A DNA stretch of 64,000 nucleotides from a candidate division LCP-89 bacterium B3_LCP (GTDB lineage: Bacteria; Electryoneota; B3-LCP). The stretch lies in contig NJBN01000002.1 of assembly GCA_005223185.1 (NCBI GenBank), positions 434,001 through 498,000 on the forward strand, in the 5' to 3' direction. Positions 1 to 64,000 of this stretch are shown one piece after another (position 1 is the first letter of the stretch; every line of letters begins with the position of its first letter). The notes beneath the pieces are model-generated. The model saw only the letters and a list, made by a program, of their open reading frames with translations, made no database searches and was not told the DNA's origin. Both the position numbers and the translations under genes were made by a program.

Positions 1-520
1 TCCTTGAACGAGGTTTGCGAGCCTCGCCACTACCGGTTGAAGAAGTAACCACACCTTGCTCAGATTCAGGTGCTTTACCGGCTGGCTTGGCTTTAGGTTG
101 CTGTTTTTGTGGAGATCCCTGTCTCTTTTGGGGTTCTCTTCTGACATTCCTAACTGGCTTAGCCTCTTCGGACTTTTCAGGGCTCGAAGCGATCTGTTTA
201 GGTTCTTGGGACTTTCCTTCCCTAACGCGGGAAACCGATGACCTTTCGACAGTAACGATTATCCCTTTAGCGATGAGAAGTTGCAGGCTCGCATCTTTAT
301 CGTTGATGCGAATTATCTTGCCGTGAATTCCACCGGAAGTGACTACGTCATCGTTCTTGCCCAAGCTCTTAAGCATTTTTGTATGGTCTTTCTGTTTTTT
401 CATCTGAGGCCTTATCATCATAAAGTAAACGATGACCATAATGAGGATAAAGGGGAGAAATCCTAAAAATCCTCCACTGCCTCCTTGTGCACCCGCCTGC
501 GCGATAAACGCAAAATTCAT
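1..520 (-). CDS. yajC: YajC, Sec translocase accessory subunit (partial, C-terminus beyond window)
   Basis: Single-pass inner-membrane protein that associates with SecDF and the SecYEG translocon. Read on the minus strand from ATG at 520, with AGGAGA 5 bases upstream. A short N-terminus (MNFAFIAQAG) is followed by one hydrophobic helix at about residues 19-36, then the family's typical RPQ-K-K segment and a small beta domain with VVTSGG and HGKI. Most YajC proteins are about 85-115 aa. Here the frame stays open for 173 codons to the window edge, because a charged tail rich in Lys, Pro, Glu, Gln and Ser follows the YajC domain from about residue 103. It lies 58 bases downstream of tgt, the common tgt-yajC-secDF order, so secD probably follows outside the window. 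Confidence 0.9.
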   Translation of the reverse strand, partial: MNFAFIAQAGAQGGSGGFLGFLPFILIMVIVYFMMIRPQMKKQKDHTKMLKSLGKNDDVVTSGGIHGKIIRINDKDASLQLLIAKGIIVTVERSSVSRVREGKSQEPKQIASSPEKSEEAKPVRNVRREPQKRQGSPQKQQPKAKPAGKAPESEQGVVTSSTGSGEARKPRSR

Positions 521-578
521 TTAATTCTCCTTATAATTTGTACGTGTAATTTACGGGAAATGAAACTCCTTACTTCGT

Positions 579-1733
579 CTATACAGTACGGCATTGCTCT
601 GTATTCGGCAAGTATCTCTCTAATTTAACCCGCATATTGTTCATTTGATTCAGGTAAAACGTCAGATTATGCAGAGCGCCCAGTCGTGCTCCTAAGGGAT
701 CTCCGCTCATAATCAGATGCCGTATGGTGCCCCTGCTAAATGCCGGACGGTTATCAATGCCCTGCTTACAGGAGTAACAATTACAACCATCCTCGATTGG
801 ATTTACATCACTCCGGAAAGAAGCGTTACGCAAGTTGAGCTTGTCATTCTTTGTAAAAACGCTTCCCTTGCGCCCATTACGAGTGGGGATGACGCAATCA
901 AACAGATCGATACCTAAGGAAACCGCTTTGTGGAGATCCTCCGGCGTGCCGGTTCCCATCATGTAACGAATAGTGTTATCTGGGAGTTTGCCTGTGCATA
1001 ATTCAACTGTATTCCAGGTGTCCTCCTTCGATTCGCCGACTGCCAGACCACCGATTGCATAAGCGAAGAACCCTATGTCCAACAGAGAATTAATAGCTTC
1101 CTGCCGCAAGTCTTCATGGACTCCGCCCTGAACTATGCCGAACAAAGCTTGCGGTTTCCCGTGAACTGGTTTGGTCTCCTGGTATGCTTTCTTCGATTCA
1201 ACAGCCCATTTCAGGGTGGTATCTAAGGCACAGCGCACAGTTTGTCTATCAGCCTGCCCAGGTGCGCATATATCCAGCGGCATTATGAAGTCAGTGCCCA
1301 ATTTTCGCTGGATTTCGATAACCTTTGCCGGATTCAGTGCGTGCTTCGATCCATCAACAGGTGATTGCACGGTTACGCCATCATCATCCTGCTGTATTAA
1401 CCGCTTCAGACTAAAAGTCTGAAAACCTCCGCTATCGGTCAATATGGGACCATCCCAGTTCATCAAGCGGTGGATTCCGCCTAAATCTGATACCACACTT
1501 GATCCCGGACGAAATTCCAGGTGCAGTGCATTTGCCAATACGATGTCAGCGCCAGCATCCCGGAGCTCATCTGGAGTTATACCTTTGACCGCTCCATAAG
1601 TGCCCACCGGCATGAATGCTGGTGTGTAGATCACTCCATGTGGTGTAGTGAGTTTTCCTAACCGTGCCCGCGAATTCGGATCGGCAGCCAATACTTCAAA
1701 CTGGAAACCTTCACTCCATTCAGAGATGTTCAT
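579..1733 (-). CDS. tgt: Queuine/preQ1 tRNA-guanine transglycosylase
   Basis: Exchanges guanine-34 for preQ1 in tRNAs with GUN anticodons, a step of queuosine synthesis. 384 aa, normal family length. The TIM-barrel signatures are present: FMPVGTYGAVKG near the N-terminus, TDSGGFQ with the catalytic-site Asp, the substrate-pocket LDIC (FDEC in E. coli), GGLAVGE, and DLFDCVIPTRNGR carrying the nucleophilic Asp. The zinc site is complete as CNCYSC followed by the distal His in ALHNL. The usual NT(Y/F)HL motif reads NALHL, a minor substitution. The start overlaps the rnr stop by 4 bases, indicating translational coupling in the prfA-prmC-rnr-tgt-yajC unit. Confidence 0.95.
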   Translation of the reverse strand: MNISEWSEGFQFEVLAADPNSRARLGKLTTPHGVIYTPAFMPVGTYGAVKGITPDELRDAGADIVLANALHLEFRPGSSVVSDLGGIHRLMNWDGPILTDSGGFQTFSLKRLIQQDDDGVTVQSPVDGSKHALNPAKVIEIQRKLGTDFIMPLDICAPGQADRQTVRCALDTTLKWAVESKKAYQETKPVHGKPQALFGIVQGGVHEDLRQEAINSLLDIGFFAYAIGGLAVGESKEDTWNTVELCTGKLPDNTIRYMMGTGTPEDLHKAVSLGIDLFDCVIPTRNGRKGSVFTKNDKLNLRNASFRSDVNPIEDGCNCYSCKQGIDNRPAFSRGTIRHLIMSGDPLGARLGALHNLTFYLNQMNNMRVKLERYLPNTEQCRTV

Positions 1734-3922
1734 ACGGTTTCCAACTCCAAAGTGCGCATTAAGAGATCAACTTTCGAGGGGGTTACCTCCAGTTTATCAC
1801 CGATTGACAATGTCTGACCGGTATTATGGGCATTGGCATATTTCCGCCTACGTTTTCTTCTGGATTTGAAGACTGTATCTGAATCAACCTGTAAAGTGCC
1901 TTCTATGAAGAGATCCTGCAAGCTGATGTAGAAGTTGTCCTTTGAGGTATCCACCATGTAAGCGGAGAAAACGTCATCACGGCGCTCGTTTATATACTGT
2001 AAACCAGAGAGCTTGCCCGCCTCTCGTTCCACCTCAGATATCAGCCTTTCACGGTCAGAAAGATGCTTGCAAAGGTTATCAACCATTGCTTTAGATTCAT
2101 GCTTGTTTTGGGCGCTGTGACCGCCGATTATGTGTTTCCAAATTAGACGGTGAACTGTCAGATCAGCATACCGCCTTATCGGCGAAGTGAAATGCAGGTA
2201 ATGTTTGAATCCCAGGCCAAAGTGACCCTTGGAATCCGGTTCATACCGTGCCAGAGTTAAGGCCTTTCGAGCTATCGTTTCTGTAACTTCCGGAGGAAAC
2301 CTTCGTCGCACTTCACCTAACATAACCGCTATTTGCTTAGCAGTTACTAAATGCTCAGGCGCCCATTCAAATCCCGCATTAGACAGATAATCAGAAAGCT
2401 TCTGGCGCTTCTCTGCTTCAGGTGAAGGATGCACTCGGAATGGTATCGGAGCACCTTTCCCTAATTTCTGAGTCCATATCTCCGCTACAGCGCGATTGGC
2501 TGCCAGCATGAATTCCTCTATTAACAGGTGGCTCTGTAACCGCGGCAGTTCGTAAATGGCGGTTGGCGCACTTAAGTTTTGCCAGCGAAATCCCATTTCC
2601 GGCAGGTCGAAATCAATTCCACCTTCAGAAAAACGGCGTTTTCTTAAAATACTGGCTAAACGCCACATGTGGCGGAGTTGTGTGCGTAATATCTCGTCGT
2701 CAGTTGATTTTTTCCGGGCAGATCTACGACCGTCTAAATGTTTTTGTGCCTCTTCATAGCTCAGCAGCTTTCCAATGCGAACTCGTGATGGCTTTATTTC
2801 CTTCTTAAGTATGTTGCCATCTTTATCTATAGTGATTAATACCGACAGTGCCAAGCGCGTTCGCCCCGGTTTTAAGCTACAGAGGGTTCCAGGCAAGCGC
2901 GACGGCAACATCGGTAAATAGTGGTGTTGCAGGTAAACGCTGAAACCTCTCTTGCGGGCTTCACGATCTATGTGAGATCCTTCCGGGACATAGCGACTGA
3001 CGTCGGCGATGTGTACTCCCAAAAGGTAATTTCCCTTCTCATCATATTTCAGAGAGACGGCATCGTCATGGTCTTTGGCGCCAGCAGGGTCTATGGTTAT
3101 GACAAATTCGTCCGACAGATCATGCCGCAACCCTTTTTGCGCAGGTATTGCCTTTAAGTTTTTGGCTTCCCGTAGAGCTTTTTCAGGGTAAGGTTCCTGC
3201 AGGTTGTATGAAGCGATCAACCCCTTTTCCGCTATTCCTTTCTCCGCTGGATTTCCAACTAATGTTTTAACATGGCATGCAGGCAGAGGATAACGCCGCC
3301 GGTTTCCATTGACTTGAATTAAAGCCCAATCACCGGGGTGAATCGCTTTTTTCGTATCGAAGGAATCGACAACTGCCTGAAAAGAGAGAGGTCCGCTCTT
3401 TACGTTCGCCATCCATTTACCGGATTTACGCCATATTTGTCCTAAGCAGGGAATACGATCATCGGTATCTATGCTGACAACAGTCCCTTCCGGACCGGAT
3501 TTATGACCGGTATCGTGTAAGGAAACTTCGACTATATCGCCATCGTAAGCTTTGGACGCTTGCTTGGCGCTTATGAAAACTGAACTGCCATCATTTCGAT
3601 CAACGAAGCCGTAACCGTGCTGTGTCAGACGCAATTTCCCCTTTAGAACCTCCAATTCCTGCTTCGGGAATAAGCGGCGCTTGCCGTGCTTTTCGATTTT
3701 TCCTTCATCTAAAAGCGCGTGTAATACGCGTCGGTATTCTGAATATTCACGTTGTGGTATGCCCGTATATCTAAAGAGATGCTTAATCCCGAACGCTCCC
3801 GGATTCTCCGATATTGCAAACAGGATCGTCTCTTCCAGAGCAACGCGCTTTTTGGAATTTACTGCCTTGCGGTCAGGTAACGTGTCTTTCCGTTTAGATC
3901 TTCTTCTAACTTTACTTCCCAT
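1730..3922 (-). CDS. rnr: Ribonuclease R
   Basis: Processive 3'-5' exoribonuclease of the RNB family, acting on structured RNA and in RNA quality control. 730 aa. Order: a basic N-terminal tail and winged-helix-like segment (1-75), cold-shock/OB domains (about 80-230), the RNB catalytic domain with the magnesium-binding cluster DPAGAKDHDDAV (the family's usual Phe between the acidic residues is His here) and HIADVSRYV, then a C-terminal S1-like domain ending in a very basic RRKRRRK stretch. The first 64 bases lie inside the 3' end of prmC. No later ATG, GTG or TTG is available before conserved sequence, and GAAGG sits directly before the ATG, so the exact start is less certain than the gene. 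Confidence 0.93.
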   Translation of the reverse strand: MGSKVRRRSKRKDTLPDRKAVNSKKRVALEETILFAISENPGAFGIKHLFRYTGIPQREYSEYRRVLHALLDEGKIEKHGKRRLFPKQELEVLKGKLRLTQHGYGFVDRNDGSSVFISAKQASKAYDGDIVEVSLHDTGHKSGPEGTVVSIDTDDRIPCLGQIWRKSGKWMANVKSGPLSFQAVVDSFDTKKAIHPGDWALIQVNGNRRRYPLPACHVKTLVGNPAEKGIAEKGLIASYNLQEPYPEKALREAKNLKAIPAQKGLRHDLSDEFVITIDPAGAKDHDDAVSLKYDEKGNYLLGVHIADVSRYVPEGSHIDREARKRGFSVYLQHHYLPMLPSRLPGTLCSLKPGRTRLALSVLITIDKDGNILKKEIKPSRVRIGKLLSYEEAQKHLDGRRSARKKSTDDEILRTQLRHMWRLASILRKRRFSEGGIDFDLPEMGFRWQNLSAPTAIYELPRLQSHLLIEEFMLAANRAVAEIWTQKLGKGAPIPFRVHPSPEAEKRQKLSDYLSNAGFEWAPEHLVTAKQIAVMLGEVRRRFPPEVTETIARKALTLARYEPDSKGHFGLGFKHYLHFTSPIRRYADLTVHRLIWKHIIGGHSAQNKHESKAMVDNLCKHLSDRERLISEVEREAGKLSGLQYINERRDDVFSAYMVDTSKDNFYISLQDLFIEGTLQVDSDTVFKSRRKRRRKYANAHNTGQTLSIGDKLEVTPSKVDLLMRTLELETV

Positions 3923-4710
3923 CCTTCTTTTTGGAAAATGTTTAGCGCAGTATGACCCTGCATTTCACCAATTTCGCAAGCAAACTTACCCTTGGGATTA
4001 ATTATTGCTTGGCATACCTGTGCTAGCCTTCGCAATGCCCTGGTTCCATCTTCCGGGGAAAATAAGGCTACTTCCGGTTCCCAGTTCCGTATTTCTGGGG
4101 CTAAAGTTTCCCTCTCTTCAAATGAGACATAGGGCGGATTGCTTAAAATCAGATCGAACTTACATTCGAAAAGATCATCAAAATTATCAGCAAAGATATC
4201 GCCTTGCATCCAGGTAACTCTTTCCTGATTGGCAGTTATCTCACTATTCTCTTTGGCCAGCGTCAGAGCGTCTTCACTTATATCCAGGCCGATACAAGCG
4301 GAGCCCGGGTGTTCATCAACTACAGATAAAGTTATTGCTCCGCTGCCCGTTCCGATGTCCAATACCAGTGGGGATCTATGATCCTTGATGAATCCTAAAC
4401 CCAACTCTACTAATCCTTCAGTCTCAGGCCGGGGGATGAGCGCTCTATTATCTATCTTCAAGTCCAAACGTCTGAACTGAACAGTTCCCAGGATATATTG
4501 CAGAGGTTCTCCGTTGCAGCGCCTCTCTAAATAATCCCTGAGTCTGTATTCCTGTTCAGAATCTAATCTCACTTCATCGTCGGTGTATATCCGTGCCCTG
4601 GATACACCAGCAATGGTTTCGATCATCCATTCAGCTTCTCTTTTGGGCTGGTTTATAGCAGCCAGTAGCAGCATTTCGGAAGCGAAGTATGTTGCCTGTC
4701 GTAATAACAT
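3859..4710 (-). CDS. prmC: Peptide chain release factor N5-glutamine methyltransferase (PrmC/HemK)
   Basis: Methylates the Gln of the GGQ motif of release factors RF1 and RF2 using S-adenosylmethionine. 283 aa, typical. It has an N-terminal helical substrate-binding domain (about 1-80), the AdoMet-binding motif VLDIGTGSGAI, and the diagnostic NPPY motif (SNPPYVSFEE) that holds the target glutamine. It lies immediately downstream of prfA, whose product is its substrate, a common pairing. Separated from prfA by a 128-base gap containing a long palindrome. Its 3' end overlaps rnr by 64 bases. No clear ribosome-binding site precedes the ATG. Confidence 0.94.
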   Translation of the reverse strand: MLLRQATYFASEMLLLAAINQPKREAEWMIETIAGVSRARIYTDDEVRLDSEQEYRLRDYLERRCNGEPLQYILGTVQFRRLDLKIDNRALIPRPETEGLVELGLGFIKDHRSPLVLDIGTGSGAITLSVVDEHPGSACIGLDISEDALTLAKENSEITANQERVTWMQGDIFADNFDDLFECKFDLILSNPPYVSFEERETLAPEIRNWEPEVALFSPEDGTRALRRLAQVCQAIINPKGKFACEIGEMQGHTALNIFQKEGWEVKLEEDLNGKTRYLTARQ

Positions 4711-4763
4711 AGAATCGTTGTAAGTATATCATCATTATCATTCTGGCAAAAGAGTCTGTATGA

Positions 4764-4824
4764 GAATTCAGTCAGATTCCGGATAAGCCCGTAAGGGCTC
4801 TTAGTAGCCGGAATGATTGAATTC
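4764..4824. repeat. 61-base imperfect palindrome between prfA and prmC
   Basis: Outer arms GAATTCA and TGAATTC, middle arms ATTCCGG and CCGGAAT, and an inner GCCC-gtaa-GGGC hairpin form one long interrupted stem. No T-run follows on either strand, so it does not look like a simple intrinsic terminator. It sits inside an apparent operon and could be an mRNA processing or stabilising hairpin, or an intergenic palindromic repeat. Confidence 0.7.
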
Positions 4825-4838
4825 TTTCTATATGATTA

Positions 4839-5927
4839 TCATGGGGTTATGAAAGAATCGTTGGCTACTTCCTGTAATTTGCGGTTGCGTTCATCCAGTA
4901 CCAAAGCTTCAATTATTTCATCCAGATCACCATCCATTATTTCGTTCAGTCGGTACAGAGTCAGGTTTATGCGGTGATCGGTTACCCTTCCTTGAGGGAA
5001 ATTATACGTTCTTATCTTGGCAGAACGATCGCCAGTGCTGACCTGAGCGCGCCTCTGTGCTGCCATTTTCGCTTCTTCCTCTTCACGCTGTTTCTGATAG
5101 AGTCTCGCTCGCAAAACCTGCAGAGCTTTGGCTTTGTTCTTATGTTGAGATTTCTCATCCTGACAGGTAACCACCGCTCCTGTAGGTAGATGCGTTATGC
5201 GAACGGCTGAATCGGTGGTGTTGACACTTTGTCCGCCCGGTCCCGATGATCGAAATACGTCTATCTTCAGTTCATTGGGATTGATCTCGACTTCCACTTC
5301 TTCAACTTCGGGAAGCACTGCTATGGATGCCGCGGACGTGTGAATTCTGCCGGAAGCTTCCGTAGCGGGAACCCTCTGTACGCGATGCACACCCGATTCA
5401 TATTTCATCCTGCCGAAAACCTCGTTCCCGGATATCGAGAAGATGATTTCTTTCAATCCACCCGCTGAAGCTTCGTGAGTATTCATCACTTCAACCTTGT
5501 ATCCGTGCCTTTCACAATAGCGCTGATACATTCTGTAAAGATCGGACGCGAACAGCGCCGCCTCTTCACCGCCCGTTCCAGCTCTGATCTCAGCTATAAT
5601 ATTACGCGCGGCGTCGCTGTCTTTCGGCAGCATCGCTATTTTCAGTTCTTCGCTGAGTTCTTCTTTCGCTTCAATTAATGAAGGTAGTTCTTCCCGAGCT
5701 ATTTCCACCAGTTCCGGGTCTTCTTTGGATTGTATGATACTGTGATACTCTTCGATCTCGCCCTCAAGCGCCAGGTATTTTCGTCCTAACTCAACGACAG
5801 GTTTCATCGCTTTATGTTTGCGCAACAACTCGGTATAGCGCTTCTGATCGCTCATAATGTTCGGATCGGAGATCTGTTTTTCCAGCTCATCGAAACCGGA
5901 CAAGAGACTGTTTATCTGTTCAATCAT
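4839..5927 (-). CDS. prfA: Peptide chain release factor 1
   Basis: Recognises UAA and UAG stop codons and triggers peptidyl-tRNA hydrolysis. The RF1-type codon-recognition tripeptide PAT (VPATEASGRIHTS) separates it from RF2, and the catalytic GGQ lies in GSGPGGQSVNTTDSAV. The first helical domain starts MIEQINSLLSGFDELE, matching the family N-terminus, so I chose the ATG at 5927 (362 aa, usual size). An in-frame ATG at 5960 would add 11 residues (MYILANNLKPI) that do not fit the family. Neither start has a good Shine-Dalgarno sequence. It is the first gene of the minus-strand operon with prmC, rnr, tgt and yajC. Confidence 0.94.
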   Translation of the reverse strand: MIEQINSLLSGFDELEKQISDPNIMSDQKRYTELLRKHKAMKPVVELGRKYLALEGEIEEYHSIIQSKEDPELVEIAREELPSLIEAKEELSEELKIAMLPKDSDAARNIIAEIRAGTGGEEAALFASDLYRMYQRYCERHGYKVEVMNTHEASAGGLKEIIFSISGNEVFGRMKYESGVHRVQRVPATEASGRIHTSAASIAVLPEVEEVEVEINPNELKIDVFRSSGPGGQSVNTTDSAVRITHLPTGAVVTCQDEKSQHKNKAKALQVLRARLYQKQREEEEAKMAAQRRAQVSTGDRSAKIRTYNFPQGRVTDHRINLTLYRLNEIMDGDLDEIIEALVLDERNRKLQEVANDSFITP

Positions 5928-6424
5928 AATCGGCTTTAAATTATTTGCCAAAATATACATAAAAAAGACGTCAAGGTCAACATCAAACTGATTAATCGGT
6001 CTTATGGTTAGTTTCGCCCGGGAGCTTCATTATTACCATCCTGTTGGAGACAAAGGCATACTTCTTGCTTTTTTCATAGAACAGGTAATCCTTCGTTCTT
6101 TATAATTCGGTATGATAATTGAATCATACTTGATTTGAGTTAAGCTTGAGATAATCGCTTAATTACCAGTCTTAAAGAAACAGTATCCTAACAGTACTAG
6201 CATCCTTTGCGTATCAAATATGCATAATATGCAGAGTGTCTCCTCTGAAATAGGGATGAAGGGCTGATCATCAATACTGGTTTTAACAAATTCTCGAAAC
6301 TTCGATTTCAGCGAAAAAAAGTAAAACTGGTGATACTGCGCACAACATCAAGCTGCGATACATTTTATATTCATCGGCACGGCTTCTGTGAGATTATCCA
6401 ACTTCGAGGAAATGGGAGGGCAAG
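5928..6424. other. AT-rich intergenic region between divergent genes
   Basis: About 500 bases between prfA (leftward) and the small zinc-ribbon gene (rightward). It must hold the promoters of both units. I see no convincing ORF, tRNA or recognised RNA element; short ORFs on either strand lack ribosome-binding sites and family motifs. Confidence 0.5.
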
Positions 6425-6667
6425 ATGGCAGCAGTTCATGAAAACCAGACAAAGCGTTACCGTCGAACGAGACAATTCGATGGTAGGCGGTGCGGACTGA
6501 AGGTCTGCAAAGCCTGCCAGAGACAAACGCGCTGGTTGTCAATTGATTACTTTTGCTGGGAATGCACAATTTCCTTAGCAAAGACAAAAATTCCGCTTCA
6601 CACCGAAACAGCGGATGAAGAAACCAAACACAAGGAGGTGTATTTAGGCTTCTTAGGAAATTGGTAG
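6425..6667 (+). CDS. Small basic zinc-ribbon protein, unknown function
   Basis: 80 aa and not recognised. GGGAGGG lies 4 bases before the ATG, and an intrinsic terminator starts about 20 bases after the stop, so this short frame looks like a complete transcription unit. The N-terminal third is strongly basic (KRYRRTR). Two CxxC pairs, C28/C31 (CKAC) and C44/C47 (CWEC), with an extra C23, suggest one zinc ribbon. The tail is acidic. Basic residues next to a zinc ribbon suggest nucleic-acid or ribosome binding; that is inference only. It is unrelated in orientation to prfA and precedes ligA. Confidence 0.55.
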   Translation: MAAVHENQTKRYRRTRQFDGRRCGLKVCKACQRQTRWLSIDYFCWECTISLAKTKIPLHTETADEETKHKEVYLGFLGNW

Positions 6668-6686
6668 AATTTTTTAACTTCAGGTA

Positions 6687-6717
6687 AAGGCGACCCTTGA
6701 TGTGGTCGTCTTTTTTT
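6687..6717 (+). terminator. Intrinsic terminator after the small zinc-ribbon gene
   Basis: AAGGCGACC, an 8-base loop, GGTCGTCTT (one G-U pair), then a run of seven T. Confidence 0.8.
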
Positions 6718-6800
6718 GTGCCAGGAACCGTATAATAACACCAACAAACTTACCATAATTGCCAAAAAACGCTTGAAAAGAACTAAAATATTGCGTAAAT

Positions 6801-9839
<3,039 letters not shown>

Positions 9840-9920
9840 GATCACTGCAACGGAACTTTAGTCCGATGTGATAGCATGAAAATATTCTGTAATAACTACA
9901 TAAACTAGTTCGGAGTACCA

Positions 9921-10484
9921 ATGGCATCTACTTCAGATCTAAAAAACGGACTTGTGATCAAGTTCAGGAATGAACTGTTCACAGTGATAGAATTTCAACA
10001 TGTGAAACCGGGAAAGGGCGGCGCTTTCGTCAGGACAAAGCTGAAAAATGTCAAAAGCGGCAGAGTTATAGATAACACCTTCCGTTCAGGTGAAGGCATC
10101 GACGTCGTGCGCATAGAATCCAAAGAGATGCAATACCTCTATCAGGAAGGTGATCACTTCGTCTTCATGGATAATCAGACCTATGAGCAGGTGTACGTTT
10201 CCGCCACTTTGATAGGTGAGGGTCAGAAATATCTAAAGGAAGGTGAAAGTTGTGGTATCAGCTTTCACGGGGATGATCCCATCACCTGTGAAATGCCCAA
10301 TTTCATTATCCTTCAGGTTGCGGAGACAGGGCCCGGAGCGAAGGGCGACACCGCATCGGGAGGATCTAAACCAGCGAAGCTGGAAACCGGAGCGGTGGTA
10401 AACGTGCCCTTCTTCATCAATGAAGGGGATATGATAAGAGTGGATACCCGCACTAATGCCTACATGGAACGCATCAAAGCGTAA
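9921..10484 (+). CDS. efp: Translation elongation factor P
   Basis: Relieves ribosome stalling at polyproline sequences. 187 aa, with the KOW-like N-terminal domain, two OB-type domains and the C-terminal NVPFFINEGDMIRVDTRT signature. The loop that enters the peptidyl-transferase centre reads KPGKGGAF, so the functional residue is Lys32, the position that EpmA lysylates in other bacteria; no epmA or ymfI is visible here. CGGAG lies 7 bases before the ATG. First gene of the efp-accB-accC run. Confidence 0.96.
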   Translation: MASTSDLKNGLVIKFRNELFTVIEFQHVKPGKGGAFVRTKLKNVKSGRVIDNTFRSGEGIDVVRIESKEMQYLYQEGDHFVFMDNQTYEQVYVSATLIGEGQKYLKEGESCGISFHGDDPITCEMPNFIILQVAETGPGAKGDTASGGSKPAKLETGAVVNVPFFINEGDMIRVDTRTNAYMERIKA

Positions 10485-10504
10485 ATCAAAATATTGGAGT
10501 AAAT

Positions 10505-10981
10505 ATGTTTGATCTCAAGGATGTTCGCAGGCTTGTGAAATTGTTGGAAAACAGCCAGATATCCGAAATCGAAATATCTGATGGTGACCGTAAGATCCGC
10601 CTGGCGAAGCCCGCAACCGCAGATGGGCAACAGGGACTCGGGGCTGTCGTTCCCGTTATGCAGCCTGTTGTATCTCAAAGCCCGCCGACTGCGTCAATTT
10701 CCGAGGAGTTGGAAAAACCGCAACTTGCCGCGGGACTAAACGTCAGAGTGATGAAGGCGCCCATGGTGGGGACTTTTTACACTTCCTCTTCACCTGATGC
10801 GGAACCGTACGTTCAAGTGGGAGACGTGGTGCACAAGGGGCAGGTACTCTGCATCGTGGAAGCCATGAAATTAATGAACGAAATTGAATCGGAATACAGC
10901 GGGCGCATCATGGAAATCATGGCTGAAAATGCCCAGGCAGTCGAATTCGATCAGGAACTCTTTATCATAGAAGCAGCCTGA
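10505..10981 (+). CDS. accB: Biotin carboxyl carrier protein of acetyl-CoA carboxylase
   Basis: Carries biotin between biotin carboxylase and carboxyltransferase, making malonyl-CoA for fatty acids. 158 aa: an N-terminal helical segment (1-35), an Ala/Pro/Ser-rich linker (36-75) and the biotinyl domain, with the biotin-attachment Lys122 in [14 protein letters not shown] sits just before the ATG. Directly followed by accC, the usual pairing; the carboxyltransferase genes are not in this window. Confidence 0.96.
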
Positions 10982-11006
10982 TCTTTTAATCAATGAGGCA
11001 AACACC

Positions 11007-12347
11007 TTGTTTAATAAAGTATTAATAGCCAACAGAGGGGAAATTGCGCTCCGCATAATTCGTGCTTGCCAGGAACTGGACATACCTACCGTGGCAGTTT
11101 ACTCCACTGCTGATAAGGATAGCCTGCACGTTGTTTTCGCTGATGAATCTGTATGTATCGGTCCACCAAGTTCAGCGCAAAGTTACCTGCGTACCCAAAG
11201 TCTGATAGCCGCCGCTGAAGTTAGTGGCGCTGATGCCATTCATCCGGGCTATGGTTTTTTGGCGGAATCGGCTGATTTCGTGGAAGTTTGCGCCATGCAC
11301 GGCATTAACTTCATCGGACCTAAACCGGAAACCATGCTGCTCATGGGTGATAAAGCGGCAGCCCGGCGAACCATGAAGGCTGCCGGCGTACCCGTGCTTC
11401 CCGGCAGCGAAGAAGCGCTAAACGATTATCAGGAAGCACAAAAGCTGGCTGAAGATATTGGATACCCGGTAATCATAAAAGCTTCCGCTGGCGGCGGTGG
11501 GCGAGGTATGCGCGTCGTCCGAGATGCCGATACTATGGAATCTAACTTTGAAATGGCACGGGCGGAAGCTGAATCGAGCTTCGGTTCAGGCGACCTGTAT
11601 GTGGAAAAATTCCTTGAAAATCCCCGCCACATTGAAGTCCAGTTATTAGGATTGGGTGATAAGAATGTGCTGGCTTTCGGTGAACGCGATTGTTCAATTC
11701 AGCGCAGACATCAGAAGCTGATAGAGGAGAGTCCTTCTCCTGCTGTAACCCCGGAATTGCGTAAGAAAATCGTCAGTGCTGCGGTGGAGGGCGCCAAGGC
11801 TGTGGATTACCTTTCAGCAGGAACCATGGAATTTCTCTTAAATCCCGACGGTGATTTTCATTTCATGGAGATGAATACGCGCATACAGGTGGAACACCCG
11901 GTAACGGAGATGGTGGCAGGCGTCGATCTCCTCAAAGCTCAACTTTTAGCTGCTCTGGGTAAACCTGTGGGAATAACGGAAGGCGAGATCGAACTGCGTG
12001 GTCATGCCATCGAATGCCGCATAAACGCTGAAGATCCGGCTAGAAATTTCCTGCCCTGTCCTGGTGACATCAATGAACTTCATTTTCCCGGTGGACCAGG
12101 CGTTCGCGTGGATTCACATGTTTATGCAGGCTACACCATCCCGCCTCATTACGATTCCCTGATTGCCAAGTTAATTACCTACGGCAAAGATAGGGAAGAG
12201 GCGATAATACGCATGAAGCGTGCTTTATCGGAAATGGTCGTAGAGGGCGTTGAAACAACCATACCTTTTCATCTGAAAGTTTTAGATCATCCGGATTTCA
12301 TCGCCGGTAATGTGGATACATCCTTTCTAACTCAATTTGCAGGATAA
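11007..12347 (+). CDS. accC: Biotin carboxylase subunit of acetyl-CoA carboxylase
   Basis: ATP-grasp enzyme that carboxylates the biotin of AccB. 446 aa, expected length. N-terminal [24 protein letters not shown], the ATP-binding glycine-rich [12 protein letters not shown], and [15 protein letters not shown] of the active site are all intact. The start is a TTG at 11007, 8 bases after a GAGG; the alignment with family N-termini leaves no other choice. Lies 25 bases after accB. Confidence 0.96.
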
Positions 12348-12368
12348 TAAAAACATCAGGAGGAGTAA

Positions 12369-12752
12369 ATGAACATACCTGCGGAGCTACTATATACCAA
12401 AGAACATGAATGGGTAAAGTTTGAAGATGACGTCGCTACCATAGGGATCACTGATTATGCTCAGGGTGAATTAGGCGACATCGTCTTCGTGGAATTGCCG
12501 CAAGTCGGTGATACCATCAGGAAAGGTGAGACTTTTGGAACTATTGAAGCTGTCAAGGCGGTGAGCGATCTCTATTCACCGTTGGATGGGGAAGTTCTGG
12601 AAGTCAATTCATCACTTGAGGATGCTCCCGAAACAATCAACAGCAGTCCCTATGAAGACGGCTGGATGTTAAAAATTCAGATAACGGAATCCGTCCAGAA
12701 GAATGATCTGCTTTCTGCAGATGAATATAAGAAAATCATAGACGAAGCATAA
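12369..12752 (+). CDS. gcvH: Glycine cleavage system H protein
   Basis: Shuttles the aminomethyl group on its lipoyl arm between the P, T and L proteins. 127 aa, typical. LYTKEHEWVK at the N-terminus and the lipoylation site Lys63 in EAVKAVSD are intact, followed by NSSPYEDGWML. AGGAGGAG is 4 bases before the ATG. Its TAA is followed immediately by the ATG of gcvPA, so the two are co-translated. Confidence 0.97.
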   Translation: MNIPAELLYTKEHEWVKFEDDVATIGITDYAQGELGDIVFVELPQVGDTIRKGETFGTIEAVKAVSDLYSPLDGEVLEVNSSLEDAPETINSSPYEDGWMLKIQITESVQKNDLLSADEYKKIIDEA

Positions 12753-14093
12753 ATGGATCACTTTCTACCGCATACTGAAGATGAACTGAAAGAGATGTTC
12801 TTCCGCATTGGCGTGAAGGATTTCTCCGAATTGTTGAAGACAATTCCTCCCGAATTACTGCTAAAAAAAGAGCTGAACCTTCCAGTATCACTTTCAGAAC
12901 TTGAGGCGCTTGCACAACTCAAGGAGACCAGCTATAAAAACCGATCGGAAGATTGCTATACCTGTTTCATGGGCGGTGGAGCTTACGATCACTTCATCCC
13001 GGCTGCCGTCGATGCCATAATCAGCCGCAGTGAATTTTACACAGCTTATACACCCTATCAGGCGGAAGTCAGTCAGGGCACGCTGCAGGCGATCTACGAA
13101 TATCAATCCATGATCTGCGCGCTCACCGGAATGGATGCCGCCAATGCCTCCCATTACGACGGCGCCACCGCGCTGGCTGAAGCGATGTACTTGGCGTGCA
13201 ATCAAACCAGAAGAGAGAAGGTGCTGGTTAGCGAAGGGGTAAACCCGCATTACCGGCAGGTTATGGAAACCTATGCTCATGCTTCGGGAATTGATGTTAT
13301 AACGATACCACTAAAGAACGGACTTACTGATTCCGACCTTTCCGGATATGATCTGACATCAGTTGCTGCCGTAATGATTCAGTCGCCCAATTTCTTAGGG
13401 GTTATCGAAGATATTGTGGCTTTCAGTCAACCCGTTCACGATACCAAAGCGCTGCTGACCGTATCGGTTGATCCCATATCTCTGGCTCTGTTGGAAGCGC
13501 CCGGCAACTTAGGAGCTGACATCGTGACCGGAGAAGGGCAGGGATTGGGCAACGCTCTGAATTACGGTGGTCCCTATTTGGGAATATTTGCCGTTAAGAA
13601 ACCTCTAATGCGGCGGCTCCCGGGGCGCATAATAGGCGCGACAGTTGACAATCAGGGACGCCGCGGTTTTGTGATGACGTTGCAAACTCGCGAACAGCAC
13701 ATTCGCCGTGATAAAGCTACCTCGAATATCTGCACAAACGAATCATTGTGCGCGCTGGCAGCCTGCGTAACCCTGGAACTGTTGGGTGAGGAAGGATTAA
13801 AAGAAATGGCGGAACTCTGTCTGCAGAAAGCTCACTATTTAGCTGACAACATCTGCGCTATCGAGGGTTTCGAACTGGCCTATAAACAGCCGTTTTTCAA
13901 GGAATTTGCTGTCCGCTATACAGGTGAAGTGGAAAAACTAACCGACAAACTCGCGGATAAGGGTTTCTTAGTCGGTCCAGGATTGGTACGCTTCAGTGAT
14001 GATTGGAAGGATCTGCTTCTCTTTGCTGTAACCGAGAAGAGGACTAAGGTAGAGATGGATAGGTTGGTGGAGACATTAAGAAGTATCGCCTAA
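12753..14093 (+). CDS. gcvPA: Glycine dehydrogenase (decarboxylating) subunit 1
   Basis: N-terminal half of the split P protein; with subunit 2 it decarboxylates glycine using pyridoxal phosphate. 446 aa. It has the family's FLPHTEDE start, GGGAYDHFIP, YTPYQAEVSQGTLQ, MDAANASHYDGATA, and the late GREQHIRR-type segment (TREQHIRRDKATSNICTN). The PLP lysine is expected in the partner GcvPB, which is not here: an intrinsic terminator follows directly, so gcvPB and gcvT must be elsewhere. No Shine-Dalgarno sequence beyond coupling to gcvH. Confidence 0.95.
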   Translation: MDHFLPHTEDELKEMFFRIGVKDFSELLKTIPPELLLKKELNLPVSLSELEALAQLKETSYKNRSEDCYTCFMGGGAYDHFIPAAVDAIISRSEFYTAYTPYQAEVSQGTLQAIYEYQSMICALTGMDAANASHYDGATALAEAMYLACNQTRREKVLVSEGVNPHYRQVMETYAHASGIDVITIPLKNGLTDSDLSGYDLTSVAAVMIQSPNFLGVIEDIVAFSQPVHDTKALLTVSVDPISLALLEAPGNLGADIVTGEGQGLGNALNYGGPYLGIFAVKKPLMRRLPGRIIGATVDNQGRRGFVMTLQTREQHIRRDKATSNICTNESLCALAACVTLELLGEEGLKEMAELCLQKAHYLADNICAIEGFELAYKQPFFKEFAVRYTGEVEKLTDKLADKGFLVGPGLVRFSDDWKDLLLFAVTEKRTKVEMDRLVETLRSIA

Positions 14094-14103
14094 TAAAGCC
14101 TAT

Positions 14104-14134
14104 AAAAGCGGGGATCTTCCCCGCTTTTGTGTTT
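14104..14134 (+). terminator. Intrinsic terminator after gcvPA
   Basis: An 11-base-pair stem AAAAGCGGGGA / TCCCCGCTTTT with a 3-base loop, followed by a T-rich tail. Confidence 0.9.
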
Positions 14135-14164
14135 AAGACCCCGAAGGCAATGCCTGACGCAACA
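14133..14164 (+). repeat. Degenerate copy of the short palindromic repeat family
   Basis: AAGACCCCGAAGGCAA and a following CCTGACGCAAC. The first part recurs at 16480-16495. The second part is the complement of the TTGCGTCAGG arm of the element at 17132-17177. Confidence 0.5.
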
Positions 14165-14183
14165 TTCAAAGGAGAAATTCATA

Positions 14184-16439
14184 CTGAAGAAACTTCAAAA
14201 TCTCTCAGACCTTCGTGCTAAACGCTGTTATTCGTTCCTTCTTGTAGTCTCAACTTTGATTATTCTGATCCCAATTCATTTGAGTTATGCCAGCGAACAG
14301 TACACGGTACCTCGCATTAATGGGGTGGTGGAACTTGATGGTCCCAGCTATGAACCCGTCTGGAATGGAATCGAACCGCTGCCGGTTATCATGCACAGTC
14401 CTAACTTTGGCAGCGAACCTACCGAACGAACGGAAATACTGATCGCATACGATGACGATTACCTATACATTGCCGGGCGATTGTACGACAGCGAACCTGA
14501 AAAAATCCAGGCACCTTCGAAGAAACGCGATGATCTAAATCTCTACAACGATTGGTTCGGTCTGATTATAGATTCCTTCAATGATAAAGAAAATGCTTTA
14601 GCCTTCTTCACCACGCCTTCCGGACTGAAGCTGGATATGACCGTCTTTGGCGATGCAGTCGGCGATTTCCCCATAAATCCCAGTTGGAACGCTTTCTGGG
14701 ACGTCGCTACAGCCCGTGATGAACGAGGTTGGTTTGCGGAAATACGCATACCATTTTCCAGCCTCCGCTTTCAGGCTGATGATGGAAGGGTGGTTATGGG
14801 GTTGACCACATGGAGGTCGATTGCCAGGAAAAATGAGACTATTATCTATCCATCCATATCACCTGATTACGGATTCTGGAGTATTTTCAAACCATCTCTG
14901 GCAAAGGAAGTTGTGTTAACTGGTATTAGAAGCAAAAAAGCTCTGTATATTTCGCCTTACTTCTTAGGAGGGTACGGGCAGTCCTGGGAACTTGACGATG
15001 CGGAAACCTCTTACGCTAAGAGTGAAAACCCTGCTGACGAGGTCGGTTTGGACGTTAAATACGGTCTCACAAGCAACCTCACGCTTGACATTACGGTCAA
15101 CACAGATTTTGCTCAAGTTGAGGCAGATGACCAGCAGATAAATCTAACGCGCTTCTCACTGTTTTTTCCGGAAAAACGGCTCTTCTTCCAGGAACGCGCC
15201 AGCAATTTTGAATTCAATATGGGAGGGCATGACCGCCTCTTTTACAGCCGCAGGATCGGAATTTATGATGAAGGACAGGTTAGCATTTACGGAGGTGCCA
15301 AACTGGTCGGCCGAGCGGGTGTATGGGATTTAGGATTTCTGGACATGCAGACGGCGCCTGCAGAAGACATCACTTCCGAGAATTTCGGCGTGTTTCGAGT
15401 TCGCCGCCAGGTCATCAACCAGAATACATACGTCGGAGGTATTGTAACTTCCAGGGCTGGGGCGGACGGAGCTTACAATACTGCCTACGGAGTTGATGGA
15501 ATATTTCGTATTTCTGAAAAGGACTACCTGCAATTTAACTGGGCACAAACTTTTGAAGATGATCAGAGAAATGAGATCCTTTCATTGGATCCTTCACGAA
15601 TGCGAGTGAGCTGGGAACGACGCACTATTGACGGTCTGGCCTTTGATCTTACCTATTCGAGAGCGGGGGACAGGTATAACCCGGGAATGGGATATGAACA
15701 GCGTGAGGACTATAGCCGGTTCGGGAATGAAATATTATATGGATGGTTCCCCGGTGAAGAATCTCCTCTGTATAACCATCAGTTATTCGTAAAAGGATCT
15801 GTCGTCCAGCGCAATTCTGATGGCTCCACAGAATCTTCTGAAATCGAGCCGGGCTGGCAGTTTGAATATAAGTCAGGCTATTTTGGCGAATTATCAGTAA
15901 AGGCTGTCCAGGAAAGTGTGACGGATACATTTTCCTTATCGGATGATGTGGAAGTCCCTCCTGGTGTATATAGCTTTAACAGCTTGGAATGCGAATTTTC
16001 CTCACCGATGTCCGGAACGTTCCTCCTCAGCGGGGGCATTGAAGGCGGCACTTTCTATGATGGCAGCCGCAGGAGCGCCAATATATTTGCTCTACTGAAC
16101 CTACCGTGCAATTTAGAACTGAGCAGTTATTACGAAATCAACTGGATAACATTCCCTGATCGTGATCAGGAATTGTTTGCACATATTGGACGGCTACGCG
16201 GTCTGTTTATGCCCAGCACTAAATTATCACTGAGCGCCTTCATTCAATACAACAGCGCAGATAATATCATAGTCGGTAATGCGCGCCTGCGCTATAATCC
16301 ATCAGAAGGCAGGGATCTTTACTTAGTTTACGATGAGTGTATGAATACTGATCGTTTCAGGGATGATCCGGTATTTCCCACCACCAACAACCGCACGATT
16401 CTCCTGAAGTACACTCATACGTTCAGGTTTGAAGGGTGA
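14184..16439 (+). CDS. CBM9-like / DUF5916 outer-membrane beta-barrel protein
   Basis: About 751 aa. A signal peptide (FLLVVSTLIILIPIHLSYA) is followed by a family 9 carbohydrate-binding-like domain (RINGVVELDGPSYEPVW to the IPFSSLRF region, about 30-220) and a long DUF5916-type region with LDVKYGLTSNLTLDITVNTD, FPEKRLFFQE and many alternating aromatic strands, as in an outer-membrane barrel. Probably a surface protein; the ligand is unknown. The only in-frame ATG/GTG/TTG upstream is a TTG at 14127 inside the gcvPA terminator stem. A good AAAGGAG at 14168-14174 instead points to a non-standard start: CTG at 14184 (9-base spacing, chosen) or ATA at 14181. Confidence 0.75.
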   Translation: MKKLQNLSDLRAKRCYSFLLVVSTLIILIPIHLSYASEQYTVPRINGVVELDGPSYEPVWNGIEPLPVIMHSPNFGSEPTERTEILIAYDDDYLYIAGRLYDSEPEKIQAPSKKRDDLNLYNDWFGLIIDSFNDKENALAFFTTPSGLKLDMTVFGDAVGDFPINPSWNAFWDVATARDERGWFAEIRIPFSSLRFQADDGRVVMGLTTWRSIARKNETIIYPSISPDYGFWSIFKPSLAKEVVLTGIRSKKALYISPYFLGGYGQSWELDDAETSYAKSENPADEVGLDVKYGLTSNLTLDITVNTDFAQVEADDQQINLTRFSLFFPEKRLFFQERASNFEFNMGGHDRLFYSRRIGIYDEGQVSIYGGAKLVGRAGVWDLGFLDMQTAPAEDITSENFGVFRVRRQVINQNTYVGGIVTSRAGADGAYNTAYGVDGIFRISEKDYLQFNWAQTFEDDQRNEILSLDPSRMRVSWERRTIDGLAFDLTYSRAGDRYNPGMGYEQREDYSRFGNEILYGWFPGEESPLYNHQLFVKGSVVQRNSDGSTESSEIEPGWQFEYKSGYFGELSVKAVQESVTDTFSLSDDVEVPPGVYSFNSLECEFSSPMSGTFLLSGGIEGGTFYDGSRRSANIFALLNLPCNLELSSYYEINWITFPDRDQELFAHIGRLRGLFMPSTKLSLSAFIQYNSADNIIVGNARLRYNPSEGRDLYLVYDECMNTDRFRDDPVFPTTNNRTILLKYTHTFRFEG

Positions 16440-16479
16440 GGGGGGAAAGCGTCATGTTACACCCGCCTTCGGCGTCCAA

Positions 16480-16503
16480 GACCCCGAAGGCAAAGCATGG
16501 CAA
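16480..16503 (+). repeat. Second copy of the AAGACCCCGAAGGCAA sequence
   Basis: AAGACCCCGAAGGCAA followed by AGCATGGCAAA. It matches 14135-14150 nearly exactly in the gap after the previous gene. Confidence 0.5.
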
Positions 16504-16567
16504 AACAGAGAAACACCATTGTCAGTCATAGATTGTGCCGACCACAATAGGAGAAAGGAGACATATC

Positions 16568-17104
16568 ATGGGAAAAATTAAGCGAGCATTTAGCAGCCTG
16601 TTACTTATAGCTGTCTTTATAGCATTAATGGCTGGATGTGAAAATCAGGAAAAGGCCATAGTAGAACGAAATAAGGCTATTGTTCACCGTGCGTATAAGG
16701 AAGCCATCAATGCCCACAACGTTGACATACTCGAGGAAATGTTGGCGGACGACTACGTTCGTCATTCGCAATCGAGCCCTCCTAAACTGCAGGAAATTCG
16801 TAGCAAAGAGATCTTTTTAAACTTTGTACAACAGCATTTTGTGGCTTTTCCTGACTGGAATGAGGAAGTAAATTTCATAATTGCCGAAGGCGACAAGGTT
16901 GCATTTTCCACCACTGGTACGGGTACGCACAGGGGAAAGATGGGAGAATTTGCCCCCACCGGGAAACGGGTCAAGCTCGAACACCTTGCAGTCCACCGCA
17001 TCGACGAAAACGGAAAAATTGCAGAAACCTGGGTAAGTTGGGATAACGTAGCCTTTTTAACCCAGCTTGGTATTTTCCCTCCACCTGGGGAGGGTAGTGA
17101 ATAA
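16568..17104 (+). CDS. SnoaL-like ester-cyclase-type lipoprotein
   Basis: 178 aa. The lipobox LMAGC after a hydrophobic stretch predicts a lipoprotein. The rest matches the SnoaL-like NTF2 fold: NKAIVHRAYKEAINAHNVDILEEM, LADDYVRHS, FPDW, an internal FSTTGTGTHRGK strand, FAPTGK and the final HRIDENGKIAETW. Family members include polyketide cyclases and many predicted ester cyclases; the substrate cannot be read from the sequence. The start is ATG 16568 with AAAGGAG 7 bases upstream; a GTG/ATG-like extension to 16535 lacks such a site. Flanked by intergenic repeats on both sides. Confidence 0.8.
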   Translation: MGKIKRAFSSLLLIAVFIALMAGCENQEKAIVERNKAIVHRAYKEAINAHNVDILEEMLADDYVRHSQSSPPKLQEIRSKEIFLNFVQQHFVAFPDWNEEVNFIIAEGDKVAFSTTGTGTHRGKMGEFAPTGKRVKLEHLAVHRIDENGKIAETWVSWDNVAFLTQLGIFPPPGEGSE

Positions 17105-17131
17105 TTATTCGTAATCCGGACATTATTCGTA

Positions 17132-17177
17132 TTGCGTCAGGTCACATCCCGCCAGAGCGGGACAGGACCTGACACAA
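17132..17177. repeat. Palindromic repeat (TTGCGTCAGGTC...GACCTGACACAA), copy 1
   Basis: 12-base terminal arms with one mismatch and an inner hairpin TCCCGC / GCGGGA. The same termini occur at 28545-28590 and, degraded, at 23183-23212. Confidence 0.8.
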
Positions 17178-17194
17178 CGGGTAATCAGCTATGT

Positions 17195-17234
17195 AGGGTG
17201 GACTAAGTCCGTCGGCTGACGGACGCAGTCCCCC
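17195..17234. repeat. GGTGGACT hairpin repeat, copy 1
   Basis: GGGTGGACT and AGTCCCCC outer arms enclose GTCCGTC / GACGGAC. A related hairpin lies at 22339-22373. Confidence 0.6.
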
Positions 17235-17297
17235 AAATAATCAGCGGTAATCAATGGTTTAGACAGGCAAGCACTCCAGAAAAAGGATGAGCAAATT

Positions 17298-18212
17298 ATG
17301 AGTAAAGGTAAGATCGTTGTTTTTGACGATAAAACTGATGAGCTAGTGTATCATCCTGATCTTTTTAATGTTTCCAATGTATTTAAAGTGAGATCCCTAC
17401 CAACAGATGAACAGATAGATAAATTAGTACTTATAATTAACTGTCCTGATTGTAAGAAGAATAATTTGCGAAAAATTGGGTATGAAAGAATTAGCAAGCA
17501 ATCTGCATTGTTCGTTAGATGCTTAGATTGCAGCAACCCCATTTTTACCTTTTTTAGCGAAACAAAGCTGAGTTCACCAGATATTGGAATTGTAATGTGC
17601 TCCTCAAAAGAACAAAGTTATCGAGAAGAAATAGAAGGATTAAATTGTAATCAATGTAAAAATAAACTGCAGGTTGAATATGATATTTTTGCAGAGAAAT
17701 TTGATATAAAAACCATTATGCCTATGATATTAAGGTGTACTAAATGCCCGGATATTTCATATAATATAATTTACTGGGACAGGCCTTTGTACTATTATCG
17801 CAAAGCCAGTCAGATAATAGATGAAGTCATTAATGTTTCACCAAAAGCGGCTCTTGTTTTTATACTATCTGCATTAGAAACGTATTTGCAAAAAGCTTGG
17901 TATTTTCAATCTGAGTTCCATAAAGAATTAGTCAATAAAAGAATAATCAATTTTCAAAACTTAAAGGAAATTAGAAATTATTATCGCCTGTCTATGAATA
18001 TTGATATTTATGAGATTGTTGCTAGTAATGATAACTGGGATTTGTTGACCCAATCCTATAAAAAAAGACACGGAATTATTCATAATGCTGGTTTTGATAA
18101 GAGTTATAATGAAATCGGTGTTTCATCAACTGAAGTAGGTAAATTAAGGGAAACTGTTGAAGACTTTACAAAAGACCTAAATGACCTTCTCGAAAAGAGA
18201 GGCTTACTCTAA
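17298..18212 (+). CDS. HEPN-motif protein with two zinc ribbons, unknown function
   Basis: 304 aa, visibly more AT-rich than the surrounding genes. Two zinc-ribbon units are seen: C49/C52 with C75/C78, and C117/C120 with C147/C150. The C-terminal half is all-helical and carries R257-x4-H262 (RHGIIHN), the Rx4-6H motif of HEPN domains, many of which are RNases of defence or toxin systems. I see no nucleotidyltransferase or other antitoxin gene next to it. HEPN assignment rests on the motif, its helical context (WDLLTQSYKK before it) and position. Base composition and the flanking repeats suggest a transferred gene. Confidence 0.65.
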   Translation: MSKGKIVVFDDKTDELVYHPDLFNVSNVFKVRSLPTDEQIDKLVLIINCPDCKKNNLRKIGYERISKQSALFVRCLDCSNPIFTFFSETKLSSPDIGIVMCSSKEQSYREEIEGLNCNQCKNKLQVEYDIFAEKFDIKTIMPMILRCTKCPDISYNIIYWDRPLYYYRKASQIIDEVINVSPKAALVFILSALETYLQKAWYFQSEFHKELVNKRIINFQNLKEIRNYYRLSMNIDIYEIVASNDNWDLLTQSYKKRHGIIHNAGFDKSYNEIGVSSTEVGKLRETVEDFTKDLNDLLEKRGLL

Positions 18213-18368
18213 GAAGAAGTTTTACAGATTTGTTATGTGTGTTAGATAAATCACCTCGTAAAGGTATCTTTACTGCATCTCGAATTTGTGAAAGAGATTC
18301 TTACTAAGAGAAATCTAAATTCTCATAAAATATCAGAGGCAAAAATACAAAAATAAAAGGAGCATTTC

Positions 18369-20246
18369 ATGAAATCACCATTATCAATTCGTTTCTTCGG
18401 TCTGATAGTCTTGTTTGCTTTTCTGGCGTTGTGCCTGGGAGCAGAGCAGGTCTATGCCGAGAAGATCAAAATTGAGCAGAAAGACGATCTGCCAGCGCAT
18501 TCCTATACGACCAAAATGAAAGCCATCGATATTGTCAAGGACGCCAAAGCCTTGAAGAAGTTGGCTAAGAGGGTCAAAAAAGACCTGGAGAAGGACCTGA
18601 AAAAGTATGATATCCAGGACAAAACCACATTGAAGGAATACTACGGCAACTTAGGAATAATCGCCTTCGTCAACGGACGCTGGGACGATTATCTGCACTA
18701 CCTGGATTTGCGTACGGAGCTTGAGGACAAGGAATCTACAAAATTAACTCGCGGATTATTCGCAAAATCCTACATCAAAGCTTTGAGATCGGGTGAGGAT
18801 GTTCGTACAGTTTTCAAGCGCGAATATACCGCCGCTATCAGTCCGCTACCTTATGACGTCGTGGGTGATGATCTGGAATCTTCCAAAGGCAGGGCTGAAA
18901 TATTCACCGAAAATTTAATAATCGGCATCATCCAGGAGAGAATCCAGCCCATCCTCGATAAGACGGACGGTGAAATGGATAAAGACATGGCTATGACACT
19001 AGTCGGCGATTATTACCTGTTTGAATACTACATCCCCAACAAGGATATCGTCCTTGAGGTTCTGACTGCTTATCTGGATGCTCACAAGGTCGAAAAACCG
19101 GATATTTGGGCGGATCGCGACGTCAATCTGACTGCAGAAAATAAGGGCAAACCAGTACTTATCGGTGTCTGGGACGCCGGTGTGGATATGAGCGTCTTTA
19201 AGGAAAACTGCTTCATCAATAAGAAGGAAAAACCCGGCAACGGCAAGGATGACGACCACAACGGTTTCGTCGATGACGTTCATGGTATAGCCTTTGATTT
19301 GAACGCTCATAAAACACCTGATCTTCTCTATCCGATTGGCGAGATACAGGACCGTCCCCGGCTGCAGCATCTGACCAAGGGTTTGAGCGATCTGACTTCC
19401 AATATCGATAGCAAGGAATCCTCGGACGTCAAGAAGATGCTGGGGTCGCTGGAACCTGAAAAAGTCAAACCTTTCATAGAAGATCTGGGCAAGTACGGTA
19501 ACTACTGCCATGGTACTCATGTGGCGGGGATTGTGGCTCGCGGTAATCCTTTCGCTAAGATTTTAGCAGCGCGCTTGACCTTCGATCACAGAATGATCCC
19601 GCTTGAACCCACCATCGCCAAAGCCAGGCGTGATTCCGCTATGATGATAGAAACAGTCAATTACTTCAAAGAGTATGGCGTTCGCGTGGTCAATATGAGC
19701 TGGGGATATACTCTTGATGAGGTAGAAGCGGCTCTGGAAGCCAACGGTGCTGGCGGTACTGTCGAAGAGCGTAAAGAGTTGACCCGCCAGATATTCGATA
19801 TCGTAAAGCACGGACTCTTCCAGGCGATTAAAAGCGCGCCTGAAATCCTCTTCATCACAGCAGCTGGGAATTCCAACAATGACGTCATATTTGATGACGT
19901 TATCCCTAGCGCTTTCGATCTGCCTAACCTGATGTCCATCGGTGCGGTGGATCAGGCTGGTGATGAGACCGGTTTCACCAGTTTCGGCAAGGTCGATGCT
20001 TATGCCAACGGCTTCGAAGTCATGAGCTACGTTCCCGGCGGCGATCAGATGGCATTGAGTGGTACCTCTATGGCGTCCCCCAACGTCACCAATTTAGCCG
20101 GTAAACTATTCGCTATGCGTCCCGGTCTGAAACCCGCACAGGTGCGCAAACTGATCGAAAAAGCCTGCGATGAGAACAAAGCCGGTGACCGCACCGTTAA
20201 GCTGATGAATCCCAAGAGATCCTTCGAAATGCTGAAGAAAATGTAA
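18369..20246 (+). CDS. Secreted subtilisin-family (S8) serine protease
   Basis: 625 aa. A signal peptide (to about VYA, residue 30) is followed by a Lys-rich helical region of about 230 residues of unknown function and an S8 catalytic domain. The triad is complete: D269 (GVWDAGVD), H384 (HGTHVAG) and S567 (GTSMASP), with oxyanion N501 (AAGNS). A calcium-type Asp/Gly loop GNGKDDDHNGFVDD follows the first catalytic Asp, as in many FCB-group subtilases. No C-terminal sorting domain is visible, so it may remain periplasmic or be released by another route. AAAAGGAG precedes the ATG, and it is a single-gene unit with its own terminator. Confidence 0.92.
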   Translation: MKSPLSIRFFGLIVLFAFLALCLGAEQVYAEKIKIEQKDDLPAHSYTTKMKAIDIVKDAKALKKLAKRVKKDLEKDLKKYDIQDKTTLKEYYGNLGIIAFVNGRWDDYLHYLDLRTELEDKESTKLTRGLFAKSYIKALRSGEDVRTVFKREYTAAISPLPYDVVGDDLESSKGRAEIFTENLIIGIIQERIQPILDKTDGEMDKDMAMTLVGDYYLFEYYIPNKDIVLEVLTAYLDAHKVEKPDIWADRDVNLTAENKGKPVLIGVWDAGVDMSVFKENCFINKKEKPGNGKDDDHNGFVDDVHGIAFDLNAHKTPDLLYPIGEIQDRPRLQHLTKGLSDLTSNIDSKESSDVKKMLGSLEPEKVKPFIEDLGKYGNYCHGTHVAGIVARGNPFAKILAARLTFDHRMIPLEPTIAKARRDSAMMIETVNYFKEYGVRVVNMSWGYTLDEVEAALEANGAGGTVEERKELTRQIFDIVKHGLFQAIKSAPEILFITAAGNSNNDVIFDDVIPSAFDLPNLMSIGAVDQAGDETGFTSFGKVDAYANGFEVMSYVPGGDQMALSGTSMASPNVTNLAGKLFAMRPGLKPAQVRKLIEKACDENKAGDRTVKLMNPKRSFEMLKKM

Positions 20247-20265
20247 CCCATTTCCAATAAAAACG

Positions 20266-20303
20266 AAAAAGCAACCTCAGGGATATAGAGGTTGCTTTTT
20301 TTT
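20266..20303 (+). terminator. Intrinsic terminator after the subtilase gene
   Basis: AAAAAGCAACCTC, a 9-base loop, GAGGTTGC, then eight T. Confidence 0.92.
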
Positions 20304-20352
20304 GTGGGGAGTGGTATATTGCATCGAGAGCATAAATGAATTCAATTCATAA

Positions 20353-20784
20353 ATGGCAGAGATTATGGCACTAAGTTACTTCGATGATGAAGGCAAGAAA
20401 CCAAGCGATAACGATCTAGCCGAAGCACTGGGTAAAACCAAACCATTCTGGGATGAGATTATTAAGCACATAGCTGGCCACAATGAGCCCATCACTGAAG
20501 AATGGCATTTCGGTGGCAAGAATTGGGGCTGGACGATGCGGGTAGTGCGCAAGAAGCGAAGAATACTGTATTTGACCCCATGCGATGGTTGCTATACAAC
20601 CGGAATAATACTTGGTGGCCGGGCAATGGAAGTTGTCAGGCAGACTGATTTCCCTCCAGAGATTGTTGAAATAATTAATAGTTCAAAGAAGTATGCGGAA
20701 GGCACAGCTATTCGCCTCGAAATAAGAACCAAAGAGAATCTGGAAGCAACCAAAAAGCTGGCTGATATAAAGATCGCCAACTGA
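20353..20784 (+). CDS. DUF3788 family protein
   Basis: 143 aa, soluble. The family features are recognisable: PSDNDLAEALGKTKPFWDEI at the N-terminus, an E-W-x-F-G-x-K-x-x-GW motif, basic KKRRILYL, and a C-terminal KYAEGTAIRLEIRT followed by KLADIKI. DUF3788 proteins are small and have no assigned reaction. Either of two nearby ATG codons could be used (20353 or 20365); I keep the longer. It stands between a terminator and two small membrane-protein genes and may be transcribed with them. Confidence 0.8.
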   Translation: MAEIMALSYFDDEGKKPSDNDLAEALGKTKPFWDEIIKHIAGHNEPITEEWHFGGKNWGWTMRVVRKKRRILYLTPCDGCYTTGIILGGRAMEVVRQTDFPPEIVEIINSSKKYAEGTAIRLEIRTKENLEATKKLADIKIAN

Positions 20785-20823
20785 CTTGCTATAAGTTAAC
20801 ACAATTAATATCTGGTTAGTGCT

Positions 20824-21288
20824 ATGCCATTGAAGACGAAAATTCCAATTGGAATAAATATCATTATCGCGTTTTTTATCCTCAATGCGATTCTCTGGAC
20901 AGTTGGACAGGGTGGGGCAGTGATCGCCTATGATCGAGTTGCAGGTTGGGGCTTTCAGGATCCCAGGGAAGCCCTCGACCCAGCTATAGTTGAAGTTAAC
21001 AGAGGGATCGGTCTAACGGATATGATCATCCAAATACCTCTATATCTCATCGCTGCTGTTGGGCTTCTGCAACTGCGATTTTATGGTGCGGTAGCCGCCT
21101 GGCTAGTTCTCGGGACTACACTGTACTGGCCGGTGGTTTTCTGGTCCAGTCAGTATTTCTATGGAACCGAAGGAATTAAACACAATGAAACTACAATGTC
21201 AACTCATGTCATTCTGATTGTAATACTGCTGTTTGCTCTTTGGGCAATAATATATCTTTACAGAAACCGCCAGCTATTTACCAGATGA
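20824..21288 (+). CDS. Small membrane protein with four predicted helices
   Basis: 154 aa, not recognised. Hydrophobic segments at about 10-31, 62-81, 87-107 and 126-147, with a loop after helix 1 rich in Asp and Gly (GWGFQDPREALDP) and a basic C-terminus (YRNRQ). No catalytic motif seen. It lies 10 bases before the next membrane-protein gene, with GAGGAG at that junction, so the two are probably one operon and may be partners. Confidence 0.7.
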   Translation: MPLKTKIPIGINIIIAFFILNAILWTVGQGGAVIAYDRVAGWGFQDPREALDPAIVEVNRGIGLTDMIIQIPLYLIAAVGLLQLRFYGAVAAWLVLGTTLYWPVVFWSSQYFYGTEGIKHNETTMSTHVILIVILLFALWAIIYLYRNRQLFTR

Positions 21289-21298
21289 GGAGATACTG

Positions 21299-21730
21299 AT
21301 GGAAATTACTTTAACAGGAAAGATAATACTCTACGCCGATATAGCCATATTCGCGTTATTCTGCCTCATTATTCTATACTGGCAGATCAATGTTTTGCGT
21401 GGGAAGGCGATGTCAAATCCCGACGGTTCAACTGATGATTGGCATGAACAGAAATTAATTTATGGTATTGCTGTGGCGGATATTTTCGTGGCAATTCCTG
21501 TGGCGTTGACCGGTATTGCATTGATCTTCGGAGGTCTGAAAATCGGTTATTATCTAACTGGATTAGCCAGCTTCTGGTTCTTATGGGCGAATGTGATGGC
21601 TACGGTAACAAGTTTGCGATTCGAAAGACCAAGAATCACGCTTTACTGGATTATCGTGTACCCATTTGGTGTATTCTTAGCGCTGATATATATCGTCTGG
21701 TCGATTATTTACTTTGAGGTGATATTTTAG
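21299..21730 (+). CDS. Small membrane protein with four predicted helices
   Basis: 143 aa, not recognised. Helices at about 9-29, 55-77, 82-105 and 116-140, with a polar stretch (MSNPDGSTDDWHEQKL) between the first and second. GAGGAG lies 7 bases before the ATG. Size and topology resemble the preceding protein, but no sequence similarity is obvious by eye. Followed by an intergenic repeat. Confidence 0.7.
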   Translation: MEITLTGKIILYADIAIFALFCLIILYWQINVLRGKAMSNPDGSTDDWHEQKLIYGIAVADIFVAIPVALTGIALIFGGLKIGYYLTGLASFWFLWANVMATVTSLRFERPRITLYWIIVYPFGVFLALIYIVWSIIYFEVIF

Positions 21731-21736
21731 AATGTT

Positions 21737-21763
21737 GTTGGGTTATGCGAAGCTTAATCCAAC
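21737..21763. repeat. GTTGGGTTA...TAATCCAAC palindromic repeat, copy 1
   Basis: Nine-base arms with one G-U pair around TGCGAAGCT. A second copy with arms TTGGGTT / AACCCAA is at 23658-23682. Similar sequences are widespread intergenic repeats in many bacteria. Confidence 0.65.
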
Positions 21764-21817
21764 AGCTTTCTCGGCCACTTGCCGTGCTTCCCATCTGCCA
21801 AAATGAAAGGAGTAGTG

Positions 21818-22321
21818 GTGTTAGTAAAACTAGTTATTACAGCCAATATATGTTTAGTATTTGTTGCATTCTATTGCCTTTTTAACGGCTTTCTATTGTT
21901 TGGTATAGGTGCAATATTAATTTCATTTGTTCTATCAGCTGTAAGTAGAAGGCTACTACTGAGAAGAAAAGAAATCGTACTTTTGGATTTCTACCAGAAA
22001 GACTCTAGAGGTGTGAGAAGAAACTTTCTGAATTATTGTGGAGCCTTTTTAATGGAAAGATGTGGATTAGATAATACACAAGCAAACTTACTTGTACACG
22101 ACCCAGAACTTGGCGAAGAACTTGACTCTAAGAAGAGAGATTGGCTAGACTTAATTTCAGGAAAAGATCCTGACGAACTCCTGATACCAAAAGCTTTTGA
22201 TGCACCAGAAATGGAAATAATTAATGAAACATTACTAAGGTATGCAAAAGAGTTCCCCAAGAGGATGAATAAGATAAAAGAATATTTAAGGACAATTGGT
22301 CACCCTTATGGCGACCTATGA
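21818..22321 (+). CDS. Membrane-anchored protein of unknown function
   Basis: 167 aa, not recognised. Two adjacent hydrophobic stretches at the N-terminus (about residues 3-21 and 24-40), then a basic RRLLLRRK and a cytoplasmic helical, charged domain to the end. The start is GTG at 21818: AAAGGAG lies 5 bases upstream, and the ATG at 21779 lies within the tail of the preceding repeat and has no binding site. The coding sequence is AT-rich, like the HEPN-motif genes nearby. Confidence 0.6.
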   Translation: MLVKLVITANICLVFVAFYCLFNGFLLFGIGAILISFVLSAVSRRLLLRRKEIVLLDFYQKDSRGVRRNFLNYCGAFLMERCGLDNTQANLLVHDPELGEELDSKKRDWLDLISGKDPDELLIPKAFDAPEMEIINETLLRYAKEFPKRMNKIKEYLRTIGHPYGDL

Positions 22322-22338
22322 TTGGGCTAGTAGAGTAG

Positions 22339-22373
22339 GGTGGACTAAACGAAGATGAAGTCATAGTGCAGTC
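22339..22373. repeat. GGTGGACT hairpin repeat, copy 2
   Basis: GGTGGACT and AGTCTACC arms (one G-U pair) around a 19-base spacer. It matches the outer arms of the element at 17195-17234. The sequence up to about 22490 also contains TCTGCGAAATCCATTAATCA, a variant of another common intergenic repeat. Confidence 0.55.
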
Positions 22374-22574
22374 TACCAAGCAAAAAAACAATCAGCAATC
22401 CAGACAAATTCGCCAGCTGGCTGACTGATGTCACTGACAAAATCTGCGAAATCCATTAATCAGTGGGAATCAGCGATTCGGACAATATAATCAGACAATA
22501 ATCGAACACGGAGCTGAAGAAGGTTTAGAATCTGCACTCAAGAGTTATGGTCTATTAAGAAAAGAGGATCAATT

Positions 22575-23150
22575 ATGACAAAGCAGAAGAAGATTAAAGT
22601 ACAAGACCTCAGTTTAGATGAAGTAACAAATTCAATAGACTACCTAGAAAAAGCCTATTATTTTATTCAGCAAACCGAGAAAGAAAAAAACGCCTGGAAA
22701 TGGGTCATGCTATCACTACACGGAGCACTATACGGATTTGCTATTTGTGCTTGTAGAGGATCGAGTAATCGGCTTGTGACAAAGAAAGATAGTGAAGATC
22801 TGATAAGCATAAGAAAAGCTCTTGAGTATTGTAGAGACAAGGATATCATGGGACGATTCGTTCATAGTAAGCCGTTAATCTTAACTGAACAGCAAGAAGA
22901 ATCAATTGAACGGTTAATCGACGAATTCAGAAACCGTTTCATACATTTTATGCCAACCTTGCGGTCAATCGAATTGCACGACTTACCGAAAGTGTCTCTT
23001 GATATATTAGATGCGATCAGGTTTTTGGCTTTGGAGACGGGTAATATTCTTTGCCAGAGAAAAAATAAAACTCGGAGGATAAAATCTTTAATTTTTCAGA
23101 GTAGAAAAATCCTTAAGAAAATGTCCCTGTACACGGAATCATTGAACTAG
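22575..23150 (+). CDS. HEPN-like helical protein (RNxxxH motif), unknown function
   Basis: 191 aa, all-helical and AT-rich. Residues 119-124 read RNRFIH in the context EFRNRFIHFMP, the RNxxxH motif of HEPN domains. The N-terminal WKWVMLSLHGALYGFAICACRG and the later ELHDLP-SLDILDAI belong to a family of similar proteins I have seen in many bacterial genomes without an assigned role. No partner nucleotidyltransferase lies beside it. The start follows a GAGGAT about 9 bases before the ATG. Flanked by repeats on both sides. Confidence 0.65.
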   Translation: MTKQKKIKVQDLSLDEVTNSIDYLEKAYYFIQQTEKEKNAWKWVMLSLHGALYGFAICACRGSSNRLVTKKDSEDLISIRKALEYCRDKDIMGRFVHSKPLILTEQQEESIERLIDEFRNRFIHFMPTLRSIELHDLPKVSLDILDAIRFLALETGNILCQRKNKTRRIKSLIFQSRKILKKMSLYTESLN

Positions 23151-23182
23151 AGAAAGCTTGAACAGGTACATTTTCACGCTAC

Positions 23183-23212
23183 GTCAGGCCCTGAACACAA
23201 TAGAGACCTGAC
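23183..23212. repeat. Palindromic repeat (GTCAGG...GACCTGAC), degraded copy
   Basis: GTCAGGCC and GACCTGAC arms with a shortened centre; related to 17132-17177 and 28545-28590. Confidence 0.5.
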
Positions 23213-23290
23213 ACCTGACTATTTTCTCCCACTTTTCCCTTGCATTTAACCATACATTGTTGTATATTATATACAGGAACCCTCTTGACT

Positions 23291-23316
23291 GTCATCCTGA
23301 GCGAAGCGAAGGATCT
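23291..23316. repeat. CATCCTGAGCGAAG-type dispersed repeat
   Basis: ATCCT-GA-GC-GAA-GC-GA-AGGAT is a small palindrome of a type found scattered between genes in many unrelated bacteria. Confidence 0.7.
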
Positions 23317-23438
23317 CATATTCTTCCACCGTTATTGCTCCGTAGGAGTCCCTTTAGGACGAGGACGGCGCAGCCTGACAAAGCAATCTCATGCTTTCTA
23401 CACTCACAACTAACTGCTAAAAAGCTCCTTCTTGACAA

Positions 23439-23611
23439 CGACAAATATGGCAGAGGCGACAAATATGTCAGACTACCTAAACCATCAGAATAACAATTAC
23501 ATAACCCCCCAAAACGACAGATATGTCGCAATTATAAATTTCGTGCGGGGGAGTTATAAATTTTGTCGTTTTTGTGCTGAAAAGCAAAGTCGCCTTCGTC
23601 AAATATGTCGG
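23439..23611. repeat. Four copies of a CGACAAATATGTC-like motif
   Basis: Copies at 23439-23453, 23457-23471, 23515-23529 and 23597-23611. The third, CGACAGATATGTCG, is almost a perfect palindrome. Spacing is irregular (18, 58 and 82 bases). They lie 100-270 bases before the M16 peptidase start and could be operator sites or repeat debris. Confidence 0.6.
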
Positions 23612-23657
23612 CTACATGAAATGTAAAATAATCCATTTCTTGAGCGCAGAATGACCA

Positions 23658-23682
23658 TTGGGTTGCGCTTTGCTTAACCCAA
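23658..23682. repeat. TTGGGTT...AACCCAA palindromic repeat, copy 2
   Basis: Seven-base perfect arms around GCGCTTTGCTT, ending 29 bases before the M16 gene; related to 21737-21763. Confidence 0.6.
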
Positions 23683-23711
23683 CCTGCGGGATTTTGAAAT
23701 AAGGATTGTAT

Positions 23712-26312
23712 ATGAATAAATTCATCGGTTTAGCGGTTCTATGCTTCCCCCTCCTAACCTTCGCAACGGAGCCCCTCACCCTCCACACTCTGGATAACGG
23801 TCTGATCATCTACACCAAGGAGGATCATGCCAGACCACTGGTGTCGTTGTTCTCCATCGTTGATGGAGGCAGCAGGACGGAGACGGACGATATCGCCGGG
23901 TTGTCTCACTTCTACGAACATCTGATCGCACGGGGAGGATCGAAGCGGCAGGCTGAAACCGAATACCGCCGCCAGATGATGGTGTTGGGGCAATCGCATA
24001 TCTACACCTACGATGACGGCACCGCTTACGGCTTCACCGTGCCCAGAGACAACTTCGATGAAGCGCTCTGGCGCCTGGCGGACTTCATGATGGACCTGAT
24101 CCCGGATACGTCCGGCATTCGCAAGGAACGTACCATCGTGATGGAAGAGCTGCACATGAGCTACACCGATAATCCTTCCGGGCACTGCTACGAACAGCTC
24201 ATGCAGGCGGCCTTCACCGAACATCCCTATTACCCTACCACGATAGGTCTGGCGGAGGTAATAGAGACCACCACACTGGAGAAATTGCAGACGTTCTATC
24301 AAGAACGCTATGTCCCCAACCAGATCGTCATGGCGGTGGTAGGCGATTTCGATACGGACGAGATCGTAGCCAAAATCGACCGGGAGTTCGGAAAATATCC
24401 ATCTGGCAAGATCAGCTTTGAACTGGGAAAGACGGAACCGCAGCAGACATCCTTCCGGCAGGTTTCGGATCAGATGGAGGTATCTTCAGATTATATCATG
24501 TTGGGGTATCACATTCCTCCTACCGCTTCATCTGTTATGCCAGCCTTAATGGTACTTACCGAAATATTAGGCGGATCGGACAATTCCCGGCTGCAGATGG
24601 CGCTCAGAATTAATGATAATTTAGCCTACAGCGTCCATGCTTATACGGATTTCCTGCGGGATGCATCGATGCTGTTTGTTGGTATGCAGTGTGAACCTGA
24701 AAAAGAAAGAGCTGCAATAGAAAAAACCTTTGCCGAGATTCAACGCTTAGGTAGAATGGGTATCTCCAATGAAGAGCTGGAAGGGGTGAAACGGAAGCTG
24801 ATTACCGAAGACATTTTAAAAAGCGAAACCTACCGGGATCAGGCAGAGAAAATCTGCCACTATCACATACGCAAAGCGCCAGCTCTGGTTAACCATTACA
24901 GCAAACTGATAGAAGCGGTTACCACAACGGACGTTCAAGCAGCAGCCCTGAAATACTTGGATGCTTCCCAGGCGACTCTTTCATTGGTTATGCCCGAAGG
25001 TAGATCTGTTATGGAATACGCTTCTTTGGTGGCGGGATACAGTCTCATCACCGATGCCAATATCCAATATGAGAATTCAGATCCCGGACCACATTTTGTG
25101 GAACTTGAGAACGGGCTTCGTCTGATAGTGCAAGCTAACAGCGCTTCTCCGACTGCCTGCGTAACTGCATACGTTCAGGGTGGTCAGTGGTTGGAGGCTA
25201 AAAATAAGAGCGGATCTGCTTACTTAACGACCAAGATGCTAAGGTACGGAACTGAGAAGTGTTCCAGAGAAGAGATTTCTACACTAATCGATGAACTTGG
25301 GATTGAACTGTGGAATCAGACACATGAAGATTTCATCACCGTTGGCATGAGCGGTCTATCCGATAAAGTAAAAGAGGGGTTGGATCTGTTGGATCAGATG
25401 CTCTTTCATTCTACCTTCCTAAAAAGTGAATTCGAGAATGCCAAAGCCAGGCATGTTCAGACAGCTCGCAGTCTGGAAGATCAACCCTGGGAATATACTC
25501 ATACAGAAGCATTGAGTGATCTCTATCAAAAAAGCCCCTATCGAAATCCGGCCGTAGGAAATATTGATGATGTTGAAGATCTGAAACTGGCGGACGTGCG
25601 AGGATACTACACCCGCGCGTTTGTCCCTGCGAATATGGTGATAGTAGCGGTTGGTGATATAGATCCCAATAAGTTAATCGAAAGAATGCAAGGAATGTGG
25701 GGGGAATTACCCTCCAGAAAAGCTCCTCTGGTGAAACCGGTATTCGATGTAGCGCCGAAGAAGATGCAAGCGCGATCCGTTTACAAACGTAAGGATCAAA
25801 ACACTTTCAATATATCCTTCTTGACTGTTGGCGTGGATCACCCCGATTTCCTGCCTCTGGTTGTAACCAAGCGCATCCTGAACACGCGGCTGTTCTTCAA
25901 ATATGTCTATGATAAAGGAATGGCGTACCGCATGTGGACGCGCATGCATCCTCGCATGGGACAAGCGCGCTTCTACTTCGAAATGGGTTGTTCAGATGAA
26001 AACTTTCCTATTGCCGTGAAGGGCATACTTCAGGATCTGGATGCGTTTCTCAGGGAGCCCATATCTAAGGAAATACTGAATACAGCCAAAAATGACGAAA
26101 TCACCCGCAACCGCATGAGCTATCAGACTAATCGTAGCATCTCGGAAGGATACGGTTACTGGGAGACAGTGGGTTTGGGATATCAATTCTTCGAAGAATT
26201 TCCCAATCTCATAAATGAGGTAACGGCACATCAGGTTGAGAAGGCAGCGCGTAAATATCTGAGCGCTGAACGCTACCAGTTAGTAAACGTGGGGACGGCG
26301 AAGGTGAAGTAG
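23712..26312 (+). CDS. M16 family zinc metallopeptidase (two-domain, secreted)
   Basis: 866 aa. A short signal peptide (MNKFIGLAVLCFPLLTFA) is followed by two M16 halves. The first has the inverted zinc motif HxxEH at H66, E69 and H70 (HFYEHL), with the third ligand Glu at 145/146 (IVMEELHM). The second half, from about residue 455 (HFVELENGLRLIV), lacks HxxEH, as in many pitrilysin/processing-peptidase-like proteins that need both halves to form the chamber. Probably degrades peptides in the periplasm. The start is ATG 23712 with AAGGA 6 bases upstream. A decayed piece of a second copy lies at 27519-27609. Confidence 0.93.
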   Translation: MNKFIGLAVLCFPLLTFATEPLTLHTLDNGLIIYTKEDHARPLVSLFSIVDGGSRTETDDIAGLSHFYEHLIARGGSKRQAETEYRRQMMVLGQSHIYTYDDGTAYGFTVPRDNFDEALWRLADFMMDLIPDTSGIRKERTIVMEELHMSYTDNPSGHCYEQLMQAAFTEHPYYPTTIGLAEVIETTTLEKLQTFYQERYVPNQIVMAVVGDFDTDEIVAKIDREFGKYPSGKISFELGKTEPQQTSFRQVSDQMEVSSDYIMLGYHIPPTASSVMPALMVLTEILGGSDNSRLQMALRINDNLAYSVHAYTDFLRDASMLFVGMQCEPEKERAAIEKTFAEIQRLGRMGISNEELEGVKRKLITEDILKSETYRDQAEKICHYHIRKAPALVNHYSKLIEAVTTTDVQAAALKYLDASQATLSLVMPEGRSVMEYASLVAGYSLITDANIQYENSDPGPHFVELENGLRLIVQANSASPTACVTAYVQGGQWLEAKNKSGSAYLTTKMLRYGTEKCSREEISTLIDELGIELWNQTHEDFITVGMSGLSDKVKEGLDLLDQMLFHSTFLKSEFENAKARHVQTARSLEDQPWEYTHTEALSDLYQKSPYRNPAVGNIDDVEDLKLADVRGYYTRAFVPANMVIVAVGDIDPNKLIERMQGMWGELPSRKAPLVKPVFDVAPKKMQARSVYKRKDQNTFNISFLTVGVDHPDFLPLVVTKRILNTRLFFKYVYDKGMAYRMWTRMHPRMGQARFYFEMGCSDENFPIAVKGILQDLDAFLREPISKEILNTAKNDEITRNRMSYQTNRSISEGYGYWETVGLGYQFFEEFPNLINEVTAHQVEKAARKYLSAERYQLVNVGTAKVK

Positions 26313-26332
26313 AGAAATAAAGGAATTATAAT

Positions 26333-27466
26333 ATGCGCAGGGTATTAAAAATGGTCTTCATTATTATCACTCTATTGGTAGTTGCTTTTTGGACTACATA
26401 TTACTTTTCAACTGACAGACTTACTCAGTTTGGAGGTAATCCAGAAGGCACCAGGCTAGAAAGGTTGAAACAATCCCCGCAGTATAACGGGGAGAAATTC
26501 GTCAATGAGCAGGAAACCGGTTTATCCTGGGGTATTAGCGGCTATATGAAAATGCTGTCGAAATGGTTTTTCGGCAAAGAGATCCGTGAACCGGAGGGAG
26601 TTATTCCAATCATCCAGCTGACTTCGGCCTCATTTAAGAAAGAATCTCGGGAAGATTTGCGAGTAACCTGGTTAGGGCATTCCACAGCTTTAATTGAAAT
26701 CAATGGCTACAGGATTCTTACTGATCCGGTCTGGAGCAAGCGATGCTCTCCCTCAACTCTAACAGGGCCCGCTCGTTTTTATCCCGTTCCTATTTCCTTG
26801 GATGATGTGCCTCATTTAGATGCTATCATTATCTCTCACGACCATTACGATCATTTGGATAAGGACGCGGTACGCATTCTTGCTGCTACCGGAGTGCCAT
26901 TTTATGTTCCCCTTGGCGTAGGCGCGCATCTAGAGAAATGGGGAATTGTGCAGTCACAGATTTTCGAAATGGACTGGTGGGATTCAGTGAGTGTAACATC
27001 AGAATTGGATCTCATAGCAACACCCGCCAGGCACTTCTCGGGCCGTGGAATATCCATGGGCAGCAACCTGACGCTATGGACATCATGGGTAATTATCGGA
27101 CCATCGTACCGCATGTTTTTCAGCGGCGATACGGGCGAATTCCCCGGCCTGGCTGATATTGGTCAAAGATACGGGCCCTTCGACCTAACGATGATTGAAA
27201 GCGGCGCTTACGACAAACTTTGGCCTGATCTACATTTAAATCCGCGGCAGGCTGTCGCCGCTCATCTGGCGCTCAGGGGAGGAGTTCTAATGCCAATCCA
27301 TTGGGGAACTTTCAATTTAGCCTATCACGACTGGTTCGAACCACCCGAGTGGCTGGTCAAGGAAGCTTTGCCGAAAAATACCCGACTCGCTATTCCCCGC
27401 CCTGGCCAAACTTTTACAGTCTCTGATCCCCCAGAAATTGATTATTGGTGGCGATACGTTAAATAA
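26333..27466 (+). CDS. Membrane-anchored metallo-beta-lactamase-fold hydrolase (NAPE-PLD-like)
   Basis: 377 aa. An N-terminal hydrophobic anchor (residues about 7-26) is followed by an MBL fold. It has WLGHSTALIEINGYRILTDPVWS, the zinc motif HDHYDHLD (H169, H171, D173, H174), FSGDTGE and a C-terminal PIHWGTF. This arrangement matches the NAPE-PLD/UlaG-like branch (COG2220), whose members hydrolyse phosphodiester or lactone bonds; the substrate here is unknown. AAAGGAATT precedes the ATG. It follows the M16 gene by 20 bases and may share its transcript. Confidence 0.88.
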   Translation: MRRVLKMVFIIITLLVVAFWTTYYFSTDRLTQFGGNPEGTRLERLKQSPQYNGEKFVNEQETGLSWGISGYMKMLSKWFFGKEIREPEGVIPIIQLTSASFKKESREDLRVTWLGHSTALIEINGYRILTDPVWSKRCSPSTLTGPARFYPVPISLDDVPHLDAIIISHDHYDHLDKDAVRILAATGVPFYVPLGVGAHLEKWGIVQSQIFEMDWWDSVSVTSELDLIATPARHFSGRGISMGSNLTLWTSWVIIGPSYRMFFSGDTGEFPGLADIGQRYGPFDLTMIESGAYDKLWPDLHLNPRQAVAAHLALRGGVLMPIHWGTFNLAYHDWFEPPEWLVKEALPKNTRLAIPRPGQTFTVSDPPEIDYWWRYVK

Positions 27467-27518
27467 AAGTGAGGCTTCGATCCGCGATAATGAGCTCCTT
27501 ATAGAAGATGTAATAATA

Positions 27519-27609
27519 ATGAGCTACCAAACCAATCGCGGCAGCGCGTAAATATCTGAATACCGATAAATACCAGTTGGTCAATATAGGGACTGCTGAG
27601 ATTAAATGA
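27519..27609 (+). pseudogene. Remnant of a second M16 peptidase gene (C-terminal fragment)
   Basis: ATG at 27519 encodes MSYQTNR, identical to the segment MSYQTNR near the C-terminus of the M16 protein at 23712-26312. A deletion and frame change at about 27540 then joins AARKYLNTDKYQLVNIGTAE (27541 on), which aligns with that protein's last residues (AARKYLSAERYQLVNVGTAK) and ends at a stop at the matching place. The rest of the gene is gone. The differences are amino-acid substitutions, so it came from a diverged paralogue, not a recent copy. Confidence 0.85.
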
Positions 27610-27682
27610 AGGGTAATCATATATTGAAAATGTTGCGAGAATTCACACAGCGCTGAAGCCACGCGCTACGGATATATTAAAC

Positions 27683-27718
27683 CCCGCTGTCCCGAAGGGA
27701 TGCCTGTGGCAAAGCGGG
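27683..27718. repeat. Three-stem hairpin element
   Basis: Outer arms CCCGCT / AGCGGG enclose two small hairpins, TCCC-GAA-GGGA and GCC-TGT-GGC. CCCGAAGG and GCCTG recall the repeats at 14133 and 16480. Confidence 0.5.
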
Positions 27719-27830
27719 CTGCAAATAATAGAGGAGCCTCATTCATGGGGGGTACAAAATATGTAGATCCGTTCTTTCCCGTAGGGACTAGTTCGGAGTA
27801 GGGTGGGGCGGAAGAAAAAGGAAGAAAACT

Positions 27831-27909
27831 GAACCACAGATTACACTGATTACGCAGATGACACAGATACATCCATGTGATCCGTTGCATTCGCGATAAT
27901 CCGTGGTTC
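27831..27909. repeat. Long palindromic intergenic repeat (GAACCAC...GTGGTTC)
   Basis: Arms GAACCACAGATTAC and ATAATCCGTGGTTC match at 12 of 14 positions around about 50 bases. The ATCCGTGG / CACAGATT wording is shared by a very common class of short intergenic palindromes. Confidence 0.65.
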
Positions 27910-28005
27910 AGACAATAGCTGAACCCGGTCAGAGGAAGGTGGGGCACCCTCTACTAGGCGGTGTGGACAGACCCAACAGCAAACTGAATAAAAGGAGATA
28001 AAGAG

Positions 28006-28536
28006 ATGAAAAATAATAGCAAAAATGAAATGATGAAATCTCATCTTATGAGTTACCTTGATATTGCTACGAAATTTAGAAATCACGAATTTAATATACA
28101 AATGTTGCGAAATGTGGTGTTTACAGGTGTTCAAACAGTACTCCTTGCTTGTTATGCCGCTACAATAGGGAAGCACACTGAATCATCTCTTGCCATAGCT
28201 TGTTTTGGTATATTAATGTCATCTATTTGGTTTTTTTACTATCGTTCCTCTTTGTATTGGGGGCGTTATTGGGAATTTCGATGCAGACAGGTCAACGATA
28301 AAGCGGTGAAGGAACTTGGCTTGGGAATTAATATTTTTAAAGGACATCCAGTTGGTAAGAAACAGAACAAAATACCTTCTATTATGCATGGTGGAAGAAT
28401 ATATAAACCTCGCGATGTCCATGGAGTACTATTATCAGTACCAATATTTTCCGGTTTTCTTTGGATTATTCTAGCTGCAGTAATTGTGTATTTATTCTTA
28501 AACGGAGAGCCAATACATTTGGGGGTTATAATCTAG
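28006..28536 (+). CDS. Small membrane protein, RipA/SLATT-like topology, unknown function
   Basis: 176 aa. A charged N-terminal helix (FRNHEFNIQMLRN), two close membrane helices (about 40-58 and 62-79), an aromatic/basic segment YYRSSLYWGRYWEFRCRQVNDKAVKEL, and a last helix near 145-165. The order of a helix pair followed by an aromatic-basic cytoplasmic helix recalls RipA-type or SLATT-type membrane proteins, but I cannot confirm this by eye. AAAGGAG lies 9 bases before the ATG. Flanked by repeats. Confidence 0.6.
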   Translation: MKNNSKNEMMKSHLMSYLDIATKFRNHEFNIQMLRNVVFTGVQTVLLACYAATIGKHTESSLAIACFGILMSSIWFFYYRSSLYWGRYWEFRCRQVNDKAVKELGLGINIFKGHPVGKKQNKIPSIMHGGRIYKPRDVHGVLLSVPIFSGFLWIILAAVIVYLFLNGEPIHLGVII

Positions 28537-28544
28537 TTATCTGA

Positions 28545-28590
28545 TTGTGTCAGGTCACACTTTCCTAAAGGGAATCAAGACCTGACACAA
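28545..28590. repeat. Palindromic repeat (TTGTGTCAGGTC...GACCTGACACAA), copy 2
   Basis: Perfect 12-base arms with a 22-base centre that itself contains TTCC / GGAA. It lies just after a gene stop and could also act as an mRNA 3' hairpin. Confidence 0.85.
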
Positions 28591-28707
28591 TGGAGAAGGC
28601 AAACCTGCCGCAACAGAGAACCCACTTTCCCCCCAAAACCATTTGCAATTTGAGTTTCAGCAGCTTATCTTTAAAATCTTAAACTATATAATCCTAAAAT
28701 ATCCACC

Positions 28708-29070
28708 ATGAAAAAAATACTGATAGTTGACGACGACAAGAGCATCGTGGACGTTTTGACAGAAACGCTGGCAGGAGAGGACCGCACCATTCGTTGGGCG
28801 TATGACGGCAAAGGTGCGCTTAACTGGATCAGCAAGGAAGTTTTCGATCTCATAGTCTGCGACCTGATGATGCCCAAAGTTCACGGGTTCCAGATTCTGG
28901 AATGGGTGCGCTCAAATCCTGGTTGCAACACTACGCGCGTGGTAATCCTCACTGCCAAGTCGTACAAACTGGACGCAGATAAGGCGAAAAAGGGCGGCGC
29001 TGATATGTTCATCAGCAAACCTTTCGAAATAGCAGATTTAAAGGAGAAAATAGATAAACTCCTGAGTTAG
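28708..29070 (+). CDS. CheY-like stand-alone response regulator
   Basis: 120 aa, a single receiver domain. Acidic pocket VDDDKS near the N-terminus, phosphorylation site D52 (VCDLMMPK), the conserved Thr/Ala region VVILTAK and Lys in ISKPFE. There is no output domain and no histidine kinase in the neighbourhood. No Shine-Dalgarno sequence is visible; TATAAT lies at 28687-28692, only about 15 bases before the ATG, so the leader would be very short. It is followed after 7 bases by an MBL hydrolase gene, its likely functional partner. Confidence 0.93.
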   Translation: MKKILIVDDDKSIVDVLTETLAGEDRTIRWAYDGKGALNWISKEVFDLIVCDLMMPKVHGFQILEWVRSNPGCNTTRVVILTAKSYKLDADKAKKGGADMFISKPFEIADLKEKIDKLLS

Positions 29071-29077
29071 AGGAATT

Positions 29078-29956
29078 ATGGAAACACGAATATGGGGAAT
29101 GCGGGGTGGAACCCCGGTTAGTGGTTCAGATTGCAGCCGGTACGGCGGGAACACCGCCTGCATTGAAGTTCGCTGTGGAACTGATCTGTTGATATTGGAC
29201 GGTGGTTCCGGACTGATACCACTGGGACAACAGTTGACCGAAAAGTTGGGCGATAGACCTTTTATCGGACAGATGTTCCTGACGCACATGCATTGGGATC
29301 ATATTATAGGAATACCCTATTTTCTGCCGGTATATCGCTTGCAAGGGAAGTTAGTAATACACGGTATTGCCGGCATGGAAGAGACGCTGCTCAGCTTATT
29401 CCAGGGAGCTGGCGCCGGGGAATATTTCCCGGTTCCGATGGGCAAGGTAAAGACGGAAGTGGTATTCGAAGAGCTGTCAGAAGAGACGCGTGTGGGTGAT
29501 GCTAAAATCAGCTACTACTATCTGAATCATCCCGGGCTGACCATCGGTTTCCGCATTGAATACGGCGGAAAAAGTTTGGTTTACATTACCGATAACGAAC
29601 CTTACCGCAGTTCCAATAAAGAGCTGGTTAAGGATGATGACGATTCTTCCTTCTTAGCGCGCATCGACAGAGAGGTGATTCAGTTCGCTCGTAATGCGGA
29701 TTTGCTGATAGCTGACGCCACCTTTGCCGATGAGGAATATGCCGATTTAATAGGCGCCGGACATAGCAGCGTGGGTGATGCGCTGAGGATAGGTCTGTCT
29801 GCAGCAGCAAAAAACCTGGTGCTGTTTCATCATCATCCTCTGCGTACCGACGATGAAATTGACGCTATGGTTGAGAAATGCCGTCAGCGGGTGGAGAAGC
29901 TGAAAGGCAAGCTGAAGATTTTAACGCCCGGTGAAGGTGAAACCATAGAGTTGTAG
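29078..29956 (+). CDS. MBL-fold metallohydrolase of the PhnP/COG1235 type
   Basis: 292 aa. Starts METRIWGMRGGTPVSG, then YGGNTACIEV, LILDGGSGLIPLG, and the zinc motif HMHWDH (H70, H72, D74, H75), with later ligands in LNHPG, DATF and HHHPLRTDDEID. Soluble. COG1235 enzymes are phosphodiesterases acting on cyclic phosphates or RNA-like substrates; the actual substrate is not readable. TTAGAGGAATT precedes the ATG. Its place directly after a receiver-only regulator suggests control by phosphorylation signalling, which is inference. Confidence 0.85.
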   Translation: METRIWGMRGGTPVSGSDCSRYGGNTACIEVRCGTDLLILDGGSGLIPLGQQLTEKLGDRPFIGQMFLTHMHWDHIIGIPYFLPVYRLQGKLVIHGIAGMEETLLSLFQGAGAGEYFPVPMGKVKTEVVFEELSEETRVGDAKISYYYLNHPGLTIGFRIEYGGKSLVYITDNEPYRSSNKELVKDDDDSSFLARIDREVIQFARNADLLIADATFADEEYADLIGAGHSSVGDALRIGLSAAAKNLVLFHHHPLRTDDEIDAMVEKCRQRVEKLKGKLKILTPGEGETIEL

Positions 29957-29989
29957 TTAGCTGTTAAAGTAGTTATTTCTGACCAATAC

Positions 29990-30062
29990 GCGGCTGTGAC
30001 GCAATTGGTAGCGTATCAGCTTCCCAAGCTGGGTGTTGCGGGTTCGAGTCCCGTCAGCCGCT
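29990..30062 (+). tRNA. tRNA-Gly (anticodon CCC)
   Basis: Acceptor arms GCGGCTG / CAGCCGC, D arm ACGC / GCGT with TTGGTA loop, anticodon loop TTCCCAA (U33, anticodon CCC, reads GGG), T arm GCGGG-TTCGAGT-CCCGT, discriminator T. The 3' CCA is not encoded. Confidence 0.95.
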
Positions 30063-30066
30063 CGTG

Positions 30067-30086
30067 CCCCGACAACGTCGGGGTTT
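30067..30086 (+). terminator. Short hairpin after tRNA-Gly
   Basis: CCCCGAC-AAC-GTCGGGG followed by TTT. The T-run is short, so termination or 3' processing is plausible but not certain. Confidence 0.55.
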
Positions 30087-30115
30087 ACTATCACAAAGCC
30101 TACAACCTTCCACCA

Positions 30116-31426
30116 ATGAGTGTAAAACTTCTGAATATTGATACCGATTCTCCAGCCGATTTAGCTAAGATGCGATCTGGAGACCGCATTTTGTCTTTTA
30201 ACGGCAAACTGGTAGAAGATGCACTGGATCTGCAGTTCCTCCTTGGTGAGAGGACTGAAGTTCTGCTCGAGAGGGATGGGAATCAGATAAATTTAAGCCT
30301 TAATTTGCCGGATGGGAGCGAACCCGGCTGGGAAATTGAACCGCTGGAATTGCGCACCTGCAAATGCAACTGCGTCTTCTGTTTTGTCGATCAGCAGCCT
30401 CCCAATCTGCGTTCTACGCTCTATATAAAGGATGAGGACTACCGCTTTTCCTTCCTTTTTGGGAATTATTTGACGCTGGTTGGTATCTCCGGGCGTGAAT
30501 TCGAACGCATCATTCGGATGAAGCTTTCCCCACTTTACGTCTCCATACATACTGTTGATCCTGTGGTTCGAGGGAAGCTCTTAGGGTTGAAGAGTGCACC
30601 GGTACTATCGAAGTTGCGCAAGCTTATAGATGGTGGCATAGAAATCCACGGTCAGATTGTATTAGTACCCGGTTATAACGATGGGAAGGTACTGGAGGAT
30701 TCGCTGAATGAACTCCTGCCGCTTTATCCAGGATTGGCTTCACTTTCCGTGGTGCCGATAGGTTTGACCAAACACCGCAAAGGTCTAAACCGTTTACGGC
30801 CGCTTTCAGTGGATGAAGCTGAAATAACAGTTGATATCGTGAGAAGTTATCAAAAAAAGGCGATGGAAACATGCGGTTCTCGGTGGGTTTTTCCGTCTGA
30901 TGAGCTTTTAATAAAAGCTGGACTTGAGATACCTCAAGATGACTATTATGAAGAATATCCTCAGATTGAGAATGGGGTAGGTATAGCGCGCTGGACGTAT
31001 GAACAGGTGGAACAGGCTCTCGAAGAGGGACTCAATCAATCGGTTATTAACGGAAGAATTTTGTGGGTAACCGGTCATTCTGCCGCCTCTTTTCTCCAGC
31101 AAATTGCCTCTGATATCAGTGAAAGATTTATAGAAATAAATATTGAAGTGCTACCTGTACAAAACCGGCTGTTAGGATCACAGGTAACCGTAGCGGGCTT
31201 ATTGTGCGGCAAAGATATTCTTGATTCATTGAAGGATTATTTCCGCACTTATTCACAACGAAATTTCGATAAGATATACCTGCCGCCTGACTGCATAAAT
31301 TACGATGGTTTGCTTCTTGATAACTATTCACCTGAAGAAATTTCCGCTGAACTAGATCATCTTGTAGAGGCGTTTGATGGGGATTGGGTCAGTATGATAA
31401 CTGGACAAAGTGGTTCAAACAGATGA
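30116..31426 (+). CDS. DUF512 family radical-SAM-type protein with PDZ-like N-terminus
   Basis: 436 aa. A PDZ-like start (SVKLLNIDTDSPADLAKMRSGDRILSFNGKLVED) is followed by the iron-sulfur motif C-x3-C-x2-C in CKCNCVFCFVDQQP, LYIKDEDYRFSFLFGNYLTL, VSIHTVDP, HGQIVLVPGYNDG and a C-terminal DUF512 domain with VTGHSAA and VTVAGLLCGKD. Members of this family are usually found beside der, as here; the chemistry is unproven. The start is ATG 30116. The open frame continues upstream through the tRNA, which cannot be coding. Stop and der start overlap by 4 bases. Confidence 0.92.
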   Translation: MSVKLLNIDTDSPADLAKMRSGDRILSFNGKLVEDALDLQFLLGERTEVLLERDGNQINLSLNLPDGSEPGWEIEPLELRTCKCNCVFCFVDQQPPNLRSTLYIKDEDYRFSFLFGNYLTLVGISGREFERIIRMKLSPLYVSIHTVDPVVRGKLLGLKSAPVLSKLRKLIDGGIEIHGQIVLVPGYNDGKVLEDSLNELLPLYPGLASLSVVPIGLTKHRKGLNRLRPLSVDEAEITVDIVRSYQKKAMETCGSRWVFPSDELLIKAGLEIPQDDYYEEYPQIENGVGIARWTYEQVEQALEEGLNQSVINGRILWVTGHSAASFLQQIASDISERFIEINIEVLPVQNRLLGSQVTVAGLLCGKDILDSLKDYFRTYSQRNFDKIYLPPDCINYDGLLLDNYSPEEISAELDHLVEAFDGDWVSMITGQSGSNR

Positions 31427-32727
31427 AACTCCCGACGCTGGTTATAATAGGCCGCCCTAACGTGGGTAAATCTTCGCTTTTCAACCGCATAATTGGGCGG
31501 CGACGAGCTATTGTAGATGATCAGCCGGGCATCACGCGGGATCGTATTTACGCTCGTTCGGAATGGTGTGGATGCGGTTTTGCGCTGATAGATACCGGGG
31601 GTCTCCTCTTGAACAGCAAAGATCCCATTACGGAAGCCGTGAAAGAGCAGGTCGAATTTGCAGCAGAAGAAGCCGCTCGCATTCTCTTTATCTTGGATTG
31701 GGAAACTGGCTTGACCGACCTGGACTTAGCTATATCCAGTTATTTGCAGCGACTGAACAAATCGGTTATACCGGTGGTGAACAAGACAGATGATCAATCC
31801 AGAGAATTAGATCAGAAGGATTTCATCAAGTTAGGTTTTGGGCAGCCGGCCTTCGTGTCGGCGCTACAGGGACGCGGTATTGGCGATCTTTTGGATCTGG
31901 CAGTCGCTTCCCTGGAAAAAGAAAGCGTCAGTGAGGTTGAAGGTCTCCGCATCGCTATCGTGGGCAGACCTAACGTGGGTAAGTCTTCCATCGTGAACGC
32001 ATTAACGGGAAAAAGCACGGTTGTCGTTTCAGATAAACCTGGGACCACCAGAGATGCTACCGATACCGTAATTCCTTTTAGAGGAGATAACATTACTTTG
32101 GTGGATACGGCGGGTTTAAGGCGCAAAGGACGTACCAAGCAAGCCGTTGAGTTCTACAGCACAATTCGCACCGCCAGGGCTATGGAACGCGCTGATATTG
32201 TGTGGGTAGTATTGGATGCTGAAGAGGGGATGGTCAGCGCAGATCAGCGTATTATTTCTGACGCCTATAGTGAGGGTAAGGGCATCCTCCTGCTGATGAA
32301 TAAGTGGGATACGGTGCAAAAAGATCACAAAACAGCGTCAGAATGGGAAAAACGACTCCGTAAGATATTGGGACAAAAGGGACATCTGCCCATAATGTTC
32401 GTTTCCGCATTGAAAAGGCAGCGCCTTTTGAAAGCGTTGGAGAGCAGTCAAAACATAGAGCAGCAGAGAACCAAGCGCATCGCGACTTCCGATCTGAATG
32501 ATTTCTTTCAAGCGGTCATAGAGAAGACGCCGCCACCGTCAGTGAAGGGCCGATTCATTCAGATGAAATACGTAGCCCAAATAAAGGAAACTCCGCCCCT
32601 CTTCGCTTTTTTCTGCAGTAGACCTGAAGATATAGACGCATCATATCGGCGCTTTCTGGAACGGCACATTCGTCAGCACTACGGCTTTGCAGGCGTTCCC
32701 ATAAAGCTCACTTTCCGAAAAAAGTAG
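31423..32727 (+). CDS. der: Ribosome biogenesis GTPase Der (EngA)
   Basis: Tandem-G-domain GTPase needed for 50S assembly. 434 aa. First G domain: GRPNVGKSSLFNRI, DTGG, NKTD. Second: GRPNVGKSSIVNAL, DTAGLRRKGR, NKWD. A C-terminal KH-like domain follows and ends GVPIKLTFRKK, the family's usual tail. The start is the ATG at 31423 within the 4-base overlap with the DUF512 gene. A start at 31384 would add 13 residues outside family homology. Confidence 0.96.
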   Translation: MKLPTLVIIGRPNVGKSSLFNRIIGRRRAIVDDQPGITRDRIYARSEWCGCGFALIDTGGLLLNSKDPITEAVKEQVEFAAEEAARILFILDWETGLTDLDLAISSYLQRLNKSVIPVVNKTDDQSRELDQKDFIKLGFGQPAFVSALQGRGIGDLLDLAVASLEKESVSEVEGLRIAIVGRPNVGKSSIVNALTGKSTVVVSDKPGTTRDATDTVIPFRGDNITLVDTAGLRRKGRTKQAVEFYSTIRTARAMERADIVWVVLDAEEGMVSADQRIISDAYSEGKGILLLMNKWDTVQKDHKTASEWEKRLRKILGQKGHLPIMFVSALKRQRLLKALESSQNIEQQRTKRIATSDLNDFFQAVIEKTPPPSVKGRFIQMKYVAQIKETPPLFAFFCSRPEDIDASYRRFLERHIRQHYGFAGVPIKLTFRKK

Positions 32728-32759
32728 ATCAATAAATACCTTTGCAATAGGAACTTATC

Positions 32760-33242
32760 ATGAGTAATGAGAAGAAATGCCAGTGTCCTGCAATTGAGGA
32801 TGAAAACTGGCATCTGCAAGATTTGAACTGGAGTGGAAAGTATTTCTATTTTGCTTATCTCAACCATTTCTTTGGGATTCCTCTCAGTATTGAAAAAGTC
32901 AAGGAGAAGCTTTTTACGGAAATCAATCAGAAGGAGTACACGACGGTCTATCCTTCCATGATTCTGCATCTGCCTGGTTTATTCCAGGGGCGCTTGTTAG
33001 TGGAAATTGAAGATCCGGGACAGTATGACGCCAATGTGGAATTATTCGAAGAGGTTAGAATACTTACCCGTGTGCATCGTGGTCCTAAGAAAAACCTGAA
33101 ACGCTCTGTTGATGAAATCAAAGCCTTCGCTCAGGATCGTGCACACATTCTCCCCGGTAAGATTTACTTCTGGTATGCTACCTGCCAGATATGTGCTCCC
33201 GAAAGTAGTTTAGAGAAAACAGTACTCTTCGCGCGGATATAG
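32760..33242 (+). CDS. Conserved protein with CxC and CxxC motifs, unknown function
   Basis: 160 aa, soluble. CQCP near the N-terminus and CQIC near the C-terminus (IYFWYATCQICAP) could together bind a metal. The middle is regular and well conserved-looking (IPLSIEKVKEKL, LFQGRLLVEIEDPG, RILTRVHRGPKKNLKRSVDEIKAFA). I know similar proteins in anaerobic and deep-branching bacteria, but no named function. It follows der by 32 bases and precedes the Trm112-like gene. Confidence 0.7.
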   Translation: MSNEKKCQCPAIEDENWHLQDLNWSGKYFYFAYLNHFFGIPLSIEKVKEKLFTEINQKEYTTVYPSMILHLPGLFQGRLLVEIEDPGQYDANVELFEEVRILTRVHRGPKKNLKRSVDEIKAFAQDRAHILPGKIYFWYATCQICAPESSLEKTVLFARI

Positions 33243-33339
33243 ATAAGGGAATAGTACCATAAAATCAGGGAACAAGACGTATCTGAGACGAGTTTCCATA
33301 TTATAAATTAATCAGCAATAGTTTCTAAAGAGGACGATC

Positions 33340-33504
33340 ATGCTGAGTAGGGAATTATTGGATATCTTAGCCTGCCCCAAGTGCAAAGGTGATTTGGAAT
33401 ACGAAACGGAACCTCATCAGCTCAAATGTAGCAAATGTAAGCTCATCTATCATGTCAAAGATGACATACCCAATTTTCTCATAGATGAGGCTGAGAAGTT
33501 TTAA
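33340..33504 (+). CDS. Trm112-like zinc-ribbon mini-protein
   Basis: 54 aa. LLDILACPKCKGDLEY and LKCSKCKLIYHVKDDIPNFLIDEA match the Trm112/YcaR family: CPxC plus CxxC zinc ribbon and the D-IP-x-L/F-L ending. In eukaryotes and archaea Trm112 activates methyltransferases; bacterial members are mostly unassigned and often sit near lipid A or kds genes. AGAGGACG is 4-10 bases before the ATG. Its TAA is directly followed by the GTG start of the PorU-like gene. Confidence 0.85.
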   Translation: MLSRELLDILACPKCKGDLEYETEPHQLKCSKCKLIYHVKDDIPNFLIDEAEKF

Positions 33505-36500
33505 GTGAAAAAGATCATACAGTCGTTTTTTAGGTATATTGAGTTGGGCTTGCCGGAGAGAGCTTTTCCAATCTGCGTCAGGAGAAACATAGTGATCCTG
33601 ACGTTTCTTTTTCTCATCACCGGCTTTGTGCCGCTGTTGTCAGTGCCTGCATTTGCCGTCACCGGAGAAACGGACGTAATTATCCTCCAAAACGACAGGC
33701 AGGGGATCTCTCTGCGCTATGTTACACCAACTGCACATTGGTCATTACTTCAAGTTGATCAACATCTTTATCGGACGCCATACGTCAAGAACACTGGAAC
33801 TATAGAGGAGGAAGGCGCTCCGCAACTGCCGGTGCGGGTGATTTGGTTAGTTATTCCACCGGAAGCTTCGCCTTCATTGACTGGTGCCGTACCCTACAGT
33901 GTAAACGTTTCGGCTGACGTTCCCGCTCCCGTTCCGACTATCGCTGCTGACGAAAACGGTTTTGCCACAGAGGTATATACCGAAGATCCTCAGGTATATT
34001 CTTCGCTTAGCCCCTTTCCTGCAAACTGGGTGGAAATTCAGGGACCTGAAAACTACCGTAATCTGCAGGTAATTCGCCTTTTGATTTACCCATTTCGTTT
34101 CCCATCCACTTCAGGTGGGACGATGTCCCTTGACTCGATCGATGTGACGGTGAGTTTTGCCGGTGGGAAAGTAACGCAGCCAGGTTTCCTGCGACCTCTG
34201 GAAGACGAATATTTAGGGCGATTGATAAGCAACTGGTCAGGGGAAGCGAAGAATTGGACTATTCCCAAATCACCACAAATAGCCGGAGTCGCTTCCTGGC
34301 CCAGCGGTAATACCTATAAAATCACGCTGGATGAAAGCGGGATATATCGTTTGACCTATTTTGATCTTTTAGGCGCTGGTATCGATCCGTCAGGCATTAA
34401 TCCGGACAAGATCTGCATTTTCAACAACGGTGGGAGGACTTTGCCACAGAGTGTAACTGCACCTCGCTCTGAACAACTGGAAGAGAACGCCATATTAGTC
34501 CATGATGGCAATGACGATTCCTTCGATCAAGGAGATGAAGTCTGGTTTTACGGTAAATCGGTGCATGAATGGGAATGGAATCAAACTCTGGGACGTTTTG
34601 TTCATTACCAGAACCCTTATATGGATGAGAATGTTTACTGGCTGAGCTTTGATCCATCCGGTCCTGACGGTCTGCGCATGGCGACACTGGGACAAACAGG
34701 TACAGCCTGGCTTAATCCACCCAACAGCCGCACTTATGCGTTCGAGGAGAAGGAACTCTATGCCATTTACAGTCAGTGGGATCTGCCACTATACATGCCC
34801 AACCTCTACGGAGATATCTTTTCGGGATCATCAGCATCTCGGACTTTTAACATATATTTGGAAGCTGTTGAAACGGCTGCGCCTGCTACCCTCTACTTGG
34901 AATTCAAACCTACCGGCACTTACGAAGTGCGCTTGAACGGGGAAATCATTGCCACCATTAGTAGTTCTTCAGCAACCGTGTCGATCCCTGCGGGTTTGTT
35001 GAATAGCGGCAACAATTCTCTGTACTTGAAGCACAATTCTTCCGGTACGTCCTACCTGGATCATTATGAGATCCATTACACCAGAGAGTTGACGGCTACT
35101 TCCAACCATGTTGACTTCGTCAGTCCGGATGCGGATGGTTTCGCGCAATTTTCAATTGAAGGATTATCAGATCCCTGGATATTTGACATAACCGACTATG
35201 AAGACGTGGCTGCTATCAATGCTGCCAGCTTTAAGGATTCGTCAGATGCCAGCAATCCCAGACGTTACATCGCCATTAACGAATCTGCCCTGATGTCTCC
35301 AACTGCAATAGAATTGGATCAGCGTAACGGTGATGAATATGTTAACCTGCGTTCTGCCCTGGGTGCGGACGTTCTGGTGATAACTGCCGATGAATTCTAC
35401 GACGCCATGTTTGCATACGAAGATTACCGCGAAGTATCTGCGCCTGATAATTTCGAAGTACTTCGCGTTCGTGTCAGCGATATCTTCGATGAGTTTGGCT
35501 GGGGGCTCAGAGATCCTGTGGCAATCAGAGATTTCGTGAAGAGTTCTCTACCGATCTACAATTGGGTGCTATCGCCTCTGTACATTTTATTCGTAGGAGA
35601 TGGAGATTTCGATTATAAGAACAACATAGCATCAGGTGATGCTAACTGGGTTATCCCCTATGAAGATGGATCTACCTGCACTGATGATTTCTACACCTGT
35701 TTTACGGCATCCGGTGGACCCTGTAGTTCTCCTGCTCTGTCCACAGGGCGCTGGACAGCCCGTTCCGTGAGTGAAGTGGAAGAAATGATAGCAAGGCTCA
35801 TTGAATATGAATCTGAGCCGACATTCGGTCCCTGGCGCAATCGTGCCGTGTTCGTCGCTGATGATGAGTATGAGAATGGAGTATATTATACCAAGGAAGA
35901 GGCACATGTCAAAGACACCGAACTACTGGTGGAATCGTACATGCCTGGCTTCATCAACAGTGAGAAAATCTATCTGACGGAGTATCCGGGAGAAAAAGAT
36001 CCCGCTGGCGGCGGGACGTACAAACCAGGAGCTACTTCTGATCTGATTGACAACATAAACGATGGATGCCTGATGGTCAACTATGTTGGTCATGGTAACC
36101 CCACCGTATGGTCCCACGAGAACGTCTTTCAACAATCCCGTGATTTACCACTTATCAATAACGGCAGCAGGTTACCGCTCTTCCTGGCTTTCACCTGCGA
36201 TTGGGCTTACTGGGACAAACCTGCTGAACAGAGTATGCCCGAAGAGATGATCTACATGGCAAACGGTGGCGCCATCGCAGCCATTGCAGCCACGCGAGTT
36301 ACTTCTTCAGGCGCTAACGCAGCTCTGGCCTTTAATTTCTACAGCGAGCTGTTTTCCCAGCCTACCGGTATAAGATTGGGTGATGCCTTGATGCTGGCTA
36401 AAACGAACTACACCACGAGTAACAGTGAGAAATATCATCTGCTGGGTGATCCAGTGATGAAACTGGCGTTACCACAACTTAACGTGTATATCGATTCAAA

Positions 36501-37536
36501 TTCCGTCGATACTTTAGTGGCGTTGGGGTCAGTTACGCTTTCTGGTGAAATACAAACGCAAGGCGGTGCATTAGTGCCTGATTTTGAGGGTGTAACTCAC
36601 CTGCAGGTTTTCGATTCACGAGTGCTGGTTACCTACGCTTTCGATAACGATTCTTCATTTACGACATATATCCTGCCAGGGAATTTGATCTTCCGAGGCG
36701 ATGTTACCGCGCATAACGGTCTGTTTGATGCATCATTCATCGTACCCGTGGATATTGGATACGGTGGTGATGATGGGCGTTTTTCAGTATATGCATATTC
36801 CGATGAGACGGACGGCGCCGGAGTGAAAAGCGGCGTGATATTTGGGGAGTCCGTTGTAGCTCTTCAGGACACCATACCGCCTTTGGTCAGCGTTTATTTC
36901 GATTCCCCCGGCTTCCGGGACGGTGATCCCATTGGCAATGAGGCTACGCTATTCGTAGAAGTAATTGACAGCAACGGTGTGAATATCACCGGCAGCGCCG
37001 GACACGGAATAGTAGTTACCATCGATGGCAGTATTCCTTTCGATCTTACAGACTCTTTCAGTTATGAGCTTGACAGTCATACCTCAGGGAGGGCAGAGTA
37101 TAAAATCTCGGCAGGGGAAATATCACCAGGACTTCACAACGCCGAAGCTATAGCCTGGGATGTGGCTAATAATCCCAACATCGCACAGGTGAGTTTCGAA
37201 GTTACAGGCTGGGAGGAATTCAGGGTAACGGATGTTTTAAACTATCCCAATCCTTTCAATAATTACACAAGATTTACGTTCGTATTAGCTGGAAGTGGAG
37301 CTTCAGGTGCTAATGTTAGTATTAAGATTTACACCGTTGCCGGTCGTCTGGTCAAGGTCATTGACGGAATAATCGGCAATGATTCTTTCAATTATGATGA
37401 TCCGGCTTTAGTTTGGAACGGTCGTGATGAAGAAGGCGACCTGCTTTCTAATGGAGTTTACATCTACAAGGTAAAGGCAGTTGGCTTGACTGGGAATATT
37501 GCCAATGAGACCGGCAAGTTAATCGTCATGAGATGA
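33505..37536 (+). CDS. porU: PorU-like C25 (gingipain-type) cysteine protein of a type IX-like secretion system
   Basis: 1343 aa. A signal/anchor segment lies near residues 30-52. After beta-rich N-terminal domains comes a C25 domain (about 590-990) with YILFVGDGDFDYKN, the catalytic His863 in NYVGHGN and Cys898 in AFTCDW, the layout of PorU, the sortase that removes C-terminal signals from type IX cargo. It ends with an Ig-like region and a PNP/FlgD-like domain (YPNPFNNYTRFTF...GVYIYKVKA, about 1240-1343); Bacteroidota PorU also ends in such a domain. Start GTG 33505. PorV follows, as in Bacteroidota porU-porV. A general C25 surface peptidase is the alternative. Confidence 0.8.
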   Translation: MKKIIQSFFRYIELGLPERAFPICVRRNIVILTFLFLITGFVPLLSVPAFAVTGETDVIILQNDRQGISLRYVTPTAHWSLLQVDQHLYRTPYVKNTGTIEEEGAPQLPVRVIWLVIPPEASPSLTGAVPYSVNVSADVPAPVPTIAADENGFATEVYTEDPQVYSSLSPFPANWVEIQGPENYRNLQVIRLLIYPFRFPSTSGGTMSLDSIDVTVSFAGGKVTQPGFLRPLEDEYLGRLISNWSGEAKNWTIPKSPQIAGVASWPSGNTYKITLDESGIYRLTYFDLLGAGIDPSGINPDKICIFNNGGRTLPQSVTAPRSEQLEENAILVHDGNDDSFDQGDEVWFYGKSVHEWEWNQTLGRFVHYQNPYMDENVYWLSFDPSGPDGLRMATLGQTGTAWLNPPNSRTYAFEEKELYAIYSQWDLPLYMPNLYGDIFSGSSASRTFNIYLEAVETAAPATLYLEFKPTGTYEVRLNGEIIATISSSSATVSIPAGLLNSGNNSLYLKHNSSGTSYLDHYEIHYTRELTATSNHVDFVSPDADGFAQFSIEGLSDPWIFDITDYEDVAAINAASFKDSSDASNPRRYIAINESALMSPTAIELDQRNGDEYVNLRSALGADVLVITADEFYDAMFAYEDYREVSAPDNFEVLRVRVSDIFDEFGWGLRDPVAIRDFVKSSLPIYNWVLSPLYILFVGDGDFDYKNNIASGDANWVIPYEDGSTCTDDFYTCFTASGGPCSSPALSTGRWTARSVSEVEEMIARLIEYESEPTFGPWRNRAVFVADDEYENGVYYTKEEAHVKDTELLVESYMPGFINSEKIYLTEYPGEKDPAGGGTYKPGATSDLIDNINDGCLMVNYVGHGNPTVWSHENVFQQSRDLPLINNGSRLPLFLAFTCDWAYWDKPAEQSMPEEMIYMANGGAIAAIAATRVTSSGANAALAFNFYSELFSQPTGIRLGDALMLAKTNYTTSNSEKYHLLGDPVMKLALPQLNVYIDSNSVDTLVALGSVTLSGEIQTQGGALVPDFEGVTHLQVFDSRVLVTYAFDNDSSFTTYILPGNLIFRGDVTAHNGLFDASFIVPVDIGYGGDDGRFSVYAYSDETDGAGVKSGVIFGESVVALQDTIPPLVSVYFDSPGFRDGDPIGNEATLFVEVIDSNGVNITGSAGHGIVVTIDGSIPFDLTDSFSYELDSHTSGRAEYKISAGEISPGLHNAEAIAWDVANNPNIAQVSFEVTGWEEFRVTDVLNYPNPFNNYTRFTFVLAGSGASGANVSIKIYTVAGRLVKVIDGIIGNDSFNYDDPALVWNGRDEEGDLLSNGVYIYKVKAVGLTGNIANETGKLIVMR

Positions 37537-37709
37537 AATCTTTTCGCTTATCCCATGAAAAAAAGCGTTTTTCCTTGAAACCTTATCGTATAATTACCAC
37601 TTTAATAGATATCATAAACATCCGGGAATTGAAATTAAATCTGGACTTCTTAGGATGATAATAAAATAGTAAGCTCAATTCCTAATTGAGAAAGGCATCG
37701 GAGGAAAGT

Positions 37710-38798
37710 ATGAATTGGCGGCTTTGCATTGTTCTGCTGATCCTGGCGGGAACTTTGGTGAGCGTAAATGACGGATTGGCGGATGGGCCATCGGAAGCCG
37801 GCGTAATCTTTTTGAAACTGGTTCCGGGCACCAGACCCGCCGGCATGGGTGAGGCTTTTGTGGCACAGGCGGATGACGCTACTGCCACCTGGTGGAATAC
37901 TGCCGGAATGGGTTTCTTGACCAGGCAGGAATTGGCTTTGATGTATGTCAACCTGTTACCCCAGTTTCATCTGGATGATCTCTACTACAGTTTTATATCG
38001 TACGTTCAGCCCATTGAATACTGGGGCACAGTGGGTGGGAATATCATTTTCACCAATTACGGGAAGACGGAAGGGCGTGACGAAAACAACATGCCCACCG
38101 GCACCTTTCACAGTTACGACGTTGCCTTTACAGCGGCATACGGTACAGCTTTGAAGATGGACAGGAATGGCAAACCTCTGCAGAAAGGTCTGGCGATGGG
38201 GGTTGCAGCCAAGTTCATCTACAGTCATCTGGCGGATCAGGGCGCTGGCGCTGAAAAGGGATCTGGCGTAGGCACCAGCATGGCTATCGACATTGGTGTA
38301 TTGTACAAGGAGGCTTTTATAAGAGGACTTTCTTTAGGAGCTACCTTGACAAATATGGGTCCGGCGATTTCCTACATCGACCGGGCGCAGGCTGATCCTC
38401 TGCCCATGACCATCAGGATAGGAGGATCCTACAAGCTTATGAACTCCGAATTCAACGAGTTGATAGTCAACCTGGATTTCCAGAAAGAATTAGTAGATCG
38501 TTATGACGACGGCAAGGCAGTGCCTTTTTACATTGCCATGTTCAGTTCCTGGTCGAACAACGACCTTACTAATGAAATCGAAGGTGTCATTCCCAATATA
38601 GGAATGGAATATTGGTACAACAGGATGGTCGGACTCCGTTTGGGATATTACCATGATATCTTAGGCGACCGCTTTCCGCTTTCCTTCGGTTTTTCACTAA
38701 AATACTCTTCCTACGAGTTTGACTTTGGCTATGTTTCCGCTGGCGAAGGTCACCCTCTGACGGATACCATGATGTTCTCACTGAGTCTCGGTATATAA
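37710..38798 (+). CDS. porV: PorV-like outer-membrane protein
   Basis: 362 aa. A signal peptide is followed by the PorV/PorQ-family start (AGVIFLKLVPGTRPAGMGEAF, then AQADDATATWWNTAGMGF), an even spread of amphipathic strands, and a C-terminus ending in Ile after alternating aromatic residues, as in FadL-like barrels. PorV (LptO) is the shuttle that delivers type IX cargo from the translocon to PorU. The adjacent C25 gene makes this the best candidate for true PorV among the three family members in the window. The start is ATG 37710 with GGAGGAAAG upstream. Confidence 0.85.
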   Translation: MNWRLCIVLLILAGTLVSVNDGLADGPSEAGVIFLKLVPGTRPAGMGEAFVAQADDATATWWNTAGMGFLTRQELALMYVNLLPQFHLDDLYYSFISYVQPIEYWGTVGGNIIFTNYGKTEGRDENNMPTGTFHSYDVAFTAAYGTALKMDRNGKPLQKGLAMGVAAKFIYSHLADQGAGAEKGSGVGTSMAIDIGVLYKEAFIRGLSLGATLTNMGPAISYIDRAQADPLPMTIRIGGSYKLMNSEFNELIVNLDFQKELVDRYDDGKAVPFYIAMFSSWSNNDLTNEIEGVIPNIGMEYWYNRMVGLRLGYYHDILGDRFPLSFGFSLKYSSYEFDFGYVSAGEGHPLTDTMMFSLSLGI

Positions 38799-38813
38799 AG
38801 GATCGGTACGGAA

Positions 38814-41800
38814 TTGAGATTTTTTCTAGTTGCCCCCATCCTATGGGGGTTTTTCCTAACCTCTTCTGTTTTTGCTGTAAACCAGACGCAAAACATTCCC
38901 GCAGCCACGCGTTTGCACAGTGGATCGTTCCTGTCATCGACGGCTGCCGCTGTTGAGGTTCACGCTAAGATATTGGCAATCCGGGTGCAGTTTCAACCCG
39001 ATACTCTGTCAACAACAACGGGTGACGGGACTTTCGGTTCTTGCCTTACTGAAGATGTAATCGTCGATCCTCTGCCTCACGATAGACCCTACTTTGAAGA
39101 CCACCTCACCTTTCTGAACAATTACTATTCGAAAATTTCCAACGGTAAGGTAACGGTGGATACCTTCCGCGTTTATCCTCTGGACAGTGACAGCGTTTAC
39201 ACTCTGCCGCATCAGATGTGGCACTATAATCATAATACCACTGAAGAGGATCTCAATCTGCGCCTCACCTGGCTGTTCCAGGATGCCTGGGCGGCTGCTT
39301 CTGCAGATTCGGATATAGACTTCGATGAATGGGACACCTTCATCATCTTTCATGCAGGGGTCGGTCAGGACTTCAACGTCAGCTTCGATGAGACGCCTCA
39401 TGACATTCCTTCGGCTTTCTTCAGGTTGGAAAACCTGCAGGAAGCTCTGGAAGACCCTGACTATCAGGGCGTCCTGGTTGACACGACCGGAGTTGACAGC
39501 AGTTTCGTGAGCAGTGGCATGCTGCTTCCTGAATGTGAACATCAATATGAAGTTGACGTCGAAATCGCCATGAACGGCACCGAAGCCCTGCTTTTCGGTC
39601 AGTGGATCGGCATCCCCGCGCTTTATAATACGGAAGATGGTTCATCAGGTGTGGGACGATTCGACCTCATGGATCAGGGTTCTGGTAATTTCGCCGGTAT
39701 GGCTCCCTCCCGACCCTGTGCCTGGACGCGCGTTTTTATGGGCTGGGAATCAGCGGAACTTCTCTATCCCGACAACCAGTCCGACACACTGAGTGTGAAT
39801 ATCACTGGATATGGAGATATTATAAATCCAACACAGCATGAAATCTACCGTGTCAATATAAACGAATCCGAATATTTCCTGATAGAGAACCGCAGTTGGA
39901 ATCCGGATTCAGTGATGGGTTATTGGAGTCCCGATTCTCTGGCATATACCATTGCCAGAGATCGCTTTGGTAACGAACTGTATTTGAAGGAAGATTATTC
40001 CGTTGAGAAAAAGAATGCTGATTTTGGCGTAATCGTAGAAGTCGATAATTACGACTTTGGGCTGCCCGGAGAAGGCGTTCTGATATGGCATGTTGACGAT
40101 AGTGTTATTGAAGCCAATTACGCTGACAATACCGTAAACAACGATTTATCGCACCGTGGAGTGGCTTTGGTGGAAGCTGATGGCGCTGAAGACATCGGGC
40201 AGGAATACGGTTTTTTAGATATCGGTTACGGCGCTGAATACGGTTGGTCGGGTGACTTTTTCTTCGCTGGTAACCAGGCGTTCCTGGATGCCAACCCCAA
40301 TTTAAGCGCGGTTCGTTTCTACGATGATTCACACCCGGAAACGCGGGCTTATGACGGTTCTCCTACCGGCATAATGATCGGTGGATTCACTGCTCGCGAT
40401 ACCGTAATGCAGTTCTGGATTAAGAACGACTGGTCACAGGCGGGCTTTCCGATTCAGTTGGCGGAACCGTCAGGAACCCTTTCTCCCTCAGCCATAGATC
40501 TTGACAGCGACCTGCAGACGGATATGATCCTGACTGTAACCCCAGGAGGAGCGGTTCAGCTATTCGATGCTGAAGGTAATGCTCAGGGTACGGTTTACGA
40601 AGTGCGTCAAATCGAAGATTTGCTGGGAGGTATCAGCACTACTACCGATACTCTGCTGGTTAGAGTTGACTCGATTACTGCTACACCTGCAATTGAGGTA
40701 TTCGATGATGCCTTTTTAGCGTATTTCCCTGGAGGAAATGAGGAGTTTTATCAACTTGTGTATTATACATCAGGTGCAAGTTATTTACACACTCATACAT
40801 TATTTGGATTCAACAGCGTAACCCCGGTGATTGCAGGATCTTGGCATTCTATTCTGGTTTACTCATCCTACAAGAGTGGCTTAGTTATTCTAAACGAGGG
40901 ATTTGATGCTTTACATAGTGATTCCCTTTTTGATGGAGCACAAGCAGAGGGTTTGTGTTTGCTTGATACAACCAGCAGTAGTCCGGCATTTGTTATTACT
41001 GATTCAGAGAAAGTGTATCTTGTCGATGTTTCTTTAACTATCCAATGGGAAACTGGAATTCCATTTATTCCAGATTTCAGCCCAATTACTCTTGTGCACC
41101 CGATTGACGGCAGAACTGATTTCGCTGTTGTAAGTAGTTCAGGAGAGGTAACTCTCATCGATCCTGCAGATGGATCGGTACGTGATGGTTTTCCGGTCGA
41201 GTTGGGTTTTGCGATAACCGCTCCACCAGTTGCCGCTGATTTTGATAAAGATAGCTTTCAGGAGCTGGTTATAACAGGTTCCAACCGCATAGCTGCTGTG
41301 CAGAGAAATGGCGTTCTGGCTGCCAACTGGCCCCTGACTCTGGATAACAGGAAACCGATAGAACCGATCCTATCACCTCCGGCTATTAGCGAAATGCTGT
41401 TCGATGACGAACTGCGAGTCCTATTCGGCTGGCCCGATGGATCAGTGGACGCCCGTAACCGCTGGGGGCAGCAGGCACAGGGCTTTACCAAGTCCACGGG
41501 AGAGGCGGTAACGTCCGCACCTCTGATCCTGCAATTGGACGCGGACGATGCGGCAGAATTATTGGTCCTCGACCAGAGCGGCGCTTTGTACTGCTGGCAC
41601 CTGAACAGTTTAGGTAATTTCGATGATCTGTTGCGACCCTGGAACGGCCTCATGAACGGAAACCAACGCCGGGGAATCGCTGCTCCCGTAGCCGTAGCCA
41701 TTCCGCCAACAGTGCCAGGTCCGTTGGTTGTGAATAAGGTCTATCCCTGGCCTAATCCAGCAAGCGACATCATTCACATTCGATATAAAATGGGATATGA

Positions 41801-41999
41801 TGGTACTATCACCGCCCGCATCTTCGATAGTGCAGGGGATCTGGTGAAGGAAATTTCCCAGCCGGGATACGCTGGTTTAGAAGAAGATCTGATCTGGAAT
41901 TTAGCTGACGTTTCATCTGGAGTTTATCTCGCTCGCATTGAAGCAGAAACTTCCGCTGGTTCGGAAAAGACATTTATAAAGATCGCTGTAATTAAGTAA
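38814..41999 (+). CDS. M6-like (immune inhibitor A type) protein without zinc motif, with PNP C-terminal domain
   Basis: 1061 aa. Start TTG 38814 with signal peptide RFFLVAPILWGFFLTSSVFA. Residues about 45-330 follow the M6 metallopeptidase pattern (RVQFQPD, FLNNYYSKISNGKV, DTFIIFHAG, GIPALYN-TEDGSSGVGRFDLMDQG). Where M6 enzymes have HExGH just before G-L-P-D-L-Y, this protein reads LLFGQ (259-263), so the zinc site is missing and it is probably not a peptidase. Later parts resemble FG-GAP-like beta-propeller blades. It ends with a PNP domain (YPWPNPASDIIHIRYKM...SGVYLARIEA), a plausible type IX sorting signal. Confidence 0.8.
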   Translation: MRFFLVAPILWGFFLTSSVFAVNQTQNIPAATRLHSGSFLSSTAAAVEVHAKILAIRVQFQPDTLSTTTGDGTFGSCLTEDVIVDPLPHDRPYFEDHLTFLNNYYSKISNGKVTVDTFRVYPLDSDSVYTLPHQMWHYNHNTTEEDLNLRLTWLFQDAWAAASADSDIDFDEWDTFIIFHAGVGQDFNVSFDETPHDIPSAFFRLENLQEALEDPDYQGVLVDTTGVDSSFVSSGMLLPECEHQYEVDVEIAMNGTEALLFGQWIGIPALYNTEDGSSGVGRFDLMDQGSGNFAGMAPSRPCAWTRVFMGWESAELLYPDNQSDTLSVNITGYGDIINPTQHEIYRVNINESEYFLIENRSWNPDSVMGYWSPDSLAYTIARDRFGNELYLKEDYSVEKKNADFGVIVEVDNYDFGLPGEGVLIWHVDDSVIEANYADNTVNNDLSHRGVALVEADGAEDIGQEYGFLDIGYGAEYGWSGDFFFAGNQAFLDANPNLSAVRFYDDSHPETRAYDGSPTGIMIGGFTARDTVMQFWIKNDWSQAGFPIQLAEPSGTLSPSAIDLDSDLQTDMILTVTPGGAVQLFDAEGNAQGTVYEVRQIEDLLGGISTTTDTLLVRVDSITATPAIEVFDDAFLAYFPGGNEEFYQLVYYTSGASYLHTHTLFGFNSVTPVIAGSWHSILVYSSYKSGLVILNEGFDALHSDSLFDGAQAEGLCLLDTTSSSPAFVITDSEKVYLVDVSLTIQWETGIPFIPDFSPITLVHPIDGRTDFAVVSSSGEVTLIDPADGSVRDGFPVELGFAITAPPVAADFDKDSFQELVITGSNRIAAVQRNGVLAANWPLTLDNRKPIEPILSPPAISEMLFDDELRVLFGWPDGSVDARNRWGQQAQGFTKSTGEAVTSAPLILQLDADDAAELLVLDQSGALYCWHLNSLGNFDDLLRPWNGLMNGNQRRGIAAPVAVAIPPTVPGPLVVNKVYPWPNPASDIIHIRYKMGYDGTITARIFDSAGDLVKEISQPGYAGLEEDLIWNLADVSSGVYLARIEAETSAGSEKTFIKIAVIK

Positions 42000-42042
42000 T
42001 ATAAATTAACAGGAAACTAAAAACACACTCGTTGTTCACCGG

Positions 42043-45000
42043 ATGAAACCGCTTCCACAGAATCGTTATTATCACTTTTCCATTTTGCTATTTGCAGCAT
42101 TTGCTCTTATTTATGCAAAAACTGGCAATGCTCAACCAGCAAGTTACAATCACCCTGAATTGGACTGGGAAGTGTATGAAAGCGTGCACTTTCAGGTAAT
42201 GTTCCACCAGGGCACGGAACGAACGGCGAGGGAACTACTCCGCATAGCCGAAGATATCTACGAACCGATAACGTCACTGTACGGTTACCATCCGGATACC
42301 AAGGTGCGCATCATCGTCCGCGACGATGACGACTATTCCAACGGTGGCGCTTACTATTATGACAATAAGATACTCATTTATGCGAAGAGCTTAAACTTCG
42401 TACTGAGGGGTACGCACAACTGGCTTCGCAACGTGTTGACGCACGAATTTACGCACATTATCCAGTTGGGAGCTTCGCGCAAAGCGCCGCGCTGGCTGCC
42501 GGCTTTCTACTTTCAATGGATAGAATACGAAGAGGAGAAGAGGCCTGACGTTCTTTATGGCTATCCCAACATTCTTGCATCCTATCCCATGCCCATGACG
42601 GTAATCCCCAAGTGGTACGCCGAAGGATGCGCGCAATACATGCAGCCCGGTATGGGATACGATCACTGGGATTCGCATCGAGACATGATCGTGCGTATGA
42701 GAACGCTGGAAGGAAAACTGCTGACCTACACACAACTGGGCGATTATTACGATAAGAGTAGTTACTACGGTGAATCGGTTTACGATCACGGATTCTCCCT
42801 GGTCAGTTACATCGTTGATCGCTGGGGTGTCGGGGTGTTAAAAGAGCTGTCCAATGAGATGGCAAAACCATTCAGCATGACATTCGACGGGGCGCTCAAG
42901 CGAGAATTGGGTATCAATGGGAATGAACTGCACCGGCAATGGTCTACTTATCTAAAAGAGACCTATCTATCGAGAACAGAAGCTATCAGAGCCAATCGCG
43001 CTGAAGGCAAACTAATTGAAGAGGGCAGCTTTGCCAATCTGAATCCTGAGTGGTCTAAAGATGGTAAAAGATTAGCTTTCACTTCGAACAAGGGGGGGCA
43101 TTACTTCGGTTCAGCCAATCTGGTCATCTATGACCGCGAAACTGAAGAAACCCTGAAGATTCAAGATAAAATCAGTTCCCAGCTATCCTGGAGCCCGGAC
43201 GGCAGGTTTATCTTTTACGACAAGCAGTTCAGACCGGATAAAAATGGATCCCATTTCGATGACATAGCTGCGTGGGATTTCGATGAAGAAAAGGAACTGC
43301 GGCTGACCGAAGGGCGAAGAGCTGCTCAGGTTGACGTCTCCCCCGATGGCAAGCATCTTTGTTACGTTGTCTATGCTGATGGCACGGAAAATCTCTGGAC
43401 AGCCGATCTCTGTGAAGATTGGTGGAAAAAGGACTTAAACGAATGCATCACCGCTGAGAAAGCCCTGACTCATCATAATAACGGAGAACAGATATATACA
43501 CCCAAGTGGTCGCCTGATGGGAAGAGGATTATATATTCCACCAGCAGGGATAGAGACAGGGATATTGTATATATAGATATTGAGAGCGCTGAGACACGAT
43601 CTGTGCTGAATTCCCGATCAGACGAACGTGATCCTGAATGGTCAAGTGATGGTGAGTTCTACTTTTCCAGTGATAAGACAGGTATATTTAACCTGTACCG
43701 TTATTCCTTTACAGATTCATCGGTTACGCCGGTTTCGAACGTATTGGGCGGAGCTTTCACGCCTGCTTATTCAAATGATGGGCGTTTAGCTTATGCTGAC
43801 TTCCGAGCTACCGGATACAAGATGGCTCTGTTCGATTCCGTTACTATTGTTGTTGCAGAGACGATGACATATATACCTGATTATAATGAAACTCTGCCGG
43901 GAGTAAACTATCCCACTTCCTATCCTCTGGAAGCCGATTCAAAACCGTATAAACCCTCGTTTGATAAGACTTTCATATATCCGCGGCTGGCTATGGATTT
44001 CGGCACCTTCAAGCCCGGATTGTATTTCTTTTTCCAGGATGTTTTGGAGAGAATGACAGCTTTCGGCGGTTTTGCCATGAACGCCGAAGGTGATTACGAC
44101 CTCTTCGCTCTGTTGGACTACAAACGTCTTCATCCCACGCTATTTCTGGAAGCTTATAATATCAAGCGCCATTCCGAACAGTCCTTCGAAGATCCCTTCG
44201 TCATAGTGGGGGAGAGCGGCACCGGTCCCGACGCAGTACCCATATACGATCACTATTCCATTAAGTACAACTTCAACCTGATTGAACTGGATGCGGGGAT
44301 AAAGCTGAAGTTCCTGGATGACATTCAGATCAAGTTAGCAGGGATACTGTCCCGCTACCGCACTAAACTATATTTGGATGACGGCATGGCTTTTGGTTAT
44401 ACTTATTTCAAGGGCGTTGCTGCTGAACTGGACGTCACCGCTGACCTGAGGCCGCGTGGCCGCTATCAGGATATTAATCCCACAGCCGGTTACTTCATCA
44501 AGGCTAAAGTTGCCCGCGAATTCAACAATTTCATTGATGGCTTCCAAATAAATGCCGATAAGGGAACTTTACAGGAGGTTTATTCATATTACGGCTATAA
44601 CCGCTACCAATTAGTCGTTGACCGTTATCTTCAATCACCTTTAGCCAAAGAGCATGGCATAACGCTGACTGCCGACTTAGGCTACATCGATAAACCCGTA
44701 GATGACTTCTTCAACATGTACGCGGGCGGCTTCGATGGAATGAGGGGTTATTCATACTACAGCTTAGGTGGAACCCATAAGGCAATATTGCGTTGCGCTT
44801 ATAATTTTCCCCTATGGCAGGATATTGACGAACGACTGGGCATTATCAGGCTGGAACAAATGTATTTCAAGATTTACGGTGACGTCGGTAATGCCTGGAA
44901 TGGTGATTTTGACGCGGATGATCTGAAGAAGGACATGGGTGTAGCGTTGAAACTGCAGTTGTTCAGCTACACTACTTTTCCAACTGCCGTTACCTTCGAT

Positions 45001-45144
45001 GCGTCTTATGGATTCGACCATTTTCAGGTGGTTGATTACAGCGGAATTCATAAGTACGGCGGGGAATGGAGGTATTATTTCACGCTGCTGTTCAACTTTA
45101 ATTTACGGCATGCGTTTCAGCCTTATCAATATCGAAGTAGATAA
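42043..45144 (+). CDS. Three-part envelope protein: MA-like metallopeptidase, TolB-like propeller, outer-membrane barrel
   Basis: 1033 aa. A signal peptide ends near NAQPA. The peptidase-MA-like domain has HEFTH (H134, E135, H138) and a downstream Glu194 in WYAEGCAQ, a complete gluzincin-type set. From about residue 330 to 620, PD40/TolB-type repeats recur (NPEWSKDGKRLAF, SWSPDGRFIFY, KWSPDGKRIIY, EWSSDGEFYF). The remainder (about 660-1033) consists of alternating strands with AGGFDGMRGY near the end, like BamA/Omp85-type surface barrels. The active site is probably in the periplasm, tethered to the outer membrane by its own barrel. Confidence 0.85.
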   Translation: MKPLPQNRYYHFSILLFAAFALIYAKTGNAQPASYNHPELDWEVYESVHFQVMFHQGTERTARELLRIAEDIYEPITSLYGYHPDTKVRIIVRDDDDYSNGGAYYYDNKILIYAKSLNFVLRGTHNWLRNVLTHEFTHIIQLGASRKAPRWLPAFYFQWIEYEEEKRPDVLYGYPNILASYPMPMTVIPKWYAEGCAQYMQPGMGYDHWDSHRDMIVRMRTLEGKLLTYTQLGDYYDKSSYYGESVYDHGFSLVSYIVDRWGVGVLKELSNEMAKPFSMTFDGALKRELGINGNELHRQWSTYLKETYLSRTEAIRANRAEGKLIEEGSFANLNPEWSKDGKRLAFTSNKGGHYFGSANLVIYDRETEETLKIQDKISSQLSWSPDGRFIFYDKQFRPDKNGSHFDDIAAWDFDEEKELRLTEGRRAAQVDVSPDGKHLCYVVYADGTENLWTADLCEDWWKKDLNECITAEKALTHHNNGEQIYTPKWSPDGKRIIYSTSRDRDRDIVYIDIESAETRSVLNSRSDERDPEWSSDGEFYFSSDKTGIFNLYRYSFTDSSVTPVSNVLGGAFTPAYSNDGRLAYADFRATGYKMALFDSVTIVVAETMTYIPDYNETLPGVNYPTSYPLEADSKPYKPSFDKTFIYPRLAMDFGTFKPGLYFFFQDVLERMTAFGGFAMNAEGDYDLFALLDYKRLHPTLFLEAYNIKRHSEQSFEDPFVIVGESGTGPDAVPIYDHYSIKYNFNLIELDAGIKLKFLDDIQIKLAGILSRYRTKLYLDDGMAFGYTYFKGVAAELDVTADLRPRGRYQDINPTAGYFIKAKVAREFNNFIDGFQINADKGTLQEVYSYYGYNRYQLVVDRYLQSPLAKEHGITLTADLGYIDKPVDDFFNMYAGGFDGMRGYSYYSLGGTHKAILRCAYNFPLWQDIDERLGIIRLEQMYFKIYGDVGNAWNGDFDADDLKKDMGVALKLQLFSYTTFPTAVTFDASYGFDHFQVVDYSGIHKYGGEWRYYFTLLFNFNLRHAFQPYQYRSR

Positions 45145-45186
45145 TTTAGACAATAAAGACGAAAATAAATAAATTCGAGGTAAAAG

Positions 45187-46158
45187 ATGCGCTGGATGAA
45201 CATCGTTCTCGCAATTTCAATACTGGCGTTATCGTCATGGGCTGACCCCGGTAATGGGACGAAATTTGGCTTTAATCCCACCCGCCTGGAAGTTGCTCAA
45301 GTCATGAATCAGACTCAAGAAGAACCAGAACCCGAACTAGCACCGGACCTGGATATAGAGGGCAGATTGGTTCCTGGCAAAGCGTTGCTGCTTTCAGCCA
45401 TCCTGCCGGGTACAGGTCAGTTTTACGCCAAGAACTACCTATTCGCCGCAGCTTTTCTGGCGATTGAAGTCGGAGCCTGGTATGGCGTGGCAAGTTCACA
45501 CGGCCGAGGCATGGACAAGGAAACTGAATTTCTGGCTTTCGCCGACCAGCACTGGACCTATTATGATGAATCGTATGGTGGCCTTGGTGATTATGGCTCG
45601 TACTTGGAATACGAATACTATGCAGCATATGAATTCGGGCCGGATGGTGAAAGCGGGGGAGACGTCTATACTGGGTCCATCGTGGAATGGCAGCTCCTGA
45701 CCTGGAATGAGAGATCCTACTGGCTTCCCGCCAACGGCTTTACCCATGAACTTGATCCCAATAATAAGGATCAACAGTACTACGAAATGATCGGCAAGTA
45801 CGATCAATTCGGAGCCGGCTGGCCCGAAGATGGTGATTATGATCCCGATTGGCGAAATGGACCATATCTATATGATGATTTGGGAGCCAAGACCTGGAAA
45901 TGGCAGACTCACAACACCTACCGTGAAGACTATCTGAACATGCGCAAGGATTCCAACGATGCGCTGGAAATGTCTAAAAACTACACCATGGTGGTTTTGG
46001 GTAACCATCTTTTGTCAGCGCTTCATGCTGGGTTCAATGTAAGCTGGAAGAACCGCAAACTGGCTAAGGAACAGAGCGTCGAAGGCGCCTTTCATCTGGA
46101 ACCGAAGCGGCATAATAACGAGATGGTCGCTATGGGCGTTCTGGGAATTACCTTTTAA
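45187..46158 (+). CDS. DUF5683-like envelope protein A
   Basis: 323 aa. A signal peptide (ISILALSSWA) and a central DUF5683-type segment with two helices (KALLLSAILPGTGQFYAKNYLFAAAFLAIEVGAWYGV) are followed by a long Tyr/Trp/Asp-rich soluble insert (FADQHW, DVYT, QFGAGWPE-G-Y, WQTHNTY-EDYLNMR) and a closing helix (VVLGNHLLSALHAGFNVSW). The insert is shared with the lipoprotein at 8892-9839. DUF5683 proteins have no known function. In line with the neighbouring surface genes it probably sits in the cell envelope. Confidence 0.8.
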   Translation: MRWMNIVLAISILALSSWADPGNGTKFGFNPTRLEVAQVMNQTQEEPEPELAPDLDIEGRLVPGKALLLSAILPGTGQFYAKNYLFAAAFLAIEVGAWYGVASSHGRGMDKETEFLAFADQHWTYYDESYGGLGDYGSYLEYEYYAAYEFGPDGESGGDVYTGSIVEWQLLTWNERSYWLPANGFTHELDPNNKDQQYYEMIGKYDQFGAGWPEDGDYDPDWRNGPYLYDDLGAKTWKWQTHNTYREDYLNMRKDSNDALEMSKNYTMVVLGNHLLSALHAGFNVSWKNRKLAKEQSVEGAFHLEPKRHNNEMVAMGVLGITF

Positions 46159-46173
46159 CGGAATGATGGTGTA

Positions 46174-46950
46174 ATGCGGAAAACTGGCTATCTTATAGTG
46201 TTAATTGCCTGTTTAGTATCCTATAATCAGGCGTATGCTCAAGATGTGCAGACAAAACTGTTCGCAGTGAATGAAAATCAGGGACGCCAGCAGTTAGCAG
46301 CGCAGTTCACTCAAAATAGCAGTGAATATACCACTATGTCCAGTGTGGATATATCTGGTAGCCAGCATCCTGAAGAATTCAGCCGGGGTGGCGCTATGCT
46401 GCGTTCACTGGTGATTCCCGGATGGGGTGAACACTATTTAGGATATAAGGGAACTGCGAAGGTTCTCTTCTGGACTGACGTAGCGTTATGGGCTTCAATC
46501 ATAGGGCTGGAAACCTACAGTCATTGGAGAGAAGACCAGTTCTTCGCTTATGCCTCAGAACATGCTGGCGCTCAGATGAGTGGAAAAGCAGATGATTTCT
46601 ACGCGGACATTGGCAATTATTCCAGCACCGAAAGCTACAACGAAGCCAAGCTGCGCAACCGTGACTACGAATCCGTTTATACCGACCCATCCTATTTCTG
46701 GGCATGGGATTCGGAGATGAATCGCCTGGAATACGACCATATTCGCATCCAGAGTCGTTCAGCTCATAGTAAAGTCTATATATTGCTGGGCGCTGCTGCC
46801 TTGAATCGTCTGATTTCGTTTATCGATACCGGCAAGAAAGCGCGGGATTTATTGAGTAAACAGAGATCGGTCGATTTGGGAATTCACATCCAGCCTGAAA
46901 GGCGTGGTGAAAATAACGCGGTCAGCCTGGTTGTGAGCGCCGGTTTCTGA
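46174..46950 (+). CDS. DUF5683-like envelope protein B
   Basis: 258 aa. Start ATG 46174 with signal peptide to about AYA. DUF5683-like helices: MLRSLVIPGWGEHYLGYKGTAKVLFWTDVALWAS. The insert differs from protein A and carries the motifs HAG, IGNY, YNEAKLRNRDYESVY, YFWAWDSEMNRLEYDHIRIQSR, then a helix with LNRLISFIDTGKKARD. It follows protein A by 15 bases, so the two are surely co-transcribed and may form a pair. Confidence 0.8.
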   Translation: MRKTGYLIVLIACLVSYNQAYAQDVQTKLFAVNENQGRQQLAAQFTQNSSEYTTMSSVDISGSQHPEEFSRGGAMLRSLVIPGWGEHYLGYKGTAKVLFWTDVALWASIIGLETYSHWREDQFFAYASEHAGAQMSGKADDFYADIGNYSSTESYNEAKLRNRDYESVYTDPSYFWAWDSEMNRLEYDHIRIQSRSAHSKVYILLGAAALNRLISFIDTGKKARDLLSKQRSVDLGIHIQPERRGENNAVSLVVSAGF

Positions 46951-46974
46951 TTAGTTTATTATCATGGACCTTAC

Positions 46975-47856
46975 ATGCGCATCCTGATCACCGGCGCTTC
47001 CGGATTTATCGGTGGGACCTTATACTGCAGCAGTCCTGATAAATACGATGTGTGGGGAACTTATCACCAATCGCCGGTCAAAACCGGCGATTCTCAATTT
47101 ATAGAACTTAATCTGCTCGATTATATCGAAACCACAAATGTACTGAACAGTGTCAATCCTGACGTCATAATTCACTGTGCAGCTCTGTCCAAAGTATCCT
47201 TCTGCCAAAACCATCCTTCTTCCGCCTGGGATTTAAATAACAAAGCTACAGAGCACCTGGTCAAACTCATAAATGATGATATTATAAATACTCGCCTCAT
47301 TTTCCTTTCCAGCGATATGGTTTTCAACGGACAAAAAGGCGATTACTGCGAATCCGATCAACCCGATCCCATTAACCTATATGGACAGACCAAGTTAGCG
47401 GCTGAGGAGCATGTGGCGAGGTTGGGTGCAAAAGGAACCGTCCTTAGATTGAACTTAGTATATGGACGCCCCGTAATGGGAGGGAGTTCCTTCTCCGAAG
47501 AGGTAATTCACGTTGTTAAGAGCGGGAAACCATATCATCTCTTTGTTGATCAGCACAGATCTTTCATGTCCGTAAAGAATTTGACGCGCTGTATATGGGA
47601 GGTGGTCGCTTCTGATTTTCACGGAGTGCTGCACCTGGGAGGAAACGAACCTGCTGATCGTGTTATCTTTGCCTATAAACTTGCCCGCAAAGCCGGACTG
47701 AATACTTCACTTCTATTAACTTCAAACAACCAAGGTGGTGGGCGGGACGTCCCCTATCCCAAGAATAACACCTTCGACCTCTCCTTAGCAAAAAGTCTCC
47801 TGAAAACCCGCCTTTTAGCCATTGATGACGGTCTGGATCTGGAATATCCACCTTAA
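46975..47856 (+). CDS. NAD(P)-dependent epimerase/reductase, RfbD-like (SDR extended)
   Basis: 293 aa. The Rossmann motif GASGFIGG is at the N-terminus; DVIIHCAAL, SSDMVFNG, and the catalytic YGQTK (YxxxK), with the preceding SSD, match the RmlD/dTDP-4-dehydrorhamnose-reductase branch of extended SDR proteins. Substrate sugars cannot be decided: no other rhamnose genes are present. It begins 24 bases after the DUF5683-like pair, and glycosylation of surface proteins would be a reasonable guess, no more. Confidence 0.85.
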   Translation: MRILITGASGFIGGTLYCSSPDKYDVWGTYHQSPVKTGDSQFIELNLLDYIETTNVLNSVNPDVIIHCAALSKVSFCQNHPSSAWDLNNKATEHLVKLINDDIINTRLIFLSSDMVFNGQKGDYCESDQPDPINLYGQTKLAAEEHVARLGAKGTVLRLNLVYGRPVMGGSSFSEEVIHVVKSGKPYHLFVDQHRSFMSVKNLTRCIWEVVASDFHGVLHLGGNEPADRVIFAYKLARKAGLNTSLLLTSNNQGGGRDVPYPKNNTFDLSLAKSLLKTRLLAIDDGLDLEYPP

Positions 47857-47962
47857 CCGTTAAACTGACCGTCCTAAATAATCATTTTAAACAGGAACCA
47901 TATGAAAAAGCGCTGAGTTCTAAAATCAATGGGCAGAGTCCTGAATTTATGGAGCTTGTAAG

Positions 47963-49006
47963 ATGAATGAAAGACATAACACACTATCACGGATTCTCCT
48001 GGCCGGGGGAATAGCATTGATCGTGGCAATTGCTTTTTGGAGTGTGAGCCAGCAGAGTGCAATTGCAGGTACTGATTGTCACGGATTCCTGGGGGTATAT
48101 CTCACATCCAAAGTAGAGGTTACAATCGAGGATGGTGAGAAATCGGAAAAGACAGGCAAAGCCTACGTTGATGTCGTGGAAGATGGACCTGCCGATAAAG
48201 CCGGTCTTGAAGACGGGGATCTGATCGTAAGTTTCAACGGCAAGGGGGTGGACAACACGAAGGAACTGCAAAAGTTGATCCACAAAACCAAACCGGGCGA
48301 TAAAGTCAAAGTCGTTGTGCAGCGCGGAGGTAAGGAGCTGCAGTTCAGTGTGGAAATGGGTGAACCTCCTGCGAAGAAGATATTTAGTTGGATGGGGAAA
48401 GGTAAGTCGGGAAAACACCGCATGAAGCTCAAATATAAAGGCTGCGTCAGTGATGATCGCGGCTGGATGGGAGTGGAACTTCAGGACCTCTCCGATCAAT
48501 TAGGTGAATACTTCAAAGTAGATGACGGCAAAGGCGCACTGGTTTCATCGGTGATGGAGGATTCACCCGCTGAAAAGGCTGGTTTGGCTGCTGGAGACGT
48601 GATATTCAAACTGGATGACGAACCCATTGAAGACAGCGGTGATTTAGTTACTTCTCTGCTTGATAATGAGCCCGGAGATAAAGTGGCTGTGAAACTTATA
48701 CGTAAGGGTAAGAAGAAGACGATCAAAGTGGAACTGAGCGAAGTCCCGGAAAAATACGCCTGTGGTTCCTGTGATAAAGATAGTCAGAGTCTGTTCCTGG
48801 ATTGTGGGGATTTCGATTTCGGTGACTTCGATTGCTTCGATGACTTGAAAATCATGAAGTTCAAGCATCATCTGGATCTTGATGACTTCGACGACCTGAA
48901 GGATATCCAAATCAATCTTGAAGGACCGATGGAAGAACTGAAAGAGGAACTTCAGAGGTTGAAAGAAGAGATCGATAAGCTGAAAGAAGAGCATGAGAAG
49001 AATTAG
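47963..49006 (+). CDS. Double-PDZ secreted protein with acidic and coiled-coil tail
   Basis: 347 aa. An N-terminal hydrophobic signal/anchor (ILLAGGIALIVAIAFWSV) is followed by PDZ 1 (GFLGVYL...ADKAGLEDGDLIVSFNG, about 40-130) and PDZ 2 (GWMGVELQDL...AEKAGLAAGDVIFKLDD, about 165-250). The tail is an Asp/Phe-rich stretch (DCGDFDFGDFDCFDDL) and a charged heptad-like coiled coil of Glu, Leu and Lys to the end. It resembles the PDZ half of HtrA/DegP without a protease domain, suggesting a substrate-binding or scaffold role in the envelope. Followed by its own terminator. Confidence 0.85.
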   Translation: MNERHNTLSRILLAGGIALIVAIAFWSVSQQSAIAGTDCHGFLGVYLTSKVEVTIEDGEKSEKTGKAYVDVVEDGPADKAGLEDGDLIVSFNGKGVDNTKELQKLIHKTKPGDKVKVVVQRGGKELQFSVEMGEPPAKKIFSWMGKGKSGKHRMKLKYKGCVSDDRGWMGVELQDLSDQLGEYFKVDDGKGALVSSVMEDSPAEKAGLAAGDVIFKLDDEPIEDSGDLVTSLLDNEPGDKVAVKLIRKGKKKTIKVELSEVPEKYACGSCDKDSQSLFLDCGDFDFGDFDCFDDLKIMKFKHHLDLDDFDDLKDIQINLEGPMEELKEELQRLKEEIDKLKEEHEKN

Positions 49007-49028
49007 TATTTCTTGAAATAAACAAATA

Positions 49029-49054
49029 TAGCGGCTGAATATCAGCCGCTATTT
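49029..49054 (+). terminator. Intrinsic terminator after the PDZ gene
   Basis: A 10-base-pair stem TAGCGGCTGA / TCAGCCGCTA with a 3-base loop, then TTT and an AT-rich tail. Confidence 0.8.
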
Positions 49055-49081
49055 AATTAATTGGACACGGAGATTAACAAA

Positions 49082-49855
49082 CTGGACGTCTGGAAAGAAC
49101 TTACAGAGATAGAAAAAGCGGGCATATCCTCGGCATTGGTTACGGTTATAGCTACAAAGGGATCTACCCCGCGTGAAGTTGGCGCCAAGATGATCGTCTT
49201 TGCGGACGGGCGAACTTCAGGTACAGTGGGTGGATCGGCTGTTGAAGTGTTAATCATCAAGGATGCTGTAGATGCTATCAAGGAAGGAAAAGCTCACAAA
49301 GTTGAATACAAACTTCACCAGGAGGATGAAGATTCAACCGGAATGCTTTGCGGTGGTGTAATGGAATTCTTCATAGAACCTCTAAAACGTGTTCCGCGCC
49401 TGTATATCTTCGGTGGTGGACACGTTGGTCTGGCGCTGGCTAAATTGGTAACCGAACTGGGGTATCCCTACACCGTTCTGGATGACCGCGCAGAGTTTGC
49501 CTCCGACGAACGCTTTCCCCATGCGGATGAAAGAATTTCCGGACCCTATGATGAACTGACTGATAACCTGGAATTGATAGAACCAGCGTACATAGTCATC
49601 GTCACTGCTGGTCATGACTCCGATCTTAAGGTGTTACGCGGAGTGTTAGGAAAGAAGTACCACTATCTGGGTATGATATGCAGTAAAAAGAAGAAAGTAG
49701 AGGTATTCAAGATATTAGAAGATGAGGGTTTCTCGAAAGGGGAACTTGAGAAAGTCCACGCTCCCATTGGACTGAAGATTGGGGGGCGGTCACCGGCAGA
49801 GATTGCTGTCAGTATAATGGCGGAAGTTATGCAGGTGTTTTATCAGGCGAAGTAG
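49082..49855 (+). CDS. XdhC/CoxI family protein
   Basis: 257 aa. N-terminal XdhC/CoxI domain (ALVTVIATKGSTPREVGAKM, GTVGGS, MLCGGVMEFFIEP) and a C-terminal Rossmann domain (LYIFGGGHVGLALAKL, TVLDDR, IVTAGHDSD, APIGLKIGGRSPAEIAVSIMAE). Members bind molybdenum cofactor and help insert it, in sulfurated form, into xanthine-dehydrogenase-type enzymes. No such enzyme is in the window. The longest frame starts with a TTG at 49061 close to the previous terminator and without a binding site. A CTG at 49082, 9 bases after GGAG, fits family length and is my choice; it is a non-standard start. Confidence 0.85.
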   Translation: MDVWKELTEIEKAGISSALVTVIATKGSTPREVGAKMIVFADGRTSGTVGGSAVEVLIIKDAVDAIKEGKAHKVEYKLHQEDEDSTGMLCGGVMEFFIEPLKRVPRLYIFGGGHVGLALAKLVTELGYPYTVLDDRAEFASDERFPHADERISGPYDELTDNLELIEPAYIVIVTAGHDSDLKVLRGVLGKKYHYLGMICSKKKKVEVFKILEDEGFSKGELEKVHAPIGLKIGGRSPAEIAVSIMAEVMQVFYQAK

Positions 49856-49863
49856 TTGATAAT

Positions 49864-49898
49864 AAAAAAAGCCGGGAGCAACGCCTCCGGCTTTTTTT
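49864..49898. terminator. Bidirectional terminator between convergent XdhC-family gene and fbp
   Basis: AAAAAAAGCCGG ... CCGGCTTTTTTT: a 12-base-pair stem with A/T runs on both sides, so it can act on both strands. Confidence 0.92.
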
Positions 49899-49916
49899 AT
49901 TTTATATAAAACGGAT

Positions 49917-50945
49917 CTATTTCTTCTCTTTATCATATTCTGCAATGAACTCTTCGTATTCCTTCACGTCCTCGTAACTGCCCACAATCAGTGGGGTGCG
50001 CTGATGCAGCTCTTTAGGTTCTAAATCCAGGATGTTTTTCTTTCCGTCGGAGGCGTAACCTCCTGCTCGATCGACGATATAAGCCATTGGTGCAGCTTCG
50101 TAAAGCAGCCGCAGTTTACCGTGGGGACGTTTATGGTCTTTTTGATCTGAAGGATACAGGAATATCCCACCGTGCAGGAGATTTCTGTGAAAGTCCGATA
50201 CCAACGATCCAATGTACCGTGAAGTATAGGGGCGGCCGCTCTGATTATCCATCTCCTTTAAATATTTGATATATCGTTTTGTGCCTTCCGACCAGAAGAG
50301 GTAGTTTCCTTCATTCACACTGTACGTATTGCCGCGTTTGGGTATTCTTATGTCAGGATGAGAAAGCAGGAATTCGCCCACGGAAGGGTCCAGAGTGAAT
50401 CCATGTACGCCATTTCCGGTCGTATAAACCATCATGGTGGAAGAACCGTATATGATATATCCGGCGGCTAACTGTTTACGACCGGTCTGAAGCAGATCTG
50501 CCTCCTCGCCACGTGGTCCTTTAGAAACTTTCCGATGAATTGAAAAGATAGTTCCCACGGAAACATTGACGTCAATATTGGAGGAGCCGTCAAGTGGATC
50601 CATGGAAACTGCATAGTGTCCTGAGGTGTAAGGTGGCAGTATCTTGATGGCTTCAGTATTCTCCTCCGTACCCAGCATACATACTCTGCCGGACCTGTCT
50701 AAGATGCTTATTAAGGTCTTATTGGCGAAGTCATCCAGTTTCTGCACCTGTTCGCCCTGTATGTTTATCTCACCCGTAAGCCCCAGAATTTCAACCAGAC
50801 CCGCCTTATTTACCTCGCGGGAAATTATCTTACCTGCCAGAGCTATATCCATGAGAAGCTGCGTGAACTCACCCTTGGCTTCAGGGTGGGATTTTTCCTG
50901 CAGCATGAAGTGCCGCTCTATCGTCCAGGTTCCTTTCCCAGGCAT
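49917..50945 (-). CDS. fbp: Class I fructose-1,6-bisphosphatase
   Basis: Hydrolyses fructose-1,6-bisphosphate in gluconeogenesis. 342 aa. Metal and substrate motifs are in place: GTEENTEA, the signature DPLDGSSNIDVNVSVGTIFSI, TGNGVHGFTLDPSVGEF, YSVNEGN and GGIFLYP with KLRLLYEAAPMAYIVDRAGG near the C-terminus. An ATG at 50960 is possible, but GGAGGG at 50949-50957 stands 7 bases before the ATG at 50945, which I chose. Last gene of the minus-strand HD-HAD-fbp group; it ends at a shared terminator. Confidence 0.96.
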   Translation of the reverse strand: MPGKGTWTIERHFMLQEKSHPEAKGEFTQLLMDIALAGKIISREVNKAGLVEILGLTGEINIQGEQVQKLDDFANKTLISILDRSGRVCMLGTEENTEAIKILPPYTSGHYAVSMDPLDGSSNIDVNVSVGTIFSIHRKVSKGPRGEEADLLQTGRKQLAAGYIIYGSSTMMVYTTGNGVHGFTLDPSVGEFLLSHPDIRIPKRGNTYSVNEGNYLFWSEGTKRYIKYLKEMDNQSGRPYTSRYIGSLVSDFHRNLLHGGIFLYPSDQKDHKRPHGKLRLLYEAAPMAYIVDRAGGYASDGKKNILDLEPKELHQRTPLIVGSYEDVKEYEEFIAEYDKEKK

Positions 50946-50963
50946 TTTTATACCCTCCATCTT

Positions 50964-51635
50964 CTACTGCTTTTCTATTATATCGATTATTTCCGGTAAA
51001 AAGTTTACATCAGGGCGAATGTAATCCGCCCCCCGAAGCTCATCCTCAGGAAGAGTTGTAGTGATTGCCATACAAGTCATCTTAGCTGCATTGGCGCTCT
51101 TTATGCCCAAAGGAGCATTTTCGATAACCAGGCAATTGGGAGGCGGTACTTGAAGTTCATCCGCTGCACGTAAAAACGGTCGAGGATGAGGTTTGCTCTC
51201 CGAATAGAGCTCTGAACTTATAATAACGTCGAAGAGAGAACGTTCTTCCTCTGAAAGCGTCCATTCTAAGTTGCGGCGAACCGACCCGGTCACGATGGCA
51301 GTTTTTAAGTTTCGATCATTGCAGAACTGGAGTACTTCCTTAGCGGCGGTTCGCAATCCACGCGGGGCATTTTTACGGTAAATACTGCGCTTCTTATCTA
51401 TGAGTTCATCAATACAATCTTCATCCCAATCCAGACCGTTTTCCTTTGCCAGCCTGAGCATGGTTATGCGCGCTTTTTCACCTTCCTTTTCCTGCAGGAT
51501 GCGTGCAGGTATCTCTACGCCAAATTCAGAGAACACCTGTTGCCAGGCAGATACGTGATGTGGCATAGAATCTATCAGAACGCCGTCCATATCGAAGAGG
51601 ATAGCTTTAATCAAACGGTCTTGTCTGTCTATCAA
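50964..51635 (-). CDS. HAD-superfamily phosphatase/phosphomutase (beta-PGM-like)
   Basis: 223 aa. HAD motif I FDMDGVLIDS (nucleophile and acid Asp), motif II TGS, Lys in SKPHPRPF, and motif IV-like VIENAPLGIKSANAAKM, with a helical cap of subfamily I. This is the beta-phosphoglucomutase/phosphoglycolate-phosphatase branch; the substrate is not decidable. It overlaps the HD gene by 4 bases and ends about 20 bases before fbp. A sugar-phosphate role would fit fbp next door. Confidence 0.88.
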   Translation of the reverse strand: MIDRQDRLIKAILFDMDGVLIDSMPHHVSAWQQVFSEFGVEIPARILQEKEGEKARITMLRLAKENGLDWDEDCIDELIDKKRSIYRKNAPRGLRTAAKEVLQFCNDRNLKTAIVTGSVRRNLEWTLSEEERSLFDVIISSELYSESKPHPRPFLRAADELQVPPPNCLVIENAPLGIKSANAAKMTCMAITTTLPEDELRGADYIRPDVNFLPEIIDIIEKQ

Positions 51636-52168
51636 AGGTCTCTTAACGGTTCGAAATTAATGAAATCAGCGTGGTGCACGGCAACTGCTTCAGGAGAACG
51701 GTATCCGCCAGCGCCCTCCTTGGCATGAACCGCTACAATGTGAACTACTTCATCCGGCAGCCCGTGCTTCGTGCAGAGTCCAGCGCCGGAGAAGGGATGG
51801 CGTAAGAGCTTACCGCAAGCGCTTTTAACGAAACCCGAATCGGTGCGGCGATATTCCAATAGCTTGCCCACGTCGTGCAGAATTGCGCCCGCTATCAGAT
51901 AATCAAAGTTGATCCGGTAGTGCTCCCGGTACTGTTGATCCATAATTCTGGCACATGCTATCGCCATCTGAGTTACCGCGCGTGTATGTTGACGGAAACT
52001 GACTCCTATGCCTTCAATCAAAAGCGTGAAAGGAACTATGTCCAGATCGGTATAATTCCAGCCGCCTGACTTCATAGCATCAGTTAGTGTATCTAAAGTC
52101 TTCTCTCTTATAGCTGTATCTTTGATCTCTTCTATTTCAGGGAAGAGTTCCAGTAGTTTGCCATCCAT
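51632..52168 (-). CDS. HD-domain phosphohydrolase
   Basis: 178 aa. HTRAV, the HD doublet in AGAILHDVGKLLEY, and later HPFSGAGLC-KHGLP with VHIVAVHAKEG complete the metal-binding pattern of HD domains (H...HD...H...D). Conserved relatives are annotated as HD-domain or metal-dependent phosphohydrolases with nucleotide substrates. AAAGGAACACAAATGG leads into the start. Coupled to the HAD gene by a 4-base overlap. Confidence 0.87.
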   Translation of the reverse strand: MDGKLLELFPEIEEIKDTAIREKTLDTLTDAMKSGGWNYTDLDIVPFTLLIEGIGVSFRQHTRAVTQMAIACARIMDQQYREHYRINFDYLIAGAILHDVGKLLEYRRTDSGFVKSACGKLLRHPFSGAGLCTKHGLPDEVVHIVAVHAKEGAGGYRSPEAVAVHHADFINFEPLRDL

Positions 52169-52183
52169 TTGTGTTCCTTTGAG

Positions 52184-53599
52184 TTATTTAGTTACAAATT
52201 TCACCCGTTTTTTCATCAGGGGAGAATGACTTCCGGCACACAGAGGAATATCCATCAGGTCGGGATCATCGCCGTAATCGATTTGATCAAGCAGATCATG
52301 TTCCGGGTAGCTCAATAGCTCTAAGCGGTAATCGAATGAATCTGGCACGGCAACAACGGCTGTTATTTGGAAACCAACCGCATCCTGATTTGTCAGCCCT
52401 TCAACCTCAAAGGGGTACGACTGATCCAAATAGAGTTCCACTCCGGAAGTATTTCTCTCGTAAATGGTCACTATAACTTCACCTCTGTCGGGTACTGCAT
52501 CCACATCGAACCAGAGATCGAACGATTCATAGTAACCTACCGGATCCAGAGTATCTATTTCATTGGCAGTCCAGGCGTCATCGAACCAGGCGAAGAAACC
52601 CTCCAACTGTTCCAAACCGACCTGCGTGAGACTCATGATCGATCCGTACGGTATGTCATATATTGGCAATCCATCGCTGCCGTGTAGGGAAAGACTTATG
52701 TCGTACAGGTCCTTGGTGAAGGTGGGGAGTGTGTAGGTAAGCGTGTCATCATCGCCGGGATTTCTGGTGATCAGGGCAGTGCTGTCCGTCCATTCAACGC
52801 CGCCGTAAGAGGGTTGGACATTGATTATCAGGCGAATGTCATACTGCTGAGAATTGGTAACGCGCGGGCTCCAGTTGACGGCAAATTCAGTCCAGAAGCC
52901 ATCGCCGTCTGCATCGTTAACTCCTTCCCCGTTTGCGTATGTGATAACGTCTGCAGTAACTATGTCGAATGACCAGTCGGCTGTATCTGAGGTAAATCCC
53001 AGATCATCTTCAGCAACAAGCTGGAAGAGATGCGAAGTCCCCTGCGAAAAACTGCTGTAAGCTGCTGTGGTATCTGTGATGAAGTCCCAGGTCCCGTCTA
53101 ATCCGGTATGGTATCCCGCGATGTCATCATTGGGATCTGAACCCTGCCAGATAAAAACGGCGTCTTCATTGGAGAATATCGAATCTGCAGGTGCGGATAT
53201 TATCGTAACTGTGGGAACGGGTGAAGTCGAATAGATGTGGAACGTCCATTGAGCAGAATCGGATATGGCGCCCTCGTTATCCTCAGCGACAACCGAGAAC
53301 ACATATGAATCCCCCATGTTGAAGCCGGAATAGGAAGCAGTGGTATTGGTGGTAGCGGTTAAATTGCCATCTAATCCCGCATAATACTGCGTAATAGTGC
53401 CGTCCTGATCGTTACCCTGCCAGGAAAAATCGGCGTTCTGGTTGTAGTAGATACTATCGCCCGGATTTGAGGTAACGGTCACCGTAGGAGGAAGATTGGT
53501 GGATGGTGTTCCTCCGTCGCCACTCTTACCGCAACCCATCAGTAGGCTCATTATGATTAAAGAAACGAAGAAGCAGACAAACTTAGTATCAGTGCTCAT
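52184..53599 (-). CDS. Lipoprotein with two tandem Ig/fibronectin-like repeats
   Basis: 471 aa. Lipobox LLMGC after the signal peptide. Two repeats of about 90 residues follow, each with the pattern (V/I)-(T)-V-T-I/V...P-x-DSI-(Y/F)-N-x-(D/A)-F-x-WQG-x-D...GLDG...TTA-YS-F...VVAEDN-G--SD-A-W-F (about 40-130 and 135-225). The C-terminal half is beta-rich and contains DADGDGF, a calcium-type loop. Probably a cell-surface or periplasmic lipoprotein; function unknown. The start is ATG 53599 after AAAGGAAAG. The upstream extension to 53635 overlaps pdxJ and lacks a site. Confidence 0.8.
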   Translation of the reverse strand: MSTDTKFVCFFVSLIIMSLLMGCGKSGDGGTPSTNLPPTVTVTSNPGDSIYYNQNADFSWQGNDQDGTITQYYAGLDGNLTATTNTTASYSGFNMGDSYVFSVVAEDNEGAISDSAQWTFHIYSTSPVPTVTIISAPADSIFSNEDAVFIWQGSDPNDDIAGYHTGLDGTWDFITDTTAAYSSFSQGTSHLFQLVAEDDLGFTSDTADWSFDIVTADVITYANGEGVNDADGDGFWTEFAVNWSPRVTNSQQYDIRLIINVQPSYGGVEWTDSTALITRNPGDDDTLTYTLPTFTKDLYDISLSLHGSDGLPIYDIPYGSIMSLTQVGLEQLEGFFAWFDDAWTANEIDTLDPVGYYESFDLWFDVDAVPDRGEVIVTIYERNTSGVELYLDQSYPFEVEGLTNQDAVGFQITAVVAVPDSFDYRLELLSYPEHDLLDQIDYGDDPDLMDIPLCAGSHSPLMKKRVKFVTK

Positions 53600-53624
53600 A
53601 TTTCTTTCCTTTATTTTCAACTCG

Positions 53625-54338
53625 TTAGCGGTCAATTAGATAGCGCATCTCTTCAACAGCGTGGCTCAATCCCACAAAGGCAGCACGGCTAATTATCGAA
53701 TGCCCTATGTTCAGTTCTTCTATTTCATTTATGGCAGCGACAGGCTGTACATTATGGTAGTGCAATCCATGCCCCGCAGCAACGAATAGTCCCATCTTTT
53801 CAGCCGCGATGGCGGCTGTGGTTAAATCATCCAGGGCGGCTTCAGCACCTTGCGGATCCCTCATTTCAGCGTAGGTTCCAGTGTGGAGTTCCACCGCTTG
53901 CGCTCCGATTTTAGCGGAATCCTTAACTGCCTCCATAGTGGGATCGATAAAGAGACTGACTTCGATATTGGAACTGTTCAGAGTTAGTACAGCATCCTTG
54001 TATTTCTGCAGGTTGCCAGCCAGATTCAAGCCGCTCTCTGTAGTTCTCTCTTCACGTTTTTCCGGCACTAAAGTCACGATTTCCGGCTTCACCATCAGCG
54101 CCTTTTCGATCATCTCCTGCGTAGTAGCCATTTCCATATTGAGGCGGCTGTGAATAACCTGTCTAATCAATTCCAGATCGCGATCCTGAATGTGTCGCCG
54201 ATCCTCTCGCAGGTGACAGACGATACTGTCAGCTCCGGCTAAGTCAGCGATCATCGCTGCTCCCACTGGATCGGGTTCAGATCCGCCTCGAGCCTGCCTT
54301 AACGTGGCGATGTGATCAATATTAATTCCAAGTTTCAT
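53625..54338 (-). CDS. pdxJ: Pyridoxine 5'-phosphate synthase
   Basis: Condenses 1-deoxyxylulose-5-phosphate with 1-amino-acetone-3-phosphate in the DXP-dependent vitamin B6 pathway. 237 aa. LGINIDHIATLRQARGG with active-site residues, HLREDRRHIQDRD, NMEMATT, VTLVPEKREERTTE, VSLFIDP, ELHTGTYA, and GLHYHN and ELNIGHSIIS are all intact. Its partner pdxA is not in the window. Unlike its neighbours on this strand it is a housekeeping enzyme. Confidence 0.97.
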   Translation of the reverse strand: MKLGINIDHIATLRQARGGSEPDPVGAAMIADLAGADSIVCHLREDRRHIQDRDLELIRQVIHSRLNMEMATTQEMIEKALMVKPEIVTLVPEKREERTTESGLNLAGNLQKYKDAVLTLNSSNIEVSLFIDPTMEAVKDSAKIGAQAVELHTGTYAEMRDPQGAEAALDDLTTAAIAAEKMGLFVAAGHGLHYHNVQPVAAINEIEELNIGHSIISRAAFVGLSHAVEEMRYLIDR

Positions 54339-54385
54339 TGTTTGTTGCTCGATTTTTGTGACATCTATCTATAGAGACATTTTCT

Positions 54386-54907
54386 TTAAAATATGGTGAT
54401 GTCCTTCCAGGTAATTATGCGGAAGCGGTCGCCGGCTTCCTTTTCCACCGTGAAATTGGCGAAACCGTAAAGATCGTATGTGGAACCGCCTTCATAGCCA
54501 TAAAGCGACAAGCTGAAACTGGCGTCGAATTCCAGACTGGTATTTTCCTCCGCGAAGTCGCTAATATTTTCCGGCAATGCGTACCAGATCAGATGAATTT
54601 CCTCGAAATTGCTAAAGAGACCACCGGTAGTTTTCAGGTCTGTATCACGCCCCCACTGGTCTTCCCTCTCCTCTATCACGTCATAATATACGAAAACGAA
54701 ACTCTCATCCAGGCAGTCTGCGTAACGCAGCGAATCCTGGAAATTATAGGAGTTCTTGAAATTATCCAGCAGTTCCCCCACTGTCTGCGCTTCCGTCCAC
54801 ACCGAAGAAGAGGGATTGCCCAAAACTGGTGCGAAGGGGTTAAGGCAGGAAGAGAAACTAAAGGAAATAGCACAAAGAACTGATGCTGTGATAATAATGC
54901 GCTGCAT
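54386..54907 (-). CDS. Small lipoprotein, paralogue of the next upstream gene
   Basis: 173 aa. Lipobox SFSSC. After the anchor comes a region with VGELLDNFKNSYNFQDSLRYADCLDESFVFVY, then alternating strands. The upstream protein (54938-55540) has the same plan (VSQVFDNMAQAVIELNSDHYIRCFF), so they are likely diverged duplicates. The fold could be NTF2-like (a helix followed by a curved sheet), which is inference. No function recognised. Confidence 0.75.
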   Translation of the reverse strand: MQRIIITASVLCAISFSFSSCLNPFAPVLGNPSSSVWTEAQTVGELLDNFKNSYNFQDSLRYADCLDESFVFVYYDVIEEREDQWGRDTDLKTTGGLFSNFEEIHLIWYALPENISDFAEENTSLEFDASFSLSLYGYEGGSTYDLYGFANFTVEKEAGDRFRIITWKDITIF

Positions 54908-54937
54908 GATAGATAATTATTATATCATCAACTTTGG

Positions 54938-55540
54938 TCAATACAACCCCGCCTTGAGATCCGTCCAGGAAGCGTATCCTTCCAGATTCTCTAGATCCTC
55001 CCAGCGGTATATTGCCCAGTATCCGGTGCTGTTTTTAGCTAAGTAGAAATCACAGCGGCCGCGCACTTCCTGAGGTAATGTAGGGTCGTTGACCGGCAGC
55101 ACCAACGTATATGTCTTGGTGATCCAGACTGAATCCTGATTGCCGTATTCCAGTTCACTCTCCGTCTGGAATGCTAAAAAGCCGGGCATTTCCGGCGTCA
55201 TCTGCGAGAAGAGATACTCGACTGTTTGAAGTTCTTCATTGTAACCCCAGTCACCTGCAATGGGCCAACCCGCTACGGCGGGATTGGGAATGAACAGGAA
55301 TAGTGCCGCAGAATCGTCTGGCGTGAAGAAACAGCGTATGTAATGATCGCTGTTCAGTTCAATCACAGCCTGAGCCATATTATCAAAAACCTGGCTTACC
55401 TGGATGGGATAAATCCAGGGGGATCCGCTATCCAATGGCGGCTCAGTTGGTCTGGTGGTGAACAGATCGCAGGAAGAGAGAACGAACATGGCTCCACCCA
55501 CAGCTATTGTTAAAAAGGTGATCTTCATTTTCTCATCCAT
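54938..55540 (-). CDS. Small lipoprotein, paralogue of the next downstream gene
   Basis: 200 aa. Lipobox VLSSC. It has the segment VFDNMAQAVIELNSDHYIRCFF, then strands containing FLFIPNP, TYTLVLPV, CDFYLAKNSTGYWAIYRWEDLE. Ends 30 bases before the paralogue. Two ATGs (55540 and 55528) are close together and neither is clearly better. Probably a lipoprotein pair of the envelope. Confidence 0.75.
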   Translation of the reverse strand: MDEKMKITFLTIAVGGAMFVLSSCDLFTTRPTEPPLDSGSPWIYPIQVSQVFDNMAQAVIELNSDHYIRCFFTPDDSAALFLFIPNPAVAGWPIAGDWGYNEELQTVEYLFSQMTPEMPGFLAFQTESELEYGNQDSVWITKTYTLVLPVNDPTLPQEVRGRCDFYLAKNSTGYWAIYRWEDLENLEGYASWTDLKAGLY

Positions 55541-55575
55541 TCACCGGATTTTGGCATAAGATAAGAAACTTCAAT

Positions 55576-55656
55576 AAAAAAAGCAAGCGGCAAGCGCCGC
55601 TTTTTCAGTGCACCGATAGCGCTACCGGTCTTCTATCTAAAGAATGTCGGTAGCGC
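55576..55656 (-). terminator. Two hairpins downstream of the dehydrogenase gene
   Basis: A 9-base-pair inverted repeat GCGCTACCG / CGGTAGCGC (55619-55656), then AGCGGC-AAGC-GCCGCT (55586-55601) near runs of A and T. The second is the better intrinsic terminator; the first may be a separate structural element. Confidence 0.6.
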
Positions 55657-55680
55657 GTATGGACTACGTGCAGATGGAAA

Positions 55681-56796
55681 CTACAATTTTTCAGCGATCG
55701 CTTGCGCCATTTCCAGCGTTTTTGCCGATCCGCCCATGTCATAAGTTCTGACTTTGCCTTCTGCAATGATGGCAGCAACGGCGTCTTCCAGCCTTTTGCC
55801 TTTTTCGGTTTCTCCCAACCAATCCAGCATCATCTTTGCTGATAGGACAGTTGCTATAGGATTAACCTTATACATGCCGGTATATTTCGGCGCTGAACCG
55901 TGCGTAGGTTCGAAGACAGCGTAATTATCACCGATATTACCCGCACAGGCGAAACCCAAACCACCAACCAGTTGAGCGCACAGATCGGATATAATATCAC
56001 CGAACATGTTTTCAGCCACCAGGATGTCATAGTCCATGGGGTTTTTAACCAGCCACATGCATTGAGCGTCGATGTTGGTTTCCCAGAGTGGTATGTCCGG
56101 ATAGTTCTCGGCTAATTTCCTGGCTGACCGAATCATCAAGCCGCCGGTTTCCCGCAGAACGTTGGGTTTATCCACGACGGTTACCGAACGACGGTTGAAT
56201 TCCTTAGCGAATTGGAAAGCTTGATAGACTATACTTTCACAGCCTTTGCGACTCATGATGCGTGTGGATATTGCCAGGTCATCCAGCGAATGTTCACCGA
56301 ACTTCTTCATCTTGGGATGTACGCATAAGGCGTCGAAAACCGTTTGCGGAACGGGATGGAATTCCACCCCACCGTACATGCCTTCGGTGTTCTCACGAAA
56401 TACAATTAAGTCTATGTCATTCTGATAATTCAGGGGATTTCCTTTATAGGCTTTGCAGGGTCGCATATTGGTGTGCAGATTCAGTTCCTGCCGCAAGCGC
56501 ACGATAGGACTGAAATATGTGTATCCTTTTTCCCGCAAGGCGGGATCGAGTTCCTTGGCAGCTTCGTCCTTCGGTTTGGAGGTGATAGCGCCGAAGAGCG
56601 CACAATTTGTATCCTTCAGCATTTCCAAAGTACGATCCGGCAGAGCATTTCCTTCTTTAGTCCAGAATTCCCAGCCTATGTCTCCGTGAATGTATTCTGC
56701 GTCAAATTCAAGTTTGTCCAGAATCATGCGGGCTGCTTCCATGACTTCTACGCCCACACCGTCACCAGGCAACCAGGCAATACGATATTTAGCCAT
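55681..56796 (-). CDS. Isocitrate/isopropylmalate dehydrogenase family enzyme
   Basis: 371 aa, beta-decarboxylating dehydrogenase. WLPGDGVGVEVM at the N-terminus, LHTNMRPCKAY, FRENTEGMYGGVE, TRIMSRKGCESIVYQAF, VDKPNVLRETGG, AENMFGDIISDLCAQLVGGLGFA and EPTHGSAPKYTGMYKVNP are present; the paired Asp residues for the metal are there. IDH, isopropylmalate, homoisocitrate and tartrate dehydrogenases cannot be distinguished by eye, and the neighbours do not decide it; the ISSKPKDEAAKE-type loop (ITSKPKDEAAKE) resembles NAD-dependent IDH-like members. Upstream of two hairpins. Confidence 0.85.
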   Translation of the reverse strand: MAKYRIAWLPGDGVGVEVMEAARMILDKLEFDAEYIHGDIGWEFWTKEGNALPDRTLEMLKDTNCALFGAITSKPKDEAAKELDPALREKGYTYFSPIVRLRQELNLHTNMRPCKAYKGNPLNYQNDIDLIVFRENTEGMYGGVEFHPVPQTVFDALCVHPKMKKFGEHSLDDLAISTRIMSRKGCESIVYQAFQFAKEFNRRSVTVVDKPNVLRETGGLMIRSARKLAENYPDIPLWETNIDAQCMWLVKNPMDYDILVAENMFGDIISDLCAQLVGGLGFACAGNIGDNYAVFEPTHGSAPKYTGMYKVNPIATVLSAKMMLDWLGETEKGKRLEDAVAAIIAEGKVRTYDMGGSAKTLEMAQAIAEKL

Positions 56797-56822
56797 TTGT
56801 TTCTCTTTCCTTTTCTCTATAT

Positions 56823-57728
56823 TTAAAATGATATGCTTATTGCGAATCTATGCGACGCTCCGAAGTCCTCAGCTAATGGTTGATAAGCATAATCAAACCG
56901 ATATCCCTTCCAGCCGAATCCCATTCCACCGGAAAACGAGCGTAGTTCACTGCCAGTTTGATAACCTGCCCTCAAGAAGAGATGTTCCTTCCACGATCCT
57001 TCCAGACCAGCATGCAGGCGAACGTCATTTTCAAGATATAAGCGCAGGTCAGCGGAACTCCGCAAACCGAAGTCATCGCTCCGGATAATCCGTCCGCTTA
57101 CGCCGGCAGCGCCGTACGTTGGCAGCGTGGTATTCTCCTCGTCCAGGGCGCTCATGCTGCCTAAATTCATGAGGACAACGCCGACTTTCAGATCGTTGAT
57201 TGACAGTCGGTAAACTGCGCCTAAATCTACGCTGAAACCCGATGAATTTTCTATATATATCTGCTGACTTAAGTAGCGAGCTGTACCGCCCAAAGCCAGC
57301 TTCTCTCCGAACAGGTGTGCTATACTGAAGCCGGCGGTTACATCATGAGCGGAGAATGTCTGCAGAGGGTCATCGGATGGCAGTGTACGCAATTCAAGGT
57401 CAGGAACAGTGAAAGCATTAAAGGAAATCCCCAGGGCAGTTTTGCCGCTTTTAAAAAGGAGAGCTCCAGTCTGAATAGTCAGGTCAAGTATCCAGTCGCT
57501 GTATCCAAAAGTAGCTTCACTGCTTTTGGCAAAGGTCAGAAGAGCCGGGTTATGGAAAGCAGCCATAGATCCGGCAGCTCCAGCGACACCCGTTTCACCC
57601 AGTGCGGTGCTGCGCGCATCTGGTGATATCTTTAACAACGGCATCGAGCCGTTGGTTTCTGCGAGGCTTGGGTTTAGGACCAAGCAGAGTATAAACCCTA
57701 AGATGAAGATATTTCGAGAGAGTTTCAT
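56823..57728 (-). CDS. PorV/PorQ family outer-membrane protein (copy 2)
   Basis: 301 aa. A signal peptide (to about LAE) is followed by MPLLKISPDARSTALGETGVAGA-GSMAAFHNPALL, the family's N-terminal motif, then beta-barrel strands and a terminal aromatic/aliphatic residue pattern (FAISISF, C-terminal Phe). Shorter than porV at 37710. The start overlaps the stop of copy 3 by one base, so they are translated together. Possibly a PorQ-like or an accessory outer-membrane protein. Confidence 0.82.
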   Translation of the reverse strand: MKLSRNIFILGFILCLVLNPSLAETNGSMPLLKISPDARSTALGETGVAGAAGSMAAFHNPALLTFAKSSEATFGYSDWILDLTIQTGALLFKSGKTALGISFNAFTVPDLELRTLPSDDPLQTFSAHDVTAGFSIAHLFGEKLALGGTARYLSQQIYIENSSGFSVDLGAVYRLSINDLKVGVVLMNLGSMSALDEENTTLPTYGAAGVSGRIIRSDDFGLRSSADLRLYLENDVRLHAGLEGSWKEHLFLRAGYQTGSELRSFSGGMGFGWKGYRFDYAYQPLAEDFGASHRFAISISF

Positions 57729-58723
57729 TAGAATATAAGAGAAAATGAAATTACCTGGGAATCATACGGCGGTATGTCTTCGATCTGATAGGCATAGTCA
57801 ATTACGCCGCGTAACTGCCAGACGGAGAAAACAAATCCAAAACCGAAAGCTAAATCAGCATCATTATAACCCGCACGCAGACTGAATTCGTATGGTTCAA
57901 AGTTGGCGTAGCGGTATTCGATACCCGCATGTATGGAATTGTCCTGCTGGTCACTGGTCTCAAATTCTGCTGCTGCCAACAGGCCGAAATCGAATAGATA
58001 GGTTCCTCCGAAGCGGTAAACTCTGGGAAACTTGTCCGTTGCTGTAGTACCGTCATCGCCCCATATATTGGTGCTGTCCCAGCGGTACTGTGCATTTATG
58101 TTACGTGCTTGAACGCCTAAGTACAGCCTTTCCATAGGATTTATCAACAGACCAGCATCAAAACCCAACCTGGTACTTGAAAATGATTCTGAACTGGTCA
58201 GATCAGGAAAGCTGTTGTACAGCACCTTGGGAGCGAAACCTATGGCGATTTTATCTGAAATGCGCAGTGCAAAGGCGAAATAGAAAGCGTTCTCCGAATT
58301 TTTAAACGTGCCGATGGGATTGCCATCGGTATCACGACCGTCGATATCTCCTGTGCCCGCGTTTATCCAACCCACGCCCAAACCGGCGGTGATGGGGTTG
58401 CCGGATTGCGCCGATGGTGGACGTAGCGGCGTGGCAAAGCCGACGAAATTCAGGTGCCGGTCAAGCGAAAGATAGTTATAGGAGGTGAGAAAGGTCCGTT
58501 CTTCTAAAAAAGGAAGCGAGGCAGGGTTGTAATATATTCCGAACCCATCACCGGGAATGGCGACCCCAACGTCCCCCATCGCCAATGACCTGGCGCCCAA
58601 TCCCATACGCAGAAAGGCGCCTGCCATACCAGCGTTACTGCCGGCATATACATTGGCAGCACTCAAGCTGAACATGATGATGGCAGTTAAAACCAATCTG
58701 AAAGTTCTAATCGAACGTGGCAT
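57728..58723 (-). CDS. PorV/PorQ family outer-membrane protein (copy 3)
   Basis: 331 aa. Signal peptide to about VYA, then the family pattern AFLRMGLGARSLAMGDVGVAIPGDGFGIYYNPASLPFLEERTF, barrel strands, and a C-terminal Phe (VISFSLIF). Co-transcribed with copy 2 and lying downstream of a PNP-domain repeat protein, which makes the group look like a surface-export locus. AATA-rich leader without a clear binding site. Confidence 0.82.
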   Translation of the reverse strand: MPRSIRTFRLVLTAIIMFSLSAANVYAGSNAGMAGAFLRMGLGARSLAMGDVGVAIPGDGFGIYYNPASLPFLEERTFLTSYNYLSLDRHLNFVGFATPLRPPSAQSGNPITAGLGVGWINAGTGDIDGRDTDGNPIGTFKNSENAFYFAFALRISDKIAIGFAPKVLYNSFPDLTSSESFSSTRLGFDAGLLINPMERLYLGVQARNINAQYRWDSTNIWGDDGTTATDKFPRVYRFGGTYLFDFGLLAAAEFETSDQQDNSIHAGIEYRYANFEPYEFSLRAGYNDADLAFGFGFVFSVWQLRGVIDYAYQIEDIPPYDSQVISFSLIF

Positions 58724-58741
58724 ATTTAATGTTATTCGTAT

Positions 58742-60241
58742 TTAGTTTATTACCGCTATCTTTCCCCAAATGGGACCGGCACTGCTGCGCTCTATCCTGT
58801 AAAAGTAAACTCCGGTAGCCACCATTTCACCATTGCTGCGTTTGCCGTCCCAGACTTCATAGTTGTCACCAGAATCACGTTGACCATTATCAACTATAGT
58901 CACGACCTCATCCATGGCAAAGTCGAACAATTTCAACGTAACCTTACCTGGGGAAGGCAAATCATATTGAAACCTGGTTACGAAATGCAATCTTGGTGAA
59001 AAGGGATTCGGATAGGAGTAAGTTGCAGGCTGTCCAGCTTGGTTAGTCTGAAGGTAGCTTCTGTGCAACCACCAAGTACCACCAGCGTCCCCACTTGATG
59101 CTATTCCATCACCAGTGCCAACCCAGAGAGTGTTACTTAAACTAGTTTTATGAACTAAAGAACAGTAGAATTCTGGGTCATAAAGGTATCTATAAATTCC
59201 GGCAACAGAGTCAAATTCGGCAATCTGCGGAAACAAGCCCCAGTCAGTTCCACCATTTATTGATTTGTGCAATCCGAGATTACTGGATACGTAGATAGCA
59301 GAATCATCAAAAGCGATGCTGTGCGCTTTTAAGGTTAGAAAACTATCTATGATAACCACTTCCCACGTTGCCCCGTAGTTCTCCGTCTTGCTGACGCCGT
59401 AATACTCTCCAGAACTGGATGCCGCCCAGGTTGCCGCCCAGAGTACGTCATTTCCGCTCCACTGCTGTCGTCCTAACGCAGTGATGAAGTTTCCACTGAT
59501 GTCGTGTGTTCCGTAATTGTAGTTATCCCAGGTCTGCCCGCCATCGATTGATTTATTGATGCCTGCCGCCGTACCTACCCAGAGGATATTATCATCGCCT
59601 TCGACTGCAAAGGGACGGTGGTTCAGGTGATCCAATGAGGAGAAAGGAAGCGTGTCCGGTGTTACCACGTACCATGTGCTGTCTGCGAAATCGAACTTAC
59701 GCAGTCCACCACCCCAGGAGGTAATCCAAACCTCTGTTGAGGTGATCAGCAGATCGTAGGTTACGTTCTGGATATTGGTGGTAGTGGGAGAGTAGGAAGT
59801 AACGGTGTCGTCATCGACAGGTTGGTTATACCAGGTCCAATTGCTGCCTCCATCAGTGCTGAATCCGACACCACCACCGGCTGGCAGATAGCCTTCGGAG
59901 GTCGAAGCGGTGTAGGCGGTTGCTGCCCAGATGACGCCGTTTCTTTCATCGAGCGCTGATACGGAACCGTGCCCCATGCCGTGGCTTTCACTGAAGGAAC
60001 TCCACGTAGAGTCTTCGGAATGCCATATGGAGAGCCCTCCGCCCGTTCCCATCAAAACGTCCAGAGAATCCGGGACCATGTCAATCACGGAGTTCGACAA
60101 CAGGCGTTCGACATGAGGATCGCCGCCTTCCGATATAAAACGGAACCCGGTCTTGCCGGGAACCTGTGCCTGAACGGAGATAGAGCAGGAAATTACCACT
60201 GCTATTACCAAGTTCAGTCCAAAAAGTGTTTTCAAAGTCAA
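58742..60241 (-). CDS. Secreted Ycf48/sialidase-like repeat protein with PNP C-terminal domain
   Basis: 499 aa. Signal peptide ending ...SISVQAQ. The body consists of beta-propeller-type repeats of the STDGGSNW, SIDGGQTWDNY, TENYGATWEVV, SINGGTDWGLF kind (photosystem-assembly Ycf48/BNR-like). The C-terminus is a PNP/FlgD-like domain (YSYPNPFSPRLHFVTRF...VATGVYFYRIERS), probably a sorting or anchoring signal. Overlaps the lipoprotein gene at 60238 by 4 bases. Confidence 0.82.
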   Translation of the reverse strand: MTLKTLFGLNLVIAVVISCSISVQAQVPGKTGFRFISEGGDPHVERLLSNSVIDMVPDSLDVLMGTGGGLSIWHSEDSTWSSFSESHGMGHGSVSALDERNGVIWAATAYTASTSEGYLPAGGGVGFSTDGGSNWTWYNQPVDDDTVTSYSPTTTNIQNVTYDLLITSTEVWITSWGGGLRKFDFADSTWYVVTPDTLPFSSLDHLNHRPFAVEGDDNILWVGTAAGINKSIDGGQTWDNYNYGTHDISGNFITALGRQQWSGNDVLWAATWAASSSGEYYGVSKTENYGATWEVVIIDSFLTLKAHSIAFDDSAIYVSSNLGLHKSINGGTDWGLFPQIAEFDSVAGIYRYLYDPEFYCSLVHKTSLSNTLWVGTGDGIASSGDAGGTWWLHRSYLQTNQAGQPATYSYPNPFSPRLHFVTRFQYDLPSPGKVTLKLFDFAMDEVVTIVDNGQRDSGDNYEVWDGKRSNGEMVATGVYFYRIERSSAGPIWGKIAVIN

Positions 60242-61464
60242 GGAGTTACCACCAATGTATCTGAAAGCTGTGCGCTGGTGTTACCAGCCAGATCAGTTGC
60301 TTCGAATGTGAAATGATAGACGCCTTCTAACGAAGAGTCCAACAGTAATGCCGTCGTCGAATAGACAGAATCGCCTGCCACCAGATCACCTAAATAGCCT
60401 TCGTCCCACAAGTTGATATCGAACGGCAGACCGTTGTCCAGCATGGGGATAGGCAGACCATTGTTAGCCCAGGTGCTGTCGGGTTTAAGGGAGAACATGT
60501 AAACTTCATCTATATCCCCGATGGTCTGATCGTCTGTGGCACTCATAGTAATTAGAACTTCCGTCTGTTGACCGGCAGCGGGAAGCATTACGCTGTGCGG
60601 ATATGAAGGGTTGGATAGCACAGGTGCTTCATTCTCCATTATCACGGTTTTTCCTAAAGAATCGCTGTGGATGCCAAAAGTATCCCAGGCTCTGAAAGTG
60701 AAAGTATAAGAGCCCGAAGGCATCCCTATGGCTATAGCCGAAGTCAAAGTAGTACCGAAGTTGGCGTTATCCAGGGATTCAAGTTGTATTGAATCTAATA
60801 GTACTAACTGCGGAGAATAGATATTCATATAAACAACTACCACCGAATCCAGAACTATCGAATCCGGATCGTAAACCTGCAGATATACCTGGATAGGGTT
60901 GAATCCGGAAACCAGGGTTTCTGGAAAATCCAACCCGGATAAAACAGGTGGTGCACTTAATGCAATAATTAAGGATTGAACCGCATCGCTGCTACCCCCG
61001 GCTGCAAAGGCTTTCACCTCGATATCGTACGCACCCTCTGTACTTCCAGCAAAAAGCGCACTAACCATCCGGCTGAAGATGCCGTCATTGGAAATGACGT
61101 CATCCGAATGATCGCTGCAGAACCCCAGCGCATCGGTAAGAGTGAAGGCGTTGGCATCGTCGTAGAGTTGGAACTGCTCTATCTGATTGTTCTGATCGTC
61201 ATATATATAAGCTACAACAGAATCAACGTCCTGAGAATTCACGCCGCTCACCGTAACACTGATCAGCGAATAGGTCGTGGATTGTAACACCAAATTTGGC
61301 AGAGTGTTAACCCAGGAAATCTCGATAGTGGGCACAGGAGCAACAGGAGGTGCATCGCTCTGCGTACAGCCCAACCATAATTGAGGTACAGTTAAAAGTA
61401 GGCATAGGGAGACAGTCAAACATGTCTTCTTACCTATACCAATTTCTGATTTTGCGCTTTTCAT
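60238..61464 (-). CDS. Lipoprotein with repeated Ig-like domains
   Basis: 408 aa. A long basic start (MKSAKSEIGIGKKTC) and a hydrophobic segment with lipobox WLGC. Three to four beta-sandwich repeats contain motifs such as VYIYDDQNNQIEQFQLYDD-A-A, SGVYD-EVKA, SGSYTFTFRAWDTFGI-SDS and GVYHFTFEATDLAGN-SAQ, like fibronectin or cadherin-type domains. First gene of the minus-strand group with the PNP repeat protein and the two PorV/PorQ proteins, so the four are likely one export/surface unit. Confidence 0.8.
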   Translation of the reverse strand: MKSAKSEIGIGKKTCLTVSLCLLLTVPQLWLGCTQSDAPPVAPVPTIEISWVNTLPNLVLQSTTYSLISVTVSGVNSQDVDSVVAYIYDDQNNQIEQFQLYDDANAFTLTDALGFCSDHSDDVISNDGIFSRMVSALFAGSTEGAYDIEVKAFAAGGSSDAVQSLIIALSAPPVLSGLDFPETLVSGFNPIQVYLQVYDPDSIVLDSVVVVYMNIYSPQLVLLDSIQLESLDNANFGTTLTSAIAIGMPSGSYTFTFRAWDTFGIHSDSLGKTVIMENEAPVLSNPSYPHSVMLPAAGQQTEVLITMSATDDQTIGDIDEVYMFSLKPDSTWANNGLPIPMLDNGLPFDINLWDEGYLGDLVAGDSVYSTTALLLDSSLEGVYHFTFEATDLAGNTSAQLSDTLVVTP

Positions 61465-61660
61465 CTGATCTGAATTTTATACGGTTAGCGAATGTTAAAG
61501 ATCCTGATAAACAGCACTAAAAAGTAACAAAATATTCATCTATTAGTCAAGAGATATTTCCACTTTCAACAGCGACCAGCGGGAATTATTATTCGCTAAA
61601 AAGACGGTGATTTCGCTTGACAAAAGAGGGAAAGAGAGCTATTTTTATAGTGCAAATAAG

Positions 61661-62215
61661 ATGCCGAACCTCATGAATGAAATTTCGCCTGAAAATATTG
61701 ATCGCCTGGCTAAGATAAAGCTGTTTCTAATGGATGTGGATGGCACCATGACGGACGGCCGCATCCATTACAACGATGAATGGATTGAGAGCAAAGCCTT
61801 CGACGTAACCGACGGTTTTGGTATATACGTTCTACAGTTATATAGTATAAAAACCGGCATCATTACCGGAAGAAAATCACGCATTGTAACCGAAAGAGCT
61901 AAGGAACTCAATATCCAAATCGTCAGGCAGGGCAGAGTCAAAAAGGAACATACCTTTAATGAAATTATTGCTGAGGAAGGTTTGGATTCGTCGCAGGTTG
62001 CCTACATCGCCGATGATCTATTCGATCTGCCGGTGCTAATGCAAGTCGGTTTTTCCGCCGCACCTGCTGATGCGCATGCAGAAGTCAAAGACAGAGTGCA
62101 TTTCGTCAGCGACAGAAAAGGCGGACGAGGCGCCGTCAGGCAGGTTTGTGAACTCATCTTGAAAGCTCAGGGGCATTGGGAGGACCTTATGAGGAATTTT
62201 ATACCCGATTATTGA
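61661..62215 (+). CDS. kdsC: 3-deoxy-D-manno-octulosonate 8-phosphate phosphatase
   Basis: HAD-IIIA phosphatase that makes KDO for lipopolysaccharide. 184 aa. Motif I in LFLMDVDGTMTDG, TDGFGIYVLQ, ITGRKSRIVTERA, VRQGRVKKEHTF, YIADDLFDLPVLMQVGFSAAPADA and VSDRKGGRGAVRQVCELIL are all typical. The longest frame starts at a GTG (61607); family length favours the ATG at 61661 or 61673. No Shine-Dalgarno sequence separates them. Followed by kdsD, the preceding step of the same pathway. Confidence 0.92.
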   Translation: MPNLMNEISPENIDRLAKIKLFLMDVDGTMTDGRIHYNDEWIESKAFDVTDGFGIYVLQLYSIKTGIITGRKSRIVTERAKELNIQIVRQGRVKKEHTFNEIIAEEGLDSSQVAYIADDLFDLPVLMQVGFSAAPADAHAEVKDRVHFVSDRKGGRGAVRQVCELILKAQGHWEDLMRNFIPDY

Positions 62216-62223
62216 TTATAGCT

Positions 62224-63207
62224 ATGAATGAAAAAAGCAAATACTTGGATGAGTGCCGCAAGGTCATCCAGATCGAAGCTGATGCGATCCAAAAGCTGCT
62301 AACGCGTGTTGATGGTGGTATCGTTAAAGCGCTGGATATTATATACGCATGCAGCGAAAAAAACGGCCGTGTCATATTGAGTGGTATGGGAAAGTCCGGT
62401 TTGGTTGCCCGCAAGATTGCCGCTACCCTGTCATCGACCGGAACCCCTTCGTTGTTTCTGCATCCTGCAGAAGCGATTCACGGTGACGTTGGTGTGGTTG
62501 ATCCAAGTGACGTTGCCATGGTTATATCAAAAAGCGGCCGTAATGATGAATTAGCTCTACTTCTCCCTGCTTTTAAACTGCTTGATATTCCGGTTATCGG
62601 TATGCTGGGTGATCCCCATTCTCCACTTGCGGAACGTTGCGATGCGGTCATAGACGTTTCCGTGGCAGAAGAAGCATGCCCGCTGGATTTAGTGCCTACT
62701 GCTTCGACTACCGCAGCTCTGGTTATGGGCGATGCCCTGGCGATTTCGCTATTGCATCGCCGTGGCTTCACCGAAGAGGATTTCGCCTTGCTGCACCCGG
62801 GCGGCACCTTAGGGAGAAGATTGCTACTAAAACTTGATTCGATCATGCACTCAGGGGATAACATTCCTAAGGTCGAGGAAAGCACGCCACTGAAAGAGTT
62901 GATCGTGGAAATGACTACTAAAATGCTCGGAGCTACCTGCGTTACCAATAGTGCCAATGAATTGTTGGGTATGATAACGGATGGTGATCTCCGCAGACTT
63001 TTAGAGCGTGGCGGCGATCTTGAATCCATAACGGCGGCAGATTTGATGAATTGCGATCCTAAAACCATCAACGCTGACGCTTTAGCGACGCGAGCCATCA
63101 GTATTATGGAAAAACACAGCATCACGCAGTTAGTGATAGTTGATGATAATAAACAAATAGCCGGTATCGTTCACCTGCACGATCTACTGAAGGCGGGAAT
63201 TACTTAA
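62224..63207 (+). CDS. kdsD: Arabinose-5-phosphate isomerase (KdsD/KpsF)
   Basis: Converts ribulose-5-phosphate to arabinose-5-phosphate, the first committed KDO precursor. 327 aa: an SIS sugar-isomerase domain (GRVILSGMGKSGLVARKIAATLSSTGTPSLFLHPAEAIHGDVGVV...ISKSG) and two C-terminal CBS domains (SIMHSGDNIPKVEEST, AADLMNCDPKTINADALATRA). The start at ATG 62224 is preferred over an upstream in-frame start at 62176 that overlaps kdsC. The stop is one base before lptC. Confidence 0.95.
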   Translation: MNEKSKYLDECRKVIQIEADAIQKLLTRVDGGIVKALDIIYACSEKNGRVILSGMGKSGLVARKIAATLSSTGTPSLFLHPAEAIHGDVGVVDPSDVAMVISKSGRNDELALLLPAFKLLDIPVIGMLGDPHSPLAERCDAVIDVSVAEEACPLDLVPTASTTAALVMGDALAISLLHRRGFTEEDFALLHPGGTLGRRLLLKLDSIMHSGDNIPKVEESTPLKELIVEMTTKMLGATCVTNSANELLGMITDGDLRRLLERGGDLESITAADLMNCDPKTINADALATRAISIMEKHSITQLVIVDDNKQIAGIVHLHDLLKAGIT

Positions 63208-63208
63208 A

Positions 63209-63745
63209 ATGCGGCTGGTTTTTATATTTTCATTCTGTATCTTATTGACAGGATGTAGTAGTAGAGATAGTTCACCTGATATTTCCGTCAGCGGGAAGAA
63301 AAAATATCCCGATCAGGAAATATGGGACGGAAAAATCGAAGTTACCAGCGATGGTCGGCGCCAATCTGTGGTACAAGCCGGACATATCCTCTCTTTTGAA
63401 AGAGATAAAATCACCATCTTCAGAAAAGACGTTAAGGTTGATTTCTACGATAAATCCGGCGAGCTTCAGTCAGTACTAACATCAGATAGCGCTCGCATAG
63501 AAGAAAAGCGGGATCTCTTTGTAGCATTAGGAAACGTCGTCGTGGTTTCAGAAAATGGAGACGTACTTAAAACGGAACGACTCTACTGGGATCGAAAATT
63601 GCAGGAGGTGAGTTCAGATACCTTGGTGGTTTTAACAACTGAACTGGATTCATTGCAGGGTTACGATTTTGTTTCCAACGAAGACTTGACTTCCTGGACT
63701 TTGAGGAATCCTACCGGACAGACATTCAGACAACGCCGGGAGTAG
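63209..63745 (+). CDS. lptC: LptC, LPS export protein (lipoprotein)
   Basis: 178 aa. Lipobox LLTGC replaces the transmembrane anchor of E. coli LptC, a common variant outside Proteobacteria. The LptC/LptA-type beta-jellyroll is seen in VQAGHILSFERDKITIFRKDVKVDFYDKSGELQSVLTSDSARIEEKRDLFVALGNVVVVS, with the ENGDVLKTERLYWD-type signature and SDTLVVLTT. It bridges the inner-membrane LptBFG and LptA. Immediately after kdsD and before an OstA-like gene. Confidence 0.9.
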   Translation: MRLVFIFSFCILLTGCSSRDSSPDISVSGKKKYPDQEIWDGKIEVTSDGRRQSVVQAGHILSFERDKITIFRKDVKVDFYDKSGELQSVLTSDSARIEEKRDLFVALGNVVVVSENGDVLKTERLYWDRKLQEVSSDTLVVLTTELDSLQGYDFVSNEDLTSWTLRNPTGQTFRQRRE

Positions 63746-63746
63746 G

Positions 63747-64000
63747 ATGAGTATAACTAAATTGCGGCTGATTTATCTATCTGTATGTTTAATTTTATTT
63801 AGCACCTCAGCTCTTCCACAAGCGCCGATCGTGCTTAAGCGAGCCGATCTCATGAGAACCGGCGGCACTGCTGAAGCTCCGATTCGATATTTGGACGGTG
63901 ACGTGTGGATCACGCAGGATACTCTTTCGGTAACCTGTGAACACGCCACCTACGAAGAGGCGATTGGCAGGTTGTTCTTTGAAGACAATGTGCATTTAGT
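63747..64000 (+). CDS. LptA/OstA-like periplasmic LPS-transport protein (partial)
   Basis: First 84 codons only. A signal peptide (LIYLSVCLILFSTSALPQ) is followed by VLKRADLMRTGG and LDGDVWITQDTLSVTCEHATYEEAIGRLFFEDNVHL, the beta-repeat pattern of the OstA/LptA domain. The 3' end is beyond the window, so it could be LptA or a longer OstA/LptD-type protein. AGTAGGATG starts it, 1 base after the lptC stop. Confidence 0.85.
   Translation, partial: MSITKLRLIYLSVCLILFSTSALPQAPIVLKRADLMRTGGTAEAPIRYLDGDVWITQDTLSVTCEHATYEEAIGRLFFEDNVHL

Follow-up and report, generated by a model that had tools for sequence, protein, structure and literature searches.

A predicted metallopeptidase-propeller-Omp85 fusion protein encoded in the type IX secretion operon of Candidatus Zixiibacteriota

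The open reading frame at 42043-45144 of the window, which is the whole 64,000-nucleotide stretch of DNA analysed here, raises the question of which envelope system is served by a protein that seems to be protease, propeller and outer-membrane barrel at once. The initial annotation found a zinc set, PD40 repeats and an Omp85-like C-terminal barrel in one chain. This composition is borne out by the intact open reading frame, the domain matches and the conservation among orthologs.

Architecture of the fusion protein

The gene and its parts are listed below. Ortholog counts refer to 18 orthologs; domain counts are Pfam matches, that of Peptidase_MA_2 being taken at E <= 0.05.

42043..45144, + strand: MA-metallopeptidase/TolB-like propeller/Omp85-barrel fusion gene; 1033 aa, ATG start, without internal stop
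42043..42135, + strand: predicted Sec signal peptide, about aa 1-31 (...TGNAQPA), without lipobox; read from the sequence
42145..43002, + strand: MA-clan (gluzincin) metallopeptidase domain, aa 35-320; Peptidase_MA_2 (PF13485) in 15/18 orthologs
42442..42456, + strand: HExxH zinc/catalytic motif, H134-E135-F-T-H138; HE[FY][TSG]H in 18/18 orthologs
42622..42624, + strand: third zinc ligand, E194 (W[FY]AEG); AEG invariant in 18/18 orthologs
43003..43842, + strand: TolB-like PD40 beta-propeller, aa 321-600; PD40 in 18/18 orthologs; the only region modelled confidently by AlphaFold2
43963..45102, + strand: predicted Omp85-type C-terminal beta-barrel, aa 641-1020; PF01103 in 8/18 orthologs; hhalign match with the genome's own BamA
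44725..44772, + strand: Omp85 L6-like motif GGFDGMRGYSYYSLGG; GGxxG(M/L)(R/K)G(Y/F)S kept in 18/18 orthologs

When the window protein itself is searched, Pfam gives 79.6 bits for PD40, 31.9 bits for Peptidase_MA_2 and no match for Omp85, and NCBIfam gives 104.5 bits for the TolB propeller (cut-off 343) and a BamA (OM_YaeT) match with E 0.02 at aa 856-964. The Peptidase_MA_2 score is 31.9-32.0 for the window protein and 36.0 for a paralog described below, as compared with the Pfam gathering cut-off of 32.4. The initial numbering of the zinc residues is correct, H134-E135-F-T-H138 and W191-Y-A-E194-G being found in the window protein, and the HExxH motif with a downstream Glu ligand that characterizes an MA peptidase is present in all 18 orthologs. 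A PDB profile search with the peptidase domain gave no match.

The peptidase is the best-conserved domain in the ortholog alignment, with 61 of 286 columns invariant and a mean majority fraction of 0.66, followed by the barrel (0.59) and the propeller (0.52). Conservation is poor at the N-terminus, AQ at the predicted signal-peptide junction being the exception. Given that no catalytic residue varies and that no other domain is as well conserved, the catalytic function of the fusion protein appears to be under selection. These same observations argue against the alternative that the MA domain acts in binding or as a scaffold, without proteolysis, and keeps its zinc site for stability. This alternative would be consistent with the neighbouring M6-type peptidase (see below), which shows that pseudopeptidases are retained in this locus, and with the fact that the proteolytic activity of the fusion protein is itself predicted from sequence, but we regard it as very doubtful.

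The propeller model obtained with AlphaFold2 contains about 21 modelled strands in about six blades. When this model is searched with Foldseek, the best PDB matches are TolB (E 3.9e-13), and PDB TolB chains are also matched by sequence. The fusion protein thus shares fold and sequence of the propeller with TolB, but differs from it in having a peptidase and a barrel; plain TolB is rejected, because the score for the TolB equivalog is far below its cut-off.

By homology, the C-terminal third is predicted to be an Omp85-type barrel. PF01103 is matched by orthologs with a best E of 2.8e-8 at full length and 2.8e-9 for the barrel only, the window protein itself being below detection. When a profile of the ortholog barrels is compared by hhalign with BamA from the window genome, it matches the C-terminal part with E 9.5e-5 (probability 59%); a PDB profile search with the barrel gave no match. 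The core of the loop-6-like motif is GM(R/K)G(Y/F) in 17 of the 18 orthologs and GLRGY in one, and the whole motif resembles what we take to be the loop-6 (L6) motif of Omp85 proteins, (V/M)RG(Y/F). The full-chain structure prediction proposed in the initial annotation (AlphaFold2, 3 sequences) supports the propeller with confidence and does not do so for the other regions (pLDDT 38, pTM 0.38). The barrel is unmodelled in this prediction, and its pLDDT is 27 when it is predicted alone with 2 sequences. A crude strand profile of the barrel based on alternating hydrophobicity is hardly above that of shuffled columns, and therefore no strand number is claimed; 16 strands would be expected of an Omp85 barrel. 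POTRA gave no Pfam match in the fusion protein at E <= 1, and the peptidase and propeller fill the region in which BamA has its N-terminal POTRA domains. Plain BamA is rejected for this reason. The invariant catalytic residues and the Omp85-type barrel support the initial idea of a membrane-tethered protease.

The porU operon and the M6-type peptidase

The fusion gene is the fourth gene of a tight run on the + strand (porU-porV-M6-fusion gene-DUF5683-DUF5683-rmlD), the other members of which are as follows.

33505..37536, + strand: porU, sortase of the type IX secretion system (T9SS); NF033707 743 bits, cut-off 420
37686..38798, + strand: porV family, T9SS shuttle; NF033709 248 bits, cut-off 90; PF19572
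38814..41999, + strand: M6-type peptidase and T9SS cargo protein that carries the sorting tail and has lost HExxH; NF052323 531 bits, just under the cut-off of 600
45187..46158, + strand: DUF5683-like membrane protein 1, downstream neighbour; weak PF18935 match, conserved order
46174..46950, + strand: DUF5683-like membrane protein 2, downstream neighbour; weak PF18935 match, conserved order
46975..47856, + strand: RmlD-like NAD-dependent sugar reductase; PF04321 140 bits

A search of 61 genomes gave ortholog matches for the fusion gene in 39, namely in 38 of the 39 genomes of the phylum (Candidatus Zixiibacteriota) and in one genome (G039) that is not assigned to it. All 39 genomes have a porU match, which is above the curated cut-off in 38; in G019 porU is split over two contigs. 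The distance from porU to the fusion gene is 4.0-5.8 kb in 30/30 genomes with both genes on one contig, the remaining 9/39, with the two genes on different contigs, lying outside this count. The order porU-porV-M6-fusion gene with short gaps is found in the 17 neighbourhoods examined and in locus L068, the porU or porV call being missing inside the stretch read in L041 and L048. The RmlD-like gene is usually the last gene of the conserved run and is found in many loci. The sole genome of the phylum without an ortholog (G029, 88% complete) also lacks PorU above cut-off, M6 and SprA, although proteins with a match to the T9SS sorting tail are present in it; these gene absences possibly result from the incomplete assembly. 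The conservation of residues and operon position across the phylum indicates that the observation is not due to chance.

Through the operon, the fusion protein is linked to the T9SS and to attachment at the cell surface. Surveillance or maturation, as initially proposed, was a guess made without this context, and the context favours this link over general surveillance. A shared operon is no proof that the fusion protein physically associates with the T9SS. The window genome also encodes a Sov/SprA translocon (C16:154174-160248) and a PorZ-like protein (C12:267738-270119; 224.8 bits, cut-off 260). The presence of these two proteins outside Bacteroidota contrasts with the available text of a review in which the T9SS is called Bacteroidetes-specific (PMC7463736). 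A search for PorM/GldM gave no match, but gave none in any control genome either, so that this negative result carries no information.

Several other features of the region were observed. The tandem DUF5683-like pair (45187-46950) lies in the conserved T9SS operon, and DUF5683 also follows M6 in two other phyla. A tandem PDZ protein (47963-49006) resembles the PDZ part of HtrA/DegP without the protease domain. Two adjacent PorV/PorP-like outer-membrane proteins (56823-58723, - strand) lie beside a FlgD_ig protein (58742-60241), and this pair possibly represents a second T9SS-related cluster.

The active site of the M6 protein is degenerate in all 19 loci carrying the fusion gene, HExxH being kept in none (0/19). 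One reference locus in each of two other phyla (G041 and G046) has porU-porV-M6-DUF5683 and lacks the fusion gene. When 57 genomes of these phyla were sampled, all had an M6 match, and the reading covered 50 loci of 47 genomes. The fusion gene was not seen in these 50 loci within the flanks read, about 1.5 kb per side, and the M6 site HE[FY]GH is intact in 46/46 loci covering it, as judged from both motif pattern and alignment. The split between loss of the M6 site and presence of the fusion gene is clean; yet it probably reflects a single evolutionary event and therefore counts as n=1, so that it is suggestive and not a statistical proof. Proteolysis at this locus may have passed to the fusion protein, leaving the M6 protein with a structural, non-catalytic role. 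As a separate observation, PorV of the outgroup phyla (L064 10741-13203, L065 10766-13447) is called as an open reading frame of 820-893 aa, more than twice the usual length.

Paralogs, wider relatives and known systems

The three-part architecture is not confined to the T9SS-linked gene. As the initial annotation suggested, it was sought in related genomes, and it is present phylum-wide in the orthologs and in a paralog, with relatives in other phyla. Every genome of the phylum examined encodes a second protein of the same three-domain design; in the window genome it lies at 7288-10416, - strand, of locus L055 (G000:C2). The paralog keeps HE[LV][TSA]H and adjoins MlaE in 11 of the 16 loci read (L055 and L124-L138), usually with MlaF alongside; T9SS neighbours were not detected in these 16 loci. 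In the tree, the T9SS-linked copies form one group apart from the paralogs (support 85/86), with a long branch between. Among the relatives outside the phylum, those of G044 and G046 cluster with the paralogs, while those of G051 and G057 are long-branched and unsure in placement; the G057 relative comes from a genome without SprA or PorU. The paralog and the relatives beyond the phylum suggest that the architecture is a reusable envelope module, with the T9SS-linked copy as a specialised branch of it.

These results bear on the possibility that the fusion protein acts generally in the outer membrane, as a quality-control protease or as a factor for barrel assembly similar to a BamA-BamB fusion with an added protease, and is not specific to the T9SS. 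Its operon location would then be explained by the heavy load of barrel proteins that the T9SS puts in the membrane. A paralog with an intact motif beside MlaE, together with relatives from outside the phylum, including that of a genome without SprA or PorU, is consistent with such a factor, and a paralog of this architecture beside MlaE/MlaF would agree with a general role in the envelope. However, the T9SS-linked copies group apart from the paralogs and are always in the porU operon wherever contigs permit the test. We consider this possibility unlikely, although it deserves to be taken seriously.

The pairing of propeller and Omp85 barrel has been known since 2014. According to the available text of the survey of Heinz & Lithgow 2014 (PMC4104836), members of the WD40-Omp85 subfamily named there have a TolB-like propeller N-terminal to an Omp85 barrel, with no POTRA detected, and the separate 'Metallo' class has as its defining domain PF00149, which differs from the MA peptidase. 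The fusion protein shares the propeller directly before the Omp85 barrel and the lack of POTRA, the agreement being with the description of the subfamily rather than with the sequences of the 2014 paper. As compared with this description, it adds a zinc peptidase before the propeller and the T9SS linkage. On its predicted domains it therefore fits WD40-Omp85, with the MA peptidase, the place in the T9SS operon and the M6-site loss as added features. The peptidase module, T9SS operon membership and M6 inactivation appear to be new here. A literature search for the peptidase-propeller-Omp85 architecture gave only the Omp85 survey and general papers, a result that does not prove the absence of an earlier report.

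PlpD, a patatin-Omp85 protein, likewise carries an enzyme domain N-terminal to its barrel, but this enzyme is a lipase, and PlpD has POTRA and no propeller. BepA, a periplasmic M48 metallopeptidase of E. coli, shares the zinc peptidase character and works on barrel assembly at an Omp85 protein, but belongs to another peptidase family and is not fused to a barrel. With the PorU-PorV-PorQ-PorZ attachment complex, the fusion protein has in common the operon with porU and porV and the possession of a propeller and a barrel; it does not match the families of PorQ and PorZ. A substitute for PorZ is rejected, because the separate PorZ-like protein is encoded elsewhere in the genome.

Proposed role in type IX secretion

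We tentatively favour, with a confidence that falls somewhat short of even, the explanation that the fusion protein is an outer-membrane-anchored zinc metallopeptidase serving the T9SS secretion/attachment module of Zixiibacteriota. The more specific proposal, that it is a dedicated subunit of the T9SS attachment operon that took over catalysis as the ancestral M6 protein became a pseudoenzyme, is possible and on balance rather unlikely.

The favoured explanation would work as follows. The fusion protein would be exported by Sec and then inserted by BAM, its N-terminal peptidase and propeller facing the periplasm beneath the barrel, as in other Omp85 proteins. This orientation is proposed because the enzymatic domain of PlpD, once thought to be exported, has been proved to be periplasmic (PMC11116518). 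The propeller would bind a partner, either an incoming outer-membrane component of the T9SS or its cargo, and the peptidase would cut the bound partner, for maturation or to clear copies that are misassembled, much as BepA does at BAM. BepA acts on LptD in both ways, by promoting its maturation or by degrading it, and probably does so on the BAM complex (PMC8423444). In this scheme, proteolysis may have been handed over from the M6 protein to the fusion protein. Such a hand-over to a periplasmic enzyme is topologically awkward, because the M6 protein, with its T9SS tail, is expected at the cell surface.

Alternatively, the peptidase and propeller may be exported to the surface, either through the barrel or past it, and there they would directly replace the inactivated M6 protein in cargo processing beside PorU. 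This alternative is kept because PorU works at the cell surface with PorV (PMC5562754), and it is consistent with the M6 inactivation in the same loci. The N-terminal domains of the Omp85 proteins studied, that of PlpD included, are however periplasmic (PMC11116518), and a surface-exposed enzyme is probably not the correct solution.

The periplasmic metallopeptidase favoured here would represent an enzymatic Omp85 protein with a precise genomic partner system. To our knowledge, few Omp85 proteins with an N-terminal enzyme domain have been characterised, and this partner system makes substrates testable (PorV, Sov, M6 and T9SS cargo). The results also point to catalytic roles having been exchanged within one operon, between two metallopeptidase families that are unrelated. 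The fusion gene points to a part of the T9SS outside Bacteroidota that was so far undescribed, and these results suggest that its product is a so far unrecognised helper of the T9SS machine.
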